Translations under genes and position numbers: made by a program
Notes under the pieces: model-generated
Seen by the model: the letters and a program-made list of their open reading frames with translations, nothing else
The model's database searches: none
Told to the model about the DNA's origin: nothing
In this document: positions 1 through 64,000 of the stretch, one piece after another
Layout: the number at the start of each line of letters is the position of its first letter
How positions within the stretch are numbered: the stretch's first letter is position 1
NCBI GenBank assembly: GCA_026418015.1
Contig: JAOACE010000008.1
Coordinates: 124,001 to 188,000, forward strand
Origin: Leptospiraceae bacterium
Lineage (GTDB): Bacteria > Spirochaetota > Leptospiria > Leptospirales > Leptonemataceae
Direction of reading: 5' to 3'
DNA: 64,000 nt

Positions 1-888
1 TCGTGCTTCTAATATTAAAGCAATATCTTTTAAGTGTACTAACCTACGAGGATTCTCGATGGTAGATGGAATTTCTATCTTAACAGTTGGATCTACTTCT
101 TCTATGGTTGCAACACCATCCCTTTTTTTTACGAACTCTGCAATTTCGAATGGAATTCTAAAAGCATATTCTAAATCCGATGTTAAATGAAAAGAACCCA
201 ATGGTATACTAAAAGAATGAAAAACTCCACCATCCATATAGATAATTACATCTGTTACACCATAACCAAAATCTATCAATACGCAACCAGAATTCTTTTC
301 TTCTTTTTTTAATACGGCTTCGGAAGAGGCAATAGAATTTAAAATCACATCATTCACTTCTAAACCAATTTTATAAAAAACTTTATAAATATTTTGTATT
401 TGTACTTTCGGTGCAGAGATTATATGAACATTGGCTTCTAACCGAAATCCTGTCATACCTATGGGATCAGAAACACGGTTTTTTTTATCTACTATATATT
501 CCCTCGATAAAACATGTATGATTTGATACTCCGGTGGTAGAACTATATTGGTAGCATTTTCTACGACTCTTTCAACATCTTCGGAAGTAATAACTCGATC
601 TTCGTGAGATACAACATAAATTCCAGTAGAATTTTCTCCTTTTATATTGACACCACTTATATTTGCATAAACAGATTCTACTTGAACTGCACACATTTTT
701 TCTGCGTCTCGAATTGCAGATTGAATAGAACGCGAAACACTTTCTAGGTTGATTAATTCTGCATTACGAACTCCATTCGTTTCTGCTGTACCAATTCCTA
801 TAATTTCTATATCTGAATTATGAATATTTGCAATGATAGCTTTTGTTATAGAAGAACCTATATCTACTGCACAAATTTTTCGTATCAT
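1..888 (-). CDS. ftsA: Cell division protein FtsA (partial, C-terminus off the left edge)
   Basis: Actin-fold protein that tethers FtsZ to the inner membrane in the divisome. The start is the ATG at 888; it overlaps the stop of the upstream ftsQ-like gene as ATGA. The first 296 codons are visible. They contain the N-terminal phosphate-1 motif (AVDIGSSITKA, near residues 7-17), the SHS2-like stretch (ESVYANISGVNIKG) and a second ATPase strand (VLIDFGYGVTDV). FtsA proteins are usually a little over 400 residues, so roughly the last quarter, including the membrane-targeting helix, lies outside the window. The order murC-ftsQ-ftsA is the standard division cluster order and supports the call. No internal frame break was seen. 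Confidence 0.93.
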   Translation of the reverse strand, partial: MIRKICAVDIGSSITKAIIANIHNSDIEIIGIGTAETNGVRNAELINLESVSRSIQSAIRDAEKMCAVQVESVYANISGVNIKGENSTGIYVVSHEDRVITSEDVERVVENATNIVLPPEYQIIHVLSREYIVDKKNRVSDPIGMTGFRLEANVHIISAPKVQIQNIYKVFYKIGLEVNDVILNSIASSEAVLKKEEKNSGCVLIDFGYGVTDVIIYMDGGVFHSFSIPLGSFHLTSDLEYAFRIPFEIAEFVKKRDGVATIEEVDPTVKIEIPSTIENPRRLVHLKDIALILEAR

Positions 889-1445
889 AATTCACCATCA
901 ACAATTAACAGACTATCCTCTTCCCGAATATCCAAAAAGGCTTTTTTTATATTTTTTTCCTCGATCCATAATACAAGCGAAATAAATTTTACTTCCCAAT
1001 TTTTTTTTGTATAATCTTTTATATCAATACGAATTTTTCTATCATCTAAAAAAAAAATCAACTCATTACTCGTTATTTTTATTTCTGATATTAACAATAA
1101 AATTGAAGGATTCAGATTTATAATCTTAACATAAGAATCAAGAAAAAAATTGAAATTGTCTATGTAAAAAGAATTAAAAACATCTAAACTATAATTTAGT
1201 ATTGGTATTGTAGATGTATCATTATCGCATTTATTTTTTTTTATAAAGTTTTTAGAAGAAGTTAAAAATACATTTTCTTTTTTTCTGTAATCGTAGATGT
1301 TTAACACACAATAGTTTTTATATAGAGTAACATTCGAAGATTTTTCCGTTTTTAACAATAGATAGAATCCCAAAATTATAAAAAAAATTGATAAAAAAGA
1401 TAAAATATATATTTTTTTCTCTCTAAAAAAATGCATTGTATTCAT
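885..1445 (-). CDS. ftsQ: FtsQ/DivIB-like division protein
   Basis: A 186-residue protein with one N-terminal transmembrane helix (about residues 13-32) and a periplasmic remainder. The sequence alone is too diverged for me to recognise a POTRA domain. The call rests on position between murC and ftsA, on the short cytoplasmic tail, and on single-pass type II topology. It is shorter than typical FtsQ (about 250-280 residues). The gene overlaps ftsA by 4 bases (ATGA), which indicates translational coupling. No Shine-Dalgarno is visible before the ATG. It would link the divisome scaffold to wall synthesis. If it is not FtsQ, it is an unknown bitopic protein of the division operon. Confidence 0.62.
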   Translation of the reverse strand: MNTMHFFREKKIYILSFLSIFFIILGFYLLLKTEKSSNVTLYKNYCVLNIYDYRKKENVFLTSSKNFIKKNKCDNDTSTIPILNYSLDVFNSFYIDNFNFFLDSYVKIINLNPSILLLISEIKITSNELIFFLDDRKIRIDIKDYTKKNWEVKFISLVLWIEEKNIKKAFLDIREEDSLLIVDGEL

Positions 1446-1495
1446 TTTTAATGGTTGTGAAAAAAAAGCAAATATTTTTTTATGAATAAAATAGA

Positions 1496-2974
1496 TTATA
1501 AAACATTTTGCAAAGGTCTTTTTGTTATTATATATTCACGAATTTGTTGAGAAATATCTCCTGCTCCCATAAAGACCACACAATCATAATTCTGAAAGAA
1601 AATATTGTCATAATCTTTGTTTTCGATGTAATGCACATTTTTTCGGACAAACCTACCGATTAGTTCGGATGTAACACCCGATATGGGCTTTTCATCTGCC
1701 GCATAAAGTGGAAGTAAGTAAACATCGTCGGCATATTCTAAAACTTTTGCAAATTCCCTTGCTAATTCTTTAGTTCGTGTATAACGATGAGGTTGAAATA
1801 CAATTGCGATTCTGTTGTTATATTTTTCTCTTAATGCTAATAAAACATTCAAAATTTCGTTTGGATGATGACCATAATCATCATATACATCGATACCATT
1901 AATTTTTCCTAGATAATCCATCCTTCTTTCTACACCGGGGAAACGATTTAATATTCGAATCAATGAATTTATCGAAGAACGATGAGTTACTTCATTTCCT
2001 AAAGAACGAATAGAAAGCGAAGGATATTCGAGAAGTAAAGAAAAAACTAATGCAATTGCACCAAGACCATTTTTTAAAAAATGACTGCCAGGAAACTTAA
2101 AGTGTATACCTTCATTGTAAGAATCATAGAACAAATTATCATCTTTGTATATTTGAAACTTTAATACATTATTCGAAGCCAAATTCCCTAAGAAAAAATA
2201 TCGATAAAACTTTTGTGGTGGCAGGTGTGTTCCATAAGCAATATATGTTTTGTCTGATTTCTTGGGAAATTGCGCTAATTCCAGATCATCATTGTTTAAA
2301 ACACAAACATCACAATCCAAAGAAAATTTATAAAAACTTTTTATTAAATTTTCGAAGCTTCCGTAGTAATTCAAATGATCTTGATCAATATTCAAAATTA
2401 AACGATATTTAGCAATCGATTTTAAAAAAGAACCATCAGATTCATCAGATTCATAAACAGCGATATGACCATTACCCATCTGAAACGAATGTGGCAAATA
2501 CTTTGGAGTTCCACCAACTATTATAGTAGGGTTTAGACATAAATTTCGCAAGATCCAACCAATCATAGAGGTAGTAGAGGTTTTACCATGAGTTCCCGCT
2601 ACTACTAATTGGATTTCGTGATTTCGCAATAAATAGTTTAAAAAATCCATTCGATGGAAAATTTGTATTTTATTTTGGTTTTGTAGTTCTATGGCTTTCT
2701 TTCTTTCTATGTGATCAACGTCTATTGCAGAGCTATAAACATAAAAGTCGGATTGTTCTAAAAGGTTTAAATCTGGGTCTCCAAAGGCTTCTATATGATA
2801 AGTCTTAAAAATTCTGTGTAAGGGATGGTTTATATTCAACAATGCTTTGTCGGATCCAAAAATTTTGTATCCCATTTTAGAACCTAGTAACGCGAGTGGC
2901 TTCATTCCAGAACCACATATACCACTCATGTAAACACTATATGCTTCTGACATTATAATATTAAAAAAATTCAT
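1496..2974 (-). CDS. murC: UDP-N-acetylmuramate--L-alanine ligase
   Basis: Cytoplasmic Mur ligase that adds L-alanine to UDP-MurNAc using ATP in peptidoglycan precursor synthesis. Visible motifs are the N-terminal nucleotide-sugar loop (SGICGSGM, residues 17-24), the ATP P-loop AGTHGKTS (126-133), the MurC-type ESDESDGSFL strand with the following DQDHLNYYG motif, and a C-terminal DDYGHHPNEI. ESDGSFL and DHLNYYG favour MurC over the related recycling ligase Mpl. Length 492 is normal. Two starts are possible, the ATG at 2974 or the one at 2953 (MSEAYSV); homologues usually start close to the glycine loop, so 2953 is plausible. Neither has a clear Shine-Dalgarno. First gene of murC-ftsQ-ftsA. 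Confidence 0.93.
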   Translation of the reverse strand: MNFFNIIMSEAYSVYMSGICGSGMKPLALLGSKMGYKIFGSDKALLNINHPLHRIFKTYHIEAFGDPDLNLLEQSDFYVYSSAIDVDHIERKKAIELQNQNKIQIFHRMDFLNYLLRNHEIQLVVAGTHGKTSTTSMIGWILRNLCLNPTIIVGGTPKYLPHSFQMGNGHIAVYESDESDGSFLKSIAKYRLILNIDQDHLNYYGSFENLIKSFYKFSLDCDVCVLNNDDLELAQFPKKSDKTYIAYGTHLPPQKFYRYFFLGNLASNNVLKFQIYKDDNLFYDSYNEGIHFKFPGSHFLKNGLGAIALVFSLLLEYPSLSIRSLGNEVTHRSSINSLIRILNRFPGVERRMDYLGKINGIDVYDDYGHHPNEILNVLLALREKYNNRIAIVFQPHRYTRTKELAREFAKVLEYADDVYLLPLYAADEKPISGVTSELIGRFVRKNVHYIENKDYDNIFFQNYDCVVFMGAGDISQQIREYIITKRPLQNVL

Positions 2975-3000
2975 TTGTTAAAAAATCAAGCAAATTATTA

Positions 3001-3031
3001 TTGACTAATATTGATTTAATTTTTTTATTAT
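3001..3031 (+). promoter_or_regulatory. Candidate promoter of the OmpA-like lipoprotein gene, close to its ATG
   Basis: TTGACT at 3001-3006 is followed by an AT-rich spacer and TATTAT at 3026-3031 (19 bp spacing) or TTTATT at 3024-3029 (17 bp). The ATG at 3038 begins about seven bases after the -10. No Shine-Dalgarno lies between, so transcription would start at or next to the start codon. Inferred by eye only. Confidence 0.4.
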
Positions 3032-3037
3032 GAGCTT

Positions 3038-3748
3038 ATGAAAAAATTCACAACATTAACCTTAATTACAACAATAGGGATTACAAGCATATTTTTTAGT
3101 CACTGTGGATCCATCACAAAAAAAACTTTGATTTCTACTGGACTGGGATGTGGTGCAGGTCTTGCATTGGGAACTATTTATGACGAAGCACAAAGAAAAA
3201 AAGACTCCAAAGATCGAAGAAAAGATGTTTTTGCAATCTTTAAGAAAAAGAAAGAACAAAATCAAGGAAAAATTGTGGGTCTTGCAACTGGTTGTTTATC
3301 TGGTTTAGGTGTAGGATTGTATCTTGATTTAATGTATGATGATATTCAAAATCAATTCGGTAGTAAAGGCATTCAACTAGAAAAAGTGCCAGACGAAAAA
3401 GGCGAGACAAAAGAATTACTTGTTAAAATGGATGGCGATATAAACTTTCAATTGAATAGTGCAGAACTACAAGGTGTAGCAAAAGAAAATGTATCAAAAC
3501 TAAAAGAAGCATTAGAAGCTTACCCAGAAACTGGTGTTAAAATATGGGGCCACACAGATAAAAGTGGTACAAGAGATTACAACGAAAAACTTAGTTTCGA
3601 AAGAGCAAAAAGTGTTGCAAACTATCTTAACTTAGCACCTTCAAGAGTGGTAGAAATCAAAGGATGGGCATGGGATAAACCTATCGACGAAACAGGAAAA
3701 AGCCCAGCCAACCGAAGAGTAGAAGTTCGAATTGTTCCATTAAATTAA
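3038..3748 (+). CDS. OmpA-family lipoprotein with glycine-zipper segments
   Basis: Predicted outer-membrane lipoprotein of 236 residues that would bind peptidoglycan through its C-terminal OmpA-like domain. The N-terminus is a signal peptide ending in a relaxed spirochaetal lipobox (FFSHC, Cys23). Two glycine-rich segments follow (GLGCGAGLALG near 36-46 and GLATGCLSGLGVGL near 81-94), separated by a strongly basic stretch. The OmpA domain (about 125-235) shows GHTDKSGTRDYN and the closing NRRVEV, which carry the Asp and Arg that bind diaminopimelate in this family. It is a single-gene unit ending at the hairpin at 3776-3793. No Shine-Dalgarno is visible, and a promoter sits directly before the ATG. 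Confidence 0.88.
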   Translation: MKKFTTLTLITTIGITSIFFSHCGSITKKTLISTGLGCGAGLALGTIYDEAQRKKDSKDRRKDVFAIFKKKKEQNQGKIVGLATGCLSGLGVGLYLDLMYDDIQNQFGSKGIQLEKVPDEKGETKELLVKMDGDINFQLNSAELQGVAKENVSKLKEALEAYPETGVKIWGHTDKSGTRDYNEKLSFERAKSVANYLNLAPSRVVEIKGWAWDKPIDETGKSPANRRVEVRIVPLN

Positions 3749-3775
3749 TTTAAATTAATTTCAAACTTTTTCGAC

Positions 3776-3793
3776 AAGGGGAGCAATCCCCTT
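3776..3793 (+). terminator. Hairpin after the OmpA-like gene
   Basis: Stem AAGGGG/CCCCTT with a 6-base loop (AGCAAT), the only GC-rich element in this intergenic space. It is followed by TCTTAAAATTTG rather than a clean T-run, so termination may be weak. It lies between the OmpA-like gene and the promoter of the first M16 gene. Confidence 0.6.
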
Positions 3794-3805
3794 TCTTAAA
3801 ATTTG

Positions 3806-3835
3806 TTGTCGATTCCATCATAACTTTTTTATTGT
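3806..3835 (+). promoter_or_regulatory. Candidate promoter of the M16 operon
   Basis: TTGTCG at 3806-3811 and TATTGT at 3830-3835 are separated by 18 bp. The M16 ATG at 3845 starts nine bases after the -10, with no Shine-Dalgarno, so a leaderless or nearly leaderless mRNA is expected. Inferred by eye. Confidence 0.35.
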
Positions 3836-3844
3836 CCTTAAATA

Positions 3845-5410
3845 ATGAAAACAAAAATCACTTTATTATTTCTTTTATTTTTTCCTATTTTATTAAAGGC
3901 AGAACCAATGAAGGTAGAAACAATCGATTTATTCCAACCTATCAAAACAAAGATAAAACGATATACGTTAGATAATGGTTTAAAAATCATTTTTATGCAG
4001 AATGGCACAACGCCAACGGTTGCATTATACTGGAAAATTTTAGCAGGTTCTTCGGACGAAACCAAAGAAAATGCTGGTATTGCTCACATGTTAGAACACA
4101 TGCTTTTTAAAGGAACAAAAGTAGTTGGAACAATCGATTATGATAGAGAAAAAAAATATTTAGATTTACTCGATCGTTGGTATCATAAACTAGATGCACT
4201 TGTAGAACAATACAATCAATCCGATGAACAAAAAAAGAAAGAACTTGAAAAATCTATCGAGAAACTTAAAAAGCGAATACAAATCATCGAAGAAGAAGTA
4301 AAAAAATTTCAGATATCAGAAGAAGATTCTATTATATATTCGATTCAAGGCCAAAGAGGATATAATGCTTATACGAGCGAAGATGTAACAAACTATCAAA
4401 TTGAGCTACCTTCTAACAGAATAGAAGTATGGGCTAGGTTAGAATCCGATAGAGTAAAAAATTCTGTATTTAGAGAATTCTATACAGAGCGAAATGTTGT
4501 TGCAGAAGAACGAAGAATGCGCGTAGAAAATAATCCTATGGGATATCTTTACGAAAAATTTATCGAAGCAATTTACGAAGGTCATCCTTATGGATATCCT
4601 ACCATTGGCCCGATGGAAAATATATTAAGGTTTAAAAAAGAACAAGCAGTGGAATTCTATAAAAATTATTATAGACCAGATAATACTGTTATTGCAGTGG
4701 TAGGAAACTTCGACGAGGATTTAACCCTTCGAATTATCAAAAAATACTTCGGTGATTGGGAAAAACCCAACTATCCAATACCAAGAAACAAAACAAATAA
4801 GATAGAACACAAAAACGTACATATCATGTTAGAAAAAGAAGGTTCTCCTATTCAACTAATTGCATGGAAAAAGCCAAACTTTCCATCCGAAGATAATTTA
4901 AAACTCGAAATATTAGCAGATATTCTCTCTGGTAGACCCGATACAAGGCTTTACAAAAAAATTATTGAAGAGCAAAAATTAGCTTCTCAGATTTCTATTT
5001 ATACGTCTGAACCAGGCGAAAGATACGAAAACTTATTTTTATTTTTGATTTACCCTAACCTTTCCAACCTAAAAAACAAAAACGATCATCAAGAAATAAA
5101 AGATCTTTATAATAAAATTCAACAATCAATATTAGACGAATTGAATCACATAGCACAAAATGGGATAGAAGAAAATGAGTTAAAACGCGTAAAAGAAACA
5201 TATTTAACCAATTTTTTTAAGAAGATGCGTTCTAATGCTTATTTAGCAGACATATTAACTTACTACGAATTAATCTATGGTGATTACAACATCGTATTCG
5301 ACTACTATAACAAAATCGAAGAAATTACTTCTCAAGATATTCAAAACGTAATCAAAAAATATTTCAAACCAGAGCTAATCTACAAAGCAGAATTGTATCC
5401 CAAAAAATAA
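3845..5410 (+). CDS. Zinc-dependent M16 family peptidase, catalytic subunit
   Basis: Exported peptidase of 521 residues of the insulinase/processing-peptidase family. The signal peptide is about residues 1-19 (to LLKA). The inverted zinc motif HMLEH is at 81-85, and the third ligand is expected at Glu221/222 in NVVAEERRMR. About 60 charged residues, probably a helical hairpin, lie between HxxEH and the substrate-binding NAYTSEDVTNY stretch, making the gap to the third ligand longer than in mitochondrial-type enzymes. The next gene encodes a partner without the zinc motif, so the two probably form a periplasmic heterodimer that degrades or processes peptides. No Shine-Dalgarno. Confidence 0.9.
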   Translation: MKTKITLLFLLFFPILLKAEPMKVETIDLFQPIKTKIKRYTLDNGLKIIFMQNGTTPTVALYWKILAGSSDETKENAGIAHMLEHMLFKGTKVVGTIDYDREKKYLDLLDRWYHKLDALVEQYNQSDEQKKKELEKSIEKLKKRIQIIEEEVKKFQISEEDSIIYSIQGQRGYNAYTSEDVTNYQIELPSNRIEVWARLESDRVKNSVFREFYTERNVVAEERRMRVENNPMGYLYEKFIEAIYEGHPYGYPTIGPMENILRFKKEQAVEFYKNYYRPDNTVIAVVGNFDEDLTLRIIKKYFGDWEKPNYPIPRNKTNKIEHKNVHIMLEKEGSPIQLIAWKKPNFPSEDNLKLEILADILSGRPDTRLYKKIIEEQKLASQISIYTSEPGERYENLFLFLIYPNLSNLKNKNDHQEIKDLYNKIQQSILDELNHIAQNGIEENELKRVKETYLTNFFKKMRSNAYLADILTYYELIYGDYNIVFDYYNKIEEITSQDIQNVIKKYFKPELIYKAELYPKK

Positions 5411-5419
5411 AGGAATATT

Positions 5420-6895
5420 ATGAAGTTCAAACTACTTTTACTTATTTTTTTTACAGGATTTTTTATGAAGATCGAAAGCGCGCCAATCATTAACGAAAAT
5501 CAGTTAAAAATTATCAACAGAAAAAACGGAATTTTAAGTGACTTAAACATAAAGCCAATAGAATTTCGACTTCCCCAAATTGAGACTGTTAAATTGTCCG
5601 ATTACGAAACGTTGTATGTGTACAAAGATAATACATTACCTTTGATTCATCTGAATTTGATTATCGAAGGTGGAAAATTACAAGAAAAAGACGAAGAAAG
5701 AGGACTCTATTCTCTACTCGTTGATTTATGGAAAAACGGTGGTGCAAACGGAAAAAGTGGCGAAGAGATCAACGAACAATTAGCAGAATTAGGAATTGAT
5801 TTAAACTTTAACTTACAGCAAGAATTTATTTCTGTCGACATGTATTGTCTAAAAAGCAATTTTAAAGAAGCGATAAAACTCATAGAAGAGATTTTAATCT
5901 ATCCCGAATTTTCTGAAAATAAATTACAATCATTTAAATTGAAATACATTGACGCGATTAAAAGAAGAAACGATAAACCAGAATCTATTGCTGCAAGAAA
6001 AATAAAAGAAATTATGGAATATCCTTCTAAAATCGAAGAAAGCATAAACGAAGATGATATAAATAAAATATCGCGAGAACAAATTATCCAAGCTTATAAA
6101 AATCTTTTAAAACACCGAAGATTGCATATAGCAATCGATGGAGATATTAACGAAATCGATTATTTAAACATTTTTACGAACCTTACAAAAAAATTAGGAG
6201 CGATAGAACAACCATTTTTAGTCAGTCAACAAACCATCAATTCCTCCGGTAAAAAAGACCTTGTAAACAAAATTGTACTCGTAAAAAAGGATATTCCCCA
6301 AGCTGTAATTGTAATGGGAAAATACATCCCTTCCTATAAATCGAAAGACATATTTCCTATAAGTGTTGCGAATTATATTCTAGGTGGAGGTTCGTTTGTT
6401 TCTAAAATGATGAGAGAAATTCGCGTAAAAAGAGGTCTTGCATATTATGCTTATTCTGCAACGCGATTTAGTGCTCATAACGGTAAATTTATTTCTTCTT
6501 CTGGAACTAACTACGAACAAGCGCAAGAAACATTGAGTATAATGTTGCAGCTCATTAAAAATTTTAAAGATACAATTCAAGATGATGATATTACCATTGC
6601 AAAAGATGCTTTGATCAATTCTCATATTTTTGAATTTTCTAATCCAGCAAAAATCTTGTATTTATACACAATAGAACAAATATACCAACCATCCATTAGT
6701 TATATCGAAAACTATACAAAATTGATTGAGCAAGTTTCGAAAGATGACGTCATCAACACATACACTAAACACATAAAGGGAGACGATTTGTGGATTGTAA
6801 TCGTAGGTCCTGAACAATTATTAAAATCCTTGAATAAAACAGGACTTCCCATTGTTGTAATTGAACCAGAAACCAAAATAGATTCTATTTTTTAA
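5420..6895 (+). CDS. M16 family protein, non-catalytic partner subunit
   Basis: Exported 491-residue M16-fold protein with a signal peptide ending near residue 20. The position equivalent to HxxEH reads GLYSLLVDLWKNGG, so the zinc ligands are absent. The C-terminal half keeps the family motif GGGSFVSKMMREIRVKRGLA followed by YYAYSA, the Arg/Tyr region that contacts substrate in subunits of this type. It lies 9 bases after the catalytic subunit with a good Shine-Dalgarno (AAGGA). Catalytic and non-catalytic M16 pairs are known to act as heterodimers in bacteria and mitochondria; a heterodimer here is inferred from adjacency. Confidence 0.88.
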   Translation: MKFKLLLLIFFTGFFMKIESAPIINENQLKIINRKNGILSDLNIKPIEFRLPQIETVKLSDYETLYVYKDNTLPLIHLNLIIEGGKLQEKDEERGLYSLLVDLWKNGGANGKSGEEINEQLAELGIDLNFNLQQEFISVDMYCLKSNFKEAIKLIEEILIYPEFSENKLQSFKLKYIDAIKRRNDKPESIAARKIKEIMEYPSKIEESINEDDINKISREQIIQAYKNLLKHRRLHIAIDGDINEIDYLNIFTNLTKKLGAIEQPFLVSQQTINSSGKKDLVNKIVLVKKDIPQAVIVMGKYIPSYKSKDIFPISVANYILGGGSFVSKMMREIRVKRGLAYYAYSATRFSAHNGKFISSSGTNYEQAQETLSIMLQLIKNFKDTIQDDDITIAKDALINSHIFEFSNPAKILYLYTIEQIYQPSISYIENYTKLIEQVSKDDVINTYTKHIKGDDLWIVIVGPEQLLKSLNKTGLPIVVIEPETKIDSIF

Positions 6896-6902
6896 GATTA
6901 TA

Positions 6903-7772
6903 ATGATTTTAACAGAATATCATTATAAAGACTTTAAGTTTATTGGAAATTCCGAAGGGGGAATCCATACCTCTATTGCAATACCTCGATTAAAACTGAT
7001 GTTCGATACGGGAGTTGGATCACCTCAACTCGTAGAAATTCCCAAAATCCTCTTGACACATGGACATTTGGATCATGCTTCTGGGTTAGCTTATTTAATT
7101 TCTCAACGAAGTTTAAGAAAACTACCTCCAGCAGAAGTTTACGTAAATCCTGCTATTTACGAACCATTAGATCAAATCTTAAAGTTATGGCATAAGATAG
7201 AAGATTACCAATCCGAATACAAGTTGATTCCAATAGATTTTAATACAATCTATCCCCTCCAAGGAAATTTTTTTTTTAGAGCAATTCCGAGCGTTCATAG
7301 AGTGCCAAGCAATGGTTATGTAATCTTAGAAAAAAGAAACAAATTAAAAAAAGAATATTTAAACCTACCGGGTCATGTAATTGCAGAACTTAAAAAAAAG
7401 AATCCAGACATTATAGAAACTAGGTTCGAACCTATCATCACTTTTTCTGGCGATACACAAATAGAATTTGTAATTCACAACGAAATCGTACAACAATCGA
7501 AAATCCTATTTTTAGAATGCACCTATATATGCGATAAAAGACCTATCGAAAGAGCAAGAAAATGGGGGCATATCCATCTCTACGAAATTATAGAAAATCA
7601 GGAATATTTTCGAAACATAGAAAAACTCTTTTTAATCCATTTTTCTACGCGATATACCAAAAAAGAAATCAAAGATACTCTAAAACAATTATTACCCGAA
7701 TGGCTTTACAAAAAAACTACCCCATTTTTAACTAAAAAAAACTTTCATAGCGAAATCTTAATGAACGATTGA
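6903..7772 (+). CDS. Metallo-beta-lactamase fold hydrolase, RNase Z-like
   Basis: A 289-residue protein of the metallo-beta-lactamase superfamily. Metal-binding motifs are LLTHGHLDHASG (HxHxDH, residues 50-61), a His in SVHRVP, the Asp in FSGDTQ and a late His in GHIHLYE. The combination of SGDT and the closing His resembles tRNase Z-type enzymes that cleave pre-tRNA 3' ends, but the exosite arm is not obvious, so another phosphodiesterase role is possible. It follows the M16 pair by only 7 bases and probably shares its transcript. The 3' end overlaps convergent hisA by 15 bases. Confidence 0.75.
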   Translation: MILTEYHYKDFKFIGNSEGGIHTSIAIPRLKLMFDTGVGSPQLVEIPKILLTHGHLDHASGLAYLISQRSLRKLPPAEVYVNPAIYEPLDQILKLWHKIEDYQSEYKLIPIDFNTIYPLQGNFFFRAIPSVHRVPSNGYVILEKRNKLKKEYLNLPGHVIAELKKKNPDIIETRFEPIITFSGDTQIEFVIHNEIVQQSKILFLECTYICDKRPIERARKWGHIHLYEIIENQEYFRNIEKLFLIHFSTRYTKKEIKDTLKQLLPEWLYKKTTPFLTKKNFHSEILMND

Positions 7773-8498
7773 CAAAAGTTCTTTTAAATCTACTTTTTTT
7801 TCGTAGAAAGCTTTCCCTACGATTGTGCCCATCAAGTTTTCGTTTGTTCTATATAAATTATATAAATCTAAGATATCTTGATTCGAAGAAATTCCACCAG
7901 AAGAGATAACTTTTAAAGTCGTCCTTTCTAAAATCTTCTTTAAAAGAGAAATATTTGGACCTTGCAACGTTCCATCGCGATCAATATCTGTAACGATAAT
8001 TTGAGATATTCCCCAAAATTCAATTTTTTTTATAAAATCAAATAAATTTAATTTTGTACCTTCTTCCCAGCCAGATATTTTTACTTCTTCGTTTTTCGCA
8101 TCCACACCAATGATAAATCTTTCTCTGTTGAATTCGTTTAACAATTCTTCGACAAAAGAGGGAGATTTTACAGCAATGGTACCGAGGATTAAGTATTCTA
8201 TACCAGCATCTATATATTCATGGACGATTTGTTTATTTCGAATACCACCACCAATTTCCAATTTTAAAGATCCTTTTTGTTTGATGATATTTTCTATCGT
8301 TTTTCGATTGACATTTGTATTTCCATCTCTTGCTGCATTCAGATCCACTATATGAATTCTCTGAATACCACAATCTCGAAAATATAAAACTACATCAAGA
8401 GGATCTTTGTAATAAACTGTAACCTGATCATACTTGCCTTTATACAGACGAACTACTTGATTTTCGTATAAGTCGATTGCTGGTATAATATAAAACAT
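7758..8498 (-). CDS. hisA: HisA phosphoribosylformimino isomerase
   Basis: Cytoplasmic (beta/alpha)8-barrel enzyme of histidine synthesis, converting ProFAR to PRFAR. Length 246 is typical. The catalytic Asp9 sits in IPAIDL and the second catalytic Asp133 in GVDAKN. The phosphate-binding glycine motifs are LEIGGGIR and ISSGGIS. The VRLYKG and TDIDRDGTLQGPN signatures separate it from paralogous HisF. Shine-Dalgarno AAGGA lies before the ATG. Last gene of a long minus-strand operon starting at 14372. hisF is not in the window. Confidence 0.95.
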   Translation of the reverse strand: MFYIIPAIDLYENQVVRLYKGKYDQVTVYYKDPLDVVLYFRDCGIQRIHIVDLNAARDGNTNVNRKTIENIIKQKGSLKLEIGGGIRNKQIVHEYIDAGIEYLILGTIAVKSPSFVEELLNEFNRERFIIGVDAKNEEVKISGWEEGTKLNLFDFIKKIEFWGISQIIVTDIDRDGTLQGPNISLLKKILERTTLKVISSGGISSNQDILDLYNLYRTNENLMGTIVGKAFYEKKVDLKELLSIVH

Positions 8499-8507
8499 AT
8501 CAATTCC

Positions 8508-9134
8508 TTATAATAACTTAATCCAATCTTTTAGAAACTCCAAACCAGCTAAATCCGATTTTTCTGGATGATATTGACAACCCCAAATATGATCTTTTTT
8601 TACCGTAGAAGGAAATCTTTCATCGGCATATTCTGTCCACGTTAATACATAAGAATCATCTACATCCACAGCGCGATAAGAATGGATAAAGTACATATAA
8701 TGATTAAAATATTTTGGAACGTTCGAAAAAAGATTTGTATTAGCAATCAATTTATTCCAACCCATATGAGGAATTTTATATTTCTTGTTTTTCGTAGAAA
8801 ATTTTCTAATTTTACCAGGAATCAATTTTAATCCTTCTACTGTGGACAGGTTCGATTCTTTTAAAACCTCATCAGAATCCTCGAATAAAATTTGGAAGCC
8901 AATACATATACCAAGTAGAGGTTTTTTTTGCGAAATATGGTCGTAGATATTTTCTTTTAGTTCTTTAAGATGAATCATCGCGGTATGAAAATGTCCATCT
9001 CCTGGTAATACTAATCCTTTTGCTTTTTTTATCAATTCTCTATCGTTTGTAAATCGAACCTCTGGATAGAATAATTCCAAGGCTTTTAAAATAGAATGAA
9101 TGTTTCCCATTCCATAATCGAGTACTACTATCAT
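8508..9134 (-). CDS. hisH: Imidazole glycerol phosphate synthase glutaminase subunit HisH
   Basis: Class I glutamine amidotransferase of 208 residues that supplies ammonia to HisF. The catalytic triad is visible: nucleophile Cys77 in LLGICIGFQ, and His189 and Glu191 in CQYHPEKS. The N-terminal DYGMGN motif is canonical. The usual PGVGAF loop reads PGDGHF here, a small deviation near the oxyanion strand. Shine-Dalgarno AAGGA; 9 bases between this gene and hisA. The synthase partner HisF must be encoded elsewhere. Confidence 0.95.
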   Translation of the reverse strand: MIVVLDYGMGNIHSILKALELFYPEVRFTNDRELIKKAKGLVLPGDGHFHTAMIHLKELKENIYDHISQKKPLLGICIGFQILFEDSDEVLKESNLSTVEGLKLIPGKIRKFSTKNKKYKIPHMGWNKLIANTNLFSNVPKYFNHYMYFIHSYRAVDVDDSYVLTWTEYADERFPSTVKKDHIWGCQYHPEKSDLAGLEFLKDWIKLL

Positions 9135-9143
9135 AACATTTCC

Positions 9144-9734
9144 TTATTCGAGCATTCCCTTCGTAGATGGCATTGTATCTAAATCTTGTATCTGTATTGC
9201 CATTTTTAATGCTTTTCCTAATGCTTTAAAAATGGATTCGTGGATATGGTGTCTATTTTTCCCATAATGGACTAATACATGTAAATTCATCTTCGCGTGC
9301 ATAGCAAATTTTTCTAAAAATTCTAAAGTTAGTTCAGAATCATAAATGCCAAATTTTCCCATTTTTGCTAAATTAGGACCGCGATATTTAAAATGATACC
9401 TACCACTTAAATCTAATGCTACGGTAGTTAAGACTTCGTCCATCGGCAAAGTAAAGTGTCCATATCGAAAAATGCCTTTTTTATCTCCTAATGCTTCCGA
9501 AAGCAATTTACCAAAAACAATTCCTGTATCTTCCACAGAATGATGACAATCGATTTCTAAATCACCTCTTAAAAAAAGGTTCATATCGATACCACTATGT
9601 TTAGAAACATGACTTAACATATGTTCAAAAAATGGTATTTGTGTATCGAAAGTATATTCTCCTTTTCCATCTAGGTTGATTTTGAATTTTATGTAAGTTT
9701 CTTTTGTCTTTCTTTCTATTTCTTTAATCCTCAT
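9144..9734 (-). CDS. hisB: Imidazoleglycerol-phosphate dehydratase
   Basis: Monofunctional HisB (196 residues), the Mn-dependent dehydratase of histidine synthesis. Metal-binding motifs are [25 protein letters not shown] and, near the C-terminus, [17 protein letters not shown]. No histidinol-phosphatase domain is fused. The ATG overlaps the stop of the upstream NADH dehydrogenase gene (ATGA), so translation is probably coupled. hisB-hisH-hisA are adjacent in that order. Confidence 0.95.
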
Positions 9735-11062
9735 AATTTTGCCTTTGTTTTTTTTGCTTTATGTATGATAGAATTTTTTAGAATAAAAGCTTCTAGTTCT
9801 CTTGTCTTCCATATTTTGCTTCGAATTAATCGCGCTCCTCTTCTAAACGTTAAAAAGCTCCAAGCCCATTGGATTAAAACAAGAATCTTATTTCTAAACC
9901 CAATAACATAAAAAATATGAACAAATACCCATAATAACCAAGCATAAAAACCTTTTAGACGTAGTTTATGCATTTGCAAAATAGCATCTAACCTACCAAT
10001 AGTTGCCATAAATCCTTTATCAAAATACACAAAATTTGTCCTAGGTTTTCCATCGATTTCATCTAAAATTAATTTCGCGGCGAATTTTCCTTGTTGTATT
10101 GCAACAGGTGCAATGGCTGGTAATGGCTTTCCATCCTTCGTATGAGAAAAAATTGCCTGATCACCAATCACAAACACATTAGGATAGTTTTTTATACTTA
10201 AATCGGGTTCAACAATAATTCTACCACTTTTATCTTTTGGAACATTAAGTTTTTTATTCAAAGAAGATGGTTCTACACCAGCTGCCCAAATGATTGTTTT
10301 TGCTTTGATAATTTCATCTCCAGCTTTTACATAACCATCGCCAACATCTGTTACGTAAGTATTTGTCCAAATTGTAACACCTAGTTTTTCTAATTCTCTT
10401 GCAGCATATTCGGACAATTCTGGCGAAAAAGAAGATAAAATTCTTGGACCAGCTTCGATTAAAATTATCCTTGTTCTACCTGGATTGATGTTTCTAAAAT
10501 CTTTACTCAAAGTATATCTGCTTATTTCTCCTAATGCACCTGCCAATTCAACACCTGTTGGACCACCACCTACAATAACAAAAGTTAGTAATTCTTTTTG
10601 TCTTAGTGGATTTTCTTCGCGTTCTGCCAATTCATAAGCTAAAAAAATACGTCTTCGAATTTCTGTTGCTTCTTCTATAGATTTTAGACCAGGAGCATAT
10701 TCTTCCCAATTATCGTGATTAAAATAGCTATGATTAGCACCGCAAGCTAATATTAAATAATCATAAGAAAAATTGTTAAAATCTGTATAGACAATTTTTT
10801 TATCTAAATCTACATCTATTACGTTTCCTAAAAATACTTTAACATTATTGCAATTCGATAATATAGAACGAATTGGTACAGCAATATCAGCTGGATTCAA
10901 TGCTCCCGTCGCAACTTGATATAACAAAGGTTGAAACAAATGATGATTTTTTCGATCGATTAAAACAACATCAATCGGATATGACTTATTACAAAAAACT
11001 TTTGCAGCATTCAGTCCACCAAATCCACCTCCAACGATAACAATTTTTTTCTTGCTATTCAT
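9731..11062 (-). CDS. ndh: Type II NADH dehydrogenase (NDH-2)
   Basis: Single-subunit, non-proton-pumping NADH:quinone oxidoreductase of 443 residues. The FAD-binding motif is [14 protein letters not shown] (about 7-20), the NADH-binding motif is [17 protein letters not shown] (about 161-177), and the second FAD contact is NVFVIGDQA. The C-terminal region from about 375 contains hydrophobic and basic segments ([16 protein letters not shown]) that attach NDH-2 enzymes to the inner membrane. It would feed electrons to menaquinone. It overlaps hisB by 4 bases and the upstream gene by 8, an unusual partner for histidine genes. Confidence 0.93.
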
Positions 11063-12536
11063 ACAACTTTTCCTTTTTTTTGTAGTATCTTAATGTTATA
11101 CCGATTGTAAAAACCATGAATGTCAAGACAAAAAAAGAAATTATGATAATTAACCCTCGAATAGACTTATACCAAGGAATTTTTTCGTATTCGTAAATTC
11201 CAACATACAATTGTTTTTGATCAAAATAAAAAGGATAACGATTCATCTTTGCATAACCTCGAAAATAGGATAACTCATTCACATTATATAGATAGCCAAT
11301 AGGATCTTTATTAAAGAAATTCGATACTTCTACATTTCCTTCTAGATTTTTTCTTATCCAAATATCAGAAAATATGGATAGATGATTTTCTACAACATTG
11401 ATAGGTCTATAATAACCATAGATGCTTTCTTCATCAAAATTTTTATAATTACATTGTTCTTGGTTTAATTGATAATAGATCTCTTCTATTTTGTCGCGTA
11501 GAAAATTTATGCTATATTCGTTATCGCTTGACTGAAAAACAATCAACCCATAGCCATTATTCATCATAAAGACATAACTTCTATAACCAGGAAAAAAACC
11601 AAATGCTTCTGTAATTAGAAACCTTTTACTACAACTATAACGATAAAAAAAACCGTTGCGATAACCACCTAATAATGGGTTTAATGTATAGAATTGATCA
11701 AACATTTGTTGAATTGACAATATTTGTAATATTTTATAATAATCATATACATTTGTAATAAATCCATAAGATAAAGGAAAATCTATCGAAATATCTGGAA
11801 TATAAGAAATCTTTTGATCAGAAAAACTTCCACGCTTTATGTTGTATTTTAAAAGCATGTCCTCGTTTAACTGACCTTGATAAAAAAAAGAATGATTTAA
11901 TTTTAATTCTATTAATCTTGAATTTAAAAATGTTAATAGATCTTTATAAGTATTATTATAAATTTTTTGTAGAAAATAATAGCTATAAGTAGAAAGATAA
12001 AAATGTTCATAAGGTAGAGAACGTATTTCTACTTTATCCTGATGATTTTTTATGTTTATACCATCTTTCGAAATAGAAATCCCACATAACATATTTTTTA
12101 AACAATCAAAAAGTAACTGATTCTTATCGTTAATCTCGATGTATTCTTGTTTTTTTGCGTCAAAAAGCTTAATTCTATAAGATTTTTTTAGTTGTAAATT
12201 TTGATAAATTTTATTTATAATATCATCTTGTATTATATCAACGTTTTCTTTTAAGAGATAGCTTATTAATGGATAAGATAATTCCCCGACAAAATAATTT
12301 TTTAATTCTTTGGGGTTTTCTTGTATAGAAACAATTTTTTTATCTATGTTGTTTTCGTATTCTATCAAGATAGATTTTTCTGGTTTAAACAACAATAATT
12401 GTAAAGTGGGAATTCTTTTTTCTTGCATTAACGAAGTAATAATGGGGTTTAGAATATTCTGGATTTCTTCGCAAGAAAGGGATTCTACCAAAAAATAAAA
12501 CACAAGAAGGATCAAAACTTTAAAATTCTTCGCCAT
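11055..12536 (-). CDS. Exported beta-lactamase-fold protein lacking the catalytic Ser/Lys (probable pseudoenzyme)
   Basis: A 493-residue protein with an N-terminal signal or anchor (residues 1-22) and a C-terminal transmembrane helix (about 463-485) followed by a basic tail. The middle can be read as a class C beta-lactamase/PBP-like fold. FVGELSYPLI (82-91) aligns with the usual FxIGSVSKxF, so the SxxK motif reads ELSY. IIQDDIINKI then matches the helix after the active site. STYSYYFLQ..NNTYKDLL aligns with YSNxGYxLLGxIIExxTG, and FFPGYRSYVFM with the GHxG region. If right, the nucleophile and base are lost and the protein would bind rather than cut. The family call is inference. It overlaps both neighbours. 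Confidence 0.55.
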   Translation of the reverse strand: MAKNFKVLILLVFYFLVESLSCEEIQNILNPIITSLMQEKRIPTLQLLLFKPEKSILIEYENNIDKKIVSIQENPKELKNYFVGELSYPLISYLLKENVDIIQDDIINKIYQNLQLKKSYRIKLFDAKKQEYIEINDKNQLLFDCLKNMLCGISISKDGINIKNHQDKVEIRSLPYEHFYLSTYSYYFLQKIYNNTYKDLLTFLNSRLIELKLNHSFFYQGQLNEDMLLKYNIKRGSFSDQKISYIPDISIDFPLSYGFITNVYDYYKILQILSIQQMFDQFYTLNPLLGGYRNGFFYRYSCSKRFLITEAFGFFPGYRSYVFMMNNGYGLIVFQSSDNEYSINFLRDKIEEIYYQLNQEQCNYKNFDEESIYGYYRPINVVENHLSIFSDIWIRKNLEGNVEVSNFFNKDPIGYLYNVNELSYFRGYAKMNRYPFYFDQKQLYVGIYEYEKIPWYKSIRGLIIIISFFVLTFMVFTIGITLRYYKKKEKLYE

Positions 12537-13611
12537 AAAAATCTGTTCCTCTTTTTAGGATAAAATCCATAATTTTGGGAATTTCCATGTAAGAAAGATT
12601 TTTCCAAAAAATGATGTAATTTCCCTGTCGAATTAAACCATCAGAAATCTTTTCGTACCACTTATGAATAGAATTCGTTTTTTTCGTTTTCCAAAACACA
12701 GGGATATTTAGAGAATCAACGTATTCCCATAAATCCATTGCAATTCCTTTACCTCTTGCTTCGATCGAAACTACAAATTTAGATAAATAATAGGCAAATT
12801 CTTTTTGTTCTAGTATAATAAAACTTTGATAAGAATCGTCCATAATTATATCTGTAATTTCGTCTAATGCAGAATCTTTTAACTTTTTTGCAAAATTCAA
12901 TTCGATTTTTTCTTTGAGATATGTTTTTAAAGATTCGGTTATTTGATCTTTTTTTATATGTTGAATTTTAATTTTTTTTCTTAGTAATGTACCAGCTCCT
13001 TTTATTGTAAACAATTCTTTTAGAAGAAAAAAAGATGATGTGATAGAAATTTGTAGATTATTGTATTGATTGTATAAACTACTTGCATAATAGTATATTC
13101 CAAAATCATCGAACTGAATTTTTAAATCTTTATTTTTTAAGGTATTTTCGTAAGGATGAATTTGAAATATATTTTGATAGTTTAAATCCTTTAAATTACC
13201 TGCATTTCTGATAAAAAGAATTCTTTGTGGTAGAATATTATAATATTTATTATAAAATTTTATAAATATTTCATTAACAAAAATTACAGGAATTTTTTTA
13301 TCTTTTTCTTTAAATATTTGATTCTCTCTTTCTAAAACGAGAACTTTAAAAAAATCAATCAAGTAAAATTGTTCTATATATTTCTGATAATCTGGACCTC
13401 CAATAAAAACAATTGGTAATAACTCTAATTTATAAAGAATCTCTAATGGAACTAAAAAAGCTCCCCAGAATTGATCCAATGTTTCGTAATCTGGAACCAA
13501 AATAGAAAAATAAGAAGAATCCTGCGAGCGAAAACGTTTAAGATAATATTCAACCTCGTCTTTTCTTCCTAAACTTTCTAAGATGAGTTTAATTGCTTCT
13601 GAATACAACAT
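12520..13611 (-). CDS. N-acetylglutamate synthase-like protein (AAK-like plus NAT domain)
   Basis: A 363-residue protein. The C-terminal half (about 205-350) matches the acetyltransferase domain of the vertebrate-type or Xanthomonas-type NAGS/NAGK family: LFTIKGAGTLLRKK, YLSKFVVSIEARGKGIAMDLWE, FWKTKKTNSIHKWYEKISDG. The N-terminal part resembles a shortened amino-acid-kinase domain (LLPIVFIGGPDYQKYI in place of xPIVVHGGGPQI) without convincing kinase residues. It would acetylate glutamate with acetyl-CoA, the first step of arginine synthesis. It is about 70 residues shorter than bifunctional homologues, so kinase activity is unlikely. It shares one base with the upstream gene (TAATG). Confidence 0.66.
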   Translation of the reverse strand: MLYSEAIKLILESLGRKDEVEYYLKRFRSQDSSYFSILVPDYETLDQFWGAFLVPLEILYKLELLPIVFIGGPDYQKYIEQFYLIDFFKVLVLERENQIFKEKDKKIPVIFVNEIFIKFYNKYYNILPQRILFIRNAGNLKDLNYQNIFQIHPYENTLKNKDLKIQFDDFGIYYYASSLYNQYNNLQISITSSFFLLKELFTIKGAGTLLRKKIKIQHIKKDQITESLKTYLKEKIELNFAKKLKDSALDEITDIIMDDSYQSFIILEQKEFAYYLSKFVVSIEARGKGIAMDLWEYVDSLNIPVFWKTKKTNSIHKWYEKISDGLIRQGNYIIFWKNLSYMEIPKIMDFILKRGTDFYGEEF

Positions 13612-14372
13612 TATCGGGAAATAAAATCTGGTATCAATCGTATGTCATCTATTTTATAATTTGGATTAAAATAAAGCCATTCAATATCTACTACACTATT
13701 ATTTGTTGCATGAATAACTTCTATTTTGGTAAAAAATTTTTCTTTTTTGGGAACAATTCTTTGATTTTCCATCATAGAAATGGGTTCATCATAAAAAAAA
13801 TAAATTCTATATTCAATTGCATTTTGATCATTATTCATGATTAGTTTTTTGTAATTTAAATCCTTACCAAAATGAATCGATGCCGTATTTTTTACTTCTG
13901 GAAAGAAAAACCTTCCATTGATAAAAAATTCATTGTTGAACTCTTCGATTCTGTGTGGATCGATTAGGTACTCCCAAGAAATATTACAAAACAAAAACAT
14001 GGGAACATGGTTCCAAGGCTTTAAAATCGCACTTTCTTTGTATTGTTTTAAAACATCTCTTCGTTTATCGTAAAAATAGATGGTTTGAGTTTCGTTTTTA
14101 CATAAAAAGCGAAATTGCAATCTTTCCTCTTTTAAGATTTCCCATAGAATGGATTGATTTTTTTTTAACATTACAAAATCGAAAATCTGCTTTTTTTGTA
14201 GTGGTAATAAAATTGTAATTTTTCCTTCGTAATAGCCATCGATAAACTGATTTTTATTAAACAATAGTTCAAAATATTTCTGCGCAGATGTTTGTGACCA
14301 CAATATATTAAAATATAAAAATAAAATTATTAAAATGATTTTTTTTAGTAGTTTTTTTTTATTTATTGCCAT
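13611..14372 (-). CDS. Exported protein, LolA-like outer-membrane lipoprotein carrier (tentative)
   Basis: A 253-residue protein with a basic start, a hydrophobic signal (about 9-25, ending near LWSQ) and a beta-rich mature part. The succession of strands with FDFVMLKKNQSILWEI, TIYFYDKRRDVLKQY and a late KIEV..DIEWLYFNPN suits the LolA/LolB fold, but no diagnostic motif is conserved, so the family is tentative. First gene of the minus-strand operon that ends with hisA; its stop shares a base with the next start. Confidence 0.45.
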   Translation of the reverse strand: MAINKKKLLKKIILIILFLYFNILWSQTSAQKYFELLFNKNQFIDGYYEGKITILLPLQKKQIFDFVMLKKNQSILWEILKEERLQFRFLCKNETQTIYFYDKRRDVLKQYKESAILKPWNHVPMFLFCNISWEYLIDPHRIEEFNNEFFINGRFFFPEVKNTASIHFGKDLNYKKLIMNNDQNAIEYRIYFFYDEPISMMENQRIVPKKEKFFTKIEVIHATNNSVVDIEWLYFNPNYKIDDIRLIPDFISR

Positions 14373-14430
14373 TTAGCTTGTTATAATAAAAATGTCGACA
14401 TAATAAATAAAAAATTTTAAGGAGCCAACA

Positions 14431-15411
14431 ATGCTTAAAAGAAAATTAATAATAAAGACATTGATGTTGTTAAGCCTTTTTTTTGCATTTTCTAGTTTAA
14501 CTTTAAATGCAAAAGAATTAAGACTAAACATTGGGTTTTGGCCAGGTGAGTTAGATCCAGAATTAGAACCTCGCTTTTTTAAAGACGATTTAGTCGAGGG
14601 AGGCGATCTTGGTGGAATCAATCTACCTTGGGCAAATAAATCGACTTATACAATCTATCCACTTGGTATACAATACTTTACACCAGCTGGAAGTGGTAAC
14701 CTAGTTTTTGGTGTTAATTGGATTTTCTATGGTCCAGAATATCGATTTAATCGTATCTATCCATTCGGTGCGGTTAGTATTGTAACTCTAAAAGATTTTA
14801 TGATTAATGATCTAGAAGGAGAAGTTGGTTATCAATTAAAAGCGGGAACCAATTTTTTTATTACACCTAAAATTGGTGGAAGATGGCATAATCAATCCTT
14901 TAACTATGATGAAATTACGATTGGTAATGTATTCGGAATTAGTGTTGGGGATAATCAATTTAAAGCTTCTGCATTTGGAACATATTTTGGAGTAGATTTG
15001 CAAGTTTACGTACAGAATAATCTATCTTTTGTTTTTGAATACTTGAATACTGCTTTTTTCCCAGGTTTTGGTGGTTCTATGGAATTCAAAACAACCACAG
15101 TTGCAACTGGAAATATTATTGCTATTACAAACCAAAGTTCTTCTTACGAAGTAGGAATAGAACGATTTAAAATTGGTTTACAATACGATATCGATAAAAC
15201 AAAACATATCCAATTTGGTTTAAGACAAGAAACACAAACACATTCTTATCCTGGCTACATTAATTTAGGAATTGTTATTGATGGTGATCGAGCGGATATT
15301 GGTCTCGATACATTTAAAGAGATTGTAACAGATATAATCTTCTGGCAACAAAAAGAACAACAAACAAAAGGATTACTCTATTTTGCATTTAGTTATGACA
15401 TACCCATGTAA
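14431..15411 (+). CDS. Probable outer-membrane beta-barrel protein, unknown function
   Basis: A 326-residue exported protein; signal peptide about 1-26 (cleavage after LNA). The mature part has alternating aromatic and hydrophobic strands separated by polar turns (GNLVFGVNWIFYGPEY, FKASAFGTYFGVDLQVYV, LSFVFEYLNTAFFPGF) and ends in a strand LLYFAFSYDIPM, typical of a small barrel or porin-like protein. I do not recognise the family. A good Shine-Dalgarno (AAGGAG) precedes the ATG, and a clear terminator follows at 15418-15443, so it is probably a monocistronic, well-expressed gene. Transcribed divergently from the LolA-like operon. Confidence 0.7.
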   Translation: MLKRKLIIKTLMLLSLFFAFSSLTLNAKELRLNIGFWPGELDPELEPRFFKDDLVEGGDLGGINLPWANKSTYTIYPLGIQYFTPAGSGNLVFGVNWIFYGPEYRFNRIYPFGAVSIVTLKDFMINDLEGEVGYQLKAGTNFFITPKIGGRWHNQSFNYDEITIGNVFGISVGDNQFKASAFGTYFGVDLQVYVQNNLSFVFEYLNTAFFPGFGGSMEFKTTTVATGNIIAITNQSSSYEVGIERFKIGLQYDIDKTKHIQFGLRQETQTHSYPGYINLGIVIDGDRADIGLDTFKEIVTDIIFWQQKEQQTKGLLYFAFSYDIPM

Positions 15412-15417
15412 AATAAA

Positions 15418-15443
15418 AATTCATAAATGAATTAAGTTTTTTT
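15418..15443 (+). terminator. Rho-independent terminator after the barrel gene
   Basis: Stem AATTCAT/ATGAATT with a 2-base loop, three bases, then a run of seven T (15437-15443). The stem is AT-rich, but the T-run and position 6 bases after the stop codon make this one of the clearest terminators in the window. Confidence 0.7.
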
Positions 15444-15536
15444 AATTGACGAATAATCAATTTTCTAAAATATCTTGTTTGTTTAAAAATTTGAATATAT
15501 AACTTGGATAATTCTGAGTGATATATTACAGAACCG

Positions 15537-15557
15537 TCGCTGGGCTCTGCACAGCGA
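15537..15557 (+). promoter_or_regulatory. Leader hairpin before the DUF2147 gene
   Basis: TCGCTG (15537-15542) pairs with CAGCGA (15552-15557) around a 9-base loop GGCTCTGCA, with one extra G-T pair possible at the base. It is strikingly GC-rich for this genome and lies just upstream of a strong AAAGGAGG at about 15565. The leader between the barrel terminator and the ATG is about 130 bases. It could be an mRNA stabiliser or a regulatory stem; no known riboswitch was recognised. Confidence 0.4.
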
Positions 15558-15576
15558 TAACTCTAAAGGAGGAAAC

Positions 15577-16008
15577 ATGAAAAACTTAAAAAAAATTTTA
15601 GGGATTTTAACTTTTATTTTGGCGGGGAGTTTACTTGCACAAACACCTGTGGGAATGTGGCAAAACATAGATGACGAAACGGGCAAACCAAAAGCTCATA
15701 TCGAAATCTACGAAATGAATGGGGTTTTATATGGAAAAATTGTAAAATTGCTCAATCCAGATGAACCCAATCCAAAGTGTACAAAATGCCCAGGAGAATT
15801 CAAAGATAAACCAGTAGAAGGTCTTCAAATCATGTGGGGATTAAAAAAAGATGGAAATGAATATACTGGTGGGAAAATTTTAGATCCTAAGTCTGGCAAT
15901 ATCTACAGCTGCAAAATCGAATTATTAGGTCCAGATAAACTTAAAGTACGTGGGTTCTTAGGGGTTTCTTTACTCGGTAGAACACAATATTGGTATAGAA
16001 TAAAATAA
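15577..16008 (+). CDS. DUF2147 family exported protein
   Basis: A 143-residue secreted protein; signal peptide about 1-21 (ending LLAQ). The mature domain matches the DUF2147 beta-barrel family: GMWQNIDDETGKPKAHIEIYE, YGKIVKLLNP, CTKCPGEFKDKPVEGLQIMWGLK, GGKILDPKSGNIYSCKI, and a closing LGRTQYWYRI. Function is unknown in the family; a small lipocalin-like barrel in the periplasm is expected. The CTKC pair and a further Cys might form disulfides. Strong Shine-Dalgarno (AAAGGAGG) and a long structured leader suggest high expression. Confidence 0.85.
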   Translation: MKNLKKILGILTFILAGSLLAQTPVGMWQNIDDETGKPKAHIEIYEMNGVLYGKIVKLLNPDEPNPKCTKCPGEFKDKPVEGLQIMWGLKKDGNEYTGGKILDPKSGNIYSCKIELLGPDKLKVRGFLGVSLLGRTQYWYRIK

Positions 16009-16023
16009 ATTTCGCTTTTCATT

Positions 16024-16043
16024 AGAGGGCAAGTTCGCCCTCT
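16024..16043 (+). terminator. GC-rich hairpin between the DUF2147 gene and the next start
   Basis: Perfect 7-bp stem AGAGGGC/GCCCTCT with a 6-base loop AAGTTC. It sits 15 bases after the DUF2147 stop and ends 6 bases before the ATG at 16050. There is no T-run. It may terminate or stabilise the DUF2147 transcript, but it also occupies the place where a Shine-Dalgarno for the next gene should be. Confidence 0.55.
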
Positions 16044-16049
16044 GGTCTT

Positions 16050-16625
16050 ATGAGTTTTTATAAATATGCTTTTATTATCATTCTATTAATATTTCCTCAT
16101 ATCTTAGCAACCGAAGATGCCAAAAATCAAACTACCAAAAAAGAAAAATCTGTAAAAATTACTGCAGAAATTCATCTCTGCGATAATCGGGTTTTACAAG
16201 GGAAAATAGAATTATTCCCACCAGAAAAAATCGTATTAATCCACGAAGTAAACAACTTAGAATTTAGTAAAGAATTAAAAATCGACGATATCGTTTCTAT
16301 TACGTTTTATGGATGGATGCCAGAACTAATAGAAACAAAAAAAGATAAAGGAAAAATCTATAAGTTTAATGTTTCCAATTATGTTGTCGAAACAGATGAT
16401 TCACTAAGTTTAAAAGTAAAAAAAGGATTACCTACATTTCTAGAAAAATTCAATTTTAACAATAAATATGGAACAGTAATTCTATATACATACTGGATTG
16501 ATCTATTAAAAAAAGATAATACATGGTATACTGGACTTAACGGACCAGAAAATGGAGAAAGGTCCATTTGCTACAAAGATGTCGTAAAAAAAATTATTTT
16601 TAAAAAAAACCACAAATCAGAATAG
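16050..16625 (+). CDS. Exported protein of unknown function
   Basis: A 191-residue protein with an N-terminal hydrophobic signal (about 6-20). The mature part is rich in beta strands and lysine, with repeated short strands such as EIHLCDNRVLQGKIELFP and LKIDDIVSITFYGWMPE. I do not recognise a family. No ribosome binding site is visible because a hairpin occupies that position. It is followed 3 bases later by a UbiD gene, so it may be co-transcribed with it. Confidence 0.6.
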   Translation: MSFYKYAFIIILLIFPHILATEDAKNQTTKKEKSVKITAEIHLCDNRVLQGKIELFPPEKIVLIHEVNNLEFSKELKIDDIVSITFYGWMPELIETKKDKGKIYKFNVSNYVVETDDSLSLKVKKGLPTFLEKFNFNNKYGTVILYTYWIDLLKKDNTWYTGLNGPENGERSICYKDVVKKIIFKKNHKSE

Positions 16626-16628
16626 CAT

Positions 16629-18470
16629 ATGTATAAATCCCTTTATGAATGTGTAATTGATTTAGAAAAACATAAACAATTAATTCGACTAACAGAACCT
16701 ATCAATCCGAATTTAGAGATGTCCCTTGTGCATCAAATTATCTTTAAACAAAATGGTCCAGCAATTCTCTACGAAAAAATTCACAATACTAGATTTCCAG
16801 CAGTAAGCAATCTTTTTGGTACTTACGAAAGAGCAAAATTTATTTTTCGCGATTCATTCGAAAAAGTCAAAAAATTAATCGAAATAAGAGCAAACCCAGA
16901 ACTTGTAAAAAATAATCCATTATCTTATTGGCATGTTCCTTTTACAGCATGGAAAGCAATACCCAAAAAAGTTCATCATCCTCTTGTATTTGAGAACCAA
17001 ATTACGATTTCTGATCTACCATTGATAAAAAACTGGTCAAAAGATGGTGGTGCATATATCACTCTTCCAATCGTTTTATCGTACGATGTGGATAATCCTT
17101 CTATTTTTAAAACAAATTTAGGAATGTATCGAATACAATTAACAGGAAATCGATACAAATTAAACGAAGAGATAGGTTTACACTATCAGATCCATCGTGG
17201 AATCGGAATACACCATAAAAAAGCAATAGAAAACCAAAAACCTTTTAAAGTAAGTATTTTTGTTGGTGGACCGCCAGCTCATATGATTGCCGCAGTAATG
17301 CCCTTGCCAGAAGGATTACCCGAAGTAGCTTTCGCTGGTGCGTTAGCAAATAGACGCTTTCGATATAGCTATATTGACGAATATTTTATTTCTTCTGAGG
17401 CGGATTTTTGTATTATTGGCGAAATACAAAACTTTCTTTTACCAGAAGGTCCCTTTGGAGATCATTTAGGATATTATAGCTTAAAACATCCCTTTCCTGT
17501 TTTAAAAATAAAAAACGTATATTGTAGAAACAATGCAATTTGGCCATTTACTGTTGTTGGAAGACCTCCTCAAGAAGATACTATATTTGGAAAGATGATC
17601 CACGAATTAACAGAAAGCATGATTCCTGTATCTCTACCGGGAGTAAAAAATGTACATGCAGTGGACGAAGCTGGCGTTCACCCTCTACTACTTGCAATTG
17701 GGACAGAAAGATATATTCCTTACCTGCCCAAAAAAGAACAACAACCCATGGAAATTTTAACTCAAGCCAACGCTATCTTAGGCTTTAACCAATTATCCTT
17801 AGCGAAATATCTTTTTATTGTTGCAGAAGAAAAAGAAACACCAAACATTTACGATACAAAAAAATTTATTAGATATTTGTTGGAAAGAATCGATTTCGAA
17901 CGGGATCTGCACTTTATTACAAATACTACCATAGATACATTAGATTATTCTGGTACAAAATTAAACATAGGTTCTAAGGTGATCTTTGCGGCAACCTACC
18001 CAAAAAAAAGAACCTTATCGAAAAATCTTAAAATCGACTTAAAACGTATTACAATACCGAACTACGAATTCGTAGACGAAGGAATCTTAGCACTAGAAAT
18101 TGGACCTTATTCCGAGAATAAACAATCAATCGATAAGTTGATAGGCTTTATCGAAAACAATTATCAAGCATTTAAAAGTATTGGAATGATTGTGATTTGT
18201 GATAATGCAAAAGAATGTGCAAAAACTTACGAGAATTTCTTATGGATAACTTTTACTCGTTCTAATCCAGCAACAGATATATATGGACCGTTTTCTTTTT
18301 ATCGCGATAAACATTGGGGATGTAAAAATCCTATTATCATAGATGCGCGATTAAAGCCACATCATGCTCCGCCGTTAGAAATTGATAAAAAGGTTTTATC
18401 GAACGTAGAGCGATTTTTTAGAAAAGGTAATAGTTTAGAAAAATTCGAATTCTTTGATCCATATAAATAA
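16629..18470 (+). CDS. UbiD-family decarboxylase, probably in menaquinone synthesis
   Basis: A 613-residue prenylated-FMN-dependent decarboxylase. The family motif EGPFGDHLGYYS with the catalytic Glu (about residue 273) is intact, preceded by AGALANRRFRY and followed by IWPFTVVGRPPQEDT. The C-terminal extension (about 430-613) is typical of the longer UbiD proteins found in organisms that make menaquinone through futalosine, rather than of 3-octaprenyl-4-hydroxybenzoate decarboxylases of about 490 residues. The menaquinone assignment is inference from length and taxonomic context. It would then supply the quinone reduced by NDH-2 encoded nearby. UbiX is not in the window. Confidence 0.82.
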   Translation: MYKSLYECVIDLEKHKQLIRLTEPINPNLEMSLVHQIIFKQNGPAILYEKIHNTRFPAVSNLFGTYERAKFIFRDSFEKVKKLIEIRANPELVKNNPLSYWHVPFTAWKAIPKKVHHPLVFENQITISDLPLIKNWSKDGGAYITLPIVLSYDVDNPSIFKTNLGMYRIQLTGNRYKLNEEIGLHYQIHRGIGIHHKKAIENQKPFKVSIFVGGPPAHMIAAVMPLPEGLPEVAFAGALANRRFRYSYIDEYFISSEADFCIIGEIQNFLLPEGPFGDHLGYYSLKHPFPVLKIKNVYCRNNAIWPFTVVGRPPQEDTIFGKMIHELTESMIPVSLPGVKNVHAVDEAGVHPLLLAIGTERYIPYLPKKEQQPMEILTQANAILGFNQLSLAKYLFIVAEEKETPNIYDTKKFIRYLLERIDFERDLHFITNTTIDTLDYSGTKLNIGSKVIFAATYPKKRTLSKNLKIDLKRITIPNYEFVDEGILALEIGPYSENKQSIDKLIGFIENNYQAFKSIGMIVICDNAKECAKTYENFLWITFTRSNPATDIYGPFSFYRDKHWGCKNPIIIDARLKPHHAPPLEIDKKVLSNVERFFRKGNSLEKFEFFDPYK

Positions 18471-18472
18471 AA

Positions 18473-21400
18473 TTAAACAAGATATTTTTGGTATTTTTGA
18501 ATTTTTCTTTCTGCTATTTCTTTATATTTATCTTTTTGAGCTAATTTTAATCTTTCGTATACTTCTATTTGATATTTCATCATTTCTTTATCGTTACTTT
18601 CTCGTAATAGATACAATTCTCCATATTCCTTAGCTTTTTCGTATTCTCTTATTTTAAAATAAGCCTTAGACAAAATTTTTAGAATTTCTGAATCCCAAGG
18701 TAATAGTTCTTTTGCAATCTCTAATTCTACTATCGATTCTTTAATATTACCTAATCTTAATAACGAATAACCAAATCTTTTTCGTATTATTCCATTCTCA
18801 TTATATCGATTTTTTAAATCTATCAAAATCTTATAAGCTTCTTCATTTTTTCCTTGTTCTAACAAATCTACGGCTTGATCGTATAAAGCTTTGTCTTCTT
18901 TGTGCATGTATCGACTTCGCGTAAACCAATCTTTATCTCCCTTAAATTCCACAGATAATAAAGAAAGATCATCCATAAAAACTCCTCTTTCTTTAAGGTT
19001 TTGATAGATATTCTCTAAATCTCCTTGTGACTCTTTTACAATTTCTAAAAATAAATTCTCATCTGTGTTGATTACTCTTGCACCATTTTCTTCGCCTAGA
19101 ATTAAATCATCTTTTCCATCACTACCTAATATCAGTCTATCGCCTTCTTTTAATCTTAATACTGAAATTTCGATTAAACCATCTGTTACTACGCCTAATT
19201 TAAGAAAAATTTTTTTCGGCACTACAAATTTTACAGAATCTCCACTTAATAATACCATATTAGGATGCTCTGCATTTATATGATATACACAGCCTTCCCT
19301 TTTATCTAATAATACTAAAATACAAGATACCAACATAGAACCATCAAAACTTTCGAAAACTTTATGAATTTCTACAAATGCATTCTTTAACCATTGCTCG
19401 GGATATTGTTCTTTGAAGATATCATCGTATTTTGTTCTTTCGACGATTGCTTCTAGAACAGAACCTAATACCAAGGCTCCACCAGCACCTTGAATGGATT
19501 TTCCCATTGCATCTGCATTAACACAAAAGATATATTCTTTCCCCCTTAGAGTGATTTTATGAGCACAGCAAAAATCCCCCCCTATTTCTGAATTCCAATG
19601 TCGAAATTGAAATTTTTTAAAATAATCGATTTTTGTTTCTACTTTTACGATACCATCATCATTTACTTCGTTTACATTCAGTGGTTTTAGTAAAAGCGAA
19701 GTTAGGAAGTAATCGCCGTCTTGTTTTTCTTTTAATTTTTCGATTTCTTTTAAACTTTTCTCTAAATCGCGGGTTCTTTCTTCAACCTTTAATTCCAGCA
19801 TATTGGCATATTCTTCTAATTGTTTATTTTTATCTCGAATCGAATCCACCATTTTGTTAAAACTTCGCGTTACATATCCAAGTTCATCTTCTACATAAAC
19901 ATCAATATAAACATTTAAATTACCTTTATCTACTTCTTGTAATCCACTAACTAATCGTTTTAATGGTTTAATGATGGATAAATAAAAGAATATTGGATAA
20001 CTTAAAAGTATGCTTAAAGTAGCAATCAAAGTAATATACAGCAATATACGAGCTACTTCGTCAACATATTCTCTATAAGATTTGTAGTTATATACGAGAT
20101 AATATAATTCATCTTGTATATTATAATAATACATTATAAAACTCTGATTCCAAAAATCTTTTCCCGAAGAATCGAGTAATTGATAAATTCTTTCTCCATC
20201 TTTGTATAATATAGGAATCCTTTCTAAAACTTCTTGTTTGTTTTTATCTAAACCTATTTCTTGGATAAAATATTTTTCTATTGGCTTATCTTTACGTTTT
20301 TCATATATTTCTTTTTTATAACGTTCTTTAAAATTATCATCCGAAAGTTCTTTGATGGACTGTCTTAGATACAAGATTTTATTTTGATTACTATACATTG
20401 TACTTAAAATTTCTTGATTTTTTCTACCTTCGTTTTTTAAGGCTTCGAACCATTTTAAATAGCCTTTAATTTTTTCGTGTTCTTCGGTTGGAATATTTTC
20501 TAAGGGTTCTTGATTTTTTTCCAGATTTATGCGAAATAATTGAAGTGCTAATTCTCCTTTGTCATATAAATCTTTTAAAGAAATTTTATTATTTTTATTA
20601 TAAATTTCTTTTATGGTAAAATCTTTTTGTAATTTGCCATAGAGTATCATATCATCTGGTCGAAAAATATCATCTTTTACAATCCTTCCACTTTTATAGA
20701 TTTGGTTTAAATCATAATTTTTTTCCCGTTCTTTAAGAATAAAAAAACTAGAAAATTGAACAATCACAATAATCGATGCAATACTAATAGAATATAATTT
20801 TGTCAATAGTGTTGTTTTTTCTTTTGTGTAATTAATATAAGTAATCAAAACAATAAAAGTTCCAAAGATTCCCGAAAGCACCCAAACATTGTGGTGTACA
20901 TCTCTTGGAAGTAAATAAGCACGATTCAAAGCATTGGTTATCCCTGGTACCAATACAACAAATATATACCCAGTGGTTATATAGAGTAATGGCAAACGAT
21001 TTTCTTTTTTACCCAAGAATGCTTTTGTGTATCCTGTTATAACAGCCAATACCATTAAAATTAAAATTCCTAACGCAACAATCTTATTTAGTTGAGGTAA
21101 ATGAACATCCCAAAAATGTCCATCAAAATGATATTCTTTTGGTGCCTCGATAGATTTCATCACAAATACTGATGTGATTGCAAGTGCAATAATTTGATAT
21201 AACAGCGCAATTTTCGGTAAATGTTTGCCCGATTTTTCTGGATAATGCAACAAAAAATTTGAAAGTTGTGCTGTTCCAACAAGAGAAACACCAACACTAA
21301 TCCAACGATGGTATGCCCAATACTCTTCAACCAAACCAAATGCAAAAAAATACGATAATGCCATTAGTCCTAAAATAAAAAATAAAAAAGCTAAATTATA

Positions 21401-21502
21401 AATATTGTATTTTTTTTCTTTTATTGTCAGTAAAAAAAACACAACTAAAAAGTTAAAAATTGCATAATTTAAGTCTGATATTGTATAAAAAGAATGTAAC
21501 AT
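18473..21502 (-). CDS. 7TM-HAMP-SpoIIE (PP2C-type) phosphatase with TPR tail, copy 1
   Basis: Membrane-bound serine/threonine phosphatase-like signalling protein, 1009 residues from the ATG at 21502. That ATG has Shine-Dalgarno GGGAG and matches the start of its paralogue; a TTG six bases upstream is less likely. Order: seven or so N-terminal TM helices (to about 235), another TM helix near 240-260, an extracytoplasmic sensor region, TM near 500-520, HAMP, a signalling coiled coil (about 545-605), the SpoIIE phosphatase domain with metal Asp motifs GGDFCCAH, NADAMGKSIQGAGG and GSDGKDDL, then TPR-like helices (about 885-1000). It probably dephosphorylates an anti-sigma-factor antagonist; no such partner is in the window. 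Tandem with copy 2. Confidence 0.87.
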   Translation of the reverse strand: MLHSFYTISDLNYAIFNFLVVFFLLTIKEKKYNIYNLAFLFFILGLMALSYFFAFGLVEEYWAYHRWISVGVSLVGTAQLSNFLLHYPEKSGKHLPKIALLYQIIALAITSVFVMKSIEAPKEYHFDGHFWDVHLPQLNKIVALGILILMVLAVITGYTKAFLGKKENRLPLLYITTGYIFVVLVPGITNALNRAYLLPRDVHHNVWVLSGIFGTFIVLITYINYTKEKTTLLTKLYSISIASIIVIVQFSSFFILKEREKNYDLNQIYKSGRIVKDDIFRPDDMILYGKLQKDFTIKEIYNKNNKISLKDLYDKGELALQLFRINLEKNQEPLENIPTEEHEKIKGYLKWFEALKNEGRKNQEILSTMYSNQNKILYLRQSIKELSDDNFKERYKKEIYEKRKDKPIEKYFIQEIGLDKNKQEVLERIPILYKDGERIYQLLDSSGKDFWNQSFIMYYYNIQDELYYLVYNYKSYREYVDEVARILLYITLIATLSILLSYPIFFYLSIIKPLKRLVSGLQEVDKGNLNVYIDVYVEDELGYVTRSFNKMVDSIRDKNKQLEEYANMLELKVEERTRDLEKSLKEIEKLKEKQDGDYFLTSLLLKPLNVNEVNDDGIVKVETKIDYFKKFQFRHWNSEIGGDFCCAHKITLRGKEYIFCVNADAMGKSIQGAGGALVLGSVLEAIVERTKYDDIFKEQYPEQWLKNAFVEIHKVFESFDGSMLVSCILVLLDKREGCVYHINAEHPNMVLLSGDSVKFVVPKKIFLKLGVVTDGLIEISVLRLKEGDRLILGSDGKDDLILGEENGARVINTDENLFLEIVKESQGDLENIYQNLKERGVFMDDLSLLSVEFKGDKDWFTRSRYMHKEDKALYDQAVDLLEQGKNEEAYKILIDLKNRYNENGIIRKRFGYSLLRLGNIKESIVELEIAKELLPWDSEILKILSKAYFKIREYEKAKEYGELYLLRESNDKEMMKYQIEVYERLKLAQKDKYKEIAERKIQKYQKYLV
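19751..19888 (-). repeat. 138-bp segment nearly identical to 22812-22949 (copy A)
   Basis: Encodes 46 residues from DELGYVTRSF to DLEKSL, the end of HAMP plus the signalling coiled coil. The protein segment is identical in the paralogue, and hand alignment of the DNA shows 6 differences in 138 bases, although the rest of the two genes has diverged strongly. Confidence 0.9.
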
Positions 21503-21524
21503 AATCAACTCCCAAAAATTTATA

Positions 21525-24500
21525 TTAGTTTACAGCAAGTTTTTCTAACTCTTGTTGATATTTTTTTAATTTATTTTTATTTCCTAATTTTTCGTAAATA
21601 TCGACTGCTATGGATAAAATCTTCCAATCGCTTGGATTTCGTAATAAATAAATTTCTATATATTCTGCTGCCTTTGAATAAATTTTCTTTTTGTAAAGAA
21701 GTTTGATAATTTGAACCAAAATTTCTGTATTTTCTGGATAATATCTTTGTAATTCTTCGAGTTGTAAAATAGCTCTTGTGAATTGTTTTTGTTTGATCAA
21801 ACAATGAATTAAATATTTTCGAAATAGATAATTCATTGGATATTTATCGACCAATTTCTCGAACTGTTCAACTGCATGAACAAGAAATTCCTCTTCTTTT
21901 GATTCTATATATTTCTTATATTGATTTTTTGCATCTTCGAAAAGTAATTTGTCTTCTGTATGGATTAATTTTCTTTTGTTAATTTTCTCTGGTTGTGGTG
22001 TATATTCTACTCGAATAATAGACACATCATCAATAAATTCTCCTCGTTCGCATAAATTGTTATAAATATTTTTCAAATCACCTTTCGATTCTTCAACAAT
22101 CTCTAAAAAGAAATTATCATCAATGTTGATTTTTTTTGTTCCATCTTCATTGTATCCAATCACAAGATCATCTTTTCCATCAGATCCTACTAAGATTATA
22201 TCGCCTGCTTCTAGTTTGAATGTTGATATATTGATAAACCCTTCCACTGGATAGCCTAATTTTATTAAATATCGATTGGGTTTTATGTACATTGCTTTTT
22301 GATTTCTGTAAAGAACAATATCGGGATGCTCAGCGTTTAAGTAATACATTAAACCAAAATCTTCGTCTATAAGAAGCATCACAAGGGTAATATACATAGA
22401 ACCATCTAAACTTTCTATTACTTTATGTAATTCAACAAAAGCATATTTTAACCATTTTTCTGGGAATAACTCTTTTACTTCTTCTTGATATTTTGTACGT
22501 TCCACAATCGCTTCTAACACAGAACCTAATACTAAGGACCCACCAGCACCTTGAATGGATTTACCCATTGCATCTGCATTTACAACAAAGCTATAATTTT
22601 TGTTTTTTAATTGGATTCTATGTGCACAACAAAAATCTCCCCCAATTTCCGACTTCCATCTTTTATATTGAAATTTTTTATATTGACTAATTACAAAATC
22701 TACTTTTACAATATCTTCTTGTCCGATTTCGTTAGAGTTTAAAGGTTTTACCAATAAAGAAGTTAAGTAGTAATCTCCATCTTGTTTTTCTTTTAATTTT
22801 TCGATTTCTATTAAACTTTTCTCTAAATCGCGGGTTCTTTCTTCTACCTTTAATTCCAGCATATTTGCATATTCTTCTAATTGTTTATTTTTATCTCGAA
22901 TCGAATCCACCATTTTGTTAAAACTTCGCGTAACATATCCCAATTCGTCATGGACATTAACTTCTAAAGAAACAGATAAATCACCATGATTCACCCTATG
23001 TAATCCATACATAAGTTTTTTTAGAGGTCTTAAAACCGACACTAAGAAAAATACTGGATATCCCGAAAGAATTAATATAGAACTGATTACTATAATATAA
23101 AACAATATATTGGCAATTTCTGATACAAAAATTCTATAATCTTTATAACTATATCCAATTAAATAAAGATGATTTTGTTCTATGGAATAATAAAAAACAT
23201 AAGTATTCTTCCAGAAATCGTTAGAAAGGTTTAAATAACGAAACAAAAGCTGATCAAAATCGTGGATAATTGGAATAAAACTTAATGCATCTTTTTTGTC
23301 TTCTACTAACGAAAAAACAAAATATTTATTAATAGATGCATTTTGATTTTTCTCTAGGATTGATTTTTGATATTTTTCTTTAAAATTATTTTCTGGCAAG
23401 TTTTCTATGTTTGATCTTAATAATTGTATTTTTCTTTTATTTTTATAAATTTCTTTTAATACTTGCTCTCGTGAATACTCAGGATGTGTTCTTTCGATTT
23501 CTTGAATCCAATTTAAATATCCAATTGTAAAAGGTTTAATTTCTTCGGAAATCGTTAAATGATTTAAATATTGATGTTGAAGCATCATTAAAGCTGCTTC
23601 GCTAATAAATTCTTCTTTAGGCAAAGTTAAATTCGTTTTGTTATAGATGGTCTCGAAATTTAAGTTTGGAAGAATTTTTACAATCATTTCTAATGACTCT
23701 GGCCTATAGGTTAAATCTTGAATTATTCGATGATTTTTTTCTTTGTGAATTTCGTTGTATAATCGATTTCTTTCTTGCAAAACAAAAAAATTCACCAATT
23801 GTAAGATAATTAAAACTGTAAGCAAACTTATAGCATACAGCTTACTAAGTAATGTGGTTCTTTCCTTTGTATAATTAACATAAGTTACTAATACAATAAA
23901 TGAACCTGTAATACCAAACAATCCCCAGATGTTTTGGTGTTCATCACGAGTTATAATAAATAGGCGATTTAATAAATTTGTAATGGCAGGTATAAGCACA
24001 ATCAAAATAAACCCAATGACAATCAATAGAATTTGTAACCTTGCTTGCTTAATTTGAATTGATCGAATAATACCAGAAACAATTGCGAACAAAGCGTTTA
24101 TAAGAATAAATAAACCAACGATTTGTCCCCAAAAGACTTCGTTAAAATCCCAAAAATGGCCATCAAATCGATAAATTTGTCCCACTTTTAAAGATGTATA
24201 GATAAAAGCGATAGTGATTATTAAATCAATTGCATAAAATGTATAAAAATAAATCTTGGGGAAGAGCTTCCAACTCCTTCGCGGATAATTCATAATAAAA
24301 TATGCAACATGAACTGTTCCAAGCAATGCTGCTGGTACCGTAATATAACGATGAAATTTCCCCCAAGGATGTACAAATAAAGACGAAAGAAAATAAGTAA
24401 CATCCATGAATCCCAAAACAAACATAAAGATGATTAGGTGAATTGTATTTTCGTTCTTGTTTTTTATAGAGATTAAATAAAAAGCTGCAAATATTGTAAA

Positions 24501-24545
24501 TATACCATAGTTTAAATCTGCTACGGTAAAAAAATTATGCAACAT
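21525..24545 (-). CDS. 7TM-HAMP-SpoIIE (PP2C-type) phosphatase with TPR tail, copy 2
   Basis: Paralogue of the adjacent gene, 1006 residues, same domain order: N-terminal multi-TM domain starting MLHNFFTVADLNYG, sensor region, TM, HAMP, signalling helix, SpoIIE phosphatase (GGDFCCAHRI, NADAMGKSIQGAGG, GSDGKDDL all intact) and TPR-like helices. The N-terminal and sensor regions differ clearly from copy 1, so the two probably sense different inputs and feed similar outputs. It lies upstream of copy 1 with about 22 bases between them, and the two are probably co-transcribed. Its promoter would be in the 270-bp space shared with divergent dnaA. Confidence 0.87.
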   Translation of the reverse strand: MLHNFFTVADLNYGIFTIFAAFYLISIKNKNENTIHLIIFMFVLGFMDVTYFLSSLFVHPWGKFHRYITVPAALLGTVHVAYFIMNYPRRSWKLFPKIYFYTFYAIDLIITIAFIYTSLKVGQIYRFDGHFWDFNEVFWGQIVGLFILINALFAIVSGIIRSIQIKQARLQILLIVIGFILIVLIPAITNLLNRLFIITRDEHQNIWGLFGITGSFIVLVTYVNYTKERTTLLSKLYAISLLTVLIILQLVNFFVLQERNRLYNEIHKEKNHRIIQDLTYRPESLEMIVKILPNLNFETIYNKTNLTLPKEEFISEAALMMLQHQYLNHLTISEEIKPFTIGYLNWIQEIERTHPEYSREQVLKEIYKNKRKIQLLRSNIENLPENNFKEKYQKSILEKNQNASINKYFVFSLVEDKKDALSFIPIIHDFDQLLFRYLNLSNDFWKNTYVFYYSIEQNHLYLIGYSYKDYRIFVSEIANILFYIIVISSILILSGYPVFFLVSVLRPLKKLMYGLHRVNHGDLSVSLEVNVHDELGYVTRSFNKMVDSIRDKNKQLEEYANMLELKVEERTRDLEKSLIEIEKLKEKQDGDYYLTSLLVKPLNSNEIGQEDIVKVDFVISQYKKFQYKRWKSEIGGDFCCAHRIQLKNKNYSFVVNADAMGKSIQGAGGSLVLGSVLEAIVERTKYQEEVKELFPEKWLKYAFVELHKVIESLDGSMYITLVMLLIDEDFGLMYYLNAEHPDIVLYRNQKAMYIKPNRYLIKLGYPVEGFINISTFKLEAGDIILVGSDGKDDLVIGYNEDGTKKINIDDNFFLEIVEESKGDLKNIYNNLCERGEFIDDVSIIRVEYTPQPEKINKRKLIHTEDKLLFEDAKNQYKKYIESKEEEFLVHAVEQFEKLVDKYPMNYLFRKYLIHCLIKQKQFTRAILQLEELQRYYPENTEILVQIIKLLYKKKIYSKAAEYIEIYLLRNPSDWKILSIAVDIYEKLGNKNKLKKYQQELEKLAVN
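22812..22949 (-). repeat. 138-bp segment nearly identical to 19751-19888 (copy B)
   Basis: Second copy of the HAMP-end and signalling-helix segment; 46 identical residues and 6 nucleotide differences relative to copy A by hand alignment. The sharp rise in identity against a diverged background suggests recent gene conversion or very strong constraint at DNA level. Confidence 0.9.
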
Positions 24546-24754
24546 ATATCGCCTCTTTAATTAAGATTATTTTAACATTAAATTTAAATCTTTTTTTTGT
24601 AAATCAAATTTTGAACAAACTTAATTAAAGAAGAAGTTATTAAAAATTAATACACAAAAATTCCTGTTTAAAGTTACAAAAAGTTCTTAATAAAAAAAAC
24701 AAACTCTACGAAAGTACATTATTGAAAGACAGATTAAATAATTTTATTTGGAAT

Positions 24755-24766
24755 TAATACGTATTA
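24755..24766. promoter_or_regulatory. 12-bp palindrome upstream of dnaA
   Basis: TAATACGTATTA, a perfect 12-bp palindrome, lies in the 270-bp space between the divergent SpoIIE gene and dnaA, 5 bases before a second inverted repeat. Candidate operator for a dimeric regulator; palindromes this long can arise by chance in AT-rich DNA. Confidence 0.4.
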
Positions 24767-24770
24767 TATA

Positions 24771-24792
24771 AGACATAATGAAAATTATGTCT
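24771..24792. promoter_or_regulatory. Inverted repeat in the dnaA leader
   Basis: AGACATAAT and ATTATGTCT (9-bp perfect arms) are separated by GAAA, ending 23 bases before the dnaA ATG and just upstream of its Shine-Dalgarno AAGGA. It can be an operator on DNA or a tetraloop hairpin in the mRNA. The rest of the 24546-24815 space is AT-rich, with no convincing DnaA boxes seen. Confidence 0.5.
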
Positions 24793-24815
24793 CATATGTT
24801 AAAGGAATAAATTTT

Positions 24816-26165
24816 ATGGAAAATCATTCTAACTATTATCAAGCATCAGAGGAAATATTAAAAAAATATAATTATAAATATTTAGCAAATTGGGAAGAAT
24901 GCAAAAATTCCTTTAAAAATATTATTCCAGAACCTTTTTATTCTCATTTTATTCGACCACTTTATGCTTTTTATGACGATAATAAAAATGTTGTATTATA
25001 CGTAGAAAACGAAAAACTACAAAATCATATTGAAATTCGATATGCAGATATTATAAATCATATTATATATGATTTTTATAAAGATATTTTATCAATAAAT
25101 AAAATTATATTTTTTAATAATAAGAGGCCACAAAACGAACAAGTTTTTAAACATTCATCCCCCGAATACAAAGAAAAAAAAGAAGTTTGGGACTTGGACT
25201 TATTCTATCCTTCGAAAGAAAATTTTCAAGAGTTGAATTATTTAATTCATCTAGAAAAATACTTTCGACCTATCTATATTTATGGACCATCTGGTAGTGG
25301 AAAAACTTCCTTAGCAAAAACATGGAAAAAAATCCATAAAAACATCGTTTATTATACCATACCAGAATTTATATCTCAATTTGTTCTCTCCCTAAAAAAA
25401 AGAAATTCCATCAATTGGTTAGAAACAATTCGATCTACTTCTATTTTTATTTTGGATGATTTTCAGTTCTTAAAACCAACTGCTCTTAAATGTATGGAAG
25501 AAATCAGAAACCTTATCGATTATTTCCACGAAAAAAACAAAATTTTAATCTTTCTTTCCGATAGAGATTTTCAATACCTAAAATTAGAACACGATATTTC
25601 TTCTCGGTTGATGATGTTTCATAAAATTCATCTACATTATCCTGATTATCAAACAAAAATCAAAATTATCGATCATTACTGCAAAAAATATCATATCCAT
25701 CTATCGAATAAAACCATCGAGCATTTAGCACACAGATTAAACGGTGATGTTCGATACATCCAATCTGCTTTGGAGAAATTAGCATTTTATCAAGTTGATC
25801 CCTCTACACTATCAATTAACGAACTAGATTTTATCCTCGAACCCTTTTACGATAAAAGTAATCTAATAGACATCGATTCTATTATCGATGTTGTATGCGA
25901 ACACTACAAAATCGAAAAAGAAGATATACTTAGCAAAAAGAAAAATAAAAGAATTTCTCATGTTAGACATATAATTGCCTATCTTTCAGTTAAAATGGCC
26001 AACCATACTCTATCTTATGTTGCAAAATACCTTAAAAGAAATGATCATACTGGCATATTATACGCAGTAAAGAAAATGGAAGATCTAATAGAAAAAGATT
26101 TGTTCTTAAAAAATGAATTAGAAACCATCAAAGAAAAAATTTATCTTTATGGTAAAAATGTTTAG
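24816..26165 (+). CDS. dnaA: Chromosomal replication initiator DnaA (divergent)
   Basis: 449 residues with the full four-domain plan. Domain I (about 24-90) starts with NWEECKNSFKNIIPEPF. The AAA+ domain has Walker A GPSGSGKT (157-164), Walker B FILDDF (211-216), the box VII Arg in SSRL (262-265) and the sensor II Arg in GDVRYIQSAL (310-319). Domain IV (from about 351) has VRHIIAYL and the DNA-recognition helix RNDHTGILYAVKK (409-420). The usual GGRDHTTV reads KRNDHTGI: Asp-His-Thr are kept, while the preceding Arg and following Thr change. Walker A also differs from the usual GxxGLGKT. Shine-Dalgarno AAGGA. It is not followed by dnaN. Confidence 0.88.
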   Translation: MENHSNYYQASEEILKKYNYKYLANWEECKNSFKNIIPEPFYSHFIRPLYAFYDDNKNVVLYVENEKLQNHIEIRYADIINHIIYDFYKDILSINKIIFFNNKRPQNEQVFKHSSPEYKEKKEVWDLDLFYPSKENFQELNYLIHLEKYFRPIYIYGPSGSGKTSLAKTWKKIHKNIVYYTIPEFISQFVLSLKKRNSINWLETIRSTSIFILDDFQFLKPTALKCMEEIRNLIDYFHEKNKILIFLSDRDFQYLKLEHDISSRLMMFHKIHLHYPDYQTKIKIIDHYCKKYHIHLSNKTIEHLAHRLNGDVRYIQSALEKLAFYQVDPSTLSINELDFILEPFYDKSNLIDIDSIIDVVCEHYKIEKEDILSKKKNKRISHVRHIIAYLSVKMANHTLSYVAKYLKRNDHTGILYAVKKMEDLIEKDLFLKNELETIKEKIYLYGKNV

Positions 26166-26225
26166 TAATTTTTACATTTGCCGATGCTTGTAAAAGAAAG
26201 TAAATTATTTTAAAGAGGATCATGT

Positions 26226-26960
26226 ATGAAAAAGTCATTTTTAACAGCAATTCTTTTTTTATCAGCAGCCATTTCTGCTGAACAAAACAACCAAGAATTA
26301 ATCCAAAAAGCTCAATTTATCGAAAAATACCAAGTTTATGTTTTAAATGATTTGGATCACCAAATTGTTTGGTATAAAAACAAGGTTAAAAAAGCAGAAG
26401 GTACATTAAAAAATCATTTAAGAGAAGGATACTGGCGTTTTTGGTACGAAAACGGTGCTCTTAAAGCAGAAGGGAATTTCGTAAAAAACAAAATGAATGG
26501 CTATTGGAAATACTACTATTCCAATGGACAGCTACAATCCGAAGGAAATTACCAAGAAAACAAAAAACAAGGAGAATGGAAATTTTATTATCCGACAGGG
26601 CAATTAAAATCCGTAGGAAATTTCGTTGGTGGATTAAGAAACGGTGAATGGATAGAATATTACGAAAATGGAAAAATATTTTTTAAAGGATTTTATAAAA
26701 ATGATTTAGCAAATGGATTCTGGCAATATTATTTTAACGACGGAAGTTTTTATCAAGCAGGTAACTTCGAAAATGACGTAAGAGTGGGAGAATGGAAAAT
26801 ATGCATTCATCCCAATGGTATTTGTGGTACAGAAATTAACGATAACAAAAGTCCACCTCCCCTCTCGAATTTGCCCAAAGTAGATGTAGAAGAAAATCAG
26901 TTTTCTACGGATATCAATAATCCTGCCAAAATTTTAGAAAGCTTCGAAAAGGAAAAATAA
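26226..26960 (+). CDS. Exported MORN/YwqK-type repeat protein
   Basis: A 244-residue secreted protein with signal peptide 1-18 (ending AISA). From about residue 55 to 195 there are six or so repeats of about 23 residues, each with the pattern G-x-W-x-x-Y-Y-x-N-G-x-L-x-x-E-G-N-(F/Y), as in MORN-variant (YwqK-like) proteins. A proline-rich, acidic tail follows. The repeats make a beta-hairpin solenoid; function is unknown. Shine-Dalgarno GAGG is present. It lies 60 bases after dnaA, whose regulation it may share. A related lipoprotein is encoded at 57807-58532. Confidence 0.82.
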   Translation: MKKSFLTAILFLSAAISAEQNNQELIQKAQFIEKYQVYVLNDLDHQIVWYKNKVKKAEGTLKNHLREGYWRFWYENGALKAEGNFVKNKMNGYWKYYYSNGQLQSEGNYQENKKQGEWKFYYPTGQLKSVGNFVGGLRNGEWIEYYENGKIFFKGFYKNDLANGFWQYYFNDGSFYQAGNFENDVRVGEWKICIHPNGICGTEINDNKSPPPLSNLPKVDVEENQFSTDINNPAKILESFEKEK

Positions 26961-27022
26961 TCATTATTTTTAGACACATAAGTTTAAAATTATAGGTTAT
27001 TTTCCCTTAGGATAAAAAAAAG

Positions 27023-27028
27023 TTGACA
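27023..27028 (+). promoter_or_regulatory. Candidate -35 element before the monooxygenase gene
   Basis: TTGACA at 27023-27028 lies 41 bases before the ATG at 27070. The expected -10 region reads TATTGC/ATTGCT, which is weak. Shine-Dalgarno GGGGGAG is strong. Confidence 0.3.
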
Positions 27029-27069
27029 TATTTATCAATTCTTTTATTGCTTTAGGAAAAGGGGGAGTT

Positions 27070-28479
27070 ATGAATTTAAAAGTTTGTGTAATAGGTGCTG
27101 GTTCAACTGGCATTACGATTTGCAAAGCATTAAAGGATAAAAATATTGCTTTCGACTGTTACGAAAAAGGAAGCGATATTGGTGGCAATTGGCGTTTCGG
27201 CAATGACAATGGAATGAGTAATATTTATAAATCTCTTCATATCAATACCCATAGGGATAGAATGCAATACGAAGATTATCCTATGCCTAAGGATTACCCA
27301 GATTTTGCAGGACACGAATTGATTTATAAATACTTTCAGGATTATGTGAATCACTTTGGTTTAAGACCTTACATAAAGTTTAAAACAGGTGTAGAAAAAG
27401 TAGAGCCAGTTGAATACAAAAACAACATTATATGGAAGGTAACAACAGACAAAAACGAAGTAAACTATTATGATGCAGTTGTGGTTGCAAATGGTCACCA
27501 TTGGGCAGAACGCTGGCCAAATCCTCCCATACCTGGAACAGAAACTTTCAAAGGAGTAATTTTTCATAGCCATAAGTACGTAGATCCTCAAAATCCTGTA
27601 AATTTAATGGGTAAAAAAGTAGTAATCCTAGGAATGGGAAACAGTGCAATGGATATAGCTTGTGAACTTTCGGATAAATATGTTGCAAAAAAAGTAATCT
27701 TAACATCGCGAAGAGGTGCATGGATTATTCCGAATTATATGTTTGGTTTTCCCGTAGATAAATTTACTGGATTAGTACATCCTCTAACCCCATACCCACT
27801 ACAAAGAGCAATTTTTACCTTAGGATATAAAATTGCAATAGGAAACTTAGAACGATATGGTTTACCAAAGCCGGATCATAAAATTGGACAAGCACATCCT
27901 ACGATTTCGCAAGATCTCTTAGTGAGGTTTGGTAGAGGCGATATCACCTATAAACCCATGATAGAACGCTACGAAGGAAATACAGTTTACTTCCAAGATG
28001 GTTCGAAAGAAGAAGATGTAGATGCTGTAATCTACTGCACTGGATACGATGTAAAATTTCCATTTTTTGACAAAGAATTAATAGACAAACTACGCATCGA
28101 AGGAAATTATGTTCCTTTATACTTTAGGTTATTTACTCCGGAATTCCATAACTTGTTTTTTGGAGGACTTGTTCAACCATTAGGTGCAATTATGCCCATT
28201 GCAGAAAGACAAGGCAAATGGATAGCGAAATATCTAACGAATGAATATGCGCTACCCTCTTATGCAGATATGTGGGAATGGATTCGCAATTATCAAAAAG
28301 AGATTTCGAAACGATATGTGGCTTCTCCTCGTCATACGATGCAAGTGGATTATGATTTATTTATGTACCAAATGAAAAAAGAAATGCAAAAAGGCGAAAA
28401 AAGAGCAATAAAGATTAAGGACTTAAAAAATGTTCTACCATTATCGCAAGAATTCCAGAACAACAAAATTGCCGTATAG
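27070..28479 (+). CDS. Flavin-containing monooxygenase
   Basis: NADPH- and FAD-dependent monooxygenase of 469 residues, probably cytoplasmic. FAD motif VIGAGSTGITICKAL (about 7-21), the FMO/BVMO fingerprint FKGVIFHSHKYVD (about 158-170), and the NADPH motif VVILGMGNSAMDIACEL (about 178-194). A C-terminal CTGYD motif (near 318) is also present. Substrate cannot be read from sequence; FMOs oxidise N or S atoms, and some act as Baeyer-Villiger enzymes on carbonyls. A strong Shine-Dalgarno is present. The next gene starts inside its last 50 bases. Confidence 0.9.
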   Translation: MNLKVCVIGAGSTGITICKALKDKNIAFDCYEKGSDIGGNWRFGNDNGMSNIYKSLHINTHRDRMQYEDYPMPKDYPDFAGHELIYKYFQDYVNHFGLRPYIKFKTGVEKVEPVEYKNNIIWKVTTDKNEVNYYDAVVVANGHHWAERWPNPPIPGTETFKGVIFHSHKYVDPQNPVNLMGKKVVILGMGNSAMDIACELSDKYVAKKVILTSRRGAWIIPNYMFGFPVDKFTGLVHPLTPYPLQRAIFTLGYKIAIGNLERYGLPKPDHKIGQAHPTISQDLLVRFGRGDITYKPMIERYEGNTVYFQDGSKEEDVDAVIYCTGYDVKFPFFDKELIDKLRIEGNYVPLYFRLFTPEFHNLFFGGLVQPLGAIMPIAERQGKWIAKYLTNEYALPSYADMWEWIRNYQKEISKRYVASPRHTMQVDYDLFMYQMKKEMQKGEKRAIKIKDLKNVLPLSQEFQNNKIAV

Positions 28480-29416
28480 ATTATTAATTTTGTTTTTTTT
28501 AAAATCTTTCGCTCTATATTCCCAATGCGAATATCATCCATTAGAAAACGAAGGGTATATGCAGGTTTGGAATATAGAGCATCATTCTTCGCGATTTTTT
28601 CTAACTCTAACCTATATGATAAGCAATTTAGGAAAAGGGGATCTAAACAATGGACTAACCATTTACTTATACGATAAACAAAAAAAACAAGAGTATTTAA
28701 AAACGCTCGAATATACCAATAAAAAACTAAATGCTGTAAAAGATAAAATTTCTATACAATTAGAAAACCAAGCCAGTATAACAATGAACCATCATCTTTT
28801 GTGGATTCGTGCAAATTCTTCAGAAGAAGAACCAGTTTTTTTTACAGAATTTTCTATCCCAATAGATATAAACAACCAAAACCTTTCGATAAAATCTTCT
28901 TTATCTATAAAAAATAATCGCATATTTTATAATTTTATTTACCTACCACCACAAAGGATTACTTTCCGCTTTAACAATGAATCTTACGAATCCTTTGGAG
29001 CGATGGGAATGGAATGCTTGTATACAGAAGATAGTCCATTAAGTATCGCAAATTCTTTTTATTTTATTAGAAATTTTAATTATAAAAATAAATTATTAAT
29101 TTTTTTAATAAACGATAAAACTGGTAAAATCCATTTTAATCAAAACAACTATGATATAACAGATCAAAATAAATTATCTATAGAAAAAAAATTTTTGTTA
29201 GAAAATAGTCACTGTAAAATCGAAAGTAAATCCTTCGAATACTTAGGTGGCTTTTATGTATTAAACAATGTATCTGCAATTTTAAGATGGTTTTTAAGTT
29301 TAGTGGGTATAGAACCATATATCAAACATTACAAAACAAATTTATCGTATGATTGCTTTGATACAAAAGAAATCTTTCCTTTTATTCAATTTACCCATAT
29401 ACAATTAAAAAGATAA
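28430..29416 (+). CDS. Exported protein, possibly lipocalin-like; overlaps the monooxygenase gene
   Basis: A 328-residue protein with a basic N-terminus and a hydrophobic signal (about 18-31) followed by LYSQC, which could be a spirochaetal lipobox. The rest is beta-rich, with an early WNIEHHSSRFFLTLTYMISN segment and a central ESFGAMGMECLYTEDSP that recall two-domain lipocalin-like proteins (tocopherol cyclase or hydroxyneurosporene synthase type), but this is a weak impression. The ATG lies inside the monooxygenase gene in another frame, so the two are probably translationally coupled. A later Met (MQVWN) would remove the signal peptide and is less likely. Confidence 0.55.
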   Translation: MFYHYRKNSRTTKLPYRLLILFFLKSFALYSQCEYHPLENEGYMQVWNIEHHSSRFFLTLTYMISNLGKGDLNNGLTIYLYDKQKKQEYLKTLEYTNKKLNAVKDKISIQLENQASITMNHHLLWIRANSSEEEPVFFTEFSIPIDINNQNLSIKSSLSIKNNRIFYNFIYLPPQRITFRFNNESYESFGAMGMECLYTEDSPLSIANSFYFIRNFNYKNKLLIFLINDKTGKIHFNQNNYDITDQNKLSIEKKFLLENSHCKIESKSFEYLGGFYVLNNVSAILRWFLSLVGIEPYIKHYKTNLSYDCFDTKEIFPFIQFTHIQLKR

Positions 29417-29417
29417 A

Positions 29418-29446
29418 ATTTTTTTAAATACAGTTTTTAAAAAAAT
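29418..29446. terminator. AT-only hairpin between convergent genes
   Basis: Perfect 11-bp arms ATTTTTTTAAA / TTTAAAAAAAT around a 7-base loop. The T-runs on either strand suit a bidirectional terminator for the exported-protein gene and the methyltransferase gene, whose stop codon lies inside the right arm. The stem has no GC pairs, so strength is doubtful. Confidence 0.45.
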
Positions 29447-30993
29447 AGTTCTTTTTGTTGAGTGGAATCTTTTTTATATAATTTTAACAACTCTTGATCA
29501 TCGATCCCGAATTTTTCTATAAAACTTTTTGCATAAGACTTATATCCATGCTGATAATCTCTACTTACATATTTTATGTAAAATTCCATATCCTCGGAAT
29601 TCAGATAATTTGCAAGTCTATGAAGGTTTCCGTTAAATTTAATACAATATCCAGCATAAAAGGTATATTCTTCTTTTTCCCAGACGATAAAGTTTGGTTT
29701 TAGGTTTAAACTGCTTGTTAAAATTTTTTTTCCAAAAGAAGTATCTAATCCCTGGGATCTTCCGAAAGCATACCAACTAACTGAATTTGGCTTATGGTTA
29801 TCCCTGCTATCTAATATTTCTTTTATTGATAAAAAATATTTATATGTATTGGGAAACTTTGATTTTAATTCATCTTCTGGTATAATTACATGTTTATTTT
29901 TAATTTTTTTATAAGGAAAAATGATATATCTATTTTGATCTTCGTAAGAATCTTTTAGAATAGATGCTTTGATGATGGGTTTTAAAATATCTTTTTCGAT
30001 TTTAAAAATTCTTCCATCTTTTAAGACTATTTCTGCGGTTTTAGAATTAAACGTAGGATTCTGAAAAATATAATAATCATCAGCGAGTGTTGTTAAACCA
30101 ACATGAATCTTTGCTAATTTACCTAATGGAATACCTCGATTTTGAATATGCATTAATCGCTCTAAAACTTGATTTGAAGCTAATATCCAATTGTCATCGT
30201 TAAGGTTTGATAGTTTAACATGATCGATAAACTCAATCAAATCTCTTTTGCCTTTGTATAATTTAAACACATCTTTATTGTAAGATTTATCTAAGATAGT
30301 TATTAACGAATAAGTTGTAGCATTTTCGAACAATTGATGATGCTCAAAATCGATCAATTCTTTTAATATCTTTTTTGATTTTATGAATTTTCTTAGCATT
30401 TTTGCTGTATGAGTTTTTAAATATGTATTGGGTGTAATGTAGCCTAATCTACCTGTTCGGTTTAAAAGAAAATATCCTAGTTCGAAAAAGGTTATATATA
30501 TATCAGTAGACCCTTTTTGGCAGAAGCTCCAAGTATTTTGAATTTGGTTTCTTATTTTTATTGGTAAATTCTGAATTCTTATATAAGGTGGATTACCTAC
30601 CACGAAATCGAACCAACCAAATAATTTCGAAATAAATGATTTATCTGTACTGTCTTCGTTATAGAGATTCCATTCTACATCATAAATATTATAAGAAGCA
30701 GCGATTTGATCTAATTGTTCTTTACATATTGTGATAGCATTTTTATCCAAATCTATACCAAAGATATTGTTTTCTAATAAGGATTTTATTTCTTTTTTTT
30801 GAATCTTATGATTCATCGCATCGCGTATAAATCTATCTACAATAATGACGAGAAAAGCACCATCGCCACAAGCAGGATCAATAATTTTTTTATTGTATAT
30901 ATTTTCTTTATAGTCTAAATGATCGAGAATTAGGTTTACTATCCAATTAGGTGTATAAATTTTGCCATAGAGCTTTTTTTCTTGGATTTTCAT
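29437..30993 (-). CDS. N6-adenine DNA methyltransferase (Eco57I/TaqI-like)
   Basis: Gamma-type amino-methyltransferase of 518 residues. AdoMet motif I is DPACGDGAFL (39-48) and the catalytic motif IV is NPPY (134-137). The C-terminal half (about 240-500) looks like a TaqI-type target-recognition domain, with IHVGLTTLADDYYIF near 290. No nuclease domain is fused at the N-terminus, which starts directly with the family element KIYTPNWIVNLIL. Shine-Dalgarno AAGGGA. It lies just downstream of the DUF262/DUF1524 gene on the same strand, suggesting a modification-restriction pair. It could also be an orphan methyltransferase. Recognition site unknown. Confidence 0.85.
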   Translation of the reverse strand: MKIQEKKLYGKIYTPNWIVNLILDHLDYKENIYNKKIIDPACGDGAFLVIIVDRFIRDAMNHKIQKKEIKSLLENNIFGIDLDKNAITICKEQLDQIAASYNIYDVEWNLYNEDSTDKSFISKLFGWFDFVVGNPPYIRIQNLPIKIRNQIQNTWSFCQKGSTDIYITFFELGYFLLNRTGRLGYITPNTYLKTHTAKMLRKFIKSKKILKELIDFEHHQLFENATTYSLITILDKSYNKDVFKLYKGKRDLIEFIDHVKLSNLNDDNWILASNQVLERLMHIQNRGIPLGKLAKIHVGLTTLADDYYIFQNPTFNSKTAEIVLKDGRIFKIEKDILKPIIKASILKDSYEDQNRYIIFPYKKIKNKHVIIPEDELKSKFPNTYKYFLSIKEILDSRDNHKPNSVSWYAFGRSQGLDTSFGKKILTSSLNLKPNFIVWEKEEYTFYAGYCIKFNGNLHRLANYLNSEDMEFYIKYVSRDYQHGYKSYAKSFIEKFGIDDQELLKLYKKDSTQQKELFF

Positions 30994-31002
30994 AGAATTC
31001 CC

Positions 31003-31083
31003 TTAACTTTTTAATTTACATAAATGAAAAATCTTTTCTATAAAATTTTCGACAGAAAATTCATTTTCCAAATAATGAATCAT
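31003..31083 (-). CDS. Possible small protein or gene remnant between the two defence genes
   Basis: From the ATG at 31083 a 26-residue reading frame (starting MIHYLENEFSVENFIEKIF) runs to a TAA at 31003, ten bases before the methyltransferase ATG. The same frame is open upstream to about 31120 without a start codon (KNELIFSEE). The amphipathic, charged composition looks coding-like compared with the surrounding AT-only DNA. No Shine-Dalgarno is visible. It may be a tiny protein or the 3' remnant of a lost gene. Confidence 0.25.
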   Translation of the reverse strand: MIHYLENEFSVENFIEKIFHLCKLKS

Positions 31084-31167
31084 TTCTTCCGAAAAAATTA
31101 ATTCATTTTTATATAAATTTTAATATAATTATTTTATAAAAAATAAATATATTTTTCAATAATAAAT

Positions 31168-33375
31168 TCAATCTATCAATATTTCTACATCTTTTTCGTT
31201 TAAAGAAAATTTTTTCATAAGTTTTGCAATTCTTTCTAGGCAATTAGCAGAAGAAATATTCACATGTATATAGTATTCATCGTCCGAAATTTCTAGAACA
31301 CTTTTTTTAAGTTCACCTTGTAAGGTTTTATATCGCTTTAATAATTCACTTCTTTTCGAAGCTTTTAATTTAAACGTTGAACCATCAATAATAACATCAT
31401 CCTTAGAAAATAATTCATTTTGATTTTTTAAGATAGAATCAAAATCATAGTCTGGATCATTTTTAAAAAAATTGATAAACTCTATAAATACATCTTGCCA
31501 TGTATCTACATAGATTTTATTTTCGAAAATTCGTATCAACATAGGAGTACTACCTCTTGCTGCTTCTTCTACAAAGGGATCTAATGGCGAAATCGACTCG
31601 CCTTCGAATACATTTGTATTCCAGTTTCTTTCGTATTTGTATTCTTCGGGTAATGAAAATGTTTCTAGAAAACACTTTATCATCGTACTCTGGTGTTCTA
31701 AAATGGATTCTAAATTCCATTGGGTTTTATTAATAATAAAGTTTTTATAAAAAAGTTTTGATTGTTGAAGTCGTTTTTTCTTTTCGCTAAAAGTCAATTC
31801 AATCATTTCTTTTTTAAAATCGGTAAGTATTAGGTTTCCTATGTTGTATAAATATTTGTTATGGATTTCGTGATAATTTTCTCCTAATTCTTTTTGCCAA
31901 CTAATATTAAGTTTTACAGGCATAATATGTTCAATAACAATAGAATCATTTTCCCATTCGAAGGTCTTACCAGAATTACGTTCTTCGATTTTTGCTAAGA
32001 TAAATTTCGCGTATTTTTTATAATCTTTATCAAAATTTACTTCTTTTAGTTGCTCTTCTACTTCTAGATCGTTGGGTAGTCTTAGCTTATAGAATAAATT
32101 CGAAAGAACCTCCATCATCGTAACTTTATTCCTTGCTAAATCGGGAATCTTTTTAGATAGTTTAACGATATCTTTATTTTCTCCTTGGGTTAATCCCAAG
32201 ATTCTTCTTCGGATTAAATAGGTTCTAATTGTTTCTAACATTTCGATCAAAGACTCGTCTTGAATTTTTAAGTCATTTTTTCCGTATTGATGGTATTCTA
32301 GTAATCCCATAACAAAGGGTTTAAATGCTTCTGCTTTAATATGATGAAAGATATCTTTTAATAATTCTTTGATTTTTAAATTTCGTTCTACGTCATTCGA
32401 TATAAGATCTTGATGATCAAAAACAATCCATTTGTAGAGCTTTACGTATTTTACAATATCATTAACAAAATCATTTACGCGATTAGAAAAATTTTCTTCG
32501 ACAAAATCTCTAAAACGTTGATATAAGTCTTTTGTATTAGATGCATTTACCACTTTTAATGGTTCTTGCTTTTTATACTGTAAATAATCTCTAAAAAAAT
32601 AAGAGGTTTGCTCCCCTAAAACATTTTCGATCTTTTTATGCCAAATCTCGTCGTATATTTCGTCTTGTTGGCTTGTGTCGAATTTTAACAATACATAGTT
32701 TCGAATCAAATCCGAAAGTGTTAATGCTTTTCCCATAGAGTTTAAGGTTTCGAAGATTACTTGGGGATCTTCTCCTTTATGAGGTCTTTCGTCTAAAAAG
32801 ATTACAGCTACATTCAAACGCTTTAAGGTTAAAATAAAATGTTCGAATTTAAGTCTTGGATCCTTCGAAAACATGGTTTTTATTTTTTTATAAAAATATT
32901 CATATGCTTTGATAATCTTATGATTTTTATCTTTAAAACCTTTCTCTAAGATAATAGATTGATAAGCCTTCCAATCGTTTGTAACTTGTTTTAATTTGAT
33001 TTTTTCTACAAAAGGAGAAGAATCGTTGTATAAATAGTTTTTATTGATAAACTCTTTTTGCTCTTTACTATCTACGTTATTTCTTAAAGCAATCAAAAAA
33101 ATCAATGTCGTCGTCAATCTTTGCTGGCCATCTATAATAATGGCTTTTGTCGAATATTGAGCATCTTCTTCTTTTAAGACAATGGTACCAAAAAAATGTT
33201 CTAGTTTATCTTTCTGATTAGGATCTAATTCAGATTCTATAATTCGAGATATATCGTAAATATAACGCTCTAGTTCTTGTTCTTCCCAAGAATACACTCT
33301 TTGGAATGGTGGAATATAAAACGAATAATTATTTTTCGACAAAACATTATGAATTGTATCCGATAGTGCCTTCAT
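31168..33375 (-). CDS. DUF262/DUF1524 protein (GmrSD-like type IV restriction family)
   Basis: A 735-residue protein. The N-terminal DUF262 (ParB/Srx-like NTPase) has IPPFQRVYSWEEQE (21-34) and IIDGQQRLTTT (80-90). An alpha-helical middle follows, then a DUF1524 HNH-like nuclease region near 475-530 with IEHIMPVKL and YNIGNLILTD. The Asn usually found after GNLxL (as in LTGxNSELSNKxF) reads LTDFKKEMIELTF here, so one HNH position is changed. A C-terminal domain of about 150 residues (from about 590) is not recognised. Related GmrSD proteins cut modified phage DNA. The next gene downstream is a DNA methyltransferase. Confidence 0.85.
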   Translation of the reverse strand: MKALSDTIHNVLSKNNYSFYIPPFQRVYSWEEQELERYIYDISRIIESELDPNQKDKLEHFFGTIVLKEEDAQYSTKAIIIDGQQRLTTTLIFLIALRNNVDSKEQKEFINKNYLYNDSSPFVEKIKLKQVTNDWKAYQSIILEKGFKDKNHKIIKAYEYFYKKIKTMFSKDPRLKFEHFILTLKRLNVAVIFLDERPHKGEDPQVIFETLNSMGKALTLSDLIRNYVLLKFDTSQQDEIYDEIWHKKIENVLGEQTSYFFRDYLQYKKQEPLKVVNASNTKDLYQRFRDFVEENFSNRVNDFVNDIVKYVKLYKWIVFDHQDLISNDVERNLKIKELLKDIFHHIKAEAFKPFVMGLLEYHQYGKNDLKIQDESLIEMLETIRTYLIRRRILGLTQGENKDIVKLSKKIPDLARNKVTMMEVLSNLFYKLRLPNDLEVEEQLKEVNFDKDYKKYAKFILAKIEERNSGKTFEWENDSIVIEHIMPVKLNISWQKELGENYHEIHNKYLYNIGNLILTDFKKEMIELTFSEKKKRLQQSKLFYKNFIINKTQWNLESILEHQSTMIKCFLETFSLPEEYKYERNWNTNVFEGESISPLDPFVEEAARGSTPMLIRIFENKIYVDTWQDVFIEFINFFKNDPDYDFDSILKNQNELFSKDDVIIDGSTFKLKASKRSELLKRYKTLQGELKKSVLEISDDEYYIHVNISSANCLERIAKLMKKFSLNEKDVEILID

Positions 33376-33438
33376 AATAGATAAATTTTATTATTTCTTC
33401 TTAATTGTCAAATTATATAAATAAATTTTAATAAATTT

Positions 33439-33672
33439 TTATTTTTTTTTATAAGGAATACAAGCATTTATACGAATGATTTCGTTTTCTCTAAAAATGA
33501 TGATTCTTCCTATTTGCATATCATTCAAAAGACATTTTTTGCACAAGAAAGGTTCAGGAGTTAAATGACAGAATCGAATATCATAGATTTCGTAAGCAAA
33601 AGTATAAACCTTTTCTTTATCTTGGCAATCCAAAGAAAAATTCAAAATAACATATAAAAAAATGATTTTCAA
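33439..33672 (-). CDS. Small Cys-rich lipoprotein (TTG start)
   Basis: The longest frame runs from an ATG at 33750, but that start lies inside divergent pyrB and precedes the hydrophobic segment by many residues. A TTG at 33672 gives a 77-residue protein starting with a compact signal peptide KIIFLYVILNFSLDC, whose Cys fits a spirochaetal lipobox. The mature part has four more Cys, two in an LCKKC motif, and ends in a basic tail. I do not recognise the family. Start choice is inference. Confidence 0.42.
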   Translation of the reverse strand: MKIIFLYVILNFSLDCQDKEKVYTFAYEIYDIRFCHLTPEPFLCKKCLLNDMQIGRIIIFRENEIIRINACIPYKKK

Positions 33673-33683
33673 AATGTTTATTC

Positions 33684-33689
33684 TATAAT
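33684..33689 (+). promoter_or_regulatory. Candidate -10 element of pyrB
   Basis: A perfect TATAAT at 33684-33689 lies 16 bases before the pyrB ATG at 33706. No convincing -35 and no Shine-Dalgarno were seen, so the leader would be about nine bases. Confidence 0.35.
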
Positions 33690-33705
33690 TCCTGGGTTTT
33701 ATTAA

Positions 33706-34647
33706 ATGAAGCCAGAATTCCCTCATAAAGATATTATCGATCCAGATCAATTTTCCAAAAAGGATTTAGAAACCATATTAGACACAACAGAATATATCAT
33801 TAAATTACAAAAACAGAAAAAAATTCATAGAATTCTCGATGGTTATTTGATGGCATCCCTATTTTTTGAATCTTCTACAAGAACAAGACTCAGCTTCGAA
33901 ACTGCTATGCATCGCTTAGGTGGGAAAGTAATTACTACTGTGGGCTTTCAATTTTCTAGCATTAGTAAAGGCGAAACTTTATTCGATACCATGAAGATGA
34001 TCGAAGCGTATGCAGATATTGCAGTAATACGCCATCCCGTAGAAGGTTCTAGTAGAATTGCTGCAAGTGCTGTTTCTATTCCAATTATTAATGCTGGCGA
34101 TGGCGCGGGACATCATCCTACACAAGCATTATTGGATTTGTATACCATCTACAAAGAAAGAAACACTATCGATGGTTTAAAAATTGCTTTTATAGGGGAT
34201 TTAAAATTTGGACGAACCATACACAGCTTAGTAAAACTTTTAATGCACTACGATGTAGAAATGATTTTTATTTCTCCTGTGGATTTAGCTATACCAGAAG
34301 CATACAGAAAAGAACTAAAAAAGAAAAACATACAATTCGAAGAAACAGAAGATATAAAAGCTTTCTGGGATTGCGATGTTGCTTATGTAACAAGAATTCA
34401 AGAAGAGCGATTTGTAGACAAAGAAGAATACGAACGCCTTAAAAACAGCTATGTAGTCAATAAAGCATTGGTATTAGCATCGAAAAAAAATACATTGATT
34501 ATGCATCCATTACCACGAGTAAACGAACTTTCCACCGATGTAGATGATTTACCCAATGCAGCTTATTTTAGACAAGCACGTTATGGTGTAGATGTTAGAA
34601 TGGCACTTTTATGTCTTTGTCTACACGTCGATCTACCAGATATTTAA
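33706..34647 (+). CDS. pyrB: Aspartate carbamoyltransferase catalytic subunit
   Basis: Second step of pyrimidine synthesis, joining carbamoyl phosphate and aspartate. 313 residues, typical length. Carbamoyl-phosphate loop [10 protein letters not shown] (56-65), [15 protein letters not shown] in the middle and [10 protein letters not shown] near residue 265, followed by [17 protein letters not shown] with the aspartate-binding region. No PyrI regulatory gene follows; the next gene starts 3 bases later and encodes a hydrolase. No Shine-Dalgarno; a TATAAT lies 16 bases upstream of the ATG. Confidence 0.96.
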
Positions 34648-34650
34648 ACT

Positions 34651-35514
34651 ATGCAAATAAAACAGTTCAACTTTACTACTAGCGATAATACAAGATTATT
34701 CAGTAAAATTTGGCTTCCAGAAGAATTTAACCCAGATAAAGTAATTGTATTTCATCACGGATTAGGTGAACATTGTGATCGCTATCAAAACCTTATCCAA
34801 TCTTTGATAGACCAACAATATTCTTTTTTTAGCTATGATATGCGAGGACATGGTCGTTCAGAAGGGAATCGAGGTGACGCAGAAAACATTCAACAATTGG
34901 TGATAGATTTAGAAGATTTTATTTATTTTATAAAAAAAGAATATAAAGTAAATCAACCAATTTTATTAGGACATTCACTAGGTGGTTTAATTACAAGCTA
35001 CTTTGCAGTAAGACATTCAAACCAAGAAGAAATAAAAGCATTGGTTTTAAGTGCGCCTGCATTAGAAGTATCCTTAAATTTTCTTCAGACTATTAAATAC
35101 TATATAGGATTATTTTTATTTTATGTTAAACCAGACTTAATATTAAAATCCGAAATTAACCCACAATTTCTCTCGCACGATAAGACTGTGGTTCAAAAGT
35201 ATATAGACGATCCACTCGTACATCCCTATCTTAGCGTTCGATTAGGAATTGATATCATGAACGCGATAAAAATTGTTCATCGACATGCTTCTAAGATTAA
35301 AATTCCTACTTGGATCGGACATGGCACTATGGATAAAATCACCTCTTCTACTGGATCCGAAAAATTTTTTCGACTAATCCGTTCAGAAAACAAGGTTTTA
35401 AGATTATATCAAGGTTTATATCACGAAATTTTTAACGAAGTTACAAATATTCCCTTAGAAGACTTAAAAGCGTGGATTTTGAGTTTAGAAAATACATCCA
35501 ATCATAAATATTAA
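34651..35514 (+). CDS. Alpha/beta hydrolase, monoacylglycerol lipase-like
   Basis: A 287-residue serine hydrolase. HHGLGEH near residue 31 forms the oxyanion segment, YDMRGHGRSEG near 65 is the family signature, and the nucleophile elbow is GHSLGG (about residues 108-113, Ser110). The late DK in IGHGTMDKITSS and the His in QGLYHEIFNE complete the Asp/His positions. The pattern is that of monoglyceride lipase/lysophospholipase proteins; a cytoplasmic role is expected because no signal peptide is present. It is tightly linked to pyrB (3 bases) and precedes the phasin-like gene. Confidence 0.85.
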   Translation: MQIKQFNFTTSDNTRLFSKIWLPEEFNPDKVIVFHHGLGEHCDRYQNLIQSLIDQQYSFFSYDMRGHGRSEGNRGDAENIQQLVIDLEDFIYFIKKEYKVNQPILLGHSLGGLITSYFAVRHSNQEEIKALVLSAPALEVSLNFLQTIKYYIGLFLFYVKPDLILKSEINPQFLSHDKTVVQKYIDDPLVHPYLSVRLGIDIMNAIKIVHRHASKIKIPTWIGHGTMDKITSSTGSEKFFRLIRSENKVLRLYQGLYHEIFNEVTNIPLEDLKAWILSLENTSNHKY

Positions 35515-35611
35515 TTCATTTTAATCTAACTCCAATATTTTTACCAGAAAAAAATTCCCTAAATTTTAAGAAAATTTTTTCGTAAAATAAACAAAAAAAT
35601 ATAAAAAATGA

Positions 35612-35638
35612 TTGTCAGATTAGTGCAGTGCATAAAAT
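35612..35638 (+). promoter_or_regulatory. Candidate promoter of the phasin-like gene
   Basis: TTGTCA at 35612-35617 and TAAAAT at 35633-35638 with a short 15-bp spacer. The first TGC-N3-GCA repeat (35624-35632) falls between the two elements, a position typical of repressor operators. Confidence 0.4.
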
Positions 35639-35659
35639 TGGTATTGTGCAATGCACAAT
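35624..35659. promoter_or_regulatory. Two TGC-N3-GCA inverted repeats (putative operators)
   Basis: TGC-AGT-GCA at 35624-35632 and TGC-AAT-GCA at 35647-35655, centres 23 bp apart, about two helical turns. The second extends to a 7-bp perfect inverted repeat ATTGTGC-AAT-GCACAAT (35643-35659). Both lie between the hydrolase gene and the phasin-like gene. The half-site pattern matches what I recall for PhaR, the repressor of phasin genes in PHB-producing bacteria; identity of the regulator here is inference. Confidence 0.5.
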
Positions 35660-35679
35660 AAAATACAATGGAGGTTCCT

Positions 35680-36096
35680 ATGGAAAACTTACAAAAAACA
35701 TTACACGATTTACTCAATGCAGGAATTGGATTTTTTAGAGCAAGCGAAGAAAACGTAAAAAAAGCTATAAGCGAAATTGAAAAAGTTTACGATGAACTTA
35801 AACAAAAAGGTGCTGCGGAAAATAGCGAATTAGTCGTAAACCTAAGAAAAAGTCTAGATGATATTGTTAAACAAGTAGAAGATTTAAATTCTAAAGCAAA
35901 TCAAACTTTCGAAGAAGTTTCTAAACAAATCAACGAAAATTACCAAAAAATCGCACAAGAAATCGAAAAAATCGTACCTAAAGAACAACTCGAACAATAC
36001 AAAGCTAAATTAGACGAATTAAATGCATCTATTCAAACAAAAATTGAAGAATTAGCGAAACAGTTCAAAAAACAAGATAATGTTAGCAATTCCTAA
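35680..36096 (+). CDS. Phasin-like coiled-coil protein
   Basis: A small helical protein of 138 residues from the ATG at 35680. An ATG 12 bases upstream contains the GGAGG that is the Shine-Dalgarno of the second one, so the second is the likely start. It has no signal peptide. Residues 1-25 are amphipathic (LLNAGIGFFRASEENVKKAI), and the rest forms long coiled coils rich in Lys, Glu and Gln. This matches phasin or phasin-related proteins that coat polyhydroxyalkanoate granules, but coiled-coil composition alone is weak evidence. The operator-like repeats upstream support a regulated granule protein. It ends at a strong hairpin. Confidence 0.6.
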   Translation: MENLQKTLHDLLNAGIGFFRASEENVKKAISEIEKVYDELKQKGAAENSELVVNLRKSLDDIVKQVEDLNSKANQTFEEVSKQINENYQKIAQEIEKIVPKEQLEQYKAKLDELNASIQTKIEELAKQFKKQDNVSNS

Positions 36097-36108
36097 AAAA
36101 TAAACTAT

Positions 36109-36124
36109 GCCCGGTTAGCCGGGC
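36109..36124. terminator. Bidirectional terminator between the phasin-like gene and flgI
   Basis: Perfect 6-bp GC stem GCCCGG/CCGGGC with a TTAG loop, lying between convergent genes. It is followed by TTATCT on the plus strand and preceded by AAATAAACTAT, so T-richness on either side is modest. Confidence 0.7.
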
Positions 36125-37186
36125 TTATCTTAAAATTAACTGAGCCTGAAACATACCACTTTCTATCAACGATTCAAAAATTGTAATCAACTCTTCTATG
36201 GTAAAATGATACTTCTGGAATTCTTTTATCAACTCTTCCATAGAATTTACGTTAAAATAGATTAAGTTCTTTTGTTGCTCTTGGGATGGAGTATAAATAT
36301 AGATTCCTTGATATGCTTCTCGTTGAATTTTACTGTATTGATCGGGTTTCCATAATCTTCCAACAGCAAAAGGTTTTACACTTATATTACCAGTGATTAA
36401 TATCGTTTTATTTTCTTGATTGATGATGATTTTATTTTTTAGAGGAAGTTCCACATCCATGTTTAAAATATCGCTTAATTGTTGAATCAGATCCTTCTCT
36501 TCTTTAAAGTTAATTACAATACTTCCCCCTTCAATTTCTATGTTTAAATCGCTATATTTTTGTTTTAATTTTTTATAAATTAGATTTAATTGTTCGTAAT
36601 CGAATTCAATGAGTTGTAATTTAATTTTATTGTTGTATTCCAATTCTTGTAAATCCTTTTCTATAATTGCACCTTGTGGTATGTATCCATTGTTTTTGGT
36701 AAAAAAACGATTTTCGGATTTATTAATCAAAATTTTTCCTTGTGCTAATGCATAAACATTTCCATTGGCACCATACAAAGGGGTTTGGATTAGAATTCCA
36801 TCTTGAATCGATTTTGCATCTCCAATAGAAGAAACATAACAAGTGATTCGATCCCCTTTTTTCGAGAAGGGAGGAATTTCTGCTGTTACCAAAACACTTG
36901 CAATGTTTTTCGTTTCGTAATTCTCTAAGTTGATGTTGATGTTAAATTTATTCAGTATTTTGTTTAAAATTTGTCTACTGATGTGATGTTTTGTATCGCC
37001 TGTTCCGTTTAGTCCAACAACAATGCCATATCCTACTAATTGATTATTTTTGTATCCTAAGATTCTTACAACATCTTTTAATTTATAATTATAACTGGTT
37101 TGGTAAGTAATGCTTAAATTTTGTGTTTCTTGTCCCCAAAGGGATAAATTTATTAACAATAAAAAAATGATCAATCTATGGTACAT
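36125..37186 (-). CDS. flgI: Flagellar P-ring protein FlgI
   Basis: Periplasmic ring protein around the flagellar rod, 353 residues with a signal peptide (about 1-18, ending SLWGQ). FlgI motifs are VRILGYKNNQLVGYGIVVGLNGTGD near residue 35, NIASVLVTAEIPPFSKKGDRI near 110, and SSIGDAKSIQDG with TPLYGANGNVYALAQG after it. In spirochaetes the flagella stay in the periplasm, so the ring surrounds the rod in the peptidoglycan layer. It overlaps the upstream flgH-like gene by 11 bases. flgJ is not found downstream; the operon ends at the hairpin. Confidence 0.95.
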   Translation of the reverse strand: MYHRLIIFLLLINLSLWGQETQNLSITYQTSYNYKLKDVVRILGYKNNQLVGYGIVVGLNGTGDTKHHISRQILNKILNKFNININLENYETKNIASVLVTAEIPPFSKKGDRITCYVSSIGDAKSIQDGILIQTPLYGANGNVYALAQGKILINKSENRFFTKNNGYIPQGAIIEKDLQELEYNNKIKLQLIEFDYEQLNLIYKKLKQKYSDLNIEIEGGSIVINFKEEKDLIQQLSDILNMDVELPLKNKIIINQENKTILITGNISVKPFAVGRLWKPDQYSKIQREAYQGIYIYTPSQEQQKNLIYFNVNSMEELIKEFQKYHFTIEELITIFESLIESGMFQAQLILR

Positions 37187-37844
37187 TAATGTTTTGTTCC
37201 TCTAATATCTTTTTTAAATATTCTAAAAAGATTTTACGTTTTGTTTCGTCGTTTATCTGAATTTTATCTTGTTCTAATTGTAGGTTTTGATTTGGGGTTT
37301 CTATGGTTTCTACTTGTATTAAGAGGTTTGCTAAATAACTAGAATCAATTTGATTGTTTTTAATATAATCTGGCACGGTTTCTGCTCGAATATTGATTAC
37401 ATAAATTTGATTGTTAAACTGAAATTGTCTTCTCCCTTCCAATGTAATATTGTTATTGTTAATAGAAGTAATTTTTAAAGGCAATTTTGTTTGTAATCCA
37501 ACTTGATCTTTATTTTTATATTTATGATATTTTTGCGAAGAACGTGTATCATCGACATTGGGTAGATAATCGAACAGCAGTTTATCGGGGATCAACTTGA
37601 TAACTAATTTTTTATCGTTGTTATTATCGAGGTCTACGTTAAATTTTATTGATTCTTTAAAATTCACTAAGATGATATCTCCTGTTTTGTAGTTTTTGGT
37701 AGAATCCGAGTATAAACTTACCCCATTCCAAAGATCTTCTGCCATCAAAACATAACTAAAAAAACCATAATAATAAAGAGATATTATAATATTTATTAAT
37801 AAATAAAATACAATTAAAGAATCGATTTTTTTAAAATAATCCAT
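37176..37844 (-). CDS. flgH: Flagellar L-ring protein FlgH-like, without a lipobox
   Basis: A 222-residue protein. Recognisable FlgH elements: EDLWNGVSLYSDSTKNYKTGDIILVNFKE near 36-64 (family SLWxxxSLYxDxRAxxxGDIIxVxxxE), KITSINNNNITLEGRRQFQFNN (the NGNLxIxGxKxxxVN region) and TVPDYIKNNQIDSSYLANLLIQV (the VRPxDIxxxNxVxSxxIAxAxI region). FlgH is normally an outer-membrane lipoprotein with LxxC; here the N-terminal hydrophobic segment (about 11-34) contains no Cys. It starts 3 bases after flgG and overlaps flgI. No flgA lies in between. Confidence 0.8.
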   Translation of the reverse strand: MDYFKKIDSLIVFYLLINIIISLYYYGFFSYVLMAEDLWNGVSLYSDSTKNYKTGDIILVNFKESIKFNVDLDNNNDKKLVIKLIPDKLLFDYLPNVDDTRSSQKYHKYKNKDQVGLQTKLPLKITSINNNNITLEGRRQFQFNNQIYVINIRAETVPDYIKNNQIDSSYLANLLIQVETIETPNQNLQLEQDKIQINDETKRKIFLEYLKKILEEQNINVP

Positions 37845-37847
37845 AAA

Positions 37848-38645
37848 TTATCGCTTCATGGATATTGCTGTACCTAGCATATTATCAGAAGTAATGATTG
37901 CCTTAGAGTTGGATTCATATGCTCTTTGAGCAACAATCATATTGACCATTTCTTCTACAATTTTTACGTTAGACATTTCCAAAAATCCTTGCAAAAGGCT
38001 ACCAAAACCTTCTCTTCCAGGTATGCCTTCTATTTCTGGACCACTTGCAACCGTCTCTTTGAATAAATTGTTTCCCACAGCTTGTAAACCAGCAGGGTTA
38101 ACAAATCGATAGAGTAAAATCTGACCTATCTTTGTTGGTCTTATATCATCCCTGATTTTTACGTATACTTCGCCATCTTCGTTGATTTGTAATGTATTGT
38201 TTATCGAGCCTTCTGGTAGTACAATCGGTGGTTCTAATAAATATCCATTGGATGTTACGATTTGTCTATTGGAATCTATCTTAAAAGAACCATCTCTTGT
38301 ATAAGCAAAAGTGCCATCTGGCAGAAGAATTTTAAAAAAACCTACTTCGGAGGTAATTGCTATATCGAATTTATTGCCAGTATTTTGTAAACTGCCCATC
38401 TCGAAAAGTTTTTGGGTTGCAGCTACTCTTGTTCCACTACCAACATAAACCCCCGTAGGTATTTCGGATACAGGAGTTGCGGGTGTTCCGGCTAATACAT
38501 GTTGTTGGTAGATCAAATCCTCGAAATCAACGCGATTCTTTTTAAATCCTGTTGTATTTACATTCGAAAGATTGTTGGCAATTGTATCCATTTGATATTG
38601 CTGTGCAATCATGCCAGTAGCGGATGTCCATAATGATCTTAACAT
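37848..38645 (-). CDS. flgG: Flagellar distal rod protein FlgG
   Basis: A 265-residue rod protein. N-terminal signature LWTSATGMIAQQYQMDTIANNLSNVNTTGFK (3-33), with the FlgG-specific insert region DFEDLIYQQ, and the C-terminal rod motif EEMVNMIVAQRAYESNSKAI. Typical length and complete. Good Shine-Dalgarno AAGGGG. First gene of flgG-flgH-flgI on the minus strand. The gene is exported by the flagellar type III machinery, so no signal peptide is expected. Confidence 0.96.
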   Translation of the reverse strand: MLRSLWTSATGMIAQQYQMDTIANNLSNVNTTGFKKNRVDFEDLIYQQHVLAGTPATPVSEIPTGVYVGSGTRVAATQKLFEMGSLQNTGNKFDIAITSEVGFFKILLPDGTFAYTRDGSFKIDSNRQIVTSNGYLLEPPIVLPEGSINNTLQINEDGEVYVKIRDDIRPTKIGQILLYRFVNPAGLQAVGNNLFKETVASGPEIEGIPGREGFGSLLQGFLEMSNVKIVEEMVNMIVAQRAYESNSKAIITSDNMLGTAISMKR

Positions 38646-38686
38646 AAAAAACCCCTTTATCTATATCGGTATTGTTTGAATTTAAT

Positions 38687-39928
38687 TTATACATTTAATA
38701 GCTTTTTAGTATAATGTATTTTTCTGTTATAATCAATGTTAATTATATTAAAATTATGATAATATTTTTTTAATACAATGCATCGATTGGTATTAGTTCC
38801 TTTTTTATTGTTCTCTACTCTCCAACAGTTCGACAACTTAGAAAAACTTTGATTATTGATCAGAATTTCGTCTACATAAACATTAGAAAAATTCTCTGCT
38901 ACAATTTGCGATATAATATCTTCTAGATAGATAATCTGATTTTTATACTTTACTTCTCCTACTTCTATGACAATTCTACCACCAGGTTTTACAACGCGAA
39001 TCATTTCTTTGATGCTTTCTAGCATAAATTTTTTCCATTCTTCTAACGAGCTATAAATACCTAATGGAAGTTGGTTCAACTCTTCTTCTACGCCTAAAAA
39101 CCAAGCTCTTAACCAGTTATCTTGTTTATAGTTCACTTTATCTAAAAATGGTGGCGATGTAATAATTAAATCCACAGAATTATCGCGAATCAAATACATG
39201 TTTCGAGAATCTAATTGATAATATTCATTATATTTAGAAATTTTATATTTTTCTGGTAATGGTTTTTTATGATCACTTATATATTTTTTTAATATACGCG
39301 ATTTAATGTCTTTATAGAGGATTTTCGTTTTTCTTTTTGAATTATTTTTCTTTTGAGCATCTGGTAGAACAGAAAACTGTGGGAAAGTATAAACAGAAAA
39401 AAAACCATCGGAATGGCCATGCAATCTGGATAAGGCAACAAATATAATATATCTTAAAACCAAATCTTCTGGATATTTAAAATATTCTTCACGTAGGTTT
39501 AAGATTTCTTTAAAAGTTTCTGGATGAAAAAAACAATAAAATCGATCTTTTTCCTCTTCGCTCGGCTCTTGACGATCTTTTTTAAAATCGATTTGGTTTA
39601 ACCTATTGATAAATTCTTCGTAACTTGGTATGTATTGCCTTGCCTTAACGATAAAATACGATACAGGACTAAGATCATTATGAATTGCTCTATACCCCAT
39701 GATGTTTGCTTGTAAAACCGTTGTTCCGCGACCAGAAAAGGGATCTAAGATAACTTTGTTTTTTCCGTCCAAATAACGAGAGATAAAAAAATTTGGAAGT
39801 TCTGGTTTAAAAGATGCCCTATAACTAATAGAATAATGAATGGGATGCATCTTTCGTTGCTCAGACGTCCAAAATTGCCCTTCTTTTTTAAAAGAATCGA
39901 TCTTGTAAGCTAAATTATTTTTTAACAT
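38687..39928 (-). CDS. Orphan DNA methyltransferase (SPPF type)
   Basis: A 413-residue amino-methyltransferase from the ATG at 39928 (a TTG 3 bases upstream is less likely). AdoMet motif I DPFSGRGTT (62-70) and catalytic motif TSPPF (257-261), the latter typical of N4-cytosine or N6-adenine enzymes. Motif I lies before the catalytic motif, with about 185 residues between; these include a possible target-recognition part (HGHSDGFFSVYTFPQF). The C-terminal PGGRIVIEVGEVKY is motif VIII-like. No nuclease gene is adjacent; it stands between flgG and a ferredoxin gene. A regulatory or epigenetic role is possible. Recognition site unknown. Confidence 0.83.
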   Translation of the reverse strand: MLKNNLAYKIDSFKKEGQFWTSEQRKMHPIHYSISYRASFKPELPNFFISRYLDGKNKVILDPFSGRGTTVLQANIMGYRAIHNDLSPVSYFIVKARQYIPSYEEFINRLNQIDFKKDRQEPSEEEKDRFYCFFHPETFKEILNLREEYFKYPEDLVLRYIIFVALSRLHGHSDGFFSVYTFPQFSVLPDAQKKNNSKRKTKILYKDIKSRILKKYISDHKKPLPEKYKISKYNEYYQLDSRNMYLIRDNSVDLIITSPPFLDKVNYKQDNWLRAWFLGVEEELNQLPLGIYSSLEEWKKFMLESIKEMIRVVKPGGRIVIEVGEVKYKNQIIYLEDIISQIVAENFSNVYVDEILINNQSFSKLSNCWRVENNKKGTNTNRCIVLKKYYHNFNIINIDYNRKIHYTKKLLNV

Positions 39929-39991
39929 CAAGATAAAAATCGGTTGTTTATTAAAATTGTCATAAGAATAATTTTTATTTTTGTGGAAATT

Positions 39992-40222
39992 ATGAGTGAA
40001 AAAAAATATCGAATTGTCTACGTAGAAAAAATAGATTGTACATCTTGTAATAGCTGTGTTTCGAACTTACCTCAATATTTTCGCATGGACGAGAATGATA
40101 CATCAGAATCGCATAATAATGGTGAAAATATCAACCAAGCACGAATACCCGAAGAAGATTGGGAAGCTGTTCAAGAAGAAATCGATCACTGTCCGGGCGA
40201 AGCAATCCATTGGAAAGAATAA
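39992..40222 (+). CDS. Single-cluster [4Fe-4S] ferredoxin
   Basis: 76 residues from the ATG at 39992 (an upstream in-frame ATG at 39944 would add 16 hydrophobic residues unlike ferredoxins). Cys16, Cys19 and Cys22 (CTSCNSC) and Cys67 (CPGEAI) give one [4Fe-4S] cluster; only four Cys are present. A central acidic, Asn-rich insert (about 35-50) replaces the usual second motif. A soluble electron carrier; partner unknown. It lies 80 bases before the flagellin gene. Weak Shine-Dalgarno (GTGGA). Confidence 0.85.
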   Translation: MSEKKYRIVYVEKIDCTSCNSCVSNLPQYFRMDENDTSESHNNGENINQARIPEEDWEAVQEEIDHCPGEAIHWKE

Positions 40223-40270
40223 AAAAATTTCAAATTCGAACTAAAAAATTGATTTAGTAAATTTTTGAAT

Positions 40271-40297
40271 CCTCCGAATTCTTTTTAAGAACGGAGG
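40271..40297 (+). promoter_or_regulatory. Hairpin that sequesters the flagellin ribosome binding site
   Basis: CCTCCG (40271-40276) pairs with CGGAGG (40292-40297), and TTCTT (40279-40283) pairs with AAGAA (40287-40291), with a TTT loop and a 2-base bulge on the left. The Shine-Dalgarno GGAGGG (40293-40298) lies in the right arm, so an anti-Shine-Dalgarno CCTCC is built into the leader. The ATG follows at 40302. No T-run follows, which argues against a terminator. Confidence 0.7.
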
Positions 40298-40301
40298 GTA
40301 T

Positions 40302-41150
40302 ATGATTATAAATCATAACATAAGTGCTGTATTTTCTCATAGAACATTGAAATTCCACGATTATGCATTAGGCAAAGATGTGGAAAAACTTTCTTCTGGA
40401 TTAAGGATTAATCGAGCTGGAGATGATGCTGCGGGATTGGCTGTTTCTGAAAAAATGAGAACTCAAATTTTAGGATTAAGACAAGCAGAAAGAAATGCCG
40501 AAGATGGAATTTCTTTTATTCAAACCACAGAAGGTTATTTACAAGAAACCCAAGAAATTATCCAAAGAATTCGCGTTTTGGCAGTTCAAGCAGCAAACGG
40601 AATCTACACAGCAGAAGATAGACAACAAATCCAAGTAGAGATTTCGCAATTAATCGACGAAATCGATCGAATTGCATCCCAAGCAGAATTCAATAAACTA
40701 AAAATGTTAACAGGTGCATTTGCACGTCTTAACCCAACTGCATCGATGTGGTTTCATATTGGTCCGAATATGCATCAACGCGAAAGAGTATTTATCAATA
40801 CGATGACTACAACTGGATTAGGATTAAGAAATCCCACAATCCTAACATTTATATCGATTAGTACTCCGGATAAAGCTAATTCTGTTATAGGTAGAGCAGA
40901 CGAAGCATTAAGAAGACTATCCAAACAAAGAGCAGATTTAGGTGCATACCAAAACAGGTTAGAACATGCAGCAAAAGGTTTAATGAATGCTTACGAAAAC
41001 ATTCAAGCATCAGAATCAAGAATTCGCGATACAGATATGGCAGAACAAACTATTTCTTACACAAGATATCAAATCTTGACACAAGCAGCAAATGCTATGT
41101 TAGCTCAAGCAAATCAAAGACCACAAATGGTATTACAACTCCTCCGTTAA
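40302..41150 (+). CDS. flaB: Flagellin, FlaB type (core filament protein)
   Basis: A 282-residue flagellin made almost only of the D0/D1 helical domains, as in spirochaetal FlaB. N-terminal [20 protein letters not shown] and the conserved [26 protein letters not shown]-terminal [17 protein letters not shown] with [11 protein letters not shown] short central region (about 140-190, [15 protein letters not shown]) matches FlaB proteins. Filaments would lie in the periplasm. Strong Shine-Dalgarno GGAGGG, but buried in a hairpin. Followed by a terminator. Spirochaetes often have several flaB copies; only one is in the window. Confidence 0.96.
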
Positions 41151-41157
41151 CAAAAAT

Positions 41158-41176
41158 AGCCACTCTTTGGGTGGCT
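41158..41176. terminator. Bidirectional terminator between flagellin and mtnA
   Basis: Stem AGCCAC/GTGGCT with a 7-base loop; preceded by AAAAAT and followed by TTAC, between convergent genes. Confidence 0.75.
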
Positions 41177-42211
41177 TTACTCAAAATTATAGGGATAGCG
41201 AAAAATTCCTTCTTCTGTTATAATTGCAGTTATTAAATGCGAAGGTGTTACATCAAAAGCTGGGTTATAAACATCTATATTTTCTGGAGCAGATTTACAA
41301 TTCAAAAATCGAAGAACTTCTTCTTTTTTTCTTTGTTCGATGACAATTTCGCTTCCTGTTTTGATGGATTTATCGATTGTAGTATAGGGCGCTAATACAT
41401 AAAAGGGAATATTAAAATAATTTGCCAAAATTGCTATTGAATAGGTTCCAATTTTATTTGCTGTATCTCCATTCTTTGCAATTCTGTCTGCACCTACCAT
41501 TACCATATCGATCTTTTTATTGGCAAAAAGAGAAGCTACCATATTATCTGTTATAAGTGTATTAGGAATGTTTGCATACGCTAATTCGAAAGAAGTTAAT
41601 CGCGCACCTTGTAGAAGTGGTCTTGTTTCTGTGTTATAAACATGGATTTTTATTCCTTTTTCTACAGCAGTATAAATAGCGCCCAGTGCAGTACCTCTAC
41701 CAGCTGTTGCTAAAGAACCAGTGTTACAATGTGTTAGAATATTAGCTCCATCAAATATCAATTTTGCTCCGTTTTCTCCTATTCTATTACACAATTCTTT
41801 ATCTTCTTCGTAGATGGATATTGCAACTTTCTTTAAATGATTGATAGCTTCTTCGACAGTTAAATAATGATTTTCCAAAACTTCGCGAGATATTCTATCA
41901 ATAGCATAGAATAAATTTACTGCTGTTGGTCTAGTTTTTCCTAATTTATTTAAAATAATTTGTAAATTTTCTTTAAAATCTGCTATGTTCGAAATTCGAT
42001 TGATTCTGAACAATCTTTGAATTTCTACATAAGCGCTTAATGCTGCCATTACACCGATTGCAGGTGCCCCTCGAATTCTTAGATTTATGATGGCTTCGCA
42101 AGCTATTTCTATGTTATCAATGGAAATATATTTTTTTTCTAATGGAAGTAGTGTTTGATCAATTATGTATAATTGATCCTTATTAAATTTAATGGATTCT
42201 ATGTAAATCAT
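41177..42211 (-). CDS. mtnA: S-methyl-5-thioribose-1-phosphate isomerase
   Basis: Methionine salvage enzyme of the eIF-2B alpha family, 344 residues. Motifs: IRGAPAIGVMAALS (46-59), HCNTGSLATAGRGTALGAIY with catalytic Cys162, NTETRPLLQGARLTSFEL (193-210), and GADRIAKNGDTANKIGTY with catalytic Asp242. Shine-Dalgarno AAAGGA before the ATG. It is the last gene of a minus-strand run from gspL (47768). The other methionine salvage genes are not in the window. Confidence 0.95.
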   Translation of the reverse strand: MIYIESIKFNKDQLYIIDQTLLPLEKKYISIDNIEIACEAIINLRIRGAPAIGVMAALSAYVEIQRLFRINRISNIADFKENLQIILNKLGKTRPTAVNLFYAIDRISREVLENHYLTVEEAINHLKKVAISIYEEDKELCNRIGENGAKLIFDGANILTHCNTGSLATAGRGTALGAIYTAVEKGIKIHVYNTETRPLLQGARLTSFELAYANIPNTLITDNMVASLFANKKIDMVMVGADRIAKNGDTANKIGTYSIAILANYFNIPFYVLAPYTTIDKSIKTGSEIVIEQRKKEEVLRFLNCKSAPENIDVYNPAFDVTPSHLITAIITEEGIFRYPYNFE

Positions 42212-42225
42212 CTTATGTCCTTTTG

Positions 42226-42858
42226 TTATGATTCTGGTTCGAGTTCATTTTTAACTACATCGATAAATAATTCTGGATAATCATTGATACACTCGGGAAA
42301 AGAATCAAAAAATTGCCGCAGAAGTACAATTCTATAATAATATCCAAATTCTTTCTGAAATTCCTCTGTAAAAGGATAATAAGGCGTCATATGAAATGCA
42401 ATCTTTTCTTGAAATTCATTCATATCCCTTAACGTAACAGGTTGAGTAAAATTTAATTGCATTTTCATTAAGTTCCAATTCATTTTAAAAGTTAATTTAT
42501 CTACTTGTTTGTGTTCTTTCGACTTCTCTACTAAATCGATTAATTTTAACAGGGGATAACCAGCATCAAAATACAAATCCAAGTTTACCTTAACAAATTT
42601 TTTTGAAATCCCTAATGGTTCCCAAATTTTTCTTATACGAGAAGGATTGAGATATGCCATTCGTACTTCTTCTCGTAAAATATATAAATCCGTAGGAGGA
42701 TATTCTTCGTATCCAAACTCTCCTATCCAAAGCCAAGAATACACATCTTGTGCAGTATATTTTGTGTAATAATTATAAAACCAATCAGCAAACCTTAGTT
42801 TTTCGTCTAATTCGAATACTTTATATTTTTCTATGATTTCATTGATGTCTATCTTCAT
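42226..42858 (-). CDS. Protein of unknown function
   Basis: A 210-residue soluble protein, rich in aromatic residues (about 15 Tyr, 6 Trp). No signal peptide or TM segment. Distinct stretches are YTAQDVYSWLWIGEFGYEEYPPTDLY (about 34-59) and MTPYYPFTEEFQKEFGYYYRI. I recognise no family. It overlaps the end of der by 20 bases and lies 14 bases before mtnA, so it is translated from the same transcript. The conserved, ordered look suggests a real gene of limited taxonomic range. Confidence 0.6.
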   Translation of the reverse strand: MKIDINEIIEKYKVFELDEKLRFADWFYNYYTKYTAQDVYSWLWIGEFGYEEYPPTDLYILREEVRMAYLNPSRIRKIWEPLGISKKFVKVNLDLYFDAGYPLLKLIDLVEKSKEHKQVDKLTFKMNWNLMKMQLNFTQPVTLRDMNEFQEKIAFHMTPYYPFTEEFQKEFGYYYRIVLLRQFFDSFPECINDYPELFIDVVKNELEPES

Positions 42859-44248
42859 CTTTATCTTTTAATTTTATTCGGATCGGAATACCTTCTAAAT
42901 TAAAGTCTGATTTGATTTTGTTTTCTAAATAATTAATAAAATTATTTTTTACGAGTTGTTTATTGTTACAAAATAATACTATTATAGGTGGCCTTTCAGA
43001 AACTTGGGTTGCATAATAAACCCTAAATCGTTGATTATGCGGAAATTGTTGGATTAAACCTTCGATATATCGGTTTAATTGTGACGTTGGTATTCTAAAA
43101 TTTAATTTTTCGCTTAGTTCAATAATTTTTTTTAATGGTTCCATCGCTCTTTTTTTTGTTAAAGCAGAACCAAAAAAAATGGGAACATGTTTTAATTTTG
43201 GAAAATAATAATACAAACTTTCTAAATATTCTTTTTGGAGTTTATCGTGTTTGTTGGGCATAATATCCCATTTATTGATAAACAAAATCATAGGTTTATT
43301 GTATTCATCTATTAGAGAAATGATTTTTTTATCGTATTCTGTTAAACCATCGGGTGCGGATAAAATCTGTACAACAATATCCGAATCTTGTATCGCTCTT
43401 CTTGTCCTCCTGGAGGAAATAAATTCAATATGATCATCCATTACACGCTTTTTGCGAAGTCCAGCAGTATCTAAGATTCTGATTGTTTTCCCAAAATATC
43501 TGATAACAGTGTCGATAGTATCTCTTGTAGTGCCAGGAACATCAGAAACCAAAGATAATTCTTTACCTGCCCATAAATTAAACAATGTGGACTTTCCTAC
43601 ATTGGGCTTTCCTACAATTGCAATACGAATATCGTCTTGTATAAAATCAGAAACTACGGTAGATTCGAAATAACCTTTGCGTGGTTTTTCTTCTTGTAAT
43701 TCTTCCACTACTTCTTCTAAGACTATGCTAGGAAATATTTCGATCATTTTTTGAACAAAAAAAGAAATATTATAACGACTCTTAACGGAAATTGGTATAG
43801 GGAAAAAGTCTTCCTCATAAAAATTCGAAATGTATTCTATTTCTTTTTCTTTACTATCAATTTTGTTTAAGACTTCTATTTTTGGTTTTTTGATATGTTT
43901 TAAAATATAATCGCGAAAATCAAAATCGAAGGGCGATGGCGCTGGTGGTTCCATTAAATGGATCAGTAAATCGATTTCCGAAGATAGAAAACGAAAAGCT
44001 TTTTCTTTAGCAAGGGTTTCTAGGTAATTGTTTTTTTCTCCCAAGTCTATTGTATCTAATCCAGGTAAATCATAGAATAAAGCATGAATTCCGAAATTTT
44101 TTACTTCTACCTCGATAATATCTCTTGTTAATCCGGGGTAATCATCTACAATGGAACGATTTTTTTTCGCAAGTAAATTTAATAAGCTTGATTTACCTAC
44201 GTTTTTCTTCCCTACGATTGCAATCTTTTTAAGTTGGTTTTTATTCAT
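42839..44248 (-). CDS. der: Ribosome assembly GTPase Der (EngA)
   Basis: Double GTPase for 50S subunit maturation, 469 residues. The first G domain has VGKKNVGKSSLLN (about 11-23), DLPG and NKID; the second has VGKPNVGKSTLFN (about 211-223), DTAG and NKWD. The C-terminal KH-like domain (about 380-465) is present. Between them is an acidic linker. It overlaps smpB by 8 bases at its start and the unknown gene by 20 at its end. The first domain's usual DTPG reads DLPG here, a minor change at switch II. Confidence 0.95.
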   Translation of the reverse strand: MNKNQLKKIAIVGKKNVGKSSLLNLLAKKNRSIVDDYPGLTRDIIEVEVKNFGIHALFYDLPGLDTIDLGEKNNYLETLAKEKAFRFLSSEIDLLIHLMEPPAPSPFDFDFRDYILKHIKKPKIEVLNKIDSKEKEIEYISNFYEEDFFPIPISVKSRYNISFFVQKMIEIFPSIVLEEVVEELQEEKPRKGYFESTVVSDFIQDDIRIAIVGKPNVGKSTLFNLWAGKELSLVSDVPGTTRDTIDTVIRYFGKTIRILDTAGLRKKRVMDDHIEFISSRRTRRAIQDSDIVVQILSAPDGLTEYDKKIISLIDEYNKPMILFINKWDIMPNKHDKLQKEYLESLYYYFPKLKHVPIFFGSALTKKRAMEPLKKIIELSEKLNFRIPTSQLNRYIEGLIQQFPHNQRFRVYYATQVSERPPIIVLFCNNKQLVKNNFINYLENKIKSDFNLEGIPIRIKLKDKDEDRHQ

Positions 44249-44720
44249 ATTGCTTATGTTTTAATGCTCTTTGAATTTGCATCTGATCTTCTTTTTTTCT
44301 TTCGTCTTGTCTTTTATCGTATAATTTTTTACCCCTACACAAAGCAATCTCTACTTTTACGATTCCTTTATTGTTAAAATATAACTTTAATGGTATAATG
44401 GTTAATCGCTTTTCTTTTACTTTTGATGTCCATCTTATGATTTCTTTTTTATGCATTAACAATTTCCGCGAACGTGTTTCTTCGTGCCCAAAATGTTTTG
44501 CATTTTCGTAAGGTGCAATCTTTAAATTCATTATATACATTTCTCCATTTCTTGGCAATATAAAAGCATCATTTAGGTTGACTTTTCCAGCCCTTATACT
44601 TTTTACTTCGGAACCCAAAAGTTGAATCCCTGCTTCTAACGTTTCTAAGATTTCGTATTCTTTTTTTGCTTTTTTATTAACAAATGTTAAATTTTCTTTA
44701 TCTTCTGACTTTTTTGCCAT
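44241..44720 (-). CDS. smpB: tmRNA-binding protein SmpB
   Basis: Trans-translation factor that carries tmRNA to stalled ribosomes; 159 residues. Motifs: NKKAKKEYEILETLEAGIQLLGSEVKS, DAFILPRNGEMYIMNLKIAPYE, HEETRSRKLLMHKKEI, and the basic tail GKKLYDKRQDERKKEDQ that enters the mRNA channel. An N-terminal Lys/Glu extension is slightly long. No tmRNA (ssrA) was seen nearby. Confidence 0.95.
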   Translation of the reverse strand: MAKKSEDKENLTFVNKKAKKEYEILETLEAGIQLLGSEVKSIRAGKVNLNDAFILPRNGEMYIMNLKIAPYENAKHFGHEETRSRKLLMHKKEIIRWTSKVKEKRLTIIPLKLYFNNKGIVKVEIALCRGKKLYDKRQDERKKEDQMQIQRALKHKQYE

Positions 44721-44774
44721 TACTGAACACTTTTTTTTGATTTGATACAGAATAAATAATAAAAATAGATATTT

Positions 44775-45641
44775 TTAAGTTTGTGGTTGAAATTTTAAAT
44801 TAGAAAATGAACCTTCTAGTTTAATGCAAAACTCTCCCCCTAAACTACCACCAGCAGTTATATAAAGATTGTAAATGACTGGATTTAATTCTTCTAATTT
44901 AGGGTTTGGCTTAAAACAGACTTTACCGTTTATAGTAGAATTTTCTAACGACGAAGCAAGAGAACCATTTGCTGTAAGATTTGCATCGAATAATTCGGAT
45001 TTAAAATTGAATTTTCTTACAGAGAATTTGCCATTTTCGATCTGGATAAAAATGTCTAAATCCTTCATGCTTCTTTGTTCTTCTGGTAGAGAAAAAGCTT
45101 TTAATGGACCCCATAACTCTTCGAAAAAGATTTCGTTCATCTTTGTTGTAATATCTCCGTTTAATTTTGATGGGGAACTTAAATCTGATATGCTATTATC
45201 TAATTTAAGGTTTAGTTTTAGTCCTTTTACTCTTGTATTGATTTCTTTTATTTTTAAATTACTCGAAGAAACAGAAATATTTCCTTTTAATTTTAGGTTT
45301 ATAACATCCCATAATCCTGTTTCGAGCCTTACAGAATCACCTGTAATTAGTGTTCCTGCATCGTTCGAAAGATAAAGATCTTTAATCACTATAATAAAAG
45401 GGAAATCCCATTCCAATTCTGAATAATCCACCTTAATTGCTTGAACATAATTTGTAAGAATGTAGCGTATAAAAGTTGAATAAGGGAAAAAAATAAACAG
45501 AAAGATTAAATAAAAAAGAATACCTGTAACGATTAAAACAATTTTTTTATTCCATGTTAATTCAATTTCTTTATATTCTTCTTCTAATTCTTCTTTTTCT
45601 TCTTCTTTCTCTGTTTTTTCTAAATCTTGTTCTTCTATCAT
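44775..45641 (-). CDS. gspN: Type II secretion system protein GspN-like
   Basis: A 288-residue protein with an acidic, Glu-rich cytoplasmic tail (1-30), one TM helix (about 33-52) and a periplasmic part with repeated beta strands like AsmA/GspN proteins (GSLGGEFCIKLEGSFSNLKF at the C-terminus). Assigned to GspN because it follows gspL and gspM in order. Inner-membrane component of type II secretion. GspC-K and the secretin are not in the window. The stop of gspM is 1 base upstream. Confidence 0.7.
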   Translation of the reverse strand: MIEEQDLEKTEKEEEKEELEEEYKEIELTWNKKIVLIVTGILFYLIFLFIFFPYSTFIRYILTNYVQAIKVDYSELEWDFPFIIVIKDLYLSNDAGTLITGDSVRLETGLWDVINLKLKGNISVSSSNLKIKEINTRVKGLKLNLKLDNSISDLSSPSKLNGDITTKMNEIFFEELWGPLKAFSLPEEQRSMKDLDIFIQIENGKFSVRKFNFKSELFDANLTANGSLASSLENSTINGKVCFKPNPKLEELNPVIYNLYITAGGSLGGEFCIKLEGSFSNLKFQPQT

Positions 45642-45642
45642 A

Positions 45643-46140
45643 TTATTCTACCGTATTAACATAAATACTCATTCTTACATCGAAAATATCTCTACCTGGT
45701 AATGGTTTTCGAATCAACAATTCTTTTATCTTTATACCTTTTTGATTATATTCTATTTCGTAGACAAACTGAAATAATTTTTGTAGATCGATCCCGTTAA
45801 AACTAAGATCAATGATGATCATATTAGAATTGCCTTTACCAATTCGTTCTTCTCGGTCTCTAATATTGTTGGGAGTTAACTTTAATTCTTGAAGTTTCTG
45901 TGTTACAAGAGTTAAGAATTGATTACGGTTAGGGATTGTTCCAACATTAGGAATACTCGATATACTATCCTTTAGTCGAATGATCGTTTGTAATTCTGAT
46001 CGAGAACGTTCTAAGCTTAACCTTAATTCACTTCGTTTTTTTGCAATCATACGAAATAAAAAAACCGACAGCAAGATAAAAACCAAAAAAGAAGAAACCA
46101 TCAACAACATTCTTTCTCTCTGATTTAATTTACTCCACAT
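45643..46140 (-). CDS. gspM: Type II secretion system protein GspM-like
   Basis: A 165-residue bitopic protein with one TM helix (about 12-30), a short coiled coil and a ferredoxin-like periplasmic domain (IIDLSFNGIDLQKLFQFVYEIE and KIKELLIRK). It fits GspM in length and topology, and it directly follows gspL, sharing one base (TAATG). It would pair with GspL in the inner-membrane platform. Confidence 0.75.
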   Translation of the reverse strand: MWSKLNQRERMLLMVSSFLVFILLSVFLFRMIAKKRSELRLSLERSRSELQTIIRLKDSISSIPNVGTIPNRNQFLTLVTQKLQELKLTPNNIRDREERIGKGNSNMIIIDLSFNGIDLQKLFQFVYEIEYNQKGIKIKELLIRKPLPGRDIFDVRMSIYVNTVE

Positions 46141-47768
46141 TATTTACAATCCACCCCAATTTGTATATCTCTTGGTTTAATCTTTAAACTTAAACCTAAA
46201 CGAACCTTTTGACCAGCAATTAAATCCCTTCGAACAACTTCCACAGTAGAAAATAACCTACTTTTCTGAAATTCTTCTTGTACTTTTACAACGTTTCCGA
46301 TAGAATCTACTTCTAATTCAAGTTCGACTTGATTTTCTGTATAACTTAAACTTTTAAATTGAATTTTTGCTACATCTGGTCCAACCGTATGTTCATTGAT
46401 CTCTTTAATTATGTCTAAAAATTTTACTCCTGCAACGATGTTTTTCCAATATCCTAACTTTTCATTACATAGATTTTTTACAAAGCTTACTGGATTGTTC
46501 GATTTTTCTGCTCCTGGTATAGTACTTGCTACTTCTTGAATTTTAGATCGATAAAACTCTAATTGTTTTCGTTCTAACAGAATGCTAATTACAAAAGAAA
46601 TCAAAAATATCAAAATAGATACCCCAGTAATAATTGCTGGAATGTTAAAAGCTTGAAGTCGAATTTCACTTCGCTTTAAAGTTTTTCCTAATGGTGTATT
46701 TAGAAAATCTATTCTATCCTTTTGATTTTTCTGGAAATAAAAAAATCCTCCTAAGCAAATCATCCATGGTTCAACAGGCTCATCACCTAACTGGATTTCG
46801 TAATATTTTGTTTGAAGGTTTAACGACGCTTCGATGGATTCGTTAATTCCAGAAATTAAACAACCGCCTCCAGATAGTAAAAGATAAGAATAATGATCAT
46901 AATTGAGCATTAATAAAGTTCTTTTTAATTCTTCTGTAAAAAAATCCCATTCTTCTTTAAAATCTTTAATAAATTTTTGTTTATTTTCAATTGTTTGTAA
47001 GTAATCTATATTATTTTGAATGATATTAGGAAATGATTCGAATAAAATTTTTTCTAAATATTCTTCGTCTTTTATGTTAGAGTATGTTTTTAAAAGATTG
47101 AGTAAATTGCTAACGCCAAAAGGAATAATTCTAGAAAATATTAATTTTCCTTTATCTATTAAGTTTAACAATGTTTTTTCGTATCCTATATCTAACTGTA
47201 ATAAGACCTTTTTATTGTATTCAGATTCGGGCAAAAGTTCAATTGCAGATGCCAATGCAATGGATTCGACACCAATCAGATCTAAACTAAATCCATTATC
47301 TACAATAATTTTCGAATAGTTTTCTAATAATTCATTCCTAACAGCTATTCCCATAACATTTGCAATGCCATTTTCTAATTTTATTAGATTTGGCACTACT
47401 TGCACATCTTCTAAATTATAAGGTAGATAACCCTCGATCTCGTTTTCTAACACTTCTAATGCTACTTCTTCTTTTTCTGCTGGTATTTCTAAATTTCGAA
47501 TAAAAACCTCATTGTTTTTGAACAAAAATACCAATTCATTCTGTTCTGTGAATAAGGTTTTGGTAAACCGCAAAAAATTATATTCAAAAATCGATATATC
47601 TTGATTTTTATCTTCCTGGGCATCTTCTAGAAAAGATAATTCTTTAATTATGGGCAATTTTTCTTTTTTTAGGATTTCGAAGCTTCCAAATCCATACTCG
47701 AATAGCAGTCCTTTATAATATTTAGATCCTCTATCCAATATCAATATTTTTTGTCTTAAAAGAGCCAT
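46140..47768 (-). CDS. gspL: Type II secretion system protein GspL-like
   Basis: A 542-residue protein with a cytoplasmic actin-like domain (about 1-370, like PilM/GspL: ILDRGSKYYKGLLFEYG; LLQLDIGYEKTLLNLI; LLLSGGGCLISGI), a TM helix (about 380-398, IITGVSILIFLISFVISIL) and a periplasmic ferredoxin-like domain (about 445-535). It would connect the secretion ATPase GspE to the platform. First gene of gspL-gspM-gspN, followed by smpB, der, unknown and mtnA on the same strand. Confidence 0.82.
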   Translation of the reverse strand: MALLRQKILILDRGSKYYKGLLFEYGFGSFEILKKEKLPIIKELSFLEDAQEDKNQDISIFEYNFLRFTKTLFTEQNELVFLFKNNEVFIRNLEIPAEKEEVALEVLENEIEGYLPYNLEDVQVVPNLIKLENGIANVMGIAVRNELLENYSKIIVDNGFSLDLIGVESIALASAIELLPESEYNKKVLLQLDIGYEKTLLNLIDKGKLIFSRIIPFGVSNLLNLLKTYSNIKDEEYLEKILFESFPNIIQNNIDYLQTIENKQKFIKDFKEEWDFFTEELKRTLLMLNYDHYSYLLLSGGGCLISGINESIEASLNLQTKYYEIQLGDEPVEPWMICLGGFFYFQKNQKDRIDFLNTPLGKTLKRSEIRLQAFNIPAIITGVSILIFLISFVISILLERKQLEFYRSKIQEVASTIPGAEKSNNPVSFVKNLCNEKLGYWKNIVAGVKFLDIIKEINEHTVGPDVAKIQFKSLSYTENQVELELEVDSIGNVVKVQEEFQKSRLFSTVEVVRRDLIAGQKVRLGLSLKIKPRDIQIGVDCK

Positions 47769-47823
47769 TTTCTTTTATTATTTTCGGAAATAGAAATTCA
47801 ATAATATAAAAATTAAAGCATTT

Positions 47824-49599
47824 TTAAATGACCATATAAGAAATTTTTGAATCACTTGCTTTGGCTTTATTTTTTTCGTTTGCAATCATAACAGATAGTT
47901 CTTCTACTGGTATTTTACCATTTTCAAAATATAAAATCCCCGAAGATAGTTGGGGTAAAAAAAATCTTTGTTCTACCCCAAACCGATTTTTCGCTATAAA
48001 ATAATTATGTTTTAGATCCTGTTTTTTGAGGATTTGTCCTAAAAATTGACTAAACTCTTTCTGAATCGTACGCACAATTTTTAAATTATGAAATAAATTC
48101 TTATTTTTAACAAATAATACAAAATCATCTCCTCCAATGTGTCCAACAAAATAATGCGTTTTTTGAAAATGATATTTTTTTAATAAATTACCAATAAAAG
48201 ATATTAATTTATCTCCATTTTCGAATCCAAATTTATCGTTAAAAGGTTTAAAATGATCGATATCGAAATAAATAATTGCCAATGTTCCAGTAAAATTTTG
48301 ATGTTCTTCGATAAATCGTTGAATAGATTTATTTCCAGGCAAGTTTGTTAAGGGATTCAACTCTTTTGCAACAAGTAACTTTTGTTGGAATACATACTTT
48401 AAAATGCTTTCGGAGAAAATTATGCCCTGGTATTTTCCTTGTTCTACTACAATGATTTCCGTTAAAGTATTTTGCTCTAACCAATCATCATGATAGAACA
48501 AATCAAAAAAACTTTCTATATCTGTGTTTGATTCTATGATCAAACATTTATTGATATGCTGGTGTAAAAACTCCGAAAAATCTTTGTATTTTAACAAATC
48601 TCTGGTATATTTTTGTAAAAAGAATTTCTTAAAATCCTTTTCTTTGATAATTCCCAATGGTTCGTTAAATTCATTTACAATAGGAAAGAGATGATATTCA
48701 TAATGACGATTAAAATGTTCGATAATTTCGTCAAATTTCATGTTTACATGTATTGGAGGAATAGGTTTAATACCAAATTGTTTTAAAGTAGTACTTTTTT
48801 CTTTTTGAGAAAAATATTGATAAAAATTTAATTCTAAATCGTATAACAGATTTTTTATCTTTGTAATTTTTTTATCATAGTCTTGAATTAAAAAAGGTTC
48901 ACAAACATAAAAACCTTGAACTAAATCGATCCCAATTTCCATACAAGTGATGAGTTCATCGAATGTTTCTACTCCTTCTGCAATTACTATTCCCCCAACC
49001 AAGTGCATAATTTTAACTACTTGTTCTACAAAGAGCTTTTTTCTTAAATCTTCGTTGATATTATAGATAAAAAATCGATCGAGTTTTAATATATCTGGTT
49101 CGGTAGAGTAAATGAGTTGTAAACTGGAATAACCTACTCCAAAATCATCGATTGCAATCTTAAATCCTTGATTTCTATAATTCGCAATGATTTTAGATAA
49201 CGATTCATAAGATTTAAATGGCAACCTTTCGGATATTTCGAAAATAAAACAAGAATTGGGTAAATTATATTTTTTTAATAATTTTATCGTATTGCCAGAT
49301 TCGAAATCGGGCATTTCCAAGATTCTATTATCGATGTTGTACAAAATCCTTCTTTTGGTATAATCTGGCAGTTGAATAAATAAATGAATTAACTTTTCTC
49401 GAAATAATAAATCTAAGCTATACAACATTTTATTTTTGAACGCATAATCAAAAATTTCATAAATCTTCGAAAATCCAGCATTCTGATAATTTCTTAATAG
49501 TGCTTCGTACCCATATATTCTCTTAGCTCTTATGTCTATGATAGGTTGAAAAGCAAAAGTACACGATTGAACGATTTGACTCCATTCTAATTGCATCAT
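47824..49599 (-). CDS. EAL-CBS-GGDEF c-di-GMP signalling protein
   Basis: 591 residues. The EAL domain (about 12-240) is intact, with YEALLR, FEISER, IAIDDFGVGYSSL, LKLDRF, AEGVET and QGF, so phosphodiesterase activity is likely. A pair of CBS motifs (about 285-410) follows, usually a nucleotide-binding sensor. The C-terminal GGDEF-like domain reads IGGDDF, with YFDIDHFKPFNDKFG before it; the changed fourth residue and absence of an RxxD inhibition site suggest a weak or regulatory domain. No TM segment. Followed by gspL after 55 bases, and preceded by two cyclase-like genes and a SulP transporter on the same strand. Confidence 0.88.
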   Translation of the reverse strand: MMQLEWSQIVQSCTFAFQPIIDIRAKRIYGYEALLRNYQNAGFSKIYEIFDYAFKNKMLYSLDLLFREKLIHLFIQLPDYTKRRILYNIDNRILEMPDFESGNTIKLLKKYNLPNSCFIFEISERLPFKSYESLSKIIANYRNQGFKIAIDDFGVGYSSLQLIYSTEPDILKLDRFFIYNINEDLRKKLFVEQVVKIMHLVGGIVIAEGVETFDELITCMEIGIDLVQGFYVCEPFLIQDYDKKITKIKNLLYDLELNFYQYFSQKEKSTTLKQFGIKPIPPIHVNMKFDEIIEHFNRHYEYHLFPIVNEFNEPLGIIKEKDFKKFFLQKYTRDLLKYKDFSEFLHQHINKCLIIESNTDIESFFDLFYHDDWLEQNTLTEIIVVEQGKYQGIIFSESILKYVFQQKLLVAKELNPLTNLPGNKSIQRFIEEHQNFTGTLAIIYFDIDHFKPFNDKFGFENGDKLISFIGNLLKKYHFQKTHYFVGHIGGDDFVLFVKNKNLFHNLKIVRTIQKEFSQFLGQILKKQDLKHNYFIAKNRFGVEQRFFLPQLSSGILYFENGKIPVEELSVMIANEKNKAKASDSKISYMVI

Positions 49600-49654
49600 A
49601 ATCTAACTTTATGATAAAAAAATATAATAAAGAAATGAATCAAACATTATTTTT

Positions 49655-50674
49655 TTAAGAAATATATTCAAAATGATAAATTGCACGACCTTCGAAAGGA
49701 TTTTCTTCTTTAAAAAAATACTTCTTTGTCCTTGGATCCAACATTTTATAAATATTTTCTGTAATATATAAGTAATACTGGGATGGTAATCGTTCTACTA
49801 TATGATAGGTTAAATTAATCGCTTCTGTATACAAATTTTCTTTATCTTTGGAATAAACAACAGAACCTTGTTCTATTGCACATAAAATTTTGAGTTCACT
49901 AATATCCAAATTCGATAAAACTTGCACAATATATGCTTTGATTTCTAATGATGCTAATATTGGACGAAGATAATCCTTTTGGGGGAAAACGGCAGTAAAT
50001 GCATCGCTTTTTCTTATCCAGATAATGCCATTCAATTGCTCTATTATATTGATTGCTTTTTTTAGCCACTCAGCATGCATTCTTTGTAGTTCTTCTTCTG
50101 CTACAAAATAGGATAACAATTCCGGATAAATAGGAATCCTAACTGTTAAGAAATTTAAAATATAAGTTTTCCCTTCTACAAAGACTGGTATTGTAGGATC
50201 AATGTTTGCAGAAGTTTGAAGCGACTCCAAGGCTAAATTTTTTAAAGATTCATCATATTTTTGGTATTCTGGGAAAGTTTGAATCGATAAACATTCTGTG
50301 TTAATTTTTTGCCAACGAGGGAGATCTAAAAATGCTCGAATCAAAATATTTTTAAAGTAATCGAATTTTAAGTTAGATTTATGGATATAATCGTATGCAC
50401 CATGTTTTAACGATTCTACGATAATACGCTCAGAAAAAATACGCGATACTACAATAAAACAGATTTGGTTACTTTGTAGTTGATTAAAAACATTGAAAGG
50501 ATTAGGAATTTCGAACTCTGTTAAAACAAGATCTGGTTTTAAATACGAAATTGTATCGAAAAAATCGTTTGTACTGCGAAAAAAACGTAATTCTACTTTG
50601 GGGAATTCAACACGAAAGAAATTTTTATAAAAATCATCAATACTTTGGTCTGGATCAAGTACAAAAATATTCAT
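49655..50674 (-). CDS. Pseudo-receiver plus cyclase-homology domain protein
   Basis: 339 residues. The N-terminal part (1-120) is a response-regulator receiver fold with acidic DPD (7-9) and Lys99 (YIHKSN), but the phospho-acceptor position is Glu53 (VLTEFEIP instead of VLTDxxxP). This would mimic permanent phosphorylation. The C-terminal part (about 160-335) follows the class III cyclase layout: NFLTVRIPI, an IEQLNGIIWIRKSDAFTAVFP strand, and LKILCAIEQGSVVYS; the metal-binding Asp residues are not evident at the first motif. Probably a regulatory partner for the next-door cyclase. The call of the second domain is inference. Confidence 0.66.
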   Translation of the reverse strand: MNIFVLDPDQSIDDFYKNFFRVEFPKVELRFFRSTNDFFDTISYLKPDLVLTEFEIPNPFNVFNQLQSNQICFIVVSRIFSERIIVESLKHGAYDYIHKSNLKFDYFKNILIRAFLDLPRWQKINTECLSIQTFPEYQKYDESLKNLALESLQTSANIDPTIPVFVEGKTYILNFLTVRIPIYPELLSYFVAEEELQRMHAEWLKKAINIIEQLNGIIWIRKSDAFTAVFPQKDYLRPILASLEIKAYIVQVLSNLDISELKILCAIEQGSVVYSKDKENLYTEAINLTYHIVERLPSQYYLYITENIYKMLDPRTKKYFFKEENPFEGRAIYHFEYIS

Positions 50675-50681
50675 ATTCCCT

Positions 50682-51599
50682 CTACGATAGTTTGTTAAAA
50701 ATAAATATTTTCATGTTTTTATAGATATTATAGTAATCAAAAAATTTTTTTAATTCATTATCACATAGATTGTATGCAGTCTCGGACAAAATGATTGCAT
50801 TCGGCAAACCAAATTGATGTTCTAACGTTCTTGTTAGATGTATATCTTCGCTATCGATTAAATTTACTTCACTTTTATATTCTGCATATCCAAAGTGAAT
50901 GGACATCCGAACCGAAATATTGTTCTCCCATCTTAGCTGATTGGAAGTAAAATTAAAAACGGGAAGTAAATAGAGAATTTTTAGCCCAACACGGATTGCA
51001 TTCGATACACCAAATTCGTTCAAAAATGCAATTAGACCGCCATCTCCATACCACTGCCAAATACGACCATCAAATTCATCAGTAATATTATTGATAAAAA
51101 ATCGAAAATTTTTTAATGTATTTTCAATATCTATCTTAACGTTTGTTTTAATCAATTCTGAACTTCCAACAATATCAATATCCAAAAAAGAGAGTTTGTA
51201 TTCTTTTCCTTCTTCTAAGATACCCCAATCTTTTTGTTTGATCTCTTTTTGGGATAAAACAAATTTATTTAATTGAGGATTATAGATTAAATCATTTTCC
51301 ATCAAGAATTTATCTAATTTGAATTTTTCTTTTAAATGAAGAATACCACCACTTATCCCTTTTCCATCGTAATAATATAACATGCTTATAAAATTTAAAA
51401 TTTGATATTCGCTTTGGAAATAATCCAAGACAACCTCTGCTGCTGTTTGCCTTGGAATTACAACATGATTTCCAAACCCAGATACCTTTTGTAAGTTGAA
51501 ATTGGGATCAGCTTCGCGTGCAATATAAGCAATCTGTTCTGTATTACAAGAACGGACCAATACATCTTTTAGAATGCGATTTAATCGTCGTAGATCCAT
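50682..51599 (-). CDS. Class III adenylate/guanylate cyclase
   Basis: 305 residues from the ATG at 51599. An upstream TTG at 51638 would place the start inside a 15-bp palindrome and add a hydrophobic 13-residue extension, less likely. An N-terminal helical part (1-120, MDLRRLNRILKDVLV) resembles effector-associated modules. The cyclase domain (about 135-300) has FLDIDIVGSS with metal Asp142 and WYGDGGLIAF with metal Asp186, then VRMSIHFGYAEY. Base specificity (ATP or GTP) cannot be read. The next gene, 7 bases downstream, encodes a cyclase-like partner; upstream is a SulP transporter. Confidence 0.78.
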   Translation of the reverse strand: MDLRRLNRILKDVLVRSCNTEQIAYIAREADPNFNLQKVSGFGNHVVIPRQTAAEVVLDYFQSEYQILNFISMLYYYDGKGISGGILHLKEKFKLDKFLMENDLIYNPQLNKFVLSQKEIKQKDWGILEEGKEYKLSFLDIDIVGSSELIKTNVKIDIENTLKNFRFFINNITDEFDGRIWQWYGDGGLIAFLNEFGVSNAIRVGLKILYLLPVFNFTSNQLRWENNISVRMSIHFGYAEYKSEVNLIDSEDIHLTRTLEHQFGLPNAIILSETAYNLCDNELKKFFDYYNIYKNMKIFIFNKLS

Positions 51600-51617
51600 T
51601 AAAAAGCTAAATAAAAA

Positions 51618-51649
51618 TATTTCGTTTATTGTCAACAATAAACGAAATA
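51618..51649. promoter_or_regulatory. 15-bp inverted repeat between sulP and the cyclase gene
   Basis: Arms 51618-51632 and 51635-51649 are perfect complements around a 2-base centre; the core is TTTCGTTTATTG. It lies directly after the sulP stop codon and 19 bases before the cyclase ATG. On the minus strand it is followed by TATTTTTATTT-like sequence, so it could be a terminator or attenuator between the two genes; the perfect symmetry also suits an operator. Confidence 0.6.
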
Positions 51650-51650
51650 A

Positions 51651-53312
51651 TTATTTTTTTGTCAAATTTTTATTATCTTTTGCCAATAATTCTTTTATTG
51701 CAATGCTTGTTCTTTCGTAAATCTTATTATCTAATAGTTTTCTTTTGTAGAATTCTTCGTTTTTAATCTTTTTCTCTATCGCTTTATTAATGCCTACCAA
51801 GATAATGTGTTCGTTATTATTTCTTTTTAAGTTTTCTATGATTTGTCCTAAATATTCTATACCATCAACATCGATATAAAATGCTGCTCTTAGAGAAATA
51901 ATTACATATTTGTTATTTTTAATCTTTTTGATAGTCTCCAAATGTGCTGGCATATTTATATAAGAAAGTGCACCAGAAATTTTATAAACAATTGCGTCAG
52001 AATCGATTTCGTCTAATTTTAGAAATTCATCTCGTAACACTGCCATTTTTACCACACCATCTTTCCATATTTCTATTTCTGTTTGTCCATAAGAAATGCG
52101 ATAGATAAAATTGATTAATGCTATAATGCTTCCTATGATTAAACCTACAATGGGATCTTCTACAATAACTAATACAGCAACAAATAAAGAAATAGCAAAC
52201 GCTGTCCTTTCGTTTTCCACAAGTTTGATAAAATGCTTTGTCTCTACCATACCAATGGCTACTACAAAAAGAATTGCAGCAATCACAAACATAGGAAGGT
52301 ATTTAAAATATTCTAGAAAAAAAATACTAATTAAACCAACAAAAATTGCATTAATAACAGCAGATGTCCGATGATTTGCACCACTTTTTATATTTAATGC
52401 TGTTCTTGCTAATGCAGCTGTAGCAGGAATACCTCCAAAAATACCACTAGCTAAATTAGCAATGGAAAGACCAAAAACCTCTTTTTTTCTATCAAATTCT
52501 GTCTTCGTCATCATACTAGCAATGTGTCCAGAAATCAACGTTTCTAGAATTGCTATAACAGAAACAGCTACAGAAATTATTACGATATCTCTGTTGAATA
52601 AGATTTTAAAATCAAACTGTTGAAAAGAATTTTCGAATAATGTTGCTCGAAGGGTAGGATATTTATCCCCTAATGTTGTAATATTTAAAGGAAGATTGAA
52701 TTCTTTTATAATCATCATAGATACGATACCGATAAATGCTACAACAGTTGCTCCAGGAATTCGGATTTTTTGAATCACATATTTATTCCAAATCATGATT
52801 ACACTAGTAGATAATAAAAACGAAACGAAAACAAGCCAATTCATTTGATCAATATGTTGTAGAATATTGACAATATTTAATATAAAGGTTTCTTTTTTTT
52901 CTAATCCAACAATTCCTAATATGGTATCTAACTGACCAAAGCCGATAATAAACGCTACCCCTAAGGTAAAACCATGAACAACAGATTGAGGAATAAAAAT
53001 TATGTATTTATCAAAGTTAAATAAATAAGCAACAAAAATTAATATCCCCGATAATATGGAAACAAGAGGCAAATATTGATATCCATATTTAAAAGTAAAA
53101 CCTATTAAAATACCTGCCAATGCACCGGTTGGACCAATGATATTAAAATTACTACTTGCAAAAATCCCTCCCATTAAGCCAGCCCAAAATGCTGTAATTA
53201 TACCTTGGGTTGGTGTTGCACCAGAACTAATTGCTAAAGCTAACGATAAAGGAATACTAACAATACTTACTGTTAAACCTGATTTCCAATTTTGCATTAT
53301 TTTTTCTTTCAT
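51651..53312 (-). CDS. SulP family anion transporter with STAS domain
   Basis: A 553-residue inner-membrane transporter with 10 or more TM segments and a C-terminal STAS domain (about 430-540, VYKISGALSYINMPAHLETI). SulP motifs visible include SIPLSLALAISSGATPTQGIITA near residue 20, GPTGALAGI near 60, and GIFGGIPATAALARTALNIKSGA in the middle. Family members carry sulfate, bicarbonate, molybdate or C4-dicarboxylates, and the substrate cannot be decided from sequence. Shine-Dalgarno GAGG before the ATG. It heads a co-directional run with two cyclase-family genes and an EAL protein. Confidence 0.9.
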   Translation of the reverse strand: MKEKIMQNWKSGLTVSIVSIPLSLALAISSGATPTQGIITAFWAGLMGGIFASSNFNIIGPTGALAGILIGFTFKYGYQYLPLVSILSGILIFVAYLFNFDKYIIFIPQSVVHGFTLGVAFIIGFGQLDTILGIVGLEKKETFILNIVNILQHIDQMNWLVFVSFLLSTSVIMIWNKYVIQKIRIPGATVVAFIGIVSMMIIKEFNLPLNITTLGDKYPTLRATLFENSFQQFDFKILFNRDIVIISVAVSVIAILETLISGHIASMMTKTEFDRKKEVFGLSIANLASGIFGGIPATAALARTALNIKSGANHRTSAVINAIFVGLISIFFLEYFKYLPMFVIAAILFVVAIGMVETKHFIKLVENERTAFAISLFVAVLVIVEDPIVGLIIGSIIALINFIYRISYGQTEIEIWKDGVVKMAVLRDEFLKLDEIDSDAIVYKISGALSYINMPAHLETIKKIKNNKYVIISLRAAFYIDVDGIEYLGQIIENLKRNNNEHIILVGINKAIEKKIKNEEFYKRKLLDNKIYERTSIAIKELLAKDNKNLTKK

Positions 53313-53399
53313 AAAAAACCTCGAATGTTGAACAGAATAAATTCTAAAACCATGTTTTTTTAGGATGTTTCTGATTCAAGAGAAATAAAAAAAGATGAT

Positions 53400-53472
53400 T
53401 GGAGGCTATCGGATTCGAACCGATGACCTTCTGCGTGCAAGGCAGACGCTCTACCAACTGAGCTAAGCCCCC
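53400..53472 (-). tRNA. tRNA-Ala (anticodon TGC)
   Basis: Full cloverleaf on the minus strand. Acceptor stem GGGGGCT/AGCCTCC with a G3-T70 pair, the main identity element of alanine tRNA. D-arm GCTCAGTTGGTAGAGC, anticodon stem-loop CTGCCTTGCACGCAG with TGC, T-arm GGTTCGAATCC. Discriminator A73; CCA is not encoded. The next bases downstream include a T-run. Confidence 0.97.
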
Positions 53473-53629
53473 TTAGAAACAAGTGTAATCCAAATAAATA
53501 TTAGCATTATATCTGTAAAGCAAAAAATCAAAGAATCAGATACAAAACATAAAATTTTTCTGTTGAGTTTTTTAAAGAATTATAAGTCCTGATTTACTCT
53601 TAAAAACACTATTTTTTTCTGTATCTATT

Positions 53630-54478
53630 ATGAAAGACGAAATCATTCTTGTTACTGGTATCTCTTCTGGAATTGGATTCTATTTAGCCAATTATCTTGC
53701 AGAAGAAGGATGTATTGTATATGGTATACTTCGCAATCAAGATAAATTTATTCAGAACCTAAAAGAGAAAAACATAAAACAAAAAGAAAATTTGATTGCA
53801 GTTACATTAGATGTTCGCAATTATAAAGAAGTAGAAAGACTAATTCAAGAAATTTATGATAAACACAACAAGATTGATGTTTTAATCAATAATGCTGGAT
53901 ATGGTCTTTATGGTGTATTCGAAGAACTAAAAGAAGAAGATATTCGGGATCAATTCGAAACAAATTTCTTTGCTCCACTAAAATGGATGCAAATGGTACT
54001 TCCCATTATGAGAAATAAACGATATGGAAAAATCCTTAACATTACTTCGATATTAGGTCGACTTACAATTCCTACTGGTTCTGCCTATTGCTCATCGAAG
54101 CATGCATTAGTTGCTCTTTCGGAAGTGATAAGATACGAAGTTCATCCTTTTAATATTCAAGTTTGTTCTGTGGAACCTGGACTTATTAAAACTGATTTTA
54201 AAAATAATATGAAGTTTAGTGTAGATTTAGATAATCGGTTCTCTCCTTATTTTAAGTTAAATCAAGTCATAAAAGAACAACTAAAAAAATATCCTTCTTT
54301 TACAACAGATGCTTCTGACGCTGCGAAAAAAATCATTAACCTATTAAAAAAAGAAAAATTACCAGCACACTATCAAATTGGTATTGACGCTGGATTCTAC
54401 TATAATTTAAAAACTCTATTACCAGAAAATATCTTAGATTTTTTAATTAAAGAATACATAAAAAATATTTTTGAATAG
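53630..54478 (+). CDS. Short-chain dehydrogenase/reductase
   Basis: Classical SDR of 282 residues. Cofactor motif TGISSGIG (9-16), NNAG (87-90), and the catalytic Ser140, Tyr153 and Lys157 (ITS...SAYCSSKHAL). The PGxxxT motif (EPGLIKTDF) follows. A long C-terminal part and lack of an acidic residue at the NAD site leave NADP preference open. Substrate unknown; many such enzymes act on lipids or sugars. It is separated by 3 bases from the giant coiled-coil gene downstream, so the pair is likely co-transcribed. Confidence 0.9.
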   Translation: MKDEIILVTGISSGIGFYLANYLAEEGCIVYGILRNQDKFIQNLKEKNIKQKENLIAVTLDVRNYKEVERLIQEIYDKHNKIDVLINNAGYGLYGVFEELKEEDIRDQFETNFFAPLKWMQMVLPIMRNKRYGKILNITSILGRLTIPTGSAYCSSKHALVALSEVIRYEVHPFNIQVCSVEPGLIKTDFKNNMKFSVDLDNRFSPYFKLNQVIKEQLKKYPSFTTDASDAAKKIINLLKKEKLPAHYQIGIDAGFYYNLKTLLPENILDFLIKEYIKNIFE

Positions 54479-54481
54479 TAT

Positions 54482-57400
54482 ATGGCAGTAAAAAAAAGCA
54501 AAAAAACAACAAAAACAACAGCGAAGAAGTCGATAAGAACAGTCAAAAATAAGATAAACCTAGAAACTTTAACAGAAAAAATCGAAAAAAAACCTTTCGA
54601 AAACATTTATGAAATATTATTACAATCAAATTTTAATCCTATTGTTTTAATATGTTATGATCAAAAAGATTTTATTACTGGTTCTTATGTATATAAAGAG
54701 AATGAATGGGTTAAAATCCTTCAAGAAAATAAAAAGGCTTTAAAAAAAATTTCTATCGAAACCAAAGAGGATTTTAACAAAATTTTTCCAGAAGTTCTTC
54801 CAGAAGATGAATTATCGTTACTAAAGTTTGAATATAATTTAGGCAAAAACAATTATGATTTATTGCTATTTACAAACCAAGAAATTAAGTTAACACAAAA
54901 AGATAAAAATAAACTAGAATACATAAAAAATGTCTTATTACTCCACATACAGATTTTTATTTATAAAGATATCATTAATGAATTCGAAAAAAAGATTAAA
55001 CAAATTAACCAAGAACATCAAGGAGAGATCAATTCTCTAAACAAGGAGATACAAGAAATTATCTCCAATCACGAAAATCAAATTAAAGAACTAAACAGAA
55101 AATACCAAGAACAAATCGAACAAATCAAAAATGAACTCATACAAAACAAAAATAACGAAATCCAAAATATTATCGCTCAACACGAAAATCAAATCGATGA
55201 ACTAAACAAAAAACATCAAGAGCAAATCGAATCTCTAAACAAAAAAATAGAAAATATTATCGCTCAACACCAAAACCAAATCAACGAACTAAACAGAAAA
55301 TACCAAGAACAAATCGAACAAATCAAAAACGAACTCATACAAAACAAAAATAACGAAATCCAGCAAATCATTTCTCAATACGAAAACGAAATCAACGAAC
55401 TAAACAAAAAACATCAAGAACAAATCGAACAAATCAAAAATGAACTTATACAAAACAAAAATAACGAAATCCAAAATATTATCGCTCAACACCAAAACCA
55501 AATCAACGAACTAAACAAAAAACATCAAGAACAAATCGACGCTCTAAATAAAGAAATTCAAAAAATAACGAATGAATATCAAAAAAGAATCAATGATTTA
55601 ACAGAAAAATATCATAAAGAAATCGAAATAAAAAATAATTATATAGCAGACCAACAAAGTTATTTCGAAAAAATCATTCGCGAAAAACAAGAAAAAATCG
55701 ATGAATTGCTACAGAAAGAAAATCTATTGACAAACAATCTTTACGAAAGCAACCAAAAAATTCAACAATTAGAGGTAATAATTCAAGATAAAAATTCAGA
55801 AATTCAAAAAATAAAAAATGAATATGATTTAAGAATTCTTAAACTAGAAGAAGAAAACCTGATTATTGTCGAAGACCTAAACAAAAATATTTCTCAGTTA
55901 AAAGAAGAAATAGAAAAATTAGAAAATCACCTAAAAGAAAAAATAAATCAAATTAAAAATAAAGACGAAGAAATTGTTCAATTAAACAAAAATATTGCCC
56001 AACTAAATGAACTTACAGAAAACCAAAAAAGAGAAATAGATACCCTGATAAAAAATATCCACGAAAAAAACGAAACAATCATAAAAATAGAAAAAGAATA
56101 TAAAGAAAGAATACAGATTTTGAGCGAAAATTACCAAAAAGAAATTCAAAATCTTAAAATAGAAAATCAAAGATTGCTCAGCCTGATAAAAGAAAAAGAA
56201 TCATTGATAGAAGAGCTTCAAAAACAAATTCATCAAAAAAATAATCTTATACAAAATTTAGAAAAAGAATTAAACTCTTTATCTTTTAACTTAGAACAAA
56301 CAAAAAAAGAAAAGGAACTAATCGAATTACAACTAAAAGAAGAAAAAGAGGTAATCAAAGAAAAAAACGAATTGATTCGAAAACATCATATTCAAATACA
56401 AAACTTAGAAAAAGAAAATAAACAAAAAGAAAATTTAATTTTGAACCTAGAAACCGAAATCAATCATCATAAAAATACTTTAAAAGAAAAAGAAAAAAAT
56501 ATTCAAGAATTCGAAAACCAATTGAATCAACTACAACAAGAAAATCAAAATCACCTCAATACAATAGAAAACCTAAAAAATGAGTTAAACGTAAAGATAG
56601 AAGATTTAAACAAACTCAAAAAAGAATTAGAAAATAGCTTAATGCGAGAAAAATTATCAAAACAAATGGGAAATATTATCATCAACTCTATTTTATCTTT
56701 ATCAGAAATGGCTGATTTTTCTTCGCGTTTAGAATATATAGAAAATTTTGTGTTCCCCGAAAAACCAAAACGCTTTACGATTTTTAAAATAAACAATCAA
56801 AATTTAATTCTATACATGACGAACCTAAATATTCGAAACTTTTATTTAGATCTATCGGAAACTATCTTTGGACAAGTAATTGCAGATCGTCAAATAGAAA
56901 CATCTCTAAAAAAGAAAAATCAACCACCTTATGATTTAACAATAAATCACAAACAGATTCATTATTATTTAGAAGAAGAATTAAATCCGATAAAACAATA
57001 TTACCAACAATCGTTGAACGACGAAGAATATTATATTGCTTTACCTATCGTTGCCAACAACGAAACCATTGGTATTTGCACCTTTGTTTTTTTCGCAAGT
57101 ATAAAAGATAAAATTGAGCCACAGACCTTACAACTCTTAGAAAATTTGATTCCTGTATTATCCACATCTTTCGAAAACGATGAATTTAAGAAAAAAAATC
57201 AGCAAATTTTTGATTCTTTTAGATCTATAAAAGATTTAGAAAATATTTTTCTTTATAAACAAAATAAATCCAACGATTATATTTTCTCTTACAACCTAAA
57301 AAAAGAAAATCAAGAAAAAATCCTAAAAAAAGAAGATTTATTATATTTTATTTATTCTAAGGTTTTCGAAATACCCAAATTATCCCAAAAGCAATTAACA

Positions 57401-57832
57401 AAGGAATTAATCGACGAATTTTTAACAACCATAGAAGAGGTATTATTTCGCTCTGAATATATTTTTAAAAAACCATCGTTTAATCATTGGGATTTTATTG
57501 TAGAAAAATTTCAAGATTATCCTAGTTATTTCTTCTGGGTTTTAATCGAATTTTTCTTGAATGCAATTTTACATAGCGAAGGAAAAATCTTTGGTATTGA
57601 GCTATACAATGATGAAAAATTCCATATATTAAAACTTTACGACGATGGTGAAGGTATTTTAAGAAAAACGGGATCATACTTTCCAGAAAAAGGAACAGGT
57701 ATTAAATTATTCCAAAATATAGCAAATCTAATCAATGCAAAACTGATTATTACCAAAGGGTTAGATAGCTTTGGAACATCCATAGAGTTCCATTGGGATA
57801 AGTTTTTTATTCATTTCGAAAATCTATATTAA
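54482..57832 (+). CDS. Giant coiled-coil protein with GAF-like and GHKL ATPase domains
   Basis: 1116 residues. Lys/Thr-rich start (1-26), a small alpha/beta domain (about 30-150), then about 570 residues of continuous coiled coil (165-735) with near-identical DNA repeats, a GAF-like domain (about 740-900) and a C-terminal histidine-kinase-type ATPase fold: N-box FFLNAILHS near 1022, G1 YDDGEGI near 1053 and G2 GTGIKLFQN near 1069. No His phosphorylation helix (DHp) is recognisable, so it may be a GHKL ATPase or anti-sigma-like protein and not a kinase. No TM segment. Architecture not familiar to me. The 3' end overlaps a convergent gene by 26 bases. Confidence 0.78.
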   Translation: MAVKKSKKTTKTTAKKSIRTVKNKINLETLTEKIEKKPFENIYEILLQSNFNPIVLICYDQKDFITGSYVYKENEWVKILQENKKALKKISIETKEDFNKIFPEVLPEDELSLLKFEYNLGKNNYDLLLFTNQEIKLTQKDKNKLEYIKNVLLLHIQIFIYKDIINEFEKKIKQINQEHQGEINSLNKEIQEIISNHENQIKELNRKYQEQIEQIKNELIQNKNNEIQNIIAQHENQIDELNKKHQEQIESLNKKIENIIAQHQNQINELNRKYQEQIEQIKNELIQNKNNEIQQIISQYENEINELNKKHQEQIEQIKNELIQNKNNEIQNIIAQHQNQINELNKKHQEQIDALNKEIQKITNEYQKRINDLTEKYHKEIEIKNNYIADQQSYFEKIIREKQEKIDELLQKENLLTNNLYESNQKIQQLEVIIQDKNSEIQKIKNEYDLRILKLEEENLIIVEDLNKNISQLKEEIEKLENHLKEKINQIKNKDEEIVQLNKNIAQLNELTENQKREIDTLIKNIHEKNETIIKIEKEYKERIQILSENYQKEIQNLKIENQRLLSLIKEKESLIEELQKQIHQKNNLIQNLEKELNSLSFNLEQTKKEKELIELQLKEEKEVIKEKNELIRKHHIQIQNLEKENKQKENLILNLETEINHHKNTLKEKEKNIQEFENQLNQLQQENQNHLNTIENLKNELNVKIEDLNKLKKELENSLMREKLSKQMGNIIINSILSLSEMADFSSRLEYIENFVFPEKPKRFTIFKINNQNLILYMTNLNIRNFYLDLSETIFGQVIADRQIETSLKKKNQPPYDLTINHKQIHYYLEEELNPIKQYYQQSLNDEEYYIALPIVANNETIGICTFVFFASIKDKIEPQTLQLLENLIPVLSTSFENDEFKKKNQQIFDSFRSIKDLENIFLYKQNKSNDYIFSYNLKKENQEKILKKEDLLYFIYSKVFEIPKLSQKQLTKELIDEFLTTIEEVLFRSEYIFKKPSFNHWDFIVEKFQDYPSYFFWVLIEFFLNAILHSEGKIFGIELYNDEKFHILKLYDDGEGILRKTGSYFPEKGTGIKLFQNIANLINAKLIITKGLDSFGTSIEFHWDKFFIHFENLY
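55012..55560 (+). repeat. Internal DNA repeats in the coiled-coil region
   Basis: Interleaved imperfect repeats coding for two alternating modules, IIAQHQNQINELNKKHQEQ and IEQIKNELIQNKNNEIQ. The second module starts (GAACAAATCGAACAAATC) at about 55109, 55307 and 55418, that is 198 and 111 bases apart. Nucleotide identity among copies is very high, with silent changes only in part. Confidence 0.85.
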
Positions 57833-58532
57833 TTAGTTGATTATCTTTATAAAAACTTATAAAATTGATAATGGGCTGATTGTTGACGAATCTATAAGAT
57901 ATAAGCTTTTCTAATAAGTCGTTTTGATAGTACTCTTCGCGAAGGAGTCTTTCTTCGGAATCATAAAATTTTGCTGTGCCGTTTTTTTTGCCTTGGTTGT
58001 AAAAAATTTCGAACTGTTTTTTGCCATTCTTGTAGAATCGAATACGCTTTTGATGGAAACTTCCAGCATAATAGGTTCCCATCTCTTCTACTTGACCATT
58101 ATCGTAATATCTTATATATGGACCGTTTTCATTACCAAATTCACCGTTTAGAACAAATTTATTCTTATCGATGGGAAATTTCAGATAATGGAGCGTTAAA
58201 TATATCTTACCATTGGGAAAGTAATAAACCCATTCTCCTACTCTATAACCTTGATCATAATTTCCTTTTTGAGAGATACTCCCATTTCGAAAATATTGTA
58301 TATAAACTCCATGGTAAAGTTGATTTTCTTTCTTTGCTTCTCTAAAAAGTTTTCCATCTTCGAACCATATTATTTCTTTTTGGTTGTCTTCGTATCTCCA
58401 TTGTCGAAAACGATGATTATACGAAGCTTCTTTAAATACAGAAGCTGGTCTTGGCGGTACATATAAACGTTCGCAGTTAATAAAATAAATTAATAAAACT
58501 AATAATGAAAAATATTTTATAAAATAATTCAT
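57807..58532 (-). CDS. MORN/YwqK-type repeat lipoprotein
   Basis: A 241-residue predicted lipoprotein: signal peptide 1-19 and a relaxed lipobox YFINC (Cys20). The mature part carries repeats of the form G-x-Y-x-x-Y-F-x-N-G-x-I-x-x-x-G-N-Y, e.g. GVYIQYFRNGSISQKGNY and GEWVYYFPNGKIYLTL, as in the exported MORN-like protein at 26226-26960. Function unknown; a surface or periplasmic beta solenoid is expected. It is convergent with and overlaps the coiled-coil gene by 26 bases, in a region with no terminator. Confidence 0.78.
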   Translation of the reverse strand: MNYFIKYFSLLVLLIYFINCERLYVPPRPASVFKEASYNHRFRQWRYEDNQKEIIWFEDGKLFREAKKENQLYHGVYIQYFRNGSISQKGNYDQGYRVGEWVYYFPNGKIYLTLHYLKFPIDKNKFVLNGEFGNENGPYIRYYDNGQVEEMGTYYAGSFHQKRIRFYKNGKKQFEIFYNQGKKNGTAKFYDSEERLLREEYYQNDLLEKLISYRFVNNQPIINFISFYKDNQLINIDFRNE

Positions 58533-58557
58533 ATATAATTTTTATAAAATTTATTTA

Positions 58558-59253
58558 CTATTGATTTACAATTTCTATCTTACGTTCTAAGATTAATTTT
58601 CTTTCTCTATCCAATACCTTTACCATATAGGTACCGGGATCGATTTGGCCAGCAAAATATATATAATTAACAGTTTTGGGAATTCTTCTACCTAAAACTG
58701 CTTCTTCGGATAGAGAATTTCCTTCCATTCTTAAAACTTGTATTGTGTAGTAATCGGATTTCTTTTCTAAATAAGTAAACCTGATATGAAGTAACTGACC
58801 TGGATATAACGTTATAACATTATTATCTAAAAAGTCTTTATAGTTTTCTTCAGTAATTTCTGTATTAGAAATAGATAAAAAGTATCTAGGCGAAAATAAG
58901 TAAACTGCTAATTTCCATATCCCTGCAATTAATAATAATACCAACAAAAAAATAAGAATATTTTTTAGAATAGGCGTATAATCTTTTCTTTGATTATCTT
59001 CTACGTAGTCTTCTAACCTTAAATCTGCAGAAACATTATATATAGAATCACGCTTTTTTGTCATATTTTCCTTATTTTTTATCGAATATTGTGTGTCGTG
59101 AATTTTTTGATCACTTTCTAAAAAATTTTCTTGTCGCTGATTGGTTTGAATTTCTTTAACAACATCTGAAAATTCCACTTCCTTGTCGGTAGATATATTT
59201 TTTTTTACTTCTTCTTGGATTTTTTGGGTTAGCTTATCTTTTTTGGATGCCAT
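58558..59253 (-). CDS. Bitopic membrane protein coupled to ParA
   Basis: 231 residues. A charged, Lys/Glu/Gln-rich cytoplasmic part (1-95), one TM helix (about 99-119, ILIFLLVLLLIAGIWKLAVYL) and an extracytoplasmic beta-rich domain (about 125-231, ending in ILERKIEIVNQ). No family recognised. The gene overlaps the end of the ParA gene by 20 bases, so the two are translated together. The arrangement suggests a membrane anchor or target for the ParA ATPase. No ParB is adjacent. Confidence 0.6.
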   Translation of the reverse strand: MASKKDKLTQKIQEEVKKNISTDKEVEFSDVVKEIQTNQRQENFLESDQKIHDTQYSIKNKENMTKKRDSIYNVSADLRLEDYVEDNQRKDYTPILKNILIFLLVLLLIAGIWKLAVYLFSPRYFLSISNTEITEENYKDFLDNNVITLYPGQLLHIRFTYLEKKSDYYTIQVLRMEGNSLSEEAVLGRRIPKTVNYIYFAGQIDPGTYMVKVLDRERKLILERKIEIVNQ

Positions 59254-60004
59254 TAAGGATTATTTCTGTAATGGTTTGATATTGTAAAGCGACTTTTGAT
59301 TTTGGTGCATAAAGAGACAAAGGTTCCTTCATTAAGTGAGATTCTTCTACAACAACACTACGCGATATATAACCATCAAAAACAGGTAAATATTTCTTCA
59401 TTTCTTCTATCATTGCTTTAGAGATGGTTGTTCTATCGTCATACATAGTCATCAATGCTCCGAGAATTTTTATTTTTGTCCGAAATTTTTTGTTTAATGT
59501 TTCGATGGTTTCGAGTATGGTGCGAATTCCATCTAAGGAAAATTTTGCTGCTTGTAAGGGAATAACTACAAAATCTGAACAAAGTAATGCATTAAGAGTA
59601 AGCATTCCAAGGTTTGGTGGATTATCAATAATGATAAAATCAAATTCTGAACGAACATCCTCTAAACTATCCTGTAAACGAAAAAAACCATCTACATTTC
59701 CAGTTAGTAATGGCTCAACTTCGGACAATGCTAAGGAAGAAGGTATTAGATATAAATTTTCCCATTTTGTTTTTTTGATGATTCTTTTGGGATCTTCTTT
59801 ATCTTTTAATATTGCATAAACCGTTTCTTCTGTTTTTAAAGAATTCGGCGAAGCATCCAAAAAAACAGAACTGGCATTTGCCTGTGAATCTAAATCTATC
59901 AAAAGAACGCGATTATCCTTTTGGTTTATATTATATGCTAATTGTATTGCTGTGGTTGTTTTTCCTACACCACCCTTTTGGTTTGCAACAGAAATTGTAG
60001 TCAT
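59234..60004 (-). CDS. ParA/Soj-type ATPase
   Basis: A 256-residue deviant Walker ATPase. Walker A KGGVGKTTT (10-18) with the ParA signature Lys, Walker A' LLIDLDSQANAS (about 34-45) and Walker B FIIIDNPPNLG. Similar to Soj/ParA that segregates chromosomes or positions protein complexes. No parB gene follows; instead a bitopic membrane protein gene overlaps it, so chromosome segregation is not proven and a cargo-positioning role is possible. No Shine-Dalgarno. Divergent from gatB. Confidence 0.88.
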   Translation of the reverse strand: MTTISVANQKGGVGKTTTAIQLAYNINQKDNRVLLIDLDSQANASSVFLDASPNSLKTEETVYAILKDKEDPKRIIKKTKWENLYLIPSSLALSEVEPLLTGNVDGFFRLQDSLEDVRSEFDFIIIDNPPNLGMLTLNALLCSDFVVIPLQAAKFSLDGIRTILETIETLNKKFRTKIKILGALMTMYDDRTTISKAMIEEMKKYLPVFDGYISRSVVVEESHLMKEPLSLYAPKSKVALQYQTITEIILNGIQKR

Positions 60005-60034
60005 ATGGTTTAACCAAAATTTAAAGATCCTATA

Positions 60035-60062
60035 TTGACAATTTCTTTTTTGTTGCTAAATG
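60035..60062 (+). promoter_or_regulatory. Candidate gatB promoter
   Basis: TTGACA at 60035-60040 and TAAATG at 60057-60062 with a 16-bp spacer. The ATG of gatB is at 60089. Inferred by eye. Confidence 0.4.
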
Positions 60063-60088
60063 AATGATACAAAAAAAATGGTTTTTAT

Positions 60089-61531
60089 ATGAACTACGAA
60101 GCAGTAATCGGTTTAGAAATCCATTGTCAGCTTAAAACAAAAACTAAAATCTTTTCTTCTGATCCTTATGAATTCGGAGCACCAGCAAATACCTTAGCAG
60201 GTCCAGTAACATTAGGATTACCTGGATGCCTTCCAGTATTGAACGAAAAGGTATTAGAAATGGCAATCATGGCTGGACTTGCATTAAATTGTAAAATTGC
60301 ACGCATTACGAAATTCGACAGAAAACATTATTTCTATCCAGATTTACCCAAAGGTTATCAAATATCGCAGTATGATAAACCATATGCTACCGATGGTTTT
60401 ATCGAAATCAAAAAACCAAATCAAGAAACTGTTAAAGTAAGGATTCATCGAATCCATATGGAAGAAGATGCAGGAAAACTATTGCACAGCTCTTACGGTG
60501 GAGAAACTGTCTCATTTGTAGATTTAAATCGTGCAGGGGTTCCATTACTCGAAATCGTTACAGAACCAGATTTAAGAAGTAGCGAAGATGCTTGGTATTT
60601 TTTACAAACTTTAAGAGGAATCATTCGAGCATTAGGAATTTCTGATGCAAACATGGAAGAAGGAAGTTTACGTTGTGATGCAAATGTTTCTGTAAGAAAA
60701 CCTGGTGGTCCATTAGGTACACGCGTAGAAATTAAAAACCTAAACTCTTTTAAAGCTGTACGAAATGCAATTGATTACGAGATAGAAAGACAAATTTCTG
60801 TGTTAGAATCTGGTGGTAAAATCATTCAATCCACTGTACTATGGAATGCAGACAAGAAAGAAACCAGATTAATGCGAACCAAAGAAGATGCAGAAGATTA
60901 CCGATATTTTCCCGATCCTGACCTTCCTGTTTTCGAAATTAGCCCAAAACTAGTAGAAGAAATAAAAAATAGAATGCCAGAGCTTCCTAATCAAAAACGC
61001 GATCGATATATAAAAGAATATGGTCTACCAGAATATGATGCAACAGTACTTTCGCGAGAAATAGAAATTGCTTCTTATTTCGAAGAAACAGTTCAATATT
61101 CTGGGGACCCTAAAAAATCTTCTAACTGGGTAAAAGACGAAGTATTAGGTATAATCAACAAAAAAGATATACCCATCACACAATTTGAATGTACTCCAAA
61201 AAGACTTGGAACAATCATCAAGCTATTGAACGAAGGAAAAATCACTCAACGTATAGCAAAACAAGTCTTTGAACATGTTTACGAAGAAAACTTAGATCCA
61301 GAAGTAATCATCGAAAAATATGGTTATAAACCTTTGGATACATCCAACCTTAAACAAATTGTAGATAAAGTTTTCGAACAATATCCAGAGCAAGTCCAAC
61401 AAATTCTAAACGGTAAAGATAAAGTAAAAGGTTTTCTCGTTGGACAAATCATGAAAGAAACAAAAGGACAAGCACCACCTCAAGAGGTAAATCAACTAAT
61501 CGAAGAAAAATTGAATGCTCTAAAAAAATAA
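60089..61531 (+). CDS. gatB: Aspartyl/glutamyl-tRNA amidotransferase subunit B
   Basis: 480 residues, full length. GatB converts Glu-tRNA(Gln), and often Asp-tRNA(Asn), to the amide forms together with GatA and GatC. Motifs: VIGLEIHCQLKTKTKIFS at the start, RKHYFYPDLPKGYQISQYD near 85, HMEEDAGKLLH near 129, and the YRYFPDPDLP stretch near 272. A C-terminal YqeY-like tail domain follows (about 330-480). GatA and GatC are not in the window. Confidence 0.97.
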   Translation: MNYEAVIGLEIHCQLKTKTKIFSSDPYEFGAPANTLAGPVTLGLPGCLPVLNEKVLEMAIMAGLALNCKIARITKFDRKHYFYPDLPKGYQISQYDKPYATDGFIEIKKPNQETVKVRIHRIHMEEDAGKLLHSSYGGETVSFVDLNRAGVPLLEIVTEPDLRSSEDAWYFLQTLRGIIRALGISDANMEEGSLRCDANVSVRKPGGPLGTRVEIKNLNSFKAVRNAIDYEIERQISVLESGGKIIQSTVLWNADKKETRLMRTKEDAEDYRYFPDPDLPVFEISPKLVEEIKNRMPELPNQKRDRYIKEYGLPEYDATVLSREIEIASYFEETVQYSGDPKKSSNWVKDEVLGIINKKDIPITQFECTPKRLGTIIKLLNEGKITQRIAKQVFEHVYEENLDPEVIIEKYGYKPLDTSNLKQIVDKVFEQYPEQVQQILNGKDKVKGFLVGQIMKETKGQAPPQEVNQLIEEKLNALKK

Positions 61532-61548
61532 AGCGTTTAATTATCTAC

Positions 61549-62292
61549 ATGAGCAAATTTTTATTGGGAATTCCAGTCTATAACGAGGAAGAAAATATTG
61601 TACCTTTTTTTGAACAATTATTTGCTAAATTACCAGAAAAAATTCATCATATAATTGTAATAAACGATGGTTCCACGGATAACTCTAAGAACCTTTTAGA
61701 AAGCTTAAAAAAATATCCCAAAATAGAAGTTGTGCATCGTTATCCAAACCAAGGTTATGGAGCTAGTATGATTTTTTTGTTAGAGTATGCAAGAAAAAAT
61801 CATTTTGATTTTTTAATTACCATGGATTGTGATAGACAACACCGAGTAGAGGACATTCAACGATTTATAGAAGAAGATTCAAACATCGATGTGCTTTCCG
61901 GTTCGCGTTATTTACCAGATTCTCCTTTATGTGGTATTTCGCCTCCTCAAGAAAGAGTTAAAATCAACCAAAAAATTACCAATAAACTCAACAAAATTTA
62001 TCGATGGCAATTAACTGATGCTTTTTGCGGGTTTAAACGATACAAAACAAAAAAAATCAACCCTTCTTTACTCGAAGAAAAAGGCTATGCATTCCCCTTA
62101 GAATTTTGGGCATATTGTTATTACAATCAACTTTCGATAAAAGAAATACCTGTTGCCAGAGTTTACATTACCGATGATCGCAGTTTTGGAGAAAATTTAG
62201 ACAAACACAGAATTCGTTATAGATATTATTTAAGTGTTTTTAAGAAATCGAATCAAAAGTTTGCAAAAAAAATCGCAACAAAAACATCATAA
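61549..62292 (+). CDS. Family 2 glycosyltransferase
   Basis: 247 residues. GT-A fold of the dolichyl-phosphate-mannose-synthase-like group: GIPVYNEEENIVPFFEQL (7-24), VINDGSTDNS (nucleotide site), RYPNQGYGASM, and TMDCDRQHRVED (metal-binding DxD-like). No C-terminal TM segments, so it is probably soluble or membrane-associated. Acceptor and donor cannot be read. It lies 17 bases after gatB and 14 before an aminotransferase gene, so a shared transcript is likely. Confidence 0.88.
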   Translation: MSKFLLGIPVYNEEENIVPFFEQLFAKLPEKIHHIIVINDGSTDNSKNLLESLKKYPKIEVVHRYPNQGYGASMIFLLEYARKNHFDFLITMDCDRQHRVEDIQRFIEEDSNIDVLSGSRYLPDSPLCGISPPQERVKINQKITNKLNKIYRWQLTDAFCGFKRYKTKKINPSLLEEKGYAFPLEFWAYCYYNQLSIKEIPVARVYITDDRSFGENLDKHRIRYRYYLSVFKKSNQKFAKKIATKTS

Positions 62293-62306
62293 AAAAAAAT
62301 ATTCCT

Positions 62307-63467
62307 ATGAGTTTAGAAGAATTTCCCTTTAAAGAAAATTATATTTATCTAAATTTTTGTGGTGTTGCTCCTTTCTACAACCCAGCAAGAATCAAAAAAG
62401 AAGAATTCGAAAGAAAACATTCTCAGATGGGAGCCATGGTATTTTTGGAATATCCTAATATCCTAGATAAATTCCACGAAGCTGTGGCAAAACTACTCAA
62501 AACCAAAAAAGAAAATATTTCTTTCGTAAAAAATACAGCAGAAGGTTTATCCATCATTGCCAATGGCTATCCATTCGAATCATCCAAAGACGAAATTATC
62601 AGTTTTGTACATGAATATCCATCAAACCATTATCCATGGAAACTCCAAGAATTAAAAAAACGAGCCACTTTAAAACTAATTGCCAACAATAAAAACGTTC
62701 TGTTAAATTATCAAGAAATTTCAGACCAATATGTTTTTGGTTTTAACTTAGAAGATATAGAAAAACTGACAACACCATACACAAAAATCATCTCCATAAG
62801 TCATGTACAATTTACTTCTGGTTTTGCAGCAAACCTTAAAGAATTAGGAGAATTCTGTAAGCAAAAAAACATTGATTTAATTATTGATGCAGCTCAAAGT
62901 TTAGGAGCAATTCCTCTCTATCCCGAAGAATACAACATTTCTGCCATAGCATCTTCTGGTTGGAAATGGCTTCTTGGTCCTATTGGTAGTGGTGTCCTCT
63001 ATACCTCCGAAGCATTTCGAAATAAAATTGATTTTTCTATGGTAGGTGCAGATTTAATGATTCAAGGAATGGATTATTTGGATCATCGTTGGCAACCTTA
63101 CAAAGATGGAAGAAAATTCGAGTACAGCACAATGCCCTTAGGAGATGCCATTGCCCTAACAGAATGTATCGAAGGTCTAATTTTAAAACATCAGGTAGAA
63201 AATATCTTTAACCATATTCAAGAATTACACAAAACTTTTAAAGCAATTTGTAAGCCTTCCAACAAAATAAAATATGTAGAATTTCCCGAAGAAAATAGAT
63301 CTGGCATTCTATCGCTCATTACTGATAATCCACAAAAAATATCTGCGTTACTACGCGAAAAAAACATTATTTGTACAGTTAGAGGAAATTATTTAAGAAT
63401 AGCACCCCATATAATGATTACCCAAGAAGAAATTGCCCAAGTAGCAGAGATAATCAATAAAATATAA
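62307..63467 (+). CDS. Class V aminotransferase (cysteine desulfurase-like)
   Basis: 386-residue PLP enzyme. The PLP-binding Asp is in IIDAAQSLGAIPLYP, and the catalytic Lys220 is in SSGWKWLLGPIGSG. The N-terminal YLNFCGVAPF and the VKNTAEGLSIIANG motif are typical of class V. Substrate not clear; the group includes cysteine desulfurases, kynureninases and isopenicillin N epimerase-like enzymes. The protein has no conserved Cys loop that I can see, so desulfurase activity is doubtful. The gene ends 3 bases from the convergent ftsL-like gene. Confidence 0.85.
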   Translation: MSLEEFPFKENYIYLNFCGVAPFYNPARIKKEEFERKHSQMGAMVFLEYPNILDKFHEAVAKLLKTKKENISFVKNTAEGLSIIANGYPFESSKDEIISFVHEYPSNHYPWKLQELKKRATLKLIANNKNVLLNYQEISDQYVFGFNLEDIEKLTTPYTKIISISHVQFTSGFAANLKELGEFCKQKNIDLIIDAAQSLGAIPLYPEEYNISAIASSGWKWLLGPIGSGVLYTSEAFRNKIDFSMVGADLMIQGMDYLDHRWQPYKDGRKFEYSTMPLGDAIALTECIEGLILKHQVENIFNHIQELHKTFKAICKPSNKIKYVEFPEENRSGILSLITDNPQKISALLREKNIICTVRGNYLRIAPHIMITQEEIAQVAEIINKI

Positions 63468-63470
63468 TAA

Positions 63471-63755
63471 TTATTTTATAATAATCTTGATAATTTTTTG
63501 GTTTTCGTAATCTGGTAATGTCCCATAAATCTTCCAGTAATACATCAAAGACTCTTTATCTTTTATTTTTCTACTAGCTATCTCTGTTTTTAAAATATTA
63601 TTTCTTCTTTTTAGTTCTTTATTCTGTAATTCTAGTAAATATATTTCTCGCTGTAAAACAATAGATTCCACTTTTTTTCTAAATATAAAAATAAATAATA
63701 AAAAGATAATTATAAAAATTAAATAAATATTTATTAAATTTTTTAAACTTTGCAT
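63471..63755 (-). CDS. ftsL: FtsL-like division protein
   Basis: 94 residues: one TM helix (about 9-26) followed by a coiled coil (about 30-65) with leucines in heptads (LYLLELQNKELKRRN-like pattern). FtsL proteins have this size and topology and sit just after rsmH. Its ATG overlaps the rsmH stop by 13 bases. The sequence itself is not diagnostic; position and topology carry the call. No ftsI follows it, because the next gene is convergent. Confidence 0.6.
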   Translation of the reverse strand: MQSLKNLINIYLIFIIIFLLFIFIFRKKVESIVLQREIYLLELQNKELKRRNNILKTEIASRKIKDKESLMYYWKIYGTLPDYENQKIIKIIIK

Positions 63756-64000
63756 TGCACTACTCTTATTTTTGCAGAATGAGAAGCTGGATTAATATTT
63801 AACTCATCTTCTTGTGGAGTCAAGGGCTTTTTGGTCAATAGAACAAATCCTTGATTTTTTAAATCCTTAAATGCATTTTTTATTAACCTATCTTCGAGAG
63901 AATGAAAGCTAATAAAAACAGCAATTCCGTTAGGATTTAGTATATCCTTTAAATCTTTTAAAAGAAGTTTTAACTCTTCTAATTCTTGATTTATATAAAT
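63743..64000 (-). CDS. rsmH: 16S rRNA (cytosine1402-N4)-methyltransferase RsmH (partial)
   Basis: C-terminal 85 residues of RsmH (MraW), with the start off the right edge. The visible motifs are INQELEELKLLL, GIAVFISFHSLEDRLIKNAF, the KKPLTPQEDELNINP stretch and the ending ASHSAKIRVVQCKV, matching the RsmH hallmark SFHSLEDRxVK..F and the R/SAKLR end. It methylates N4 of C1402 in 16S rRNA. It precedes ftsL in the usual division cluster order, with a 13-base overlap. Confidence 0.9.
   Translation of the reverse strand: MYINQELEELKLLLKDLKDILNPNGIAVFISFHSLEDRLIKNAFKDLKNQGFVLLTKKPLTPQEDELNINPASHSAKIRVVQCKV

What the first reader, a model, noticed from the sequence alone, without database searches (positions are those of the whole stretch)
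35612..35682. Paired TGC-N3-GCA operators at a phasin-like gene
Two TGC-N3-GCA sites, 23 bp centre to centre, lie at a candidate promoter of a coiled-coil gene that resembles phasins. One is between -35 and -10 and the other is just downstream, the geometry of a repressor. PhaR of PHB-producing bacteria is known to bind TGC-rich inverted repeats of this kind at phasin promoters. If true, this organism makes granules and regulates them by a PhaR-like system.
Basis: partly seen in the sequence, partly recalled or inferred. Interest (0 to 1): 0.55.

Follow-up and report, generated by a model that had tools for sequence, protein, structure and literature searches.

The report
PhaR-type operators, no PHA synthase found
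A spirochaete-related bacterium seems to use the DNA sites and repressor type known from bioplastic-granule control at a phasin-like gene and a cell-wall enzyme gene, although no enzyme for making the plastic was found in its genome.

Summary
The two TGC-N3-GCA sites are real (35624-35632, 35647-35655; 23 bp apart), and this pair occurs once in the 2.9-Mb genome. They very probably are PhaR-type operators. The logo of 97 sites at related genes, TTGTGC-RNY-GCACAA, fits the footprint-based Bradyrhizobium PhaR consensus TGCRNYGCASMA and Sinorhizobium sites. The genome encodes one PhaR-type protein. In genomes at least 90% complete, phasin-related genes carry the operator in 20 of 20 with PhaR and 0 of 6 without.

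The granule claim is not supported: no PhaC_N match, and the best class III PhaC-model hits are partial and lipase-like.

The motif led to a second target. The only other perfect site in the genome precedes a small SLT-domain (lytic transglycosylase) gene. In the class, 25 of 27 such loci carry the operator, 17 at least twice; phaR itself does in 24 of 30, though not here.

Best reading: a PhaR-like repressor circuit over phasin-like and wall-lytic genes, probably uncoupled from PHA here. Binding, repression and signal are untested.

The parts
35612..35617 (+). putative -35 hexamer TTGTCA
   Evidence: read; TTGACA at the matching place in three congeners; promoter scan negative
35621..35635 (.). 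operator site 1, TAGTGCAGTGCATAA (core 35624-35632)
   Evidence: 2 mismatches to TTGTGCRNYGCACAA
35633..35638 (+). putative -10 hexamer TAAAAT
   Evidence: read; spacer 15 bp
35644..35658 (.). operator site 2, perfect palindrome TTGTGCAATGCACAA (core 35647-35655)
35670..35674 (+). ribosome-binding site GGAGG
   Evidence: read
35680..36096 (+). phasin-related gene (138 aa; an in-frame ATG also at 35668)
   Evidence: NF047773 69.7 bits, cut-off 35
36109..36124 (.). bidirectional terminator-like hairpin after the gene
34651..35514 (+). Hydrolase_4 (alpha/beta hydrolase) gene just upstream, conserved neighbour in part of the family

Best explanation
35621-35658 is a double operator for a PhaR-type repressor (PF07879 protein, G000:C14:83586-83750, minus strand). 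The protein probably binds both palindromes, covers the -10 and start site of the phasin-related gene and keeps it off until something draws it away. It probably also controls a small SLT-domain lytic transglycosylase gene (C27) and, in most relatives, its own gene. As no PHA synthase was found, the releasing surface is probably not PHB here; another lipid inclusion or a membrane surface is my guess. Shown: sites, conserved motif, co-occurrence with phaR, the operator at three kinds of gene. Inferred: binding, repression, signal.
For: Pair unique in the genome. One PF07879 protein in the genome, 77 bits. TGCNNNGCA upstream of 65 of 79 phasin-related genes in phaR+ genomes, shuffle mean 5.3, maximum 13 of 200; TGC with gap 3 ranks first of 576 half-site and gap combinations. 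TGCRNYGCA in 20 of 20 phaR+ and 0 of 6 phaR- genomes at least 90% complete. The logo of 97 sites fits the Bradyrhizobium consensus. The genome's second perfect site, TTGTGCACTGCACAA, is the same 15-mer as in the S. meliloti phaP1 promoter, which His6-PhaR binds efficiently. Operator at 25 of 27 small SLT loci (17 with two or more; background 0.016 per 330 nt) and 24 of 30 phaR loci. Known PhaR-controlled phasin promoters also carry two sites around the -35.
Against: No binding or expression data. The protein is under the PhaR equivalog cut-off (65.8 against 109.45 bits). phaR in this genome has no site in its upstream stretch. 14 of 79 phasin-related genes in phaR+ genomes lack the motif. In phaR- genomes under 90% complete, 3 of 4 still have an operator; I read this as phaR missed in incomplete assemblies, which is untested. 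With the looser TGCNNNGCA, 1 of 14 genes in the more complete phaR- genomes matches. The Fisher value (4e-6) ignores phylogeny. No strict promoter found.
Confidence: 0.8

Rival explanations
1. Ordinary PHB system: the organism makes PHA, and the synthase lies in the missing 2% of the assembly or is too divergent for the models used.
For: Assembly 97.88% complete. PhaR and phasins elsewhere serve PHB. A relative, G022, has a class III PhaC-like protein (273 bits, under cut-off 365; GYCIGG box) that PhaC_N barely saw at 24.5 bits.
Against: PhaC_N finds nothing in this genome. The class III model, which gives 273 bits on the G022 protein, gives at most 48 bits per stretch here; the two best proteins (64.8 and 52.1 bits) have serine boxes GHSMGG and GFSLGG. 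Three weaker hits of 13-16 bits were not examined. PhaC_N hit 1 of 48 class genomes, but it is weak for class III, so relatives remain open.
Confidence: 0.12
2. The operators belong to another regulator with a similar palindrome, and phaR only travels with it.
For: No binding data. phaR here lacks a site in its upstream stretch. 3 of 4 less complete phaR- genomes keep operators.
Against: The motif, down to the RNY core and CAA flank, fits footprinted PhaR sites. The operator sits at most phaR promoters of the class (24 of 30) and is absent in the more complete phaR- genomes.
Confidence: 0.06
3. Chance repeats without function.
For: Single sites are common: 10 TGCNNNGCA in the window, 39 TGCANTGCA in the genome.
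Against: Pair unique in the genome; motif conserved at related genes and at SLT genes far above background.
Confidence: 0.01

Closest known systems
PhaR-phaP1 circuit of Bradyrhizobium diazoefficiens (PMC6201568, passages read)
   Same: Two operators at a phasin promoter, footprint-based consensus TGCRNYGCASMA; site 2 fits all 12 positions, site 1 fits 11
   Different: PHB producer with a broad metabolic regulon; the words transglycosylase, murein and peptidoglycan do not occur in the text
AniA/PhaR of Sinorhizobium meliloti (PMC12542648, passages and section 18 part 1 read)
   Same: phaP1 and phaP2 promoters each with two palindromes; the phaP1 site is the same 15-mer as the SLT site here
   Different: PHB-bound regulator in a PHB producer; no transglycosylase in the text, although Table 3 lists one predicted, untested site at a 'cell wall biosynthesis' gene, SMc02856
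PhbF of Herbaspirillum seropedicae (PMC3206438, passages read)
   Same: Motif TG[N]TGC[N]3GCAA, footprinted on its own promoter; represses phasin and own gene
   Different: PHB producer; other phylum

Membership tests
PhaR repressor circuit | Protein with the PF07879 DNA-binding domain | tested here: met
   77 bits, cut-off 25
PhaR repressor circuit | PhaR equivalog model TIGR01848 over its cut-off | tested here: not met
   65.8 of 109.45 bits; the two relatives tested also under it. Hence 'PhaR-type', not 'PhaR'
PhaR repressor circuit | Operator TGCRNYGCASMA at a phasin-type promoter | tested here: met
   Site 2 fits 12 of 12, site 1 fits 11 of 12 (sequence, consensus)
PhaR repressor circuit | Site at its own promoter (autoregulation) | tested here: not met
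   None upstream of phaR in this genome; 24 of 30 loci in the class have one
PhaR repressor circuit | PHA synthase in the same genome | tested here: not met
PhaR repressor circuit | phaA and phaB in the same genome | not tested
   No genome searches left
PhaR repressor circuit | Binds the operator and is released by the granule surface | not testable with these tools
   Needs gel shift and footprint
Classical phasin (PF05597, TIGR01837) | Model score over the curated cut-off | tested here: not met
   23.4 of 28.8 bits; 21.6 of 94.7 bits
Phasin-related domain NF047773 | Model score over the curated cut-off | tested here: met
   69.7 of 35 bits
Lytic transglycosylase (SLT domain), second target | PF01464 over its cut-off | tested here: met
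   77.1 of 21.3 bits; enzyme activity not tested

The most novel reading that the evidence does not exclude
In this class the PhaR circuit has been freed from PHA: a PhaR-type protein senses a non-PHA lipid body or an envelope state and jointly sets phasin-like coat proteins and a lytic transglycosylase, linking storage or membrane lipid to opening of the cell wall.
Probability: 0.35. Interest if true: 0.75.

Novelty: new variant of a known kind. Interest (0 to 1): 0.58.

Why it matters
In the papers seen here PhaR is studied in PHB producers, where granules are its signal. A group that keeps the repressor type, its operator and phasin-like targets, in at least this genome without a detectable synthase, and that places a peptidoglycan-lytic gene under the same operator, makes it testable what PhaR-type proteins and phasins do without the plastic. 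It also gives a concrete regulon for a little-studied bacterial class.

Tried and rejected
Chance repeats: speak against them.

Single TGCANTGCA sites as regulon markers: 39 in the genome, too common alone; I used the extended palindrome instead.

Other paired sites (its listing was cut). The G001 pair at C2:862896 precedes a second SLT-like gene. The pairs in L183, L203, L204 and L205 fall inside listed open frames. Some phaR- genomes also have pairs (G027 1, G031 1, G036 2, G037 3), so a bare pair is not specific. L206 and L208 were fetched and not examined further.

Other extended sites (the listing was cut within G041, so G045 was not seen). Outside the known targets I found one at a phospholipase D-like gene in G018, one at an NlpC/P60 gene in G041, and others inside frames or near unrelated genes. 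These are single cases, not claimed as targets.

PhaR C-terminus as a phasin-like domain: NF047773 matches it at 30.5 bits (cut-off 35) in G018, and weakly in five phaR frames. My own profile found nothing with default filters. With filters off, 13 of 31 C-termini scored at or above the best reversed control, but this genome's protein scored only 2.8 bits. Left open.

Fold of the phasin-related protein: five helices, mean pLDDT 73.6; no PDB match at E <= 0.001.

Papers: in the listings I saw no title on PhaR or phasins in this class. Searches were for PhaR in general; one search listed two genome papers that hold PhaR, phasin and lytic transglycosylase (listing only). One search (phasin, lytic transglycosylase, regulon) found none. 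Only open-licence PMC text is covered.

Full report
Setting. The window is G000:C17:124001-188000 of a 2.91-Mb genome, 97.88% complete. That the class is Leptospirae is recall supported by these titles.

Observation. Both sites are there, 23 bp apart. Single sites are not rare; the pair is unique in the genome. Site 2 is a perfect 15-bp palindrome, site 1 a weaker one. A promoter with TTGTCA, 15 bp, TAAAAT is plausible, with TTGACA at the matching place in three congeners, but a formal scan found none.

Gene. 35680-36096 encodes a helical protein well over the cut-off of NF047773, phasin-related domain, and under the classical phasin models. The family matches in 41 of 48 class genomes, over cut-off in 40; the only match in G020 lies in its phaR frame.

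Regulator. One PF07879 protein is in the genome; 31 of 48 class genomes have one. It is under the PhaR equivalog cut-off, so I call it PhaR-type.

Comparative test. I took 105 phasin-related matches; 99 were over cut-off with at least 160 nt upstream. Dropped: three under cut-off (L156-L158) and three too near a contig end (L113, L130, L131). Left out earlier were five weak matches in phaR frames, one other weak match and the second pieces of two split matches. In phaR+ genomes 65 of 79 genes have TGCNNNGCA in the 148 nt examined; shuffles average 5.3, maximum 13 of 200. TGC with gap 3 ranked first of 576 combinations. With TGCRNYGCA, among genomes at least 90% complete (contamination not filtered), 20 of 20 phaR+ genomes have at least one operator gene (45 of 58 genes) and 0 of 6 phaR- genomes do (0 of 14 genes). 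In less complete phaR- genomes it is 3 of 4 (4 of 6 genes). With the looser pattern, 1 of the 14 genes matches. The Fisher value, 4e-6, ignores phylogeny. phaR and operator are both missing while the phasin-related gene stays in at least two lineages (G003 in family f1; G025-G029 in f2).

Motif. 97 sites from phaR+ genomes give TTGTGC-RNY-GCACAA. This agrees with the Bradyrhizobium consensus, the Herbaspirillum motif and S. meliloti sites. Of 33 spacings between successive sites, 23 are 19-23 bp and seven are 31 bp, about two or three helical turns. In 16 chosen genomes, TTGTGCRNYGCACAA with at most one mismatch occurs 1-39 times in each of the 12 phaR+ genomes, 0 times in G025, G027 and G033, and twice in G036, also phaR-. 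The 39 are in G041, where many belong to a repeat array.

Second target. The genome's other perfect site, TTGTGCACTGCACAA at C27:185115-185129, ends 15 bp before the start of an SLT-domain gene. Paired sites precede relatives of that gene in G011 and G001. Of 27 small SLT loci (one per genome, frame up to 300 aa), 25 have TGCRNYGCA within 330 nt upstream of the matched domain and 17 have two or more; background is 0.016 per 330 nt. The misses are G042 (214 nt available) and G045. Second copies were not counted. The 330-nt limit was set after a first look, but these genes took no part in deriving the motif. By a criterion set after seeing the table (at least 55 bits, frame up to 300 aa), genomes at least 90% complete split as 17 with phaR and small SLT, 3 with phaR only, 0 with SLT only, 12 with neither; over all 48 it is 24, 7, 3 and 14.

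phaR itself. 24 of 30 loci have a site within 110 nt upstream of the domain start; one locus (G042) was dropped for short upstream. This genome is one of the six misses.

Synthase. PhaC_N gives nothing here. The class III model gives at most 48 bits per stretch, and the two best proteins have serine boxes; three hits of 13-16 bits were not examined. In the class, PhaC_N hits only G022, weakly. That protein is a near full-length class III PhaC-like sequence with a GYCIGG box, 273 bits and under the cut-off of 365. PhaC_N is thus weak for class III: absence is well supported for this genome, not for every relative.

Neighbour. A Hydrolase_4 gene lies just upstream. Homologues lie upstream on the same strand in 13 of 40 genomes examined, all in this family; the congeners G012 and G014 lack it there. 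Many loci were short, so 13 is a lower bound. The Leptonema illini and Turneriella parva genome papers give long-chain fatty acids as carbon source (passages), a hint towards lipid inclusions, no more.

Mechanism (inferred). By analogy with PhaR, the protein sits on both operators, blocks RNA polymerase at -10/+1 and is drawn off by a surface that phasin-like proteins also coat. Without PHA that surface is unknown. Why a lytic transglycosylase shares the operator is the open question.

Noticed in passing
L264 (G041:C1:3472000-3480000); similar sites listed up to 3.64 Mb: Repeats of up to 238 nt at about 1-kb spacing that contain an operator-like 15-mer (TTGTGCGGCGCACCA); they look like an integron cassette array. 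G041 is probably Turneriella parva (recall).
   Followed up: partly
L069:1420-2466 (G022): Near full-length class III PhaC-like protein with a GYCIGG box in a relative where no phaR was found and whose phasin-related gene lacks the operator.
   Followed up: partly
G000 C9:16-28 and 72-84, C22:40-52 and 96-108, C26:92677-92689; similar at C16:128069 and C17:139541 (window 15541-15553): Recurrent TGGGCTNTGCACA element, four of the seven copies at contig ends; possibly a mobile or dispersed repeat.
   Followed up: no
L258:931-1446, minus strand (G041): A perfect operator lies 11 bp before an NlpC/P60 gene, possibly another wall enzyme under the same control.
   Followed up: no
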